A stretch of 37,209 bases of DNA from Bacteroidales bacterium (lineage in GTDB: Bacteria; Bacteroidota; Bacteroidia; Bacteroidales; Muribaculaceae): assembly GCA_029007645.1 (NCBI GenBank), contig JAQXIE010000004.1, forward strand, positions 1-37,209. The letters run 5' to 3'. Every line of letters begins with the position of its first letter. Positions within the stretch are counted from its first letter, which is position 1. Positions 1 through 37,209 of this stretch are shown in pieces. Below the pieces are notes generated by a model that saw only the letters and a list, made by a program, of their open reading frames with translations, made no database searches and was not told where the DNA came from. The translations under genes and the position numbers were made by a program.

Positions 1-1145
1 TTCATCAGGCCGCCCATCTGACGGATGTCGCGCGTATGCGTACGTCCGTAGATCATACCGATCAGCGCGAAGAAGAGGGCCGTCATCAGACCGTGGCTCA
101 GCATCTGCAGGATACCGCCGGTCATTGCCGTCTGGTTCAGCATCAGCAGGGCGAACAGAACCATGCCGCAGTGCGATACGGATGAATAGGCGTTGATATA
201 TTTCAGGTCGGTCTGAACGCAGGCCGAGAACGCACCGTAAACGATGCTGATACCTGTCAGGATAATGAATATCCATGCCAGCTGGTTGGCCGCGGCCGGA
301 AGCAGGAAGATGGCGATACGGAAGCAACCGTAACCTCCCAGCTTCATCAGCACGCCTGCGTGCAGCATCGATACTGCCGTCGGCGCACATGCATGACCGT
401 CGGGACTCCATGTGTGGAACGGGAACATCGCTCCAAGAACGCCGAAGCCGACAAACGTGAAGCAGAACAGCATGCCCTGCCAGCTCGGATCGATCGCATT
501 GTTGCGGGCAATCTCAAGAATATTCCAGGTCAGTGCCGATGTCTCGGAAGCCGAATGCCAGTAGATCCCGAGCAGACCAAGCATCAGGAAGGCCGAACCG
601 CCCATCAGCATCAGAGTCAGCTTCATGGCCGAATACTCCTTGCGGCCCGTGCCCCAGACTCCGATCAGAAGATACATCGGAATCAGAGCAACCTCGTAGA
701 ACATGAACATCGTGAACATGTCTATTGAGATGAAGAAGCCGTATACACCTGTCGAAAGCAGGCAGTACCACAGGAAGAAGTTCTTGGGAAGCGGATTGAT
801 TTTCCATGATGCGAATGTGCCGGCGAACACGATGATCGATGTCAGCAGCAGCATCAGCACCGAGATGCCGTCAACTCCGACGGCCAGATGAATATTGAGG
901 GGTTTATACCACATCCAGCTGTTCTGCCAGAACATGGCGTTCTCGATACTCCCGTCGAACGGATTGGCACCGCGCCACTGCAGGAACGAGCACACAAGCC
1001 AGATCGAAAGTCCGAGCAGCACTGTCGAACCGGTCACCATTACCCCGCGGATGGCCTTCATGTTGTCGTTGCCGCAACATGCCAGTCCGCCCAACATCAG
1101 GATCGGCACTATTACAAACCAGATTAATAAATTTCCGAAAAACAT
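1..1145 (-). CDS. nuoM: NADH-quinone oxidoreductase subunit M, 3' part cut by the window edge
   Basis: Antiporter-like, proton-pumping membrane subunit of complex I. The first 381 codons are present and the frame stays open to the left edge. Many hydrophobic helices are visible. The conserved helix with the YEVALIPMYLLIG signature carries the key glutamate, and the MFPFHTWSPDGH segment and the LHAGVLMKLGGYG segment are diagnostic of NuoM. The ATG at 1145-1143 gives a normal NuoM N-terminus (MFFGNLLIWF). It lies 26 bases downstream of nuoL and is the last nuo gene seen here; nuoN would be expected beyond the edge. The leader just upstream is CAA/AAT-rich and has no Shine-Dalgarno sequence. Family identity is very secure. 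Confidence 0.96.
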   Translation of the reverse strand, partial: MFFGNLLIWFVIVPILMLGGLACCGNDNMKAIRGVMVTGSTVLLGLSIWLVCSFLQWRGANPFDGSIENAMFWQNSWMWYKPLNIHLAVGVDGISVLMLLLTSIIVFAGTFASWKINPLPKNFFLWYCLLSTGVYGFFISIDMFTMFMFYEVALIPMYLLIGVWGTGRKEYSAMKLTLMLMGGSAFLMLGLLGIYWHSASETSALTWNILEIARNNAIDPSWQGMLFCFTFVGFGVLGAMFPFHTWSPDGHACAPTAVSMLHAGVLMKLGGYGCFRIAIFLLPAAANQLAWIFIILTGISIVYGAFSACVQTDLKYINAYSSVSHCGMVLFALLMLNQTAMTGGILQMLSHGLMTALFFALIGMIYGRTHTRDIRQMGGLM

Positions 1146-1171
1146 AATCTATTATTGTTGTTTTGTGGGGG

Positions 1172-3157
1172 TTAAAGAATACATATCCAAGTCACGGCCG
1201 CAATTGCCAGTGCACCGAGGAAGTACCACAGCACATAGCTTTGTATCAGACCGTTCTGCATACCCTTGATACGTGCCGACGCGAACTGTGTCATGGCAGC
1301 GAGTCCGTTCATTGTGCCGTCGATGATATGACGGTCGAACCAGGCTATGCTCTTGCATATAATGTCGAAGATGATGTTGTGGGTGATGAACATGTAAATC
1401 TCATCCCAGTAGAAGCGGCGGTGAGCAGCCTCCCACAGTCGCGGCATCGCGTTCTTGAGTTTCGAGGGCACAGGATTCTTCTTGGCGTACATCACCGTTG
1501 CCAATCCTATGGCCAGTACTGCGATCACTATTGAAGTCACAGCCACCGGTGTCTCCAGATGAATGTGGTAAGGTTCTCCGTTATAGGTAACGAGCTCGCC
1601 GAAGGGGATGAAACCTGCCACACAGCTTACAGCCGCCAGGAAAATCAGTGGAAGCGTCATCTGCCAGGGAGCGTCGTGAGGCTTGTGCCCCTCCTTCTTG
1701 TATTCGGGGTTCTCATCCCACCAGAAGATCAGGTAGTAGAGACGGAACATGTAGAAAGCGGTCAGACCTGCCACCATCGACATCCATGCGCCCCAGAACC
1801 AGTGGTTGTTGTACATCGCTGCCAGCATCTCGTCCTTGGAGAAGAATCCCGAGAAGGGAGGTATGCCGGCGATGGCGAGACAGCCTATCAGGAAAGTCCA
1901 GTGCGTGACGGGCATGTACTTACGCAGACCACCCATCGCCGTGTAGTTATTACTGTGGACCGCGTGGATCAGAGCGCCGGCGCCGAGGAACAGCAGGGCC
2001 TTGAACATGGCGTGCGTGAACAGGTGGAACATACTTGCCATGTAGCCGAGTCCGGAATAGTGAACTCCCTCGATGGGTTCGTTATAGGCAACGCCCAGCG
2101 AAACCATCATGAAGGCGATCTGCGAGATGGTCGAGAATGCCAGCACTCGTTTGATGTCGATCTGCGTGCATGCCACAACCGCGGCGTAGAATGCCGTGAT
2201 GGCACCGACAATCGTAATGAATGTCAGCGAATTCGGCACGATGCAATAGAGCGGGAAGAAACGGGCCACCAGATATACACCGGCCACAACCATCGTGGCG
2301 GCATGGATCAGTGCCGAAACAGGCGTCGGGCCCTCCATAGCGTCGGGAAGCCAGATATGCAGCGGCATCATGGCCGATTTACCCATACCTCCAACAAATA
2401 TCAGAACCATTGCCCACGTCAGAACCGAGCCGCTCATGAACGTTGCGCCAAGCACACTGTTGGCTATCACGCCGGCATTGCTGTTAAGCATTATGAAATT
2501 GAAAGCCGATGCACTGCCCAGAGGGCCGTCGGCCGGAGCATTCGATACGTAATAGCTCAGAACCAGAATACCGATCAGCATGAACAGGTCGGCGAAGCGG
2601 GTCACAATAAACGCCTTCTTCGAAGCCGATACGGCCGACGGCAACTTGTAGAAGAAGCCGATCAGCAGGTAGGAGCTTACACCCACCAGCTCCCAGAAGA
2701 TGTACATCTGGAAGATGTTGGTGGCCACGACCAGACCGAGCATCGAGAACGTGAAGAGCGACAGGAATGCGTAGTACCGCTGGAATCCCGGCTCATGCTC
2801 CATATATCCCCAGCTGTAAAGGTGCACCATGAACGAGATCGTGGTGATGACAACCAGCATCATGGCGCTGATCGGATCCAGCAGGAAGCCGATATTGACC
2901 ACCATCCGGTCGGTGAATTTCAGCCAGGTGACATCGAAAATCTGAAGCTGCTGACGCACGCCGTCGACGATGAAGGCCGCGTCGCCGCTAAAGAAATATG
3001 TAAATGCGACGATGTAGCTGAGCACAGCCACCGTTCCGAGTCCGCAGATACCGAGCACTCCGGCCAGCTTGCGGCTCATCTTGACACCCCCGATGCCCAG
3101 AATCAGGAACATCGCGAACGGTATCGTTAATATCAATATTGGTAATGTCGTGCTCAT
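1172..3157 (-). CDS. nuoL: NADH-quinone oxidoreductase subunit L
   Basis: Distal antiporter-like, proton-pumping subunit of complex I, 661 residues. The protein is hydrophobic throughout. The block LHIWLPDAMEGPTPVSALIH followed by AATMVVAGVYLVARF is the NuoL signature and contains the conserved lysine/histidine proton-path region. The C-terminal part has the amphipathic lateral-helix section and a final membrane anchor. I chose the ATG at 3157, two bases after the nuoK stop. A TTG two codons further upstream (3163) is in frame but overlaps that stop. Tight spacing with nuoK and nuoM fits one transcript. Confidence 0.97.
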   Translation of the reverse strand: MSTTLPILILTIPFAMFLILGIGGVKMSRKLAGVLGICGLGTVAVLSYIVAFTYFFSGDAAFIVDGVRQQLQIFDVTWLKFTDRMVVNIGFLLDPISAMMLVVITTISFMVHLYSWGYMEHEPGFQRYYAFLSLFTFSMLGLVVATNIFQMYIFWELVGVSSYLLIGFFYKLPSAVSASKKAFIVTRFADLFMLIGILVLSYYVSNAPADGPLGSASAFNFIMLNSNAGVIANSVLGATFMSGSVLTWAMVLIFVGGMGKSAMMPLHIWLPDAMEGPTPVSALIHAATMVVAGVYLVARFFPLYCIVPNSLTFITIVGAITAFYAAVVACTQIDIKRVLAFSTISQIAFMMVSLGVAYNEPIEGVHYSGLGYMASMFHLFTHAMFKALLFLGAGALIHAVHSNNYTAMGGLRKYMPVTHWTFLIGCLAIAGIPPFSGFFSKDEMLAAMYNNHWFWGAWMSMVAGLTAFYMFRLYYLIFWWDENPEYKKEGHKPHDAPWQMTLPLIFLAAVSCVAGFIPFGELVTYNGEPYHIHLETPVAVTSIVIAVLAIGLATVMYAKKNPVPSKLKNAMPRLWEAAHRRFYWDEIYMFITHNIIFDIICKSIAWFDRHIIDGTMNGLAAMTQFASARIKGMQNGLIQSYVLWYFLGALAIAAVTWICIL

Positions 3158-3159
3158 GA

Positions 3160-3471
3160 TCAATATTTCATTTTATCTACAGAGTTGATATCCGTATTGC
3201 CGACGGCCCGGTAGATGTTGACGATGATTGCAATGGCAATCGCTGTCTCGGCCGCGGCTATCGCTACGGCAAACAGTGTGAACACCATTCCCTCCATAGA
3301 GCCCGGAAACAGATATCTGTTAAATACCACAAAGTTCAGATCCGCCGAATTGAGCATCAGCTCCAACGATATCAGAAGCGCGATCATATTCTTGCGTGTC
3401 AAAAAACCATACACACCGGCGACGAACATCACGATGCTCGGCACCAGATACCATAACATATTCAAATCCAT
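3160..3471 (-). CDS. nuoK: NADH-quinone oxidoreductase subunit K
   Basis: Small membrane subunit of complex I (103 residues, normal length) that helps form the proton path next to the quinone module. Three membrane helices are visible. The two buried glutamates typical of NuoK are present: Glu37 in LISLELMLNSADLNF and Glu75 in AIAAAETAIAIAI. The gene starts 6 bases after the nuoJ stop and ends 2 bases before the nuoL start, the usual J-K-L order. No anomaly seen. Confidence 0.97.
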   Translation of the reverse strand: MDLNMLWYLVPSIVMFVAGVYGFLTRKNMIALLISLELMLNSADLNFVVFNRYLFPGSMEGMVFTLFAVAIAAAETAIAIAIIVNIYRAVGNTDINSVDKMKY

Positions 3472-3477
3472 GGTCCG

Positions 3478-4005
3478 TTATCGTTTGCGGGCAACGGTGA
3501 CGCCGCCGATTATTGATGCCAACAGCAGTACACTTATCGCCTCGAAAGGCAGAAGATACTGCATTCTGTCGGTGCCCGTAAAGGCCTTACCTATCTCCTC
3601 CATCGTAATCATCTGACCACGTTCCAATGCCGTCACCAGATTCAGATCGTGGGATATGGGCATGAAGAACAACGCCAGAAGCAGCAGTACGCCTCCGACT
3701 ATAGCCACTGTCGCTCCGATGAATCGTCTGTGATGTCCTATGCGCTGTACCACGGCATCGGGCTTACGCGTAAGCAAAATCGCAAAGACAAACAGCACCA
3801 TGATACCTCCCGCGTAAACCGCGATCTGGACGCCTCCCAGGAACTGGTAACCGAGCTGGAAGTAGAATATCGCTGTGCCGATCAGAACGAAAAGCAAATA
3901 CGTGGCCGCGCGCAATATCTTGTGCGTCAGCACCGTCAGGCAAGAGCACACCACCACAACCAGCGCAACCACGAAGTATAGGATTATATTCGCTACTGAA
4001 TCCAT
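3478..4005 (-). CDS. nuoJ: NADH-quinone oxidoreductase subunit J
   Basis: Membrane subunit of complex I, 175 residues with about five hydrophobic helices. The helix with GGVQIAVYAGGIMVLFVFAI matches the conserved NuoJ helix that carries the pi-bulge near the E-channel. It lies 25 bases after nuoI and 6 before nuoK. Its start is preceded by a CAA-repeat leader, 16 bases of which are identical to the leader of nuoM. The start ATG at 4005 is the natural N-terminus. Confidence 0.96.
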   Translation of the reverse strand: MDSVANIILYFVVALVVVVCSCLTVLTHKILRAATYLLFVLIGTAIFYFQLGYQFLGGVQIAVYAGGIMVLFVFAILLTRKPDAVVQRIGHHRRFIGATVAIVGGVLLLLALFFMPISHDLNLVTALERGQMITMEEIGKAFTGTDRMQYLLPFEAISVLLLASIIGGVTVARKR

Positions 4006-4030
4006 TATTGTTGTTTTGTTGTTTTCTTAA

Positions 4031-4567
4031 TTATTTTGCCTCAGTTGCCGCTGCTCCGTCTGCGGTTGCCGCCGATTTCTCCGCAGCAGGCTTCGGCGCT
4101 GACTCCGGCATCTCTGGCTCCGGACGGTAATTGAGCTGTTTCACAAGTTTGTCACGCTCGAACACCGCCTGTTCGAAATCGTTCGAGAACTCCAGAGCAT
4201 GCTGCGGACATGTCGTCACACACAGCATGCAGAACGTGCAGCTGCCCAGATCGTAAAGATATTTGTCGAGTTTCCTCTTCTTCTTTCCGTCGGGAAGCTC
4301 CACCATCTTGGTCTCGAGCTTGATCGTTCCGTTCGGACAGTTCATCTGGCATATGCCGCAACCGATGCACTTATGGTGTCCCTCATTGTCATAAATCAGG
4401 GTCAGCTCCGCACGGAAGCGATCGCCGATCTGAAGTGTCTCCCGATTCTCGGGATACTGCTCGGTAATCTTGGGAGTCACAAACTCCTTGCCTGTAACAG
4501 CCATTCCCGTGACCAGGCTTTTGATGCCCGAGCCCACTTCTTTGAAATAATCTTTTATGTTGGCCAT
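4031..4567 (-). CDS. nuoI: NADH-quinone oxidoreductase subunit I, two 4Fe-4S clusters
   Basis: Peripheral iron-sulfur subunit that passes electrons along clusters N6a/N6b toward NuoB; 178 residues. Two ferredoxin motifs are visible, CIGCGICQMNCP and CTFCMLCVTTCP, each with the CxxCxxCxxxCP pattern. The last ~40 residues are a low-complexity Ala/Pro/Glu/Lys tail with no motif. An in-frame TTG lies one codon upstream, but the ATG at 4567 is preferred. It follows atpG by 54 bases although its functional partners are nuoH and nuoJ. That gap shows no TAnnTTTG promoter, so it is probably cotranscribed with the ATP synthase genes. Confidence 0.96.
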   Translation of the reverse strand: MANIKDYFKEVGSGIKSLVTGMAVTGKEFVTPKITEQYPENRETLQIGDRFRAELTLIYDNEGHHKCIGCGICQMNCPNGTIKLETKMVELPDGKKKRKLDKYLYDLGSCTFCMLCVTTCPQHALEFSNDFEQAVFERDKLVKQLNYRPEPEMPESAPKPAAEKSAATADGAAATEAK

Positions 4568-4621
4568 CAACTTTTATTTTTTCTTATTCTGTTCAAGTCA
4601 TCGTTGTTTGAAGGCGTAGGG

Positions 4622-5500
4622 CTATCTCTCGACCTGCCCGCCGAGCAGATCCAGCAGTTCGGCAGTGATGCTCTGCTGGCGCAGCTTGTTGTATTCAAGC
4701 TGCAGCTCGTCCTCCAGTTTCTTGGCATTGTCGTTGGCTGTCTGCATCGCCATGACACGCGCAGCTTGTTCCGATGCCCGGTTCTCAATGGTAATCTCCT
4801 GCATCGTCGACTGAACGAACATGGGCAAGACCGCATTGAAGATGCTGTTGGCGTCCGGTTCGAATATGTACAGCTGGTTATCCGTCCCTTCGGCCGCCCC
4901 TCCGAGCAATACGTCTGAACTTACGGGGAACAACTGGTCGAGTGTCAGTTCCTGACGGCTCATCGACTTATACTTCATGTACACGACATCCACCAGATCG
5001 AGCTCGCCCGAAATGAATCTGTCGCGCACGGCATATGTGAAGTTCCGCACGGCCTCGCCGTTCATTTTGCTGTCCACCCCCGCGGGGACCTCAACCGTCA
5101 CGCCGTCAAGCTTGCGCACGGCCCTCGCTATCTTCTCGCCCACAGGGTAGACTGTGATCTTCACGCCAGGATATTCCCGGCGCAAGCCGTCAAGCTTCTG
5201 GAGCAGGCCCTTGAAGATATTGATATTATATGCGCCGCACAGACCGTCGTCCGAACCATACACTATCACCGCCGCCGTCTGAACGTCGCGGCTCTCGATC
5301 AGAGGCGACTGAAAATTCTCCTCCGCTCCGAGTATATGGCCCATAATCTGGGTCAGCTTCGCCCTGTAAGGCTGAAGCTGTTTCAGCTGCTGTTCGTTCT
5401 GATGGACCTTGGCCGACGAAATCATCTTCATCGCGCCCGTGATCTTCTCAGTCGACGCTACCGACCCGATTCGGGTTTTGAGTTCCCTTAACGTTGACAT
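4622..5500 (-). CDS. atpG: ATP synthase F1 gamma subunit
   Basis: Central rotor shaft of F1, 292 residues, normal for the family. The N-terminal helix (ELKTRIGSVASTEKITGAMKMIS) and the C-terminal helix (ARVMAMQTANDNAKK...) form the coiled coil inserted into the alpha3beta3 ring. LCGAYNINIF is the conserved Rossmann-like strand. It starts 12 bases after the atpA stop and is the last atp gene of the block, which is the usual Bacteroidales position. Here it is followed by nuoI. Confidence 0.97.
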   Translation of the reverse strand: MSTLRELKTRIGSVASTEKITGAMKMISSAKVHQNEQQLKQLQPYRAKLTQIMGHILGAEENFQSPLIESRDVQTAAVIVYGSDDGLCGAYNINIFKGLLQKLDGLRREYPGVKITVYPVGEKIARAVRKLDGVTVEVPAGVDSKMNGEAVRNFTYAVRDRFISGELDLVDVVYMKYKSMSRQELTLDQLFPVSSDVLLGGAAEGTDNQLYIFEPDANSIFNAVLPMFVQSTMQEITIENRASEQAARVMAMQTANDNAKKLEDELQLEYNKLRQQSITAELLDLLGGQVER

Positions 5501-5512
5501 GTAGTTTCTCTA

Positions 5513-7096
5513 TTATTTAGAATTTGCAATGCCGTCCGCAACTTCCTTGGCTGTCGTCGTCAGGAGTTCCTCGACCTCGGGCGTGAGCTTGCCCGTTGCC
5601 AGAACATCCAACGTCTCCTTGCGGTACTTCATTTTCAATGCCTGCAGATACTGCGTCTCAAAATCATGCACCTTGTCCAGAGGCACGTTGCTGAGCAATC
5701 CGTGGGTACCGGCGTAGATCACAGCCACCTGATCCTCGACGGGCCAGGGATGATACTGCGGCTGGCACAGGATCCTCTGATTCTTGCGGCCGCGGTCGAT
5801 CACAGCTGCCGTCACCGGGTCGATATCGCCGCCGAACTTGGTGAACGACTCGAGCTCGCGGAATTGAGCCTGGTCGGTTTTCAGCGTACCGGCCACCTTC
5901 TTCATACACTTGATCTGAGCGCTACCGCCCACACGCGACACTGAGATACCGACGTTGATGGCAGGGCGGATACCCTGATTGAACAGTCCCGTCTCGAGGA
6001 AGATCTGTCCGTCGGTGATCGAGATCACGTTCGTAGGTATATAAGCTGAAACGTCGCCGGCCTGGGTCTCGATGATAGGAAGGGCCGTAAGCGAACCGCC
6101 TCCCTTGACGCGCGACTTCATGGCCTCGGGCAGGTCGTTCATCTGCTCGGCCACTTTCTGGTCGCTGATGATACGGGCGGCACGTTCCAGCAGACGTGAG
6201 TGCAGATAGAAGATATCGCCGGGATAGGCCTCGCGGCCCGAGGGACGCTTCAGGATCAGCGACACCTCTCGGTACGCCACAGCCTGCTTCGACAGGTCAT
6301 CGTAGATGATCAGCGCGTCACGGCCCGAGTCACGAAAGTACTCGCCGATAGCCACGCCCGAGAAGGGGGCGAAGTATCTCATCGAAGCCGATTCCGACGC
6401 ATTGGCCGCAACCACTACGGTGTAGGGCATGGCACCGAATTTGTCCAGAGTGGCCACGATGTTGGCCACTGTCGACGCCTTCTGTCCGATTGCCACATAT
6501 ATGCAATATACAGGTTTGCCGGCTTCGTAATTGCTTTTCTGGTTGATTATGGTATCGATGGCGATTGCCGTTTTACCGACCTGACGGTCGCCGATGATCA
6601 ACTCGCGCTGACCGCGGCCGATAGGTATCATGGAGTCCACGGCCTTCAGACCTGTCTGCAGAGGCTGGTTCACCGGCTGGCGGAAAATGACACCCGGTGC
6701 TTTACGCTCCAGCGGCATTCTGATGCGCTCGCCCTCGATCGGCCCTTTGCCGTCGATCGGTTCGCCAAGCATGTTGATGACACGCCCCAGAAGGCCCTCG
6801 CCTACCTCGATCGAAGCCACTTCGCCCGTCCGCTTCACCGACATGTTCTCGGTGATGCTGTTCACGTTGTCGAGAAGAACCACTCCGACGTTGCTCTCCT
6901 CCAAGTTCAGAGCCACGCCCTTGGCGCCATTCTCGAACTCCACGAGCTCATTGCTGCGCACGTTCTCAAGTCCGTAGACATGCGCAACGCCGTCGCCCGC
7001 GTTCAGAACGGTGCCGACCTCTTCGAACTTTATCTTTGAGTTGATGTTCTCAAGCTCCTGCTTCAGCACATCAGATATTTCACTAGGGTTAAGCAT
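5513..7096 (-). CDS. atpA: ATP synthase F1 alpha subunit
   Basis: Non-catalytic nucleotide-binding subunit of F1, 527 residues. The P-loop [15 protein letters not shown] is present, as is the [16 protein letters not shown] segment with the arginine finger that completes the catalytic site of beta. The N-terminal beta-barrel (residues ~25-95) and the C-terminal helical domain are intact. It starts 4 bases after the atpH stop and ends 12 bases before atpG. All landmarks of a functional alpha subunit are seen. Confidence 0.98.
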
Positions 7097-7100
7097 TTTA

Positions 7101-7646
7101 TTAATTGCCTGTTAATAGGTTCTGTCGTAATTGTTCCAGTTCGCCGCTGATTGATGCGTCAAGCCTCGTCGAGTCGACGTCGATAATGAAACCGCCGATC
7201 AGATCGGGGTTGACAACCGTGTCGTACTCAAACTTCGACTCCGGGTATGACTTCTCCACCACTTCCCGGATACGGCCCAGTTCATCGTCGGCCATCTCGA
7301 CGGCTGTCGTGATGCGTACCTGGGAAATATTGTTGGCCTTCCGGTAGATGTCTCTGAATGCGTATGCCATCAGCTCGAAGAATTCTTCGCGGTCATGGTC
7401 AAGCACCAGACTCACGAATCTGTTGTAAGCATCGTCAGCCCCCTTGCCGGCAATAGTGGCGAGCAGCCGTTTCTTCTCGGACTTGTCCACATAGGGATTG
7501 GACATTGTCTTCTGAAGTTCGGGCGTACTGCGGTAAGCGGCGATGACGGTCTTCATACAGTCGTACAGTTCCTTGTCAGCGCCCGTTTCCTTGCCGTATT
7601 TATATAGGGCTTTCGCATAGCGGTGGGGAATAAGTCCGGATATCAT
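7101..7646 (-). CDS. atpH: ATP synthase F1 delta subunit
   Basis: Peripheral-stalk subunit joining the top of F1 to the b subunits; 181 residues, the usual OSCP/delta length. The N-terminal helical domain begins [17 protein letters not shown], matching the family start (xxxRYAxALxxxA). The C-terminal part has the typical [21 protein letters not shown] and the [23 protein letters not shown] region. It is 4 bases from both atpF and atpA. Sequence similarity in this family is low, but length, motif and position agree. Confidence 0.95.
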
Positions 7647-7650
7647 GGCC

Positions 7651-8145
7651 TCAATTCTTCTCTATTTCGTCCAACAATTTGTTGACCAAAGCAGTCTGAG
7701 CCTTATCGCTCTTCATACTGGTGCGCATCATTCTCTCGGCGATTTCCAGCGAGAACTTACCGACTTCGTTACGAATCTGCGACTCGGCCTCCTTGCGGCT
7801 CTGCTCGATGCTTGCCTTAGCGGCGTCCATCTCGCGCTGAGCGGCTTTGGCGGCTTCCTGTCGTGCAGCCTCGATTATTTCGGTCTTCATGCGCTCGGCT
7901 TCCCTGAGCATCTCCTGCTGGCGTCCTTGAGCCTCCTTCATATAGCGGTCGGCCTCCGATCGCGCGTTATCAAGTTGCTCCTTTGCCTGACGGGCATCCT
8001 CGACTCCCTTGTCGATCGTCTTAGCCCGATGCTCCATCTGCTTGATTATCACCGGCCAACCCCATTTCGCCAATACCAGGAAAAGCAGGATGAACGCTAC
8101 GAACATCCAGAATACCAGGCCAAAATCAGGCGTAAATAATTCCAT
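7651..8145 (-). CDS. atpF: ATP synthase Fo b subunit
   Basis: Peripheral-stalk subunit, 164 residues. One N-terminal membrane helix (about residues 8-30, FGLVFWMFVAFILLFLVLAKW) is followed by a long, highly charged Ala/Glu/Lys/Arg-rich helix that should form a right-handed coiled coil reaching up to delta. Only one b-type gene is present, so a homodimer is expected. It is separated from atpE by 80 bases containing a strong hairpin, and lies 4 bases from atpH. Confidence 0.96.
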   Translation of the reverse strand: MELFTPDFGLVFWMFVAFILLFLVLAKWGWPVIIKQMEHRAKTIDKGVEDARQAKEQLDNARSEADRYMKEAQGRQQEMLREAERMKTEIIEAARQEAAKAAQREMDAAKASIEQSRKEAESQIRNEVGKFSLEIAERMMRTSMKSDKAQTALVNKLLDEIEKN

Positions 8146-8171
8146 TGTGTCTCTGTTTAGGGTTGTGTAGT

Positions 8172-8212
8172 CCGCGGTGGATCCGGTCTGTCAGTCAGAC
8201 CGGATCCCGCGG
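8172..8212 (-). promoter_or_regulatory. Intergenic hairpin between atpE and atpF
   Basis: Arms 8172-8176 plus 8179-8190 pair with 8196-8212: 17 base pairs, a 5-base loop and a 2-base bulge, very GC-rich. It begins 13 bases beyond the atpE stop on the transcribed strand. The bases that follow it in the transcript (ACTACACAACCC) contain no U-tract, so it is not a normal intrinsic terminator. A role as RNA processing or 3'-end protection element that raises atpE mRNA over the rest is an inference, in keeping with the need for many c subunits per complex. Confidence 0.75.
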
Positions 8213-8225
8213 AATGGTTATCTTA

Positions 8226-8516
<291 letters not shown>

Positions 8517-8565
8517 TTATTTGTTATTTTATTTACTTATTTCATTTCCTTCCCCACAATTTCTT

Positions 8566-9957
8566 TTATATCGATCCGACTTCGCGGCCCTCCATATGGT
8601 CGATCTCGGCGGCTTCCTTGCGAAGCAGTTCATCCTCCTTGTCAAGTTCCTTGCCGTGTTCCTCCTTGGCCTGTCCCATGGCTATGAACAATGCCGACAG
8701 AAGGGTGAACACATATGCCTGGATAAAGCTGACCAACACATCGAGAGCGAGCATGAAGACGGAGAAGAGCACCGACACAACAGCCGTACCTCCGGCCAAC
8801 GCAGCGCCGAAGCCTGCGAAGATGAAGATCAGCAGCGTCAGCGTGATCACGATCATGTGGCCGCCCATCATGTTGGCGAACAGACGGACACACAGGGCCG
8901 CCGGCTTGGTGAAGATTCCGAATATCTCGATCACCTGCATGATCGGCAGCGGACACTTCAGCCAGATGGGGACATCGGGCCAGAATATTTCCTTCCAATA
9001 ATGCTTAGTACCCAGCACGTTGGTAATCACGAACGTGCACAGGGCCAGCACCAGCGTGATGGCGATATTGCCCGTCAGGTTGGCGCCGCCGGGGAATACC
9101 ACTATCAGACCGAGCAGGTTCATCGTCAAGATGAAGAAGAACGCCGTCAGCAGATAGGGCGCGAATTTGGCTGCCTTGTCGCCAAGCACCGGCTTCAGGT
9201 TGTCATAGTATACGAACGACACCAGCATTTCGAAGAATCCCATCCCCTTGCGCGGAGCGCGGAGCCCGCAGCGCTTGTAGTAGCGCACCAGACCCATCAC
9301 CATCGCCGTGACCAGCAGAGCGGAGATGAACAGCGCCAGCACGTTCTTGGTGATCGATATGTCCAAAGGCCTGTATTCTTTGTAGTACGTGCCCTTGTCA
9401 TGCAGATGGCCGTTCTCCTTCACCGAAGCATCCTCCACACAGACGTATCCGTCGATGACGGGCATACCCTCGTCGACATCACTTCCGGCGCGCTTATCCG
9501 CCAGTTGCTTGTCGATCTCGGCCTGTTCCTGAGCGGTCAGAGGTTCGATCTCTACAACTTTGTCCTTGTGCTTGCTGGTATGCGCTATGACAAACTGATA
9601 CTGTTTGCCGTTGCGCTCGCAGGTCTTGACTACGGGTATCAGTTCCTTCTTCTCCTTGCCCGTCTCCTCGTCCTTCACAACGATGACTTCGGTAAGGTCG
9701 CCGCTGCTGAACGAGAACCACTGTCCGTCCTGTGCTCTGACAATCACCGGCAGGGGCATTCTGTAAACATGCGAGAAGGGTACTTCCCAGCCATAGCCGT
9801 CACCGAGATGCTCGAAGATGATCTCCTTGACATCCATCGGTTTCTCCTTCTCTTCATTATCATAATGCCGGGCGGCGGGATTGGCCGGAGCCGCCTGGGC
9901 GAATCCGGCTGTCAGCAGTGCCAGCATCAGCATTATGACGTTAATTCTCTTCAACAT
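8566..9957 (-). CDS. atpB: ATP synthase Fo a subunit with long N-terminal exported extension
   Basis: Proton-channel subunit of Fo. The second half (residues ~210-450) is the standard a subunit. It contains the helix ALCVRLFANMMGGHMI with the essential arginine (Arg358) and the GANLTGNIAITLVLALCTFVI helix. The protein is 463 residues, against about 270 in E. coli. The extra ~190 N-terminal residues begin with a clear signal peptide (cleavage likely after AQA, residue ~22). They continue as a soluble, charged segment that should sit in the periplasm. Bacteroidetes a subunits commonly carry a signal peptide and extra N-terminus, but this one is long and has a Glu/Lys-rich insert (~95-155). Spacing is 61 bases before atpE and 21 after atpC. 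Confidence 0.95.
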   Translation of the reverse strand: MLKRINVIMLMLALLTAGFAQAAPANPAARHYDNEEKEKPMDVKEIIFEHLGDGYGWEVPFSHVYRMPLPVIVRAQDGQWFSFSSGDLTEVIVVKDEETGKEKKELIPVVKTCERNGKQYQFVIAHTSKHKDKVVEIEPLTAQEQAEIDKQLADKRAGSDVDEGMPVIDGYVCVEDASVKENGHLHDKGTYYKEYRPLDISITKNVLALFISALLVTAMVMGLVRYYKRCGLRAPRKGMGFFEMLVSFVYYDNLKPVLGDKAAKFAPYLLTAFFFILTMNLLGLIVVFPGGANLTGNIAITLVLALCTFVITNVLGTKHYWKEIFWPDVPIWLKCPLPIMQVIEIFGIFTKPAALCVRLFANMMGGHMIVITLTLLIFIFAGFGAALAGGTAVVSVLFSVFMLALDVLVSFIQAYVFTLLSALFIAMGQAKEEHGKELDKEDELLRKEAAEIDHMEGREVGSI

Positions 9958-9978
9958 CGTGCAGTTTATTGGATGTAA

Positions 9979-10215
9979 TCAGTATACCAATACCGATATC
10001 TTGTTATCATTCACATCGGCGAGACCGCCGCTTATCTCCTTCTCATGGTCGGATCCGTCGGGAGTCGTGTACCTGACGGTCCCTGCGGCCAGCACGGATA
10101 TCAGCGGCGCGTGATTCTTCAATACGGTGAACGATCCCAGCACGCCGGGCATAGTCACCATATTGACCTCACCGCTGAAGGTCACTTCGTGCGCCGATAT
10201 TATCTCGAGGGTCAT
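9979..10215 (-). CDS. atpC: ATP synthase F1 epsilon subunit, short form
   Basis: 78 residues forming only the N-terminal beta-sandwich domain (MTLEIISAHEVTFSGEVNMVTMPGVLGSFTVLKNHAP, with the conserved PGxxGxFxxLxxHAP motif). The C-terminal two-helix domain that inhibits ATP hydrolysis in many bacteria is absent. The stop is followed 21 bases later by atpB, so there is no room for it in frame. The short form is known in Bacteroidetes. The beta-sandwich should still couple gamma to the c-ring. Confidence 0.95.
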   Translation of the reverse strand: MTLEIISAHEVTFSGEVNMVTMPGVLGSFTVLKNHAPLISVLAAGTVRYTTPDGSDHEKEISGGLADVNDNKISVLVY

Positions 10216-10247
10216 ATATCAACAATTAACTGTTACCTGCTGACCTC

Positions 10248-11777
<1,530 letters not shown>

Positions 11778-11782
11778 TTATT

Positions 11783-12862
11783 TCAGAAATGCCATCCCAG
11801 TGCCACGACCACTGCCATAAGCATCAGGTTGGCAAGTGCGAAAGGCATCATATACTTCCATTCGAACGACAGCAGCTGGTCGATACGCACGCGGGGGAAC
11901 GTCCATTTGAACCATATTATCACGAACGAAATGAAGAAAGCCTTTGCCAGGAACCATACGATGCCGGGAATGTAATTCATCACGGCGTTGAAACCGTCCC
12001 AACCGGGGATATGCAGCGGCATCCAGCCACCCAGGAACATCAGGGAGGCGATGCCCGATACGATGAACAGGTTCAGATACTCGGCCAGATAGAAGAATCC
12101 GAAATGGATACCGGAATACTCCGTATGGTAACCGGCGGTCAGCTCATGTTCGGCCTCGGGAAGGTCGAAGGGACCGCGGTTGGTCTCGGCCGTTGCGGCT
12201 ATCACGTAAATGATGAAAGCTATGATTGCCGGGATGTGACCCTTGAACAGGAACCATGCATCCTCCTGAGCCCATACCAGCGCATTGATATCCATCGTAC
12301 CGGCCAATACGACGATTGTCATGATGGCCAGGCCCAGCGACACCTCGTAGCTGATCATCTGCGCGCCGCTTCGCATGGCGCCGATCAGCGTATACTTGTT
12401 GTTGGACGCCCATCCGGCCAGCAGGATTCCAAGCACACCGACCGACGACACGGCCAGCACGAAGAAGATTCCTATATTCCAGTCGATGATCTGCAGGCCG
12501 TTGCCCCACGGCAGACATGCCAGCATCGTCACCGACGATGTGATCACAATGTAAGGCGCAAGTTTGAACAGGAAGCGGTCAGTGCCCTTCAGACATATCA
12601 GCTCCTTGATAAGGATTTTGAACATGTCGGCGAAGACCTGCAGCAGACCCCATTTACCCACGCGCATCGGGCCCAGACGGCACTGGAACCATGCGCAGAG
12701 CTTACGCTCGTACAATATATAGAACAAGGCCAGAACCGTATAGGTCAGCAATATCAGCACGCCTATTATTACGCATTCTATCAGAATGGCAAGCCAGTCG
12801 GCCATACCCGAGCCAAGAAGCCAGTTGTTGAACGCCGACGTCCATTGCCCAAAATTAAACAT
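11783..12862 (-). CDS. nuoH: NADH-quinone oxidoreductase subunit H
   Basis: Membrane subunit that anchors the quinone-binding module to the membrane arm, 359 residues with about eight helices. The conserved loop [20 protein letters not shown], followed by [18 protein letters not shown], contains the acidic residues that line the quinone cavity. An N-terminal segment [17 protein letters not shown] is also a family landmark. It follows nuoCD directly, whereas operons with a complete NADH module have nuoE, F and G between them. The next gene downstream is atpD instead of nuoI. Confidence 0.97.
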
Positions 12863-12899
12863 ATCTCGTTGCTATTGTTGTTATTGAAATTCTTGTTAA

Positions 12900-14546
12900 T
12901 TATCGGTCAATATCGGGGATCACGAAGTCCAGCGCAGCTCCGATGGTGATCAGGTCGGCGATCATATATCCCGTGCAGCAGAGATCCATCACTCCCACCA
13001 GGTTGAAGCAAGGGCTCTGGAAATGCACGCGGTAGGGATTCTTCTGTCCGTCGCTTTCGATGTATACGCCGAATGTGCCGCGCGAAGCCTCGACCTGCTG
13101 ATACCAGCGGCCGGCGGGCAGCTTGATGATCTTCGGCACCTGTGCCCGGATATCACCTTCGGGAATGCGGTCCACAAGGTAAGCCAGAATCTTGCAGCTC
13201 TCCTCGATCTCCTTCATCCTCACCATATAGCGCGAGTAGGAATCGCAGCCGTCAAGCAGGACCTCGTCGAATACGTTCGCTTCGTTGAGCTCGCCGTAGA
13301 TGGAGTACGGATGTTTCTTACGGCAGTCGCAACTCCAGTTCGAACCGCGTCCGCTCGGTCCCGTAATGTCGTAGTTAATGGCATCCTCCTTCTTGAGCTT
13401 GCCGACGCCCACCATACGGTTCTTGGCGATCAGGTTGCCCGAGAATACCTTATGATATTCCTTGAGACGCTTGGGCATGATGTCGATAAGCGCACGGACG
13501 TCCTTCTCGAAATCAGGATGCAGGTCGGCGATCACACCGCCGATCACGTTATAGTTCATCGACATGCGGGCACCGCAGGTTTTCTCGAAAATGTCAAGCA
13601 CCATCTCGCGCTCGCGGAAGCCGTAGAAGAACGCCGTAGTGGCACCCAGGTCCATCGCCGTACATCCGAACGACAGCAGATGCGACGATATACGCATCAG
13701 CTCGTCCATCATGACACGGATCACCTCGGCGCGACGCGGCACCTCGATTCCAAGGGCCTTCTCGATGCACATGCAGAGGCAATGACGGTTCTGGTGGGCC
13801 GACATGTAGTCCATTCTGTCGGTGAAATGCAATGTCTGAGCATAACCCAGGCCTTCGCACAGCTTCTCGATGCCGCGGTGAATATAGCCCGACACAACAT
13901 CGACCTTCTTGACATACTCGCCGTCCAGACTTGTGCGGAAACGCATCACACCGTGGGTCGACGGGTGCTGCGGGCCGATATTCACGATATATTCGTTGTC
14001 CTCGAATACCTTGCCGGGCACTTTCTCAACTTCGCCCTTGTCGTTCAGCTTATATGTGCAGGTCTCATCCTCATTGACCTCATCGTCGGTCGGAATCGGA
14101 TTGAGTTCCGGATTGGCGTCATAGTCCTTGCGCAAGGGGTGTCCCTTCCAGTCGTTGCGCAAGAAGAAACGGCGCATGTCGGGATGGTTGATGAACTTGA
14201 TTCCGAACATGTCGTAAACTTCTCGCTCCTGGAAATTGGCTACCTTCCAGAGATCGCTTACAGTATGTATATAGCAGTTGTCGCGGTCGCCGGTGGCTAC
14301 CACCTTGACTGCGAGCATGTCCCAGTTGTTGCTTGTGGAGGTCAGGTAGTAAATCACACCCATATTTTCCTTCCAGTCCATGCCGACCACAGCCGACAGC
14401 AGATCGAAATTCAGCTCTTTGTCTTCCTTAAGGGTGCGGGCGAACTCATGCCAGTCGGCCTCGGCAACATTTATCAACGGGCATTCACCCTCTTCCCAGG
14501 TGCCTGCCGGATATATCTTGTTAATCTTGTCTTGTAATAGGCTCAT
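12900..14546 (-). CDS. nuoCD: Fused NADH-quinone oxidoreductase subunit C/D
   Basis: 548 residues. The first ~150 are the 30-kDa NuoC domain with EREVYDMFGIKFINHPDMRRFF. The rest is the 49-kDa NuoD domain starting at NIGPQHPSTHGVMRF, which forms the quinone site with NuoB. A ~40-residue acidic linker joins them. The fusion is known in Bacteroidetes and enterobacteria. I chose the ATG at 14546 (MSLLQDKIN), 22 bases after the nuoB stop. An upstream in-frame ATG at 14606 would overlap nuoB by 38 bases and add a basic, unlikely leader. No frameshift is seen across the junction. Confidence 0.96.
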   Translation of the reverse strand: MSLLQDKINKIYPAGTWEEGECPLINVAEADWHEFARTLKEDKELNFDLLSAVVGMDWKENMGVIYYLTSTSNNWDMLAVKVVATGDRDNCYIHTVSDLWKVANFQEREVYDMFGIKFINHPDMRRFFLRNDWKGHPLRKDYDANPELNPIPTDDEVNEDETCTYKLNDKGEVEKVPGKVFEDNEYIVNIGPQHPSTHGVMRFRTSLDGEYVKKVDVVSGYIHRGIEKLCEGLGYAQTLHFTDRMDYMSAHQNRHCLCMCIEKALGIEVPRRAEVIRVMMDELMRISSHLLSFGCTAMDLGATTAFFYGFREREMVLDIFEKTCGARMSMNYNVIGGVIADLHPDFEKDVRALIDIMPKRLKEYHKVFSGNLIAKNRMVGVGKLKKEDAINYDITGPSGRGSNWSCDCRKKHPYSIYGELNEANVFDEVLLDGCDSYSRYMVRMKEIEESCKILAYLVDRIPEGDIRAQVPKIIKLPAGRWYQQVEASRGTFGVYIESDGQKNPYRVHFQSPCFNLVGVMDLCCTGYMIADLITIGAALDFVIPDIDR

Positions 14547-14568
14547 ATCTTTTCTCGCTACCTGATCG

Positions 14569-15183
14569 TTAACCAATCTGACCTTTCTCCTCCGGATGCT
14601 CGGCAAAGAATTCCGCTATTTTCTCCTGCCGGTTTGCACCGCCGAAGAATTTCGAAACCTTGATTTTGCGTTGCAGCTGCATCAGGCCGTAGAACATTGC
14701 CTCGGGGCGAGGAGGGCAACCGGGCACGTACACGTCGACGGGGATAATCTTGTCCACGCCGGGAAGCACACAGTAAGAATTCTTGAACGGGCCTCCTGAT
14801 ACGGCGCACCCGCCGCAGGCTATAACATATTTAGGCTCCGCAAGCTGTTCGTACAAACGACGCAGCGCCGGAGCCATTCTATGCACGATTGTGCCCTGCA
14901 CCATTATATAGTCGGCCTGACGTGGTGAGTTACGCGCCACCTCAAAACCGAAACGGGCCATATCGTAGCGCGCGGCGCCCAACGACATGAACTCAATCGC
15001 ACAGCACGACGTACCGAAACAGAGAGGCCACAGCGAGTTGGCGCGTCCCCAGTTAATCAAATCGTCGAATGCCCCTACTACTACATTGGCTCCTGTAGCG
15101 TTCAACTCCTCGACCAACTTGTCGATATACTCATTGTTCTTGAAGTCCTCACGCTTCATGCTCTTTATCGAGTCTATTCCCAT
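14569..15183 (-). CDS. nuoB: NADH-quinone oxidoreductase subunit B (cluster N2)
   Basis: Carries the terminal 4Fe-4S cluster N2 that reduces quinone; 204 residues. The ligands are visible in [14 protein letters not shown] (tandem Cys-Cys), [10 protein letters not shown] and [30 protein letters not shown] is the conserved quinone-channel loop. The start codon lies inside the end of nuoA (10-base overlap, ATGGGAATAG), which suggests translational coupling. The C-terminal ~35 residues are charged and variable. Confidence 0.97.
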
Positions 15184-15542
15184 TTCAGCGCTCCTTTACG
15201 CCAAGCGTATGCCAGGCCCATTATCAATACAAACATAAAAATGCCGATGCAAAGCAATCCTGTCGGTCCCATGGACTTCATCACCACCGACCACGGATAC
15301 AGGAAAACCACCTCGACATCGAACAGTAAAAACAGGATGGCAAAAATGTAATAACCTGCCTTGAACTGTATCATCGACGCTCCTCGCGTCGGGATGCCGC
15401 ACTCATACGCCTCCGATTTCTTGACTGAATACGACCGGGGCGAAATCAATCTGGCAATCAGCAACGCCGCAAACACCAGCGCCAGGCCCGTGACGACCGC
15501 CGTGATGCTCAATGCTCCGTTGCTAATATTGCATAACTCCAT
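15174..15542 (-). CDS. nuoA: NADH-quinone oxidoreductase subunit A
   Basis: First gene of the operon; 122 residues, three membrane helices. The conserved loop [39 protein letters not shown] contains the cysteine of the quinone-site loop and the FDVE motif diagnostic for NuoA. Its stop overlaps the nuoB start. It lies 72 bases downstream of the -7 element of the predicted promoter. Confidence 0.97.
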
Positions 15543-15613
15543 ATCGTGTTTACTATTAGATATTTAAGTAATCTGTTTTTATTCTTAGCCTTTTGAGCCT
15601 ACACTCTATTTTG

Positions 15614-15645
15614 CAAAATTACCCAAAATTTTCCACTTACACAAA
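15614..15645 (-). promoter_or_regulatory. Predicted promoter of the nuo-atp superoperon
   Basis: On the minus strand, TTTG (15645-15642) is followed after 20 bases by TAATTTTG (15621-15614). This is an exact match to the Bacteroidetes -33/-7 consensus TTTG...TAnnTTTG. Transcription would start near 15607, giving a leader of about 65 bases before nuoA. It is the only good match seen upstream of the block, and no comparable motif was found in the short gaps between atp and nuo genes. Confidence 0.7.
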
Positions 15646-15702
15646 TTAATTAAAAAGCTGTTAACAACTTCTAATCGCGTCCTTTTCATAGATTTATACA
15701 CA

Positions 15703-15742
15703 CCAAAAACAGCAAAAGACCGACGATTTGTCAGTCTTTTGC
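15703..15742 (-). terminator. Intrinsic terminator of the lipoprotein gene
   Basis: Arms 15712-15724 and 15730-15742 pair over 13 bp (one G-U) around a 5-base loop. On the minus strand the stem is followed by TGTTTTTGG. It lies about 50 bases past the lipoprotein stop and upstream of the nuo promoter, so it separates the two transcription units. Confidence 0.8.
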
Positions 15743-15792
15743 CATTATCATATGAAATTTGCGTTATTATACTCCGATTCGTCTACATAAGA

Positions 15793-16797
15793 TTATTTCT
15801 CCGATACAGGCTTGGCCAGATATACTCCGGTCCCGCTGAATGCCACAGCCAGTCCGTTCTCCATATCGCCGCTCAGCGAGATGCCCGACATGTCGATCGG
15901 ATCATCCATGTTCACGCCATTGTAGATATTGCCCAGAGTCATGCGCGCCACCTTATAGTCGGGAGCCTCAGCATTGCTGTCCAGATCAACAGGCACGACG
16001 TCCTTGACCGACACCTCGTAGCCTCTCGAACCGAATTTCAGGGGCAGTCCCTTGAACGAAAGGTTTACTGCTTTGGCCTTATCGTCGGGATATTTGATGC
16101 CATACACGTAAAGGTCGGCCGTATAGCCTCCGGCATTGTCCAGATTCAGCTTCACGCGGTAGGTTATATCCTCGCTGGTATAGGGCTCGGCCGTATTCTT
16201 GCTGTTGACAAAGGTCTTGCCGCGGTACAGAAGGTCGTTCCAGAACACCTTGACCTGCCAATCGGTGCCGTAGCGGAAATTTCCGAAAGCATAGAGCGAA
16301 ACGTTTTCGTTGCTGTTTCCGGGACGTGCCAGAGGCGTTGCTTTAAGATAGGTCTCGATCGGATGCGTCACTGCCGCAATATTGGTATAGGATGCACGGG
16401 TCTGATCCATGCGGAATTTTGTAACGGTCGAAGGCATGTCGTTTGCCACGTTGCCGCCGTCATAAAGAAGACCGCCCACCAGATCGTAGGGATACATCAC
16501 ATTGTCGATGGTCGTATATCCCTCGATGAAGGGTATATTCGTGGTCTTTACATCTACGGGAGATCCGCCTATCGACAGGCCACTGATTGTGGTGACCGCC
16601 TTGCGGGAATACACCTCGTAATTGACACTGACCTGCACTTTCGATATGCTTGCATCGCCACGGTCGGAGATGGCCAGTGCATACGCCGGCGTGTTCTGTG
16701 TCACGTTCCGCGTGTTCTCGTCATTGCCGCCGAGGCAGGAGGTCAGGCCGGTCATTATCACCGCTGCGCCTGCAAGCAGCATCATTGTTTTCTTCAT
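15793..16797 (-). CDS. Lipoprotein of unknown function
   Basis: 334 residues. The first 21 form a lipoprotein signal (basic start, hydrophobic core, lipobox LTSC with Cys21), followed by LGGNDEN. An acidic residue cluster soon after the cysteine is often linked with surface export in Bacteroidetes (inference). The mature part is rich in Tyr, Asn and beta-strand-like stretches, with no motif I recognise. It has its own terminator and is probably monocistronic. It starts 153 bases from the divergent RNase Z gene; no convincing promoter was found in that gap. I cannot assign a function. Confidence 0.9.
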   Translation of the reverse strand: MKKTMMLLAGAAVIMTGLTSCLGGNDENTRNVTQNTPAYALAISDRGDASISKVQVSVNYEVYSRKAVTTISGLSIGGSPVDVKTTNIPFIEGYTTIDNVMYPYDLVGGLLYDGGNVANDMPSTVTKFRMDQTRASYTNIAAVTHPIETYLKATPLARPGNSNENVSLYAFGNFRYGTDWQVKVFWNDLLYRGKTFVNSKNTAEPYTSEDITYRVKLNLDNAGGYTADLYVYGIKYPDDKAKAVNLSFKGLPLKFGSRGYEVSVKDVVPVDLDSNAEAPDYKVARMTLGNIYNGVNMDDPIDMSGISLSGDMENGLAVAFSGTGVYLAKPVSEK

Positions 16798-16950
16798 CTT
16801 GATTATAATTTGTTATTGTCAATTTGCAGCGGGCCTTGTCTGAATTGCGAGATTCCCGCATTCCTTACCGCTCCTTTATCAAACGGAGATATCTCCTCTA
16901 TATTATGACCCTGTTTGGCAAGAAGAGCAAACTTTAAGCGTTTATAGTAT

Positions 16951-17868
16951 ATGAGTCTTTTCGATATACACACACTGGGCTGCGGTTCGGCCAAGCCGTC
17001 GCTGCGGCATCATTGCAGCTGCACCGTTGCCGAACACCGGGGCACTCTATACATGATCGACTGCGGCGAAGGCGCCCAGATCAATTTCATGCGTCAGCGT
17101 CTCAAATCCAGCCGGTTGCGTCATATATTCCTCACTCACCTGCATGGCGATCACGTGTTGGGTCTCCCCGGATTGCTCTCCACTCTCTCGCTCGGCGAAG
17201 CCGGGGGCAAGATCACCGTGCACACATTTCCCGAAGGAATCAAAATTCTGCGGCAGATGATGAATTTCTTTGCCCCGAGATTGACTTATGAGTTGGAATT
17301 CAACGAAATAGACCCCGATTCCGAACAGACCATCCTCGACACCGGCACGCTGAAGGTGCGCACCATTCCGCTGCATCACCGTGTGCCGGACGTCGGTTAT
17401 GTGTTCGAGGAATATCCTCCGCTGCGCCACATAGTCCGCGACATGTGTGATTTTCATGGTGTTCCCGTGTGGCAGCTCAACGCCATCAAGCAGGGCGCGG
17501 ACTTTGTAAAGCCCGACGGCACCGTGATTACCAACCACGTGCTGACACGCGATGCCGGACCCGGCATGTCGTACGCGCATATCAGCGACACGCTCTACAT
17601 GCCGGAGATCGCCGAAAAGATCGGTCCCGTTGATCTGCTGTTCCACGAGACCACCTATCTGCGCGAGCACGCCGATCTGGCCCGCGACCGCTTCCACAGC
17701 ACCGCCGAACAGGCCGCATGCATCGCTCGCGACGCCGGCGCGCACAGACTCCTTACCGGACACTATTCCAGCCGTTATCAGGATGAATCCCTGTTCGTAA
17801 AAGAAGCGGCGGAGATTTTCCCCGCCGCTATCCTTAACCACGAGGGTCTCGTGACCCCCGTCAGATAA
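16951..17868 (+). CDS. rnz: Ribonuclease Z (tRNA 3' endonuclease)
   Basis: Metallo-beta-lactamase-fold endonuclease that trims tRNA 3' trailers; 305 residues, normal for the short bacterial form. The zinc motif THLHGDH (His63, His65, Asp67, His68) is followed by VLGLPGLLSTL, typical of RNase Z. Further ligands lie in PLHHR, in the SYAHISDT region (family Asp), and in the LLTGHYSSRY segment near the C-terminus. The exosite arm region (~150-185) is present. It is the only large gene on the plus strand and converges on the alpha-2-macroglobulin gene with a 9-base gap. Confidence 0.95.
   Translation: MSLFDIHTLGCGSAKPSLRHHCSCTVAEHRGTLYMIDCGEGAQINFMRQRLKSSRLRHIFLTHLHGDHVLGLPGLLSTLSLGEAGGKITVHTFPEGIKILRQMMNFFAPRLTYELEFNEIDPDSEQTILDTGTLKVRTIPLHHRVPDVGYVFEEYPPLRHIVRDMCDFHGVPVWQLNAIKQGADFVKPDGTVITNHVLTRDAGPGMSYAHISDTLYMPEIAEKIGPVDLLFHETTYLREHADLARDRFHSTAEQAACIARDAGAHRLLTGHYSSRYQDESLFVKEAAEIFPAAILNHEGLVTPVR
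17795..17829 (-). terminator. Possible terminator for the alpha-2-macroglobulin gene, inside the 3' end of rnz
   Basis: Arms 17805-17812 and 17822-17829 pair over 8 GC-rich bases. On the minus strand the stem is followed by TCTTTTAC, a weak U-rich run. It lies about 50 bases past the stop of the minus-strand gene and inside the rnz coding region, the only place available since the two genes converge 9 bases apart. The short U-run makes this uncertain. Confidence 0.4.
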
Positions 17869-17877
17869 TCACACAAC

Positions 17878-20800
17878 TTACTTCACCTCGATCACCCGGC
17901 CTGCGCTATGGGCCGATATCACCGGTGCGTACTGGCTCTGTGCCGCCGCGATACCGAGGGTATAATCTCCGCCGCGGTCCACATAGCACTCATAGTTTAT
18001 GACATGGGTGCCTTTGCTCAGATACGGTATGAACAGGTTGGTGACGTCATTGCGCACCTCGCGGTAGTACCATACGCCGTCGCTCGACGTATAACCGGAT
18101 ACCTGGTCGGCCGGCTCGAGACATGCCGAACGGCCGTCGTTGACTGCGACATAATCCATATCACGGTCCGCTTCGATCACAAGGGTGACCCTGACCTTAT
18201 CCCCCACCTTCAGTTCGTCGGCTCTGACCGGACCGCCATCGACTGCATATACATTCTTACTGATGCGCAACTGCGGCACCGATGCCTCGCGGACTTCCGT
18301 AACGGGAGCCACATACTGCATCACGACACCTCCCCAGGCCGGACCGGCCGATGTCTTGCGGATACGGATATCTCCGGCTGCCGTCTGCTCGGGAGTCAGC
18401 GTGACTGTAAAGCTGTCGACAATCCTGGCGCGATTCGGAATCTCCACTTCCTTTCCGCCTATCGTGACGGAAGCCGGCGCGCTCGCCGCTGTCCAATCGC
18501 TGCCCGTCGAGAGAATGGCCTGGATCACCTCGGCTGTGCCGCGCATGGCACCCCAATCCTGCGTCTGCTTTGACATCAGCAGCCACTGACGCAGCTGGTC
18601 GACAGCCGGTGCGTTCGGACTTGCCTCACCGTAGGCTTCCAGCACCTGGGCTGTGGTGATCAACGGATTCCAGCCTGAAAGCCAGCCCTCCAGATTGGCG
18701 AACCACATGCCCTTATCCGCACTTACTGAAGCGTACTGCCGCAGAGATTCCAGGATCTGGCCCGCAAACGCTGTCTCCTTCAGTCTCGTCTCCAATGTCA
18801 CGGCCGTCGCCTTGTCGTAGATCGAGAACGTTTTCCATTCCGCTTTTATCGCCTTAAGCGCCTTTGCACGCAACGGCTTGAACCGAACGGTATTCGTAAC
18901 GTTCGGGAAGAAGCTCTTGACGTAGAGGTAATTCAGCAGCGTGCTTGTGCTGAAATACTTGCGTTCAGCTTTCTCCCAGTCGTCGGCCAGACTGTTGTCC
19001 ATGTACCGGAATGCCTTGACGGCCATTTCCTCGGCGCCATCGGGCAGATAGCCCATGCCTTTCAGCATTGCGAAGTGCAGCAGGACCTGTCCGGTGATAT
19101 AGCCGGAAGTCGGCATGTCGGGACACCAGCTCCAACCTCCGTCGTTGTTCTGACGGTTCTGCAGCGTATTTATGATCGCCGCCACAGCTTCTGCCGCGCT
19201 CTTGCTGTCGGTATAGGCGATCAGCTGCGACATGCGGCGTGTTTCATCGGAGGCGTTGTTAACCCATGGAGTGTTCTCCAGCGCCATGAGTTTGATGTTC
19301 TGATTTTTCTGCAGGTTGGATACAAGCGTGCTGTCGGCGGCATTCTCGGAATCGGCGAACGTTTTCAGCGCCTCGGCAATCTGCGGATACTGTTTGATCA
19401 GGCCGGTCGATATGGCGTTGCCGTAAAGGGCGCTCACCTGAGCCAGAATATTCGTCGAGTTCGGAGTCAGGATGGCCGGAAGCGCCGTAACGCACTCCCA
19501 GATGGGATTGCCGCAATATTGCAGCGTCACAGTACCGGAATTTCCGGCATGCTTCTTGTCGAGCGCAACATCGCCCACTTCGATCACCTGCTCGCCGGGT
19601 CCGGCATAGAACGTGCGGCTCTCGAGCACGGGCGTGCTGCTGGGCAGTACGGCGATCTGCGCCCTTTCGGCGTCCCGGTGGCTGCCGCCTTCGGCATATG
19701 CCGTGATCTGCAATTCAGAAATATTGTCAGGCACATCGATTTCAACGGTGACTGTCCTCTGTCCGGAGGCGTCGACCATAGCCGCGGCTTCGCTTACGGA
19801 TTTCAGCACACGGCCGCCGGCGTCCGTCACCAGCATACCGCCGCCTACTGCCAGCGGACTGCCGCTATTGTTGTAAAGGGTCGCGCTGATCCGGGCCTTG
19901 TCGCCGGTGCGCAGGAAGCGCGGCGCATTCATCTGAACCATCACGCTTTTCGACGCCACGGCATCAAGTTTCAGAACCGATCCCCGCATCTGCGAATCAT
20001 AGCCGGCGATCTGGAACTGCCATGTGCCGTTGAACTGAGGAACATCGAAATTCAGGGTCGCCACACCGTCGGCATCCGTCATCATATCAGGCATAAAGAA
20101 CGCCAGCGGACATTCGATCTCCCTGACCGGTTCCTTGACAGCCTCGCTGACGCTACCGATTACAACCGCTTCTACCACCTCATTTTCATCTTCGGCGGCC
20201 TCCTCTTTCACTGAATTGGCGGCTCTCCGTCCGCGAATCTTAAGACTTTTGGATGCCGCTTTAAAATCGGCGGCTTCAGGAGTCGCGGCGTCGAGCATCA
20301 CAGCCCCGGTGCTCATCGTATAGTATACATTGCGGCTTGAATAGCCGCTGTAAAGGCTGTATCCATACGTATTGAGCTCGGGCCATGTCATGGCTCGCTC
20401 GGAGTCATTGCGCACGCGCGACGAACGGCTGAAACTTTCCGACATCCTGCTCCACGGGCACATATTCAGGTAGACGGAAGTCGGCCAGTACAAACCGCCC
20501 CACAGATTCAGATTCCACTCGAAGGGCGCAAGGGCGTTCAGTGCCTTGTTGCTCATCACAGCCATAACGGGGCGTCCGTCCAGAGGACGACCGTCGATGC
20601 TGAACCGGAATTTCCACTGTTCCTTCGAGCCGGGTTCGAGCTTATCGCGGAAGCTCTCGGTGGCGATATCCACGCGCTGCTGTTGTGCCACGGGGATAAT
20701 GCATATCTGGGCGGTCTCAGCCTTGCTGTCATGCATGCCGGAGACATGCACATATACCCTCTCGGTCGCTGTCGGAGCATTCACCTTAAGGTTGACGATG

Positions 20801-23643
20801 CCGTTCGAGACCTTGACCCATTCGCGTTTCAGGACCCTATGGCCGTTGTCGGTCTCGACGAACAGCCAACTGCCGTTGTAGCTGCTTCCCACAGGGATGG
20901 AGGCGTAAGTCTCTCCGGCCTTCATGTTGACGGTTCGCACAGGAGCCCACAGCGCTGTCTCGACGGGAGGTCGCTTGTCGCCACTGCGGTACAGCACAAT
21001 GTCAGTGTTGGAATTCGGACATTCATCGCTGCTCTTCATATCGGCGTTCATCGAGAACGTCAGTTCATAGGCTCCGGATGCAAACCGGTTGAAATCCAGG
21101 TTGAACTCGGGACTTTCGAAATTGCCCCCGGCGACTGTACGGCCCGACTTCTTGTCGCGCATCGTGTAATATATCGTTTTACGTACGGGGTATCCGGTCA
21201 TATCCGTAACGGCTACTTTCACCGCAACGCTGTCGGTATCGACACACGCCGGCGAGCTGGCCGACACCGTCATATCGTAGGCACTTCCCAGCGAGAACAT
21301 CTTGGCCGGAGCCTCCTGCGTCTCGCCTGCGGCATTAGTAACACGTACGTTCAATGCGAAACGTCCGCGGGCGTACGGGGAGTCCTTAAGATTTTCGGTA
21401 GGCAGTTCGATAACGAACTGTCCGTTTCCGTCAACGGTTGTGGTGCCGGAACATTCAGCCTCGGAATTCGCCGATGCCCACCAGAAACGCCAAGGCATAT
21501 ATCTGACGGTGAAATCCACCTTGCCTCCTGCCACCGGCATACCGGAATAAGTCATGGCCCGGCCATCGATTTTCAGCACATCGCCCGGCTTGAAGGAATC
21601 GGCGACTTTGCCGATGCTGACTGCAAATGTCGGCGATTTGTACTCTGCTACTTGCGCAAGTGCCCGGCAGGCGGTTTCAGCGCCTTTGTCGATCCTTACC
21701 TCATACTGTCCGAGCAGGCCGCCGCGCGGGATGACAAATCCACCGTTGACACGGCCGAAGTCGTCCGTGGTCAGATTCAATGAATCGACCAACTGCCGGT
21801 TGGTATTGTAGAGCTTTGCAGTCACATTCCCTTTGCGCAAAGCCGAAATGGATTTATCTTTCTGCGCGGTCACGACGCCGACAAACTGCATACGGTCGCC
21901 GGGCTTGTATATGCTCAGGTCAGTCAGCAGCCGGCCTCCGATTATTGTACGGGCAGCTTCGGACCTGTTATATCGGCCGGCGTAATAATTACCGGTCAGC
22001 CGGTCTGAGCCGTTGGAGATTACAAAGTCGCCCGATTTGGCGGGAAGCGTTACACAGCCATCTTTGTCGGTAACGAGCCGTCGGGATTCGCCTGTTCCGC
22101 GATATACCTGTTCCTTCCACACGACCTTGACACCCGGCAGCGGCTGCTGGTTGCGGGCGTCCACGACATACAGATGCCGGCCCTCCTCACCGGGACCATT
22201 CTCCATGAAGTAACTCATGCTGCTGACAGTAAGCACCGGAGCCGTCACAATGCCTCCATCCTTGATGATACCGTTCTTGGTTCCGTCGGTCGATGCGTAT
22301 ATCGCATATTTTCCAAGCGGCAACTGAGGCATTGCCACCGTATCCGTCATTCGGTCGGGAGCGGTTCCCGTCATTTTCACGGGCACAGTGGCCACAAGCG
22401 CGCCCACTTTGCTCTGAGCCACCCAGTTATCCTTGATTGATTCAGGAACGCGGAAAATCAACAATTTGGCATCGTAGATTCCGGACATGGTCACGGGCAA
22501 CGACCATGCAGTGCCGGGCAGTATCTTCGAGGGCATGTCATTGTATGCCACATTCTGCGATCGAAGTTGCGATACCATGCTCTTAAGAGTATAGCTGTAG
22601 GGCGCCGCAGGATATTTCTTCAGATAATCCTCCAGAATGGTCAGGCAACGACGTCTTGCGGCATTCGATTCGCTGCGGCTAAGCTCTTTGCCGTTTTCCG
22701 GGTATTGCAGCTTTCTGCAGTAATCGGCCACGAAGGGAGCGCCCCATTTAGTGTCGCCATATTTTTCATAACATGCGTCGAGATATGCCATGCGGGCCGG
22801 AGCATAGATGATACGCTCCAGATTCATCTCGCTGAAGAACGCGCCGAGGCATTCGTTGGCCTTCGATTCATTCCGGGCTATGGCTGACTCCAGCAACTGA
22901 TTGCGCAGCGTCCGGCACTGATCCTTGGGACTCGGCAATCCGGTCTTGTCGCCGAACCGCAGGGGCTCGTTATTATCGAATCCCAGATTCTCCAGGATAT
23001 CGACGCCCTTGTAGTCGATAAAGTCCTGGACGGTCATGCCGGCATTCACCGCATCGTCGGCACTTTGCAGCAGTCCCCTGATGTCGGCAAGCGGCATTTG
23101 CGAAAGCGCTCCGCCATGCGAAGACGCCAGGCTTACCAACTGGCGGATGCGGGCGGCAAACTGATCGCCACTCCATTCTTCGACATTGGCGGGATAAGGC
23201 TCCAGAGGAAGTTTGCGGCCGTCGAACTCCCAGCTGTTGTCCCGGTAAATTTCGGCTAACAACTGTGCTTCGACGAGCTTCGACAGTTCCTTCCAGGGGC
23301 TCGCAAGCTTCGCCGACATCTCGTCGAGCATTTTGATCGACTGCTCCACGCTGTCGCGGTTCACCAGATTGTCAGCTATCGTGAGCTGTATGGCAGCACG
23401 AAGGGCGTTTAGGCCATTGCCGTTCCTCATCGCCGCGGCATATTCCGTCCGGGCATTCTTGCCGACTGTCTTGGGATACGCGAAATCCGGTGTTAAAAAG
23501 CTGTTCTTCGTCACTTTGGTCTGAGCTGATGTAGCGGCAGGCTTCTTTCCCGCCGCCTGAGTCGCCGGGGCCGAGGCAAATGGCATAACAATAAGCAACG
23601 ACATCGCCAGAACCCTTACAAATTTACAAAATCGTCTTGACAT
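17878..23643 (-). CDS. Large secreted alpha-2-macroglobulin family protein
   Basis: 1921 residues. Residues 1-30 form a signal peptide (cleavage likely after TQAA). After a helical N-terminal region come MG-type beta domains; the MG2 section is near 560-660 (TDLSIYKPGDRMQFVGVV). The A2M domain starts near 1180 (AFFMPDMMTDADGVATLNF, PQFNGTWQF). It is preceded by a Glu/Val-rich stretch (~1140-1170) that could be the bait-like region. The terpenoid-cyclase-like helical domain has the typical GGWSW at ~1504. No CxEQ thioester motif is found, so covalent trapping of proteases is not expected. A periplasmic protease-inhibitor or envelope-protection role is inferred from the family. The start ATG gives a good signal peptide; no frameshift over 5.7 kb. 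Confidence 0.9.
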   Translation of the reverse strand: MSRRFCKFVRVLAMSLLIVMPFASAPATQAAGKKPAATSAQTKVTKNSFLTPDFAYPKTVGKNARTEYAAAMRNGNGLNALRAAIQLTIADNLVNRDSVEQSIKMLDEMSAKLASPWKELSKLVEAQLLAEIYRDNSWEFDGRKLPLEPYPANVEEWSGDQFAARIRQLVSLASSHGGALSQMPLADIRGLLQSADDAVNAGMTVQDFIDYKGVDILENLGFDNNEPLRFGDKTGLPSPKDQCRTLRNQLLESAIARNESKANECLGAFFSEMNLERIIYAPARMAYLDACYEKYGDTKWGAPFVADYCRKLQYPENGKELSRSESNAARRRCLTILEDYLKKYPAAPYSYTLKSMVSQLRSQNVAYNDMPSKILPGTAWSLPVTMSGIYDAKLLIFRVPESIKDNWVAQSKVGALVATVPVKMTGTAPDRMTDTVAMPQLPLGKYAIYASTDGTKNGIIKDGGIVTAPVLTVSSMSYFMENGPGEEGRHLYVVDARNQQPLPGVKVVWKEQVYRGTGESRRLVTDKDGCVTLPAKSGDFVISNGSDRLTGNYYAGRYNRSEAARTIIGGRLLTDLSIYKPGDRMQFVGVVTAQKDKSISALRKGNVTAKLYNTNRQLVDSLNLTTDDFGRVNGGFVIPRGGLLGQYEVRIDKGAETACRALAQVAEYKSPTFAVSIGKVADSFKPGDVLKIDGRAMTYSGMPVAGGKVDFTVRYMPWRFWWASANSEAECSGTTTVDGNGQFVIELPTENLKDSPYARGRFALNVRVTNAAGETQEAPAKMFSLGSAYDMTVSASSPACVDTDSVAVKVAVTDMTGYPVRKTIYYTMRDKKSGRTVAGGNFESPEFNLDFNRFASGAYELTFSMNADMKSSDECPNSNTDIVLYRSGDKRPPVETALWAPVRTVNMKAGETYASIPVGSSYNGSWLFVETDNGHRVLKREWVKVSNGIVNLKVNAPTATERVYVHVSGMHDSKAETAQICIIPVAQQQRVDIATESFRDKLEPGSKEQWKFRFSIDGRPLDGRPVMAVMSNKALNALAPFEWNLNLWGGLYWPTSVYLNMCPWSRMSESFSRSSRVRNDSERAMTWPELNTYGYSLYSGYSSRNVYYTMSTGAVMLDAATPEAADFKAASKSLKIRGRRAANSVKEEAAEDENEVVEAVVIGSVSEAVKEPVREIECPLAFFMPDMMTDADGVATLNFDVPQFNGTWQFQIAGYDSQMRGSVLKLDAVASKSVMVQMNAPRFLRTGDKARISATLYNNSGSPLAVGGGMLVTDAGGRVLKSVSEAAAMVDASGQRTVTVEIDVPDNISELQITAYAEGGSHRDAERAQIAVLPSSTPVLESRTFYAGPGEQVIEVGDVALDKKHAGNSGTVTLQYCGNPIWECVTALPAILTPNSTNILAQVSALYGNAISTGLIKQYPQIAEALKTFADSENAADSTLVSNLQKNQNIKLMALENTPWVNNASDETRRMSQLIAYTDSKSAAEAVAAIINTLQNRQNNDGGWSWCPDMPTSGYITGQVLLHFAMLKGMGYLPDGAEEMAVKAFRYMDNSLADDWEKAERKYFSTSTLLNYLYVKSFFPNVTNTVRFKPLRAKALKAIKAEWKTFSIYDKATAVTLETRLKETAFAGQILESLRQYASVSADKGMWFANLEGWLSGWNPLITTAQVLEAYGEASPNAPAVDQLRQWLLMSKQTQDWGAMRGTAEVIQAILSTGSDWTAASAPASVTIGGKEVEIPNRARIVDSFTVTLTPEQTAAGDIRIRKTSAGPAWGGVVMQYVAPVTEVREASVPQLRISKNVYAVDGGPVRADELKVGDKVRVTLVIEADRDMDYVAVNDGRSACLEPADQVSGYTSSDGVWYYREVRNDVTNLFIPYLSKGTHVINYECYVDRGGDYTLGIAAAQSQYAPVISAHSAGRVIEVK

Positions 23644-23669
23644 ATCTCAATCGCTATTGTATAGTGTGT

Positions 23670-23724
23670 AAAAAGGGCCGTCCTCAGCACTGTCCGAATT
23701 CGCTCGGAAATGCCTGTACGGCCC
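23670..23724 (-). terminator. Terminator downstream of the Spy-like gene
   Basis: Outer arms 23675-23681 and 23718-23724 pair over 7 bases (GGGCCGT/ACGGCCC), and the 36-base loop contains a second small hairpin (TCCGA/TCGGA). On the minus strand the outer stem is followed by TTTTT. It lies between the Spy-like gene and the alpha-2-macroglobulin gene, suggesting that the latter has its own promoter, though none was recognised. Confidence 0.65.
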
Positions 23725-23746
23725 TTATTTTATGATAATTCCTGAA

Positions 23747-24205
23747 TTATTTTCTCTTGTCCTTATGCCGCATTTTGCGCATCTTCTCCATGTACTGGGC
23801 TTCCGCTTCTTTCATCTTGTACAGCTGTTTGGCCGACAAGAATTTAGAGAACTGAGCGTCATATTGCTTCTCGATTTCCGCGCTTCTTTCCTTGGCATTT
23901 GTCGTGACTTTCAGAGCCGATTCATAGTCGGCCTCACCGGCCTTCTTGGCTTTCTTCATACGCTTTTCCTGCGCCTTGATCTCCCGGAAAATCTTCCAGC
24001 GCTCGTCGCTCATCTGATTGTACAACGGAACGAACTTCTCGCGCTGCTCATCGGTGAGTTCCATTTCCTGGCACAAGTACTTGATCTTGAACTCGCGCAT
24101 CTCCTTGCGCATGGCCGCACGGTCTTTCTTCGGACCGTTCTTCTGGGCATATACAGGTGACAGTGCCAGTATCACCATTGTGAGCATCAGTATGATACGT
24201 TTCAT
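23747..24205 (-). CDS. Spy/CpxP-like periplasmic stress protein
   Basis: 152 residues with a signal peptide ending at VYAQ (cleavage after ~20). The mature protein is highly charged and helical. Two LTxxQ-like repeats are visible, ELTDEQREKFVPLYNQM and FLSAKQLYKMKEAEAQY, which define the Spy/CpxP-type fold (periplasmic chaperone or stress sensor). The C-terminus is Lys/Arg/Met-rich. It starts 6 bases after the probable anti-sigma gene and is presumably cotranscribed with it, followed by its own terminator. The function is inferred from the motifs and the sigma-factor context. Confidence 0.8.
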   Translation of the reverse strand: MKRIILMLTMVILALSPVYAQKNGPKKDRAAMRKEMREFKIKYLCQEMELTDEQREKFVPLYNQMSDERWKIFREIKAQEKRMKKAKKAGEADYESALKVTTNAKERSAEIEKQYDAQFSKFLSAKQLYKMKEAEAQYMEKMRKMRHKDKRK

Positions 24206-24211
24206 AGTTTA

Positions 24212-24688
24212 CTAATATAATATATCTTCATCAGCAACGTCATCCTCTATCGCATTGAAATCGGTCTCGAATTCACGCATATTGTCATAAGCAGAGGCGA
24301 CATCATATTCGGTTTGCATATCGGCTATCAAGCTCGGAACCAACTCATAAGTTTCCTTGGGCTGCACCTCGTCGATAATCTGGGCTATATGCGCCGGAGG
24401 ATTGTCAAGGTTAATCTGGCCTCCACCCGTCACGCGGTGGAACACGTTCATCATCAGCCATATGCCGCAGAACATGGCAGCAAGATACACGTACGGCTTC
24501 ACACGTTGCCATCTGGTCATCTCGACATGCCGTTCAACAGGTGGCTCATCGGCCAGTCGCTCCACCATCTGCTCATTAAATGTCGCAAAATAATCCGGCG
24601 GTACCGTGAATCCTCTCGGCTGGCGCTGACGCTCCCCTCCAAGCAGACGGTCCAATGCCTGTTCTTCTTTATTTCGTTCAACGCTCAT
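24212..24688 (-). CDS. Probable anti-sigma factor (single-pass membrane protein)
   Basis: 158 residues. The N-terminal ~60 are cytoplasmic-type and charged, with the VPPDYFATFNEQMVERL segment often seen in small Bacteroidetes proteins downstream of ECF sigma genes. One membrane helix follows (residues ~70-88, VYLAAMFCGIWLMMNVF), then an acidic C-terminal part ending DDVADEDILY. No zinc-binding HxxxCxxC motif is present. It stands between an ECF sigma gene and a Spy-like gene, so an anti-sigma role is the best guess, but this rests on position and topology. Confidence 0.6.
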   Translation of the reverse strand: MSVERNKEEQALDRLLGGERQRQPRGFTVPPDYFATFNEQMVERLADEPPVERHVEMTRWQRVKPYVYLAAMFCGIWLMMNVFHRVTGGGQINLDNPPAHIAQIIDEVQPKETYELVPSLIADMQTEYDVASAYDNMREFETDFNAIEDDVADEDILY

Positions 24689-24874
24689 CGCTTTATCTTT
24701 TTATTTTATGGACATGGATGCCCCTTGATGGTTTAATCGTTTTGTAGGTTTTCTTATATTTTTTTTCTTTTTTCCATCGGCAATGAACCTTTTTTCATCA
24801 GCAACGTTTAAAAGATAAAAGAAATCGTTTCATGATGTTAGGTTAGTTCGAAAAAGTATTATGAAAGACACTTG

Positions 24875-24904
24875 AAAGCGACTGGTTGTGAAACCGGCCG
24901 CTTT
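24875..24904 (-). other. Hairpin after the ECF sigma gene
   Basis: AAAGCG (24875-24880) pairs with CGCTTT (24899-24904), and CTGGTT with AACCGG inside it (one G-U, one A-C mismatch), with a 4-base loop. It lies 16 bases past the sigma stop. No continuous U-run follows on the minus strand (CAAGTGTCTTTC), so it is either a weak terminator or attenuator, or an RNA-stability element. The rest of the 232-base gap (24689-24920) is A/T-rich with no clear promoter. Confidence 0.45.
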
Positions 24905-24920
24905 AGCGTTATATGTCCGA

Positions 24921-25481
24921 TCAATAATCTTCGGCTTCGATCGCCGCCGTGACTTTTTTTAGCGCATGATGGTACGAGGCTTTCAGTGCCCCGACCGAGG
25001 TGCCGAGAATCTCCGACATCTCCTCGTATTTCATCTCATCGTAGTATCGCATGTTGAATACCAGCCGCTGCTTCTCGGGCAACGCGAGTATCGCTTTCTC
25101 AAGCTTTTTCTGCAGTTCGTCACCGTCGAAGTAAGGGTCGCTCTCCAGACTGTTGAGCAGATACAGATCCTCCTCACTGCTGACATTGTTGCGCTGACGC
25201 TCCTTCTTCAGGAAGTTTATCGATTCGTTTACCGCAATCTTGTACAGCCAGGTCGACAATTTCGCCTCTCCCCTGAAATGATGGATATTCTGCCACACCT
25301 TCATAAAGCTGGCCTGGAGCAGATCGTTGGCGTCGTCATGATTTAGCACCATGCGGCGTATCTGCCAGTATAGCGGCTCGCTGTATGCGTCTACAAGTAT
25401 CCGGAACGCCCCTGCGGAACGCTGCACGTCCTGCAGATCCTTAACCAGTTGCGCTTCATCTATCGGTGCCTTGTAGTCCAT
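24921..25481 (-). CDS. ECF-type RNA polymerase sigma factor
   Basis: 186 residues. Region 2 spans ~20-90 (LYWQIRRMVLNHDDANDLLQ then ASFMKVWQNIHHFRGEAKLSTWLYKIAVNESINFLKK), the classic sigma2 core-binding and -10 recognition helices. Region 4 spans ~125-180 (ALPEKQRLVFNMRYYDEMKYEEMSEILGTSVGALKASYHHALKKV), the sigma4 helix-turn-helix. A linker separates the two. With the downstream membrane protein and Spy-like gene it resembles an envelope-stress regulon. I cannot name the signal or the subgroup. Confidence 0.93.
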   Translation of the reverse strand: MDYKAPIDEAQLVKDLQDVQRSAGAFRILVDAYSEPLYWQIRRMVLNHDDANDLLQASFMKVWQNIHHFRGEAKLSTWLYKIAVNESINFLKKERQRNNVSSEEDLYLLNSLESDPYFDGDELQKKLEKAILALPEKQRLVFNMRYYDEMKYEEMSEILGTSVGALKASYHHALKKVTAAIEAEDY

Positions 25482-25644
25482 CTGATTCTGAAAATTTCGC
25501 CTCCCATGACGGGAAAATTCTTGTTTCAGTGTGCTAATTTAACTAAAAATTTCCTTTTACACCCCGCATCACCCCTTATCTAACTAATTTTAACATTTTT
25601 GCAATCATCAGAATTAGCGCTATCTATTGCACCTCTTTTCCCTT

Positions 25645-25652
25645 TACGTTTG
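25645..25652 (+). promoter_or_regulatory. Predicted -7 element for the small secreted-peptide gene
   Basis: TACGTTTG matches the Bacteroidetes -7 consensus TAnnTTTG exactly. No TTTG is found at the ideal distance upstream; ATTG occurs 15 bases away. Transcription would begin near 25659, leaving a leader of about 75 bases before the ATG at 25734. Confidence 0.45.
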
Positions 25653-25733
25653 TTATACTTATATGAAATCAATCGGTTATGACTCCGATCGATTGCTGTG
25701 ACCATTATATTCTATATGTAATATCTACTGATT

Positions 25734-25868
25734 ATGAATAAGAAACTACTCACGGCGGCTTGCGCCATAGCCATTTGTTGCGCTTCGGCAACCGCCCAAT
25801 ATTCGGATATCGCCAACGGGATCGCCAACGTTCTGATGCCCGCTGTTTCCGGTGCGGCAAAGTGGTAA
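25734..25868 (+). CDS. Small secreted peptide, 44 codons
   Basis: The ATG-to-TAA frame encodes 44 residues. The first 21 form a textbook signal peptide (MNKKLLTAACAIAICCASATA, cleaved at ATA-Q). The remaining 23 contain YSDIANGIANVLMPAVSGAAKW. It has a -7 promoter element about 80 bases upstream and a strong intrinsic terminator 20 bases downstream, as expected of a complete gene. From memory, the mature segment resembles the start of some longer secreted Bacteroidales proteins, so it could also be a truncated remnant of one. The function is unknown. Confidence 0.6.
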   Translation: MNKKLLTAACAIAICCASATAQYSDIANGIANVLMPAVSGAAKW

Positions 25869-25888
25869 TCCATTCTTTGACTGCCAAC

Positions 25889-25919
25889 AAAAAACGCATC
25901 CCGACGGGATGCGTTTTTT
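25889..25919. terminator. Bidirectional intrinsic terminator
   Basis: Arms 25889-25902 and 25906-25919 are perfectly complementary over 14 bases (AAAAAACGCATCCC / GGGATGCGTTTTTT), with a 3-base loop. Six A at one side and six T at the other make it work on both strands. It ends the small-peptide gene (plus) and dnaJ (minus), which converge here. Confidence 0.93.
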
Positions 25920-25936
25920 GTTTCCTTATTTTATTA

Positions 25937-27115
25937 TCAACTTTCGCGGTTCTCGCGGTTGAAGATATGACGCAATCGCGAGAAGATTCGGCTCGATGTG
26001 GATTTGCTCGGCACGACATTCGGAGCGTCCTTCAGGCTTTCGATAGCAGCCTTCTCGGTGTCGTTCAGATTCTCGGGCACATAGACCATCACATTCACAA
26101 GGATATCGCCGACCTGGTTGCTGTTCATCTTGGGGAGTCCCTTGCCGCGCAGACGCAGCACCTTGCCGGGCTGAGTTCCGGGGGCTATCTTGAGCCGTGC
26201 CCGGCCGTCGATGGTCGGCACTTCGGCCGTGCCTCCTAAGGCTGCGGTCGGAAAATCAAGCATCAGGTTATATATCAAGTCGTTCTCGTCGCGGATCAGT
26301 TCATTGTCCGGTTCTTCCTGAATCTTGATCAGCAGGTCGCCGTTGACACCACCGCCACGCGGTGCGTTGCCTTTGCCGCGCATGGTCAGCACCATGCCGT
26401 CCTCCACTCCGGCCGGGATATGGAAGCTTACTACCTGTTCCTTCTTCTCTACGCCCGTGCCATTGCAATAGCTGCAAGGCTCCGTGATGACCTTACCCTC
26501 GCCGTTACATTCGGGACAAACCGACTGACTCTGCATGGCGCCGAGGATAGTCTGCTGTACGGTCGAGATATACCCGGAGCCATGGCAACGCTGGCAGGTG
26601 TGAAACGACGTGCCGTCCTTTGCACCAGTGCCCTTGCAATGCTCGCAAGCGACCAACATAGGAAGCTTGACGGTCTTGTCCACACCGTTCTTGATATCCT
26701 TAAGCGACACCTTGATGGTGATTCGCAGGTCGGTGCCCTTGTTGACATGCTTGCGTGGCCGCTGGCCTGCTGCGCCGCCGAAGCCCTCGCCGCTGAAATG
26801 TCCGCCGAAGATGTCGCCGAAATGAGCGAAGATATCCTCCATCGACATGCCGCCACCGAAACCGCCGCCAAAGCCGCCAAAGCCCTGCGGACCCATGGCA
26901 TGACCGAACTGATCGTACTTGGCACGCTTCTCTGCATCGCTCAGCACATCGTAGGCCTCAGCCGCTTCCTTGAATTTTTCCTCCGCTTCCTTGTCCCCGG
27001 GATTACGGTCAGGATGATACTTTACCGCCATCTTGCGGTAAGCCTTCTTTATCTCATCGGCCGTCGCTCCCTTCTGGACTCCCAGCACTTCGTAATAATC
27101 TCTCTTCTCTGCCAT
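25937..27115 (-). CDS. dnaJ: Chaperone protein DnaJ
   Basis: Hsp40 cochaperone that delivers substrates to DnaK and stimulates its ATPase; 392 residues, type I. The J domain has HPD at residues 34-36. The G/F-rich region is long ([28 protein letters not shown], ~75-125). Four zinc-finger repeats follow: [24 protein letters not shown] and CSYCNGTG. The C-terminal peptide-binding domains are complete. It starts 13 bases after grpE, forming a heat-shock pair; dnaK is not in the window. Confidence 0.97.
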
Positions 27116-27128
27116 GACTTCCTGTCAT

Positions 27129-27737
27129 TTACTGCCCTACCACCACTTTTGCGTGGCGCAGCACCTTATCGTTTATCGTATATCCGGTGTTGACCGTATC
27201 CAATATCTTTCCTTTCTGAGCCTCGTCCGGAACGGGCACCACCGATATCGCCTCATGTCGGTCTGCGTCGAACGCCTCGCCATTGGTAACCATCGGCTTG
27301 ACACCGTTCTTTTCCATATAATCCTTCAGCTTCTTGAAAATCAGCACCATGCCGTCGTGCAGGGCCTTCGGATCATCCGAATTCTCGCCATGCTTTATGG
27401 CTCGCTCCATGTCATCGACTATCGGCAACAGTCCGCGGAACACATTCTCGCCTGCATTCTTGATCAATTCCGACTTGTCCTTCAGCGTATGTTTGCGATA
27501 ATTGTCGAAATCGGCCATCAGGAACATATATTCTTTTTTCTCCTTTTCGAGCTGCGCCTTCAGACTGTCGATTTCCTTGCGGAGCTTCTCCTCCTCGGTC
27601 ATCGCCTCGTCAGCACCCGCTGCCCCGGCTTCCTCGGCTGCAACATCCTCTGCGGGCGTAGAATTCACAGCATCCACAACAACTTCGTCCTGGGGCTGTA
27701 CTGCCTCTTCGGGATTTTCTACTTTATTGTCTTCCAT
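27129..27737 (-). CDS. grpE: Nucleotide exchange factor GrpE
   Basis: Releases ADP from DnaK; 202 residues from the chosen start. An acidic N-terminal tail is followed by a long coiled coil (EEEKLRKEIDSLKAQLEKEKKEYMFLMADFDNYRKHTLKDK). The C-terminal beta domain has the GrpE signature region FDADRHEAISVVPVPDEAQKGKILDTVNTGYTINDKVLRHAKVVVGQ. The frame is open for 25 more codons to an ATG at 27812. That stretch is A-rich with low GC at third positions and looks like a leader, so I chose 27737. No CIRCE inverted repeat is seen upstream. Confidence 0.93.
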   Translation of the reverse strand: MEDNKVENPEEAVQPQDEVVVDAVNSTPAEDVAAEEAGAAGADEAMTEEEKLRKEIDSLKAQLEKEKKEYMFLMADFDNYRKHTLKDKSELIKNAGENVFRGLLPIVDDMERAIKHGENSDDPKALHDGMVLIFKKLKDYMEKNGVKPMVTNGEAFDADRHEAISVVPVPDEAQKGKILDTVNTGYTINDKVLRHAKVVVGQ

Positions 27738-27898
27738 CTTATTATGTGCTTTTCCTGTTCTTTTTCCGGAATTTTCTTTGTGAAAATGCCGCTTGTTCTT
27801 TCCCATATACATGCAAATATTATGCCAATAAATGTTAATAAACCACCCGAATCACAACAATCCGGCATGATTTTCGGGAACGATCATACACGACCCCC

Positions 27899-28798
27899 TC
27901 ACATCTTCAACAAATAAGCGCCTTCGAAGGTTGTAACATCCGACATTTCCGCATACGCTTCACGCGCCCGGGCTTCATTTTCATAGATTCCGTAGACCGA
28001 CGACCCGCTTCCCGTCATGGACGCATACAGCGCACCGCCCCCGTAAAGCCGCTCCTTGATCTCGCGCAGTTCGGGATGTTGTGGAAAAATGCTGTCTTCA
28101 AAATCGTTGTGCACCACAGCACGCCATTCCTCTATGGGAATCTCGCGTAGCCGGCGCAGATCGAAATCCGGTTCATGGGGCGTGACACCGGCAAATGCCT
28201 CGCGCGTGCTGATATACACATCGGGCTTGACCAGCACCAGCCATCGTCCCTTAATATCAAGTTCTATCGGTTCGAGCATTTCACCGATTCCCCATGCGTA
28301 AGCGGGGCTGTTTTCCAGAAAGAACGGACAGTCGGCACCGAGCTGCAGTGCCAGTTCACTCAGCCGGGCTTTGTCGCGCGGCCGGAAATCGCTCCGGTCG
28401 CCGTTCAGCGCCGAGTCGAGCGCCGAGAGCTGCTCCAGAGTCATCGCGGCGTCCGCGCTGCCGCCACCGCACCCCGCCCCGTCGGGCAGATGCTTCTCGA
28501 GAATCACTCGCGCTCCGAATCCGGGCGTGGCAAGTTCGGAGAAATATTTCTCCGCCGCTCTGTAGACTAAATTCTTCTCCAGCGGACATTCCATCTTGCA
28601 CCCCAGGAGTTCGACCTCGAATCCCGCCTCGGCACGGGGTAAAACCTCAAGCATGTCGCAGAAAGGTTCGGGATTCTCCGGAGTGCCGGCATAGAGACCG
28701 ATGGGGCAAAACACCGTCCGCAGTTCGTGGTAGCCGTCCTCGCGACGGCGCACTATCTGCAAGCCTATGTTTATCTTGGCGTTTACTATCCTGAGCAT
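27899..28798 (-). CDS. ispE: 4-diphosphocytidyl-2-C-methyl-D-erythritol kinase
   Basis: GHMP-family kinase of the non-mevalonate isoprenoid pathway, phosphorylating CDP-methylerythritol; 299 residues. The N-terminus NAKINIGLQIVRRREDGYHEL contains the substrate-binding lysine. The ATP-binding loop LPDGAGCGGGSADAAMTLEQL is the GHMP motif. The C-terminal MTGSGSSVYGIY is motif 3. I chose the ATG at 28798, 7 bases after the S9 peptidase stop. An earlier ATG at 28825 would overlap that gene and adds residues not typical of IspE. Confidence 0.95.
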   Translation of the reverse strand: MLRIVNAKINIGLQIVRRREDGYHELRTVFCPIGLYAGTPENPEPFCDMLEVLPRAEAGFEVELLGCKMECPLEKNLVYRAAEKYFSELATPGFGARVILEKHLPDGAGCGGGSADAAMTLEQLSALDSALNGDRSDFRPRDKARLSELALQLGADCPFFLENSPAYAWGIGEMLEPIELDIKGRWLVLVKPDVYISTREAFAGVTPHEPDFDLRRLREIPIEEWRAVVHNDFEDSIFPQHPELREIKERLYGGGALYASMTGSGSSVYGIYENEARAREAYAEMSDVTTFEGAYLLKM

Positions 28799-28805
28799 CG
28801 GCCTG

Positions 28806-31601
28806 TCACTTCGTTTCAAGTTCAAACCCGAACTCCTGTCCCTTGCGGATCATCGGCACGCCCTCCTTCATCCATTTGGGCATCGGATCACCTTTCAGAT
28901 AATGATCAAAGAACTGCTGCAGGCGTTTGGTTATATCCTTCCGGTTCTTACGGTCTTTGATGTTGTGCGATTCACCGTTGTACTGCAGCATCCACACGGG
29001 TTTCTGCAAGCGTCGCAGTGCCATAAACATCTCTATGCCCTGATACCAGGGCACAGCGCCGTCGTTATCGTTATGCATTATCAGCAGCGGCGTGTTGACC
29101 TTGTCGGCATGGAACACGGGCGAATTGGCGATATATTCCGCGGTTTTGTCCCAAAGCGTGCCGCCGATACGGCTCTGGCCCTGTTCGTACTGGGCTTGAC
29201 GGGAATCGCCCGATTCCCACCTGATGCCGCCATAAGCACTGGTCATGTTCGATACAGGCGCTCCCGAGCCTGCACATGCGAACATATTGGTCCGCGTCAC
29301 CAGGAAAGCCGTCTGATAGCCGCCCCAGCTCTGTCCGTCGATGCCGATACGTTCCTTGTCAATCCACGGATAACGACGGCACATCTCCTCCGCTCCGCTG
29401 CACACGTAATTGTAAGCGTCCTCGCCGGGACGTCCCGACGTATAATGGATATCGGGAACGAACACAACATATCCGCGGCTCACGTAGAACGGGTAATTCA
29501 CCCAGCTCCACGAAGGCTCCATCGTGTAATGCGTGTAAAGATCCTCGCTTCCGGTCTCGTAGAACACGCACAGCATCGGATATTTCTTCGATGTATCCAG
29601 ATCTTCGGGCACATACAGCACACCCTCGCTGGGCCGTCCGTCATATGTGTGCCAGCGCACCAGTTGTGCCGTACCCCATCGGTAATCCTTCAGCTGGTCG
29701 TTGACTGACGTGAGCTGACGAGCCTTCACAAAGTCCGTATTGTTGCTGAGCCATATTTCCGGGATTTCCGAGAAATTGCCACGCTGCCAGGTGAACACCT
29801 GCGCGTCGCGGGCCTGACGCACCCGGCGGTAACTGTGTCCGTCCAGGACGGCCAGATGCGGTTCGGCAGGCTTGCCGTAACGGGTCCAGCCCAATCCCTG
29901 ATATTTATCTTTGTAGTCGAATAGTTCGAGCACCATCAGGTCGCCGGGAGCTACACTACGACGCTCGCTGTCGAGATTCAGATATCTTATCCTGACGTTG
30001 CGGGCCGCTCCGGCTCCTTTGGTCAGATTCTCGGGCGCCTTCTCGCCACGCGGATCCAGGCTCCATAAGTCATGCTTGCCGTATACCAGCATCCGCTCGT
30101 CGCCCTTGCTCCATCCGGCATATCCCCATGTCTGCGACGGACCCGGATGTTCGTCGATCGTATCCCAAAGTTCCTCTGGAACCGCCGCGCCGACATCGAC
30201 GGTCTTGCCCGTGCGGATATCGTACACGTTCCATTTACGGTCGCGGAACCATGCCACATACCTGCCTTCGGGCGAGATGTGGGGTCTCTCCTCGAGCGCA
30301 TATTCTCCGACCTTGCGCCGCTCCCCGCTGTTAAGATTGACGATATACATGGGTGTCGGGGCATAATAGTCCCACTGCTCGCTGCGCATCGTCTGGCTCG
30401 GATCGAGCACCAGTGCCCAGTCGGCGTCCCAGCGGTCGCCCGGTATCACATCTTCAAGAAGCTTGTCGCTCAGCAGGGTCGTCTTCCAGTTTGACAGATC
30501 AACCGAAACGGGCATCGACACTTTGCGTATCTTATCCAGGAGACTTTTCTCCTTCGGAGGTGTCATCGGTGAATCCCAGCGCCATATGTCGAGCTTGCCT
30601 GTTTCGAAATCATAGATAGTCGTGTCGTCGGGAGCGATCACCGGAGCGACTCCGGCAATCAGCCTCTTGCCGTTATGCGAAAATTCCAGACTCGTGTACT
30701 GGTTGGGCCTCAGCGGATTGCCCTGGGCGTCCTTGAACAGCAATGGCACTTCCCGGCTGCTGCGCATCGGTTCGCGCAGATCGCACACATAGACCTGCGC
30801 GGCCTTCGAGCCGCTGTCGAGAGTATCCTGTGAACAGCTGTAAGCCAAATGGTTGCCGTCATAGCTCATCACCGGAGCACCGTAAAACGACTTATCTCGG
30901 TCAACGAGCACCAGCGATTTTTCCGGCAGATAAATAACACCGACTCCGCTTGTGCTCATGCTGTCCTTCTTTTCCTTGGCAAGCGTGACGGCCAATTTGC
31001 TGCCGTCGCGGCTGAAGCTCCAGTCCTTGACGTTCTTCACCACCTTTTCGGCGCCGCTCGGCATGTCACGGAGCACCACCGGCAGTTTCACGTCCTTATC
31101 CTTGAGGCGGGCGGGCTTGATATAAGCTGTGTCACAGCTGCTCCATGCCACCCATGTGCCCCCGTCTTTTCCGACCTTGTAATCCTTGACATTGGCGACT
31201 TTGACGATTTTGCGGGTTGTCAGGTCCACATATACCAGCGTGTCTGAAGGCATGTCGAAATCCTTCTTCTTATTGATTTTAGCCTTGCGCGTCATGGCAT
31301 ATTCCGGCTTCACGAGTGCCAAGCACCACCGACTGTCGGCCGTGAACGTCGGCCGATAACCGCGAGGAATCCTGACCTCACGGCCGTTGCGCGTGTTGCG
31401 GAACAGCAACTCGCCGTCGCCTGCCTGAGGATTGACGGCATATGCCGCCCATTCTCCGTTGCGGCTCAGCCCATAATTGGTCACGCTCTTCCACTGATCG
31501 AAATCCTCATGACCCAACGCCCGCTTTTCGGCACTGGCTCCCAAAGCCATCGCCATCGCAGCCATTACCGCTACCATTCCTGCTGTTATCGTCCGCCTCA
31601 T
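28806..31601 (-). CDS. Secreted S9 family (prolyl oligopeptidase-type) peptidase
   Basis: 931 residues with a signal peptide (residues 1-24, ending GASA). Residues ~30-640 have the WD/beta-propeller-like repeats of the S9 family. The C-terminal ~270 form the alpha/beta-hydrolase domain. The catalytic triad is visible as Ser758 in GQSWGGY, Asp847 in HNDNDGAVPW and His879 in GESHN. It probably acts on short peptides in the periplasm or at the surface, important for peptide-using gut Bacteroidales (inference). The start lies just after a 7-base tandem repeat. The exact specificity (dipeptidyl- or acylaminoacyl-type) cannot be told. Confidence 0.92.
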   Translation of the reverse strand: MRRTITAGMVAVMAAMAMALGASAEKRALGHEDFDQWKSVTNYGLSRNGEWAAYAVNPQAGDGELLFRNTRNGREVRIPRGYRPTFTADSRWCLALVKPEYAMTRKAKINKKKDFDMPSDTLVYVDLTTRKIVKVANVKDYKVGKDGGTWVAWSSCDTAYIKPARLKDKDVKLPVVLRDMPSGAEKVVKNVKDWSFSRDGSKLAVTLAKEKKDSMSTSGVGVIYLPEKSLVLVDRDKSFYGAPVMSYDGNHLAYSCSQDTLDSGSKAAQVYVCDLREPMRSSREVPLLFKDAQGNPLRPNQYTSLEFSHNGKRLIAGVAPVIAPDDTTIYDFETGKLDIWRWDSPMTPPKEKSLLDKIRKVSMPVSVDLSNWKTTLLSDKLLEDVIPGDRWDADWALVLDPSQTMRSEQWDYYAPTPMYIVNLNSGERRKVGEYALEERPHISPEGRYVAWFRDRKWNVYDIRTGKTVDVGAAVPEELWDTIDEHPGPSQTWGYAGWSKGDERMLVYGKHDLWSLDPRGEKAPENLTKGAGAARNVRIRYLNLDSERRSVAPGDLMVLELFDYKDKYQGLGWTRYGKPAEPHLAVLDGHSYRRVRQARDAQVFTWQRGNFSEIPEIWLSNNTDFVKARQLTSVNDQLKDYRWGTAQLVRWHTYDGRPSEGVLYVPEDLDTSKKYPMLCVFYETGSEDLYTHYTMEPSWSWVNYPFYVSRGYVVFVPDIHYTSGRPGEDAYNYVCSGAEEMCRRYPWIDKERIGIDGQSWGGYQTAFLVTRTNMFACAGSGAPVSNMTSAYGGIRWESGDSRQAQYEQGQSRIGGTLWDKTAEYIANSPVFHADKVNTPLLIMHNDNDGAVPWYQGIEMFMALRRLQKPVWMLQYNGESHNIKDRKNRKDITKRLQQFFDHYLKGDPMPKWMKEGVPMIRKGQEFGFELETK

Positions 31602-31608
31602 CTTACCT

Positions 31609-31640
31609 ATTCAAAATTCAACATTCAAAATTCAAAATTC
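31609..31640. repeat. 7-bp tandem repeat (ATTCAAA, four units)
   Basis: Units at 31609, 31616 (ATTCAAC), 31623 and 31630, followed by a partial ATTC. It fills almost all of the 43-base gap between ribBA and the S9 peptidase start codon. On the transcribed strand it reads GAATTTT repeats, so TTTG-like elements recur every 7 bases. Confidence 0.85.
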
Positions 31641-31644
31641 CCAA

Positions 31645-32859
31645 TCACACCTTATGTAAATCGTGTCCCATGCGCTCCTTCTTGGTGCGCATATAGAAAC
31701 GGTTGTACTCATTGGGCTCGATTTCAATAGGAATAGTCTCCGTAATCTCAAGGCCGTATCCATCGAGTCCGATGCGCTTCATCGGGTTGTTGGTGATCAG
31801 CTTCATCTTGGTAATTCCGAGCGAATGAAGGATATTCGCGCCCACACCGTAGTCGCGTTCATCGGCCTTGTGACCCAGATGCAGATTGGCGTCTACGGTG
31901 TCCAGTCCGTTCTCCTGCAGTTTGTATGCGCGGATCTTATCCATCAGTCCGATGCCGCGGCCTTCCTGAATCAGGTAGATCACAGCGCCGCGGCCTTCCT
32001 TCTCGATGTATTGCATGGCGCGGTGCAGCTGTTCGCCGCATTCGCAGCGCTTCGATGCAAAGATGTCGCCGGTGGCACAGGAACTGTGCACGCGCACGGG
32101 CACCGGTTCATCGCCTGTAATGTCTCCTTTGATCAGCGCAATGTGCTCCAGCCCTTTGTCCTTCTGACGGAACGGTATGAGATGGAAGTGACCGTATGCT
32201 GTGGGCAGGTCCACCTCCTCGCCGCGCTCCACAAGCGAGTCGTTCTGCAGCCGGTATGATATCAGATCGCGGATGCTGATCAGCTTCAGGCCCCACTCAT
32301 CGGCGTGTTTCCTGAGCTCGGGCAGACGAGCCATCGTGCCGTCGTCGTTCATTATCTCCATCAGCACGCCGGCAGGCTGCAGTCCTGCAAGACGACACAG
32401 GTCGACAGCGGCCTCCGTATGTCCGGCGCGCTGCAGCACGCCGCGGTCCTGGGCATACAGAGGGTTGATGTGTCCAGGACGACCGAAGGTCTCCGGCACC
32501 GACGCCGGATCGGCAAGCGCCCGCAGTGTGGCGGCACGGTCGGCAGCCGAAACACCCGTGGTGCATCCCTCCAGCTTGTCAACAGTCACCGTGAACGGCG
32601 TACCCAGCATCGAAGTGTTGTCCTCCACCTGCTTCTCAAGACCCAGTTCGGTGCAACGCTGCAACGTAATCGGAGCGCACAGCACGCCGCGGGCATTCTT
32701 CAGCATAAAGTTCACGTCCTCGGGCGTGATCTTCTCCGCGGCCATGATCAGGTCTCCTTCGTTCTCGCGGTCCTCGTCGTCAACCACTATAACCATCTCG
32801 CCCTTGCGAAACGATTCGATGGCATCCTCTATCTTGTCAAGTCTTATGTTTTTGTCCAT
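31645..32859 (-). CDS. ribBA: Bifunctional riboflavin enzyme: DHBP synthase / GTP cyclohydrolase II
   Basis: Supplies both precursors of riboflavin; 404 residues. The N-terminal RibB half has [10 protein letters not shown] (residues 27-36) and the RPGHINPL...[11 protein letters not shown] block. The C-terminal RibA half has the zinc motif [18 protein letters not shown] (~258-275) and the [16 protein letters not shown] loop with catalytic residues. It starts 2 bases after rsmD, so no FMN riboswitch precedes it; expression seems tied to the asparaginase-rsmD operon. Confidence 0.97.
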
Positions 32860-32861
32860 AA

Positions 32862-33443
32862 TTATTGTTCAGTTTCCTTATCTTCATTATCGTCGTCGAC
32901 CGGTACGGCCGCCGTTCTGAAAAAGCTGAAATTCACACTGCCGTAACTGCGACGCTCCATAAACTCCGGCAGGCCGCTGAAATCAAAACTTCCGCTGTGC
33001 TCCACAATCACCAGGCCTCCGGGCTTCGCCACGCCGGAACGCATGATCAGCTCCGGAATTTCGCCGAAACGGGGATGATTGTAGGGCGGATCGGCAAAAA
33101 CCACGTCATAACAGCCACGCGGCTTGGCCAGAAAGCGGAACACATCGCCACGCAACAGCTTCAGCACCGTGTCGCCGAGTTTCTCCTTGACCGACAGGAT
33201 GAACCGGCCCTGCACCGGAGCCTCTTCGACAGCCGTCACCTCCGCGGCTCCGCGCGACACGAACTCCCAGCTTATGGCTCCTGTTCCTGCAAACAGGTCC
33301 AGAACCCTGCTGCCCTCGATCTCGTCACGGTTATCAAGCACGTTGAACAGGTTCTCACGTGCGAAATCGGTTGTAGGGCGCGCCGTGATGTTTTTCGGAA
33401 CATCAAAGCGGCGCCTTCCGTATTTACCTCTTATTATCCTCAT
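32862..33443 (-). CDS. rsmD: 16S rRNA (guanine(966)-N2)-methyltransferase RsmD
   Basis: SAM-dependent methyltransferase acting on 16S rRNA G966; 193 residues. The SAM-binding motif I is [19 protein letters not shown], and the catalytic motif IV is FADPPYNH. The N-terminal [35 protein letters not shown] is typical. The C-terminal ~12 residues are an acidic tail. Its ATG overlaps the stop of the DUF3822 gene (ATGA), suggesting coupling. Confidence 0.95.
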
Positions 33444-34252
33444 GTTCTCATCAGCATAGCCGCGGTCAGCGACATTCCGGCCTTGACCGCGATTCCGGGC
33501 ACCAGCGTCATCATCACATAAGCCACTTCCCGGCGCAGTTCCTGCACAAGTTCGTTCCTTATTTCCCGCTCGCCCGACAGCGAGACATGCACGGCCTTCG
33601 GATCCAGCCCGTACACTTCCAGGATATTGAACAGATGGTAGCGGATATCCTCCTTGTCGTGCCAGTCGTGGGTCACGGCCAGAAGCAGCCGTCGGCCGTC
33701 CATCACTATGTAATCGGCCTCATTGCGACGCACGTCGATATATACCCGGGGCATGTCGGCTGTACGCTCTCCAAGCCGTCTCACCAGTACCGACTGATGG
33801 CAGCGGATGCGCGCTCCGGGGAAAGTGCGCTGCAGAAAGCTCTGCAGACCCGGCGCCAACGTGTAGAGACACACGCAGCCGTCGGCGTAATCCCGCATTA
33901 TGTCATCGTCGTCGGCCGCAAAGACTTCCTTGAATATCATTTCGCCGGGATCGTCGTCGCCGTCCACAACGGCCTCGGGAGCCCACAGCACCCGGTTTGT
34001 CTCGATCGCTATGTCGGCGGCAAAATCGTCAAGCAGCTGGGGATGATCGTAAACGGCATTCTCGATACGCGACAGCAGGTTGTCGTCGTCCCCCTCCCAG
34101 CTGAGCCTGAACATTGTCTCGACATCCGACATCGGATTCTCGACATTGCGCAGATAGGCCTCCATGCCATGGCGCGAAATCACCATAACGAGCCGCCAAT
34201 CCGACGGATCACCTACCGGTATGCTCCTGGAGTTGTTGCCGCTCTCGTCCAT
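33440..34252 (-). CDS. DUF3822 family protein
   Basis: 270 residues, soluble, no signal peptide. It matches the Bacteroidetes family of unknown function found next to rsmD (from memory: DUF3822, an actin/PilM-like fold is suspected). Typical segments are SRHGMEAYLRNVEN, the acidic middle, and YIDVRRNEADYIVMDGRRLLLAVTHDWHDKEDIRYHLFNILEVYGLDP. The ATG at 34252 sits one base after the asparaginase stop and was preferred over 34273, which overlaps that gene. No catalytic motif is apparent; its conserved pairing with rsmD hints at a link to ribosome maturation, unproven. Confidence 0.8.
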   Translation of the reverse strand: MDESGNNSRSIPVGDPSDWRLVMVISRHGMEAYLRNVENPMSDVETMFRLSWEGDDDNLLSRIENAVYDHPQLLDDFAADIAIETNRVLWAPEAVVDGDDDPGEMIFKEVFAADDDDIMRDYADGCVCLYTLAPGLQSFLQRTFPGARIRCHQSVLVRRLGERTADMPRVYIDVRRNEADYIVMDGRRLLLAVTHDWHDKEDIRYHLFNILEVYGLDPKAVHVSLSGEREIRNELVQELRREVAYVMMTLVPGIAVKAGMSLTAAMLMRT

Positions 34253-34253
34253 C

Positions 34254-35402
34254 TCATTCGTGCATTTCGCCAACCAGCGGCGTCATCATCATGCGTTTCA
34301 CCGTCTCCGCGTCATAATTGCGCGCAAACAGGAACATCAGCTTCGTTATGGCGGCCTCCGTGGTCAGGTCGCGCCCCGATATCACTCCGGCCTCGGCCAG
34401 TCCCTTGCCGGTCTCATAGAGCGTGGTGTCCACCATTCCGTTGTTGCACTGCGTCACATTGACTATGACCACGCCTCGGTCGACAGTCTCGCGCAGCGCC
34501 TCGAGGAAATGGCGGTCGGTCGGCGCATTCCCCGCGCCGTATGTTTTCAGCACGACTCCCTTGAGACCGGGCGCGCTGAGGAAATATCTTACAAAGTCCA
34601 CCTGCAGTCCGGGGAAAAGGCTCAGACACATAATGTTGGGATCCATGCCGTAATGCACGCGCAACGGATCATCCGTATGCGGACGCCACAGAGCATCCTC
34701 GCGGAAAGATATCCCAAGGCCGATCTTGGCCAACCTCGGAAAATTGTTGCTCTTGAAAGCATTGAAGTTGTCGGCCGAATATTTTGTACTCCGGTTGCCG
34801 CGCCACAGGTAATCATCAAACATGATGCATACTTCCTGAACCATCGGCTGTCCGGTTTCGTCCAGGGCGGCCGCCACCTGAATGGCCGTGATCAGATTCT
34901 CCTCGCCATCGTTGCGCACCTCCCCCACAGGCAGCTGGCTGCCGGTTATCACCACCGGCTTGCGCACGTTCTCGAGCATATAGCTCAGCGCCGACGATGT
35001 ATATGCCATTGTGTCTGTGCCGTGCAAAATCACAAAGCCGTCGTAACTGTGGTAGTTCTCCTCTATCACCTTCGCCATCATGTCCCAATGTACCGGCTTA
35101 ATCGATGAGGAGTCAAGCGGATGCTCAAACTGGAAATAATCCATGTCGTAATTCAACCGCTTCAACTTCGGCACATTTTCTATTAGATAATCGAAATTGT
35201 AAGGTTCAAGTCTGCCCGTGGCAGGATTTTCCGTCATACCAATCGTACCTCCGGTGTAGATAATCAATATCTTCGGATGCTTGTCGGTAGGCACTTCCTC
35301 AAGACGCGTCAGCGTCCCGATTTCCCCACATTTCAATCCTTCGGCCTGAATTTCCATAGTTTCATTATCCTTTTGCAACCAGACAACACCTCCAGTGCTC
35401 AT
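34254..35402 (-). CDS. ansA: Type I (cytoplasmic) L-asparaginase
   Basis: Hydrolyses asparagine to aspartate and ammonia; 382 residues. The nucleophile loop IIYTGGTIGM (Thr53 by alignment to known enzymes) and the second motif VILHGTDTMAYTSSALSY (Thr129-Asp130) are present. No signal peptide is seen, so it is cytoplasmic. The first 40 residues precede the usual start of the fold; an internal ATG at 35357 is an alternative start. It is the first gene of a tight operon with DUF3822, rsmD and ribBA. Confidence 0.93.
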   Translation of the reverse strand: MSTGGVVWLQKDNETMEIQAEGLKCGEIGTLTRLEEVPTDKHPKILIIYTGGTIGMTENPATGRLEPYNFDYLIENVPKLKRLNYDMDYFQFEHPLDSSSIKPVHWDMMAKVIEENYHSYDGFVILHGTDTMAYTSSALSYMLENVRKPVVITGSQLPVGEVRNDGEENLITAIQVAAALDETGQPMVQEVCIMFDDYLWRGNRSTKYSADNFNAFKSNNFPRLAKIGLGISFREDALWRPHTDDPLRVHYGMDPNIMCLSLFPGLQVDFVRYFLSAPGLKGVVLKTYGAGNAPTDRHFLEALRETVDRGVVIVNVTQCNNGMVDTTLYETGKGLAEAGVISGRDLTTEAAITKLMFLFARNYDAETVKRMMMTPLVGEMHE

Positions 35403-35452
35403 TTTGCCATTTAATCGGCATCACTTTAAAAGCACATTATGCTTTCATTGCA

Positions 35453-35460
35453 CAAATTTA
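35453..35460 (-). promoter_or_regulatory. Predicted -7 element for the asparaginase operon
   Basis: TAAATTTG on the minus strand matches TAnnTTTG exactly, giving a leader of about 45 bases before the start at 35402. The position of the -33 element is T-rich (part of the preceding terminator) but is not TTTG, so the match is only half complete. Confidence 0.5.
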
Positions 35461-35476
35461 ACAAAAAAAACCACAT

Positions 35477-35508
35477 AAAAAAAATCGCGGCCACAGTGGA
35501 CCGCGATT
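35477..35508 (-). terminator. Intrinsic terminator of the 384-residue secreted protein gene
   Basis: AATCGCGG (35483-35490) pairs with CCGCGATT (35501-35508), with a short inner CCA/TGG stem. On the minus strand eight T follow. It lies 26 bases past the upstream gene's stop and close to the asparaginase promoter. Confidence 0.9.
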
Positions 35509-35533
35509 CCTTTTATCTGTTGTATCAACGACT

Positions 35534-36688
35534 TCAGAACATCACTTTCATGCTCTTGCCATCCTTAACTACAATGTTGAGGCCCTTCTCGGGTTTGTCG
35601 ATGCGCACGCCCTGCATGTTGTAATACTTTACAGCGCCGTTTGCAACCGTCACACCTTTCACGCCAGCACTCTTGGCATCGTAGCTGATCACGTAGATCG
35701 AAGGAGCATCCTGATATACGGTTACCAGTACCAGCATGTCGTATGTGCCGGCCGGTACGGATGCCAGCTCGTAGTTGTTGCGGAAATTCAGCGTCACGCC
35801 GTCGCTCGTGCCAGTAAAGTTTTCCTTGGCGCTCGGAGTTTCGGCAGCAAACTCTACCCTGTCGATCTCAATGACATTGTTCACAAGTGCTGTAGTCACG
35901 TCAGCAGCGGCGACAACCTTGGGTGTAAATGAGCCGTTCTCGGTCGATGCGGGGAATGTGGTCACGGGTTCCAGCTCCGGAGTTGCTCCCTGATAAAGCT
36001 TGTAGGTGGCATTATAGCCGGCAGGGATGATATTGCCAGTGGCATATTCATTGGCGCCGTACAGCTGGATGAAATCACCCGCAGCATCGCATGCGTAAAC
36101 ATTGTTGTAGCGTACGAATGCCACTGTCATCGGGAAGTTCACCTTGACCTGGCTGTCGGATGACACTGCCAGAATTTCCTTGATGCTGTTGACTTCAGTC
36201 ACCGTGGGAGGAGCGATCGTAGCCTCGTCGCTGACAACTACCTTCTTGATACGAAGCTGCTTCTCCTCGGCCAATCCGGTGAAAGTCTTGCTTCCGGCAG
36301 CGTTGGTGCAAGTGTAGAGATTCTCTGTCAGAGCGCCTGTCCATCCATCGGAAAGCGTCATCGTGCCAATATACTGGTTATCGTTGTAAGTATCGTATGT
36401 TATGGCGATACATTTCATATCCACGCTCTCAGATGTGATCGTGAATGAAGTTCCCTTGTAGACTCTCCAGGAATTCTTGTTGTCGGCCGGACTTACCAGA
36501 TTGGTTGCTGTCGTACTTACCTTCTGGGTTGTGATTGTGAATCCGTTGGCATCCTTTGCTCGGCTCCAGCCTGCGCCGTCACCTGTCCATTCTCCGGCGT
36601 TCGAGATATCGAACACCGTATACTCAGTGGCATTCGCACCGAGAATACCAAGGGCGGCAACGCCCATTGCGAGTAAAAATTTTTTCAT
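35534..36688 (-). CDS. Secreted protein with C-terminal sorting-like domain, function unknown
   Basis: 384 residues. The signal peptide is residues 1-20 (MKKFLLAMGVAALGILGANA). Residues ~25-155 are a beta-rich domain with many Thr/Trp/Tyr. Residues ~160-320 include a segment VNSIKEILAVSSDSQVKVNF...VYACDAAGDFIQLYG that looks like an OB-fold domain. The last ~35 residues, VKYYNMQGVRIDKPEKGLNIVVKDGKSMKVMF, resemble the YYNxQGxR...GxYI end found on many Bacteroidales extracellular proteins, like a short type IX sorting domain. It has its own promoter and terminator. The substrate or partner is unknown. Confidence 0.88.
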   Translation of the reverse strand: MKKFLLAMGVAALGILGANATEYTVFDISNAGEWTGDGAGWSRAKDANGFTITTQKVSTTATNLVSPADNKNSWRVYKGTSFTITSESVDMKCIAITYDTYNDNQYIGTMTLSDGWTGALTENLYTCTNAAGSKTFTGLAEEKQLRIKKVVVSDEATIAPPTVTEVNSIKEILAVSSDSQVKVNFPMTVAFVRYNNVYACDAAGDFIQLYGANEYATGNIIPAGYNATYKLYQGATPELEPVTTFPASTENGSFTPKVVAAADVTTALVNNVIEIDRVEFAAETPSAKENFTGTSDGVTLNFRNNYELASVPAGTYDMLVLVTVYQDAPSIYVISYDAKSAGVKGVTVANGAVKYYNMQGVRIDKPEKGLNIVVKDGKSMKVMF

Positions 36689-36739
36689 AGTGTTTTGTAT
36701 TGGTATTACTTGATTCAGTATTTTGGTTTTTCAGTCCTG

Positions 36740-36770
36740 CAAAATTAAGATATTTGCTTTATATAACAAA
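36740..36770 (-). promoter_or_regulatory. Predicted promoter of the 384-residue secreted protein gene
   Basis: On the minus strand TTTG (36770-36767) is followed after 19 bases by TAATTTTG (36747-36740), a full match to the Bacteroidetes consensus. The leader to the ATG at 36688 would be about 45 bases. Confidence 0.7.
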
Positions 36771-36785
36771 ATTTCCGTAAATTTG
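36753..36785 (+). promoter_or_regulatory. Predicted divergent promoter pointing into the inverted-repeat element
   Basis: On the plus strand TTTG (36753-36756) is followed after 21 bases by TAAATTTG (36778-36785). It overlaps the minus-strand promoter of the secreted protein. Transcription would start near 36792, and there is no coding gene before the 5S terminator, so any product would be a non-coding RNA. AT-rich DNA gives chance matches, so this needs confirmation. Confidence 0.4.
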
Positions 36786-36850
36786 ATTCCAAAAATAGGT
36801 TAAATCAGAGCCACCTGCCTTTGCCGTTCTTTAGACCATGGACTAAATGC

Positions 36851-37022
36851 GGGTCAGCGGATTTTTCCGGTGCATGGCATTTTTATGGCGGTGTGGACAC
36901 CGCCGTTAGTAGCTGGCGATATTGGCGACGTGGACGTCACCGCTCCAGTTGCCTACTGGAATGACGACGTCCACGTCGTCTAAGTAAGAAAAACGCTATG
37001 CACCGGAAAAATCCGCTGATCC
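36851..37022. repeat. Nested inverted-repeat element, possible structured RNA or MITE-like repeat
   Basis: Outer arms 36851-36884 and 36989-37022 pair over 34 positions with 3 differences. Inside are four hairpins: 36887-36904 (7-bp perfect stem, loop TGGA), 36924-36941 (GACGT/ACGTC core), 36945-36959 (CCAGT/ACTGG) and 36963-36980 (GACGACGT/ACGTCGTC). The second and fourth are also complementary to each other over about 13 bases, giving an alternative long-range fold. Two of the three arm differences are G-U pairs when read as plus-strand RNA. No gene of useful length is encoded. This fills most of the non-coding gap between the secreted protein and the 5S gene. Confidence 0.8.
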
Positions 37023-37040
37023 GTGAATTGGTTTAACTTC
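37022..37040 (+). repeat. 19-bp copy of internal 5S rRNA sequence
   Basis: Bases 37022-37040 are identical to 37146-37164 inside the 5S rRNA gene, same orientation. A plus-strand transcript would be perfectly antisense to 5S rRNA over these 19 bases. The copy directly abuts the right arm of the inverted-repeat element. Confidence 0.92.
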
Positions 37041-37046
37041 AAAAAT

Positions 37047-37072
37047 AAAGAGCTGAAAAAAAGATCTGAAAA
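37047..37072. repeat. 13-bp tandem repeat beside the 5S terminator
   Basis: Two units, AAAGAGCTGAAAA (37047) and AAAGATCTGAAAA (37060), followed at 37073 by AAAGAGCCGACTT, the first arm of the terminator. The units look like degenerate copies of that arm's start. Confidence 0.65.
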
Positions 37073-37099
37073 AAAGAGCCGACTTAAAAGTCGGCTCTT
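37069..37099 (-). terminator. rRNA operon terminator
   Basis: Arms 37074-37084 and 37089-37099 pair over 11 bases (core GAGCCGACT/AGTCGGCTC) with a 4-base loop. On the minus strand a run of seven T (complement of 37069-37075, partly inside the stem) follows. It lies a few bases after the 3' end of 5S rRNA. Confidence 0.9.
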
Positions 37100-37103
37100 C
37101 TTA

Positions 37104-37209
<106 letters not shown>

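Follow-up and report, generated by a model that had tools for sequence, protein, structure and literature searches.

A probable MITE-like element with ISL3-type ends and an interior of three REP units beside a 5S rRNA gene in an uncultured Bacteroidales lineage

The window (the whole stretch of DNA that was analysed, 37,209 nucleotides) contains an element of ∼172–174 bp (36850–37023) adjoining a 5S rRNA gene. This element is probably a MITE-like, non-autonomous DNA element, with the ends of an ISAon1-group (ISL3-family) insertion sequence (IS) and an interior cassette of three REP units. The shell and the REP units are separate families, each dispersed in the genome, and the REP-bearing shell is found at several sites with different flanks. 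A sequence-only reading had described a nested inverted-repeat element next to the rRNA genes and offered two alternatives, a structured RNA or a non-autonomous mobile repeat. The element is real, and the mobile repeat is the better supported alternative, in view of its dispersed copies, IS-end arms and high-copy palindromes; the structured RNA is not supported, for reasons given below. That reading missed that the shell belongs to one family of repeats and the interior to another.

The long, near-perfect outer stem reported earlier is formed by two arms of 35 nt each (TIR-A), which are 91% complementary and enclose 104 nt. The left arm (36850–36884, plus strand) and the inverted right arm (36989–37023, minus strand) were both identified by an inverted-repeat search and by copies in the same genome, the left arm also by IS ends in relatives. 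The interior hairpins are likewise present, as three palindromes and a CCAGT/ACTGG hairpin between the second and the third. REP unit 1 (36887–36904, minus strand) is the palindrome GGCGGTGTGGACACCGCC; its right-side tag is degenerate in the window element and intact in copies C29, C43, C54b and C73a, from which its strand is assigned. REP unit 2 (36924–36949, minus strand) consists of a palindrome with one mismatch (36924–36941) and the tag ACTGGAGC, read on the minus strand (36942–36949). REP unit 3 (36955–36980, plus strand) consists of the tag ACTGGAAT (36955–36962) and the palindrome GACGACGTCCACGTCGTC (36963–36980). Units 2 and 3 form an inverted pair with facing tags, and their palindromes start 39 bp apart. 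MITEs are about 70–300 bp in length, with terminal inverted repeats and no coding capacity; the element has 174 bp, 35-bp arms and no overlapping ORF of at least 90 aa, and judged by sequence its shell looks like a MITE.

An Rfam search places a partial 5S rRNA gene at the end of the window (37104–37209, minus strand), with a terminator-like inverted repeat past its 3′ end (37071–37102). Between this repeat and the element is a 19-bp exact copy (37022–37040) of an internal piece of the 5S gene (37146–37164). The copy abuts the right arm and may be a relic of a former location within such a gene. A similar 5S-like flank is seen by eye at the C102 copy (L006, near 1490–1510), whose alignment to the query reaches 37032. 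On the other side of the element from the 5S gene is an ORF of 384 aa (35534–36688, minus strand), for which a Pfam search gave no match at E 0.001.

A search of the element's own genome with a 192-bp region covering it produced 75 alignments, both strands counted, which split into two families, and the earlier suggestion that copies of arms and hairpins be sought thus points to a repeat. The TIR-A arm occurs at 12 places in this genome (up to 3 mismatches; control 0). In other members of the genus, the same sequence forms the ends of insertion sequences of the ISAon1 type (ISL3 family). The clearest case is a complete IS with TIR-A at both ends (L078 in G026), where ORFs of 126 aa and 319 aa match ISAon1_upstream and ISAon1_downstr, both over the cut-off, as well as DDE_Tnp_ISL3. 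Pieces of ISAon1 ORFs lie beside the TIR-A end at 10 of the 14 relative loci checked and are absent at 4, several loci being cut by contig ends. Across the genus, the 192-bp region matched in 12 of 111 genomes including its own; among the remaining eleven, the match lies in the arm in nine and in the palindromes in G005 and G074. In some relatives (L091, L076, L077 and L075), the IS copies have part of a second end, reading GGGTCA or GGATCA, ∼16–17 bp outside the TIR-A end, which may reflect a preferred target or be a leftover.

The element's own assembly has ISAon1-type genes on C10, C7 and C42 but yielded no autonomous element bearing TIR-A. The ISAon1-type element on C10 has different ends; therefore, the autonomous partner either is lacking or was left out of the assembly. 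ISL3-family elements duplicate 8 bp of target on insertion; among the five copies with both ends, a plausible duplication is seen only at C29. Copies C4, C29, C43 and C54b, together with the one-armed C73a, carry three palindromes in identical order, while C54c has two. The outer flanks of the copies sharing the three-palindrome order match one another only over 10–16 bp at E 0.1 or worse. The common order and the differing flanks fit movement of the whole unit, although such sequence comparison falls short of proof. Searches further afield returned no stretch with the TIR pattern in a genome-contig collection and no exact REP or TIR pattern in a viral-contig collection, the own genome possibly being absent from such collections. 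A phage search for one window gene had no match and is uninformative on the element, and a literature search on ISAon1 found nothing.

The interior palindromes belong to a much larger family. The palindrome GRCGRYGTNNACRYCGYC has about 106 matches (up to one mismatch) in the 2.0-Mb genome, compared to 3 in the control, and thus shows the high copy number of a REP family. The REP-like unit is composed of a tag, ACTGGRNN, and an 18-bp palindrome. After removal of 6 units with two mismatches and a poor tag from the 97 palindromic units found, 91 were retained, including a few probable chance matches (e.g. C11:2400, C54:262 and C55:7686). ACTGG, with four or more of its five letters matching, precedes the palindrome on its 5′ side in 78 of the 91, a conserved tag as in REP families, which sets the orientation of the unit. 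The loop reads CC rather than GG in 75 of the 78 tagged units and is a sign of polarity independent of the tag. The tags read ACTGGAAT, ACTGGAGC, ACTGGGGT, ACTGGAAC and similar; since they are neither GTAG nor CGTC, we file these REPs under neither super-family. Neighbouring tagged units face each other tag to tag in 32 of 38 cases, 29 of them at a distance of 38 or 39 bp.

The combined tag and palindrome pattern (up to one mismatch) was detected in 8 of 111 genomes of the genus: 77 matches in G000, 49 in G005, 15 in G074, and a single one-mismatch match in each of five others. Among the matches listed for G005 and G074, nine pairs have their tags outside (six at 34 bp), and in three the tags face each other. 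A family-wide search for the 57-bp REP pair with facing tags, allowing up to 3 mismatches, found it in one of 397 genomes, its own. The genome-contig collection contains eight stretches with the REP pattern, from the MAGs UBA3318 (six) and RUG14134 (two). At two places, G005:C44:17173–17206 and G074:C46:14928–14961, forward and reverse REP matches overlap, so that the palindrome is tagged on both sides; these units resemble the ‘double foot’ REPs, with a tag on both sides, described in PMC6006769.

The palindromes were gathered into 44 clusters in the own genome. Within 260 bp of the clusters, TIR-A is present at 10 (both sides of 5) and another inverted repeat, TIR-B (GCCACAGAYCCTGCTGACGCAGG), which is unrelated to TIR-A, at 15 (both sides of 10); among the remaining clusters, 3 have a third flank sequence in common and 16 lack all of these. 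In 880 trials with shuffled flanks, the three flank types were matched 9, 3 and 3 times, respectively. Two neighbouring clusters on C103 probably have one TIR-A in common. REP units lie beside or between the TIR-B arms. A survey of 18 TIR-B loci, chosen from 24 matches, found REPs close by at 10, a tagged REP only ∼450 bp away at C55:8107, and no tagged REP at 7 (C29, C73, C96, C106, C13, C27 and C93). Among these 7, an untagged palindrome lies near the C13 locus, and the C93 locus is truncated by a contig end. At one locus (L214 1501–2135, G000:C96), two TIR-B ends 612 bp apart surround a 138-aa ORF, possibly encoding a GxxExxY-like protein. A further repeat around CTGAACTTACAGATTTACACAGAATTA lies beside REPs and TIR-B at L012, L018, L049 and similar loci, and the genome as a whole seems rich in mosaic repeats.

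A candidate transposase for the REP units is encoded on C53. A Y1-transposase search of the genus gave five matches in the own genome, one of which is this gene (C53:5436–6062), whose 208-aa HUH/Y1 product resembles REP-associated tyrosine transposases (RAYT). The protein scores 39.5 bits against PF01797 (cut-off 23) and 65.8 bits against the NCBIfam model REP_Tyr_transpos (NF047646), where the cut-off of 80 is not reached; among PDB structures the best match is TnpA_REP (4er8, E 0.039), not significant alone. REPs of the type found in the window element flank the gene on both sides, as a pair upstream (6227–6282) and as units downstream (5407–5424, 5310–5365 and 5212–5267). With 44 clusters in 2.0 Mb, or about one per 46 kb, flanking on both sides is unlikely to have arisen by chance. 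In an alignment of the C53 protein and 16 homologues from other genomes of the genus (35–46% identity), the HUH residues N123, H124 and H126, as well as Y184, are invariant in all 17.

We analyzed the flanks of these 17 homologue loci, leaving out second copies in G065, G051, G064 and G096. Recurrent hairpins lie near the gene at 13 of the loci, mostly with a different sequence in different species. GGR occurs within 7 nt of the hairpin foot, on one side, in 51 of 58 recurrent compared to 12 of 46 non-recurrent hairpins of the same flanks (Fisher p 8e-11), a comparison that is post hoc, since the rule was framed after the hairpin data had been viewed, and in which the copies per locus are not independent. 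The majority of recurrent hairpins are GGR-tagged at 11 of the 13 loci, the exceptions being G064 and G070. Two findings complicate this picture: G005 carries the REPs, but a search there gave no full-length homologue of the C53 transposase, and beside the G074 homologue no hairpin recurs over flanks of 600 and 350 bp.

These observations suggest how the composite could have arisen. The RAYT would act on single-stranded DNA, cutting and copying the tagged REP hairpins. A REP cassette would most likely have ended up in the loop of an IS-end palindrome, after which an ISL3-type DDE transposase would have amplified the composite in trans, the REPs travelling as passengers. REP insertion may prefer palindromes, as suggested by the parallel with TIR-B and by a precedent in section 7 of PMC3733652.

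A less likely origin, to which we give limited weight, is that the whole unit is a REP/BIME-type mosaic moved only by the RAYT; the TIR-A arms would be a palindromic target and the shell would never have moved. The lack of clear target duplications agrees with such a mosaic, as does the presence of REPs next to TIR-B arms or between them (15 of 44 clusters, 10 of them on both sides) and the REP dimers within longer palindromes described in section 7 of PMC3733652. However, independent insertions would not give five TIR-A copies with the same order of three palindromes. The match between TIR-A and IS ends also argues against the mosaic, as does the fact that none of the 12 own-genome TIR-A matches is a copy without REPs.

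Less probable still is a structured non-coding RNA, or a terminator- or attenuator-like RNA serving the rRNA operon or the adjoining gene, an idea to which the position beside the 5S rRNA and the very strong fold lend some appeal. The 192-nt region folds at −118.1 kcal/mol, compared to a mean of −58.95 kcal/mol for shuffled sequences (z = −14.1, none of 200 shuffles equal). However, the strong fold is not strand specific, because the minus strand also folds well (z = −12.8). The G-U tolerance earlier attributed to the plus strand carries little strand information: in the plus-strand RNA fold, 34 arm pairs comprise 32 Watson-Crick and 2 G-U pairs, and of the three arm differences, two are G-U on this strand and the third would be G-U on the other. 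The proposed two-state fold is energetically upheld and is in keeping with an RNA; palindromes 2 and 3 reach −38.9 kcal/mol as one long hairpin versus −23.5 kcal/mol when separate, with the tag hairpin. Across units, the REP stems fall into three main variants, with pairing preserved at positions 2, 5 and 6. Such paired changes could speak for an RNA, but they would be equally expected if DNA hairpins are read as single strands by an HUH transposase, as described in PMC6006769. Over seven copies, two without most of the left arm, 93.6% of cells in the outer arms are paired, and in the same copies these arms covary no more than shuffled letters (0.036 vs 0.036), so the covariation check proposed beforehand turned out negative for them. 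At the gathering score, Rfam gave no family on the element, in agreement with the earlier failure to recognize one, the sole match in the window being the neighbouring 5S rRNA. Together with the dispersed copies at unrelated places, these results argue against the RNA, which we reject as the main explanation since the arms do not covary beyond shuffles and both strands fold well. Any effect of the element on the neighbouring rRNA operon or gene is unproven and would be secondary. An RNA specific to rRNA was also considered and discarded.

The 18-bp palindromes at a near-fixed spacing of 38–39 bp recall a CRISPR-like or integron-like array, which we regard as extremely improbable, as the clusters collected contain no more than three units at this spacing and are dispersed, and the pieces between units are alike and contain inverted tags. 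A coding repeat was considered as well, the 39-bp period being frame-preserving by eye, and was discarded.

The MITE-like composite that we favour has parallels in several known systems. REP sequences and REPINs, with their RAYT (TnpA_REP) transposases, are treated in PMC3733652 (with the anatomy of REPs and REP dimers in sections 7, 14 and 16) and in PMC6006769. The repeats described here share with them a short palindrome tagged on one side, a copy number of about 100, inverted pairs able to fold jointly, and a Y1 gene flanked by the same repeats; they differ in the tag, which is ACTGG or GGR-like rather than GTAG or CGTC, in the arrangement of three units within an IS-type TIR shell, and in a transposase under the NCBIfam cut-off. 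Subclass 2.6 of TnpA_Y1 (Bacteroidetes, atypical secondary structures), as described in the text of PMC6006769, is similar in its phylum, in flanking repeats without GT[AG]G and in copies elsewhere in the genome, and its atypical repeats may overlap with the GGR-tagged REPs. Compared with the text description of that subclass, however, the C53 lineage has an HUH-to-Y distance of about 60 residues rather than a median of 82, and a Y motif of YILNNP rather than YIH[QN]NP; its motifs NHVH and YILNNP resemble subclass 2.7 of the same text.

Like MITEs of the ISL3-family/ISAon1 group, the element is short (about 172 bp), is bounded by long inverted repeats that match IS ends and contains no long ORF; unlike them, it carries a REP cassette, and neither an autonomous partner nor regular target duplications were found. 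REP dimers at the centre of a longer inverted repeat are described for GTAG-15 of Anabaena variabilis and CGTC-1 of Halothiobacillus neapolitanus in section 7 of PMC3733652. The present case is similar to these, but its outer repeat can be recognized as ends of the IS type, and another inverted repeat, unrelated to the first, is also used. MITEs, REPs and RAYTs are known kinds; their combination is unusual. In the literature searched, including passages of PMC3733652 and PMC6006769, no description was found of ISL3-type ends around REPs or of the GGR tag of this Bacteroidales lineage.

More tentatively, the element could be one of a class with two engines, in which GGR-tagged REP cassettes sit in the loops of TIR-A or TIR-B and the composites are amplifiable both by the HUH/Y1 transposase, via the REPs, and by a DDE transposase, via the TIRs; GGR might then represent a third super-family beside GTAG and CGTC. 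An uncultured Bacteroidales lineage gains a candidate REP-RAYT system whose tag belongs to neither of the super-families described so far, and which residues of the transposase read the tag becomes a testable question. Two transposition systems appear to have one element in common, which is a possible route for the hitch-hiking of REPs and for the origin of complex MITE interiors.
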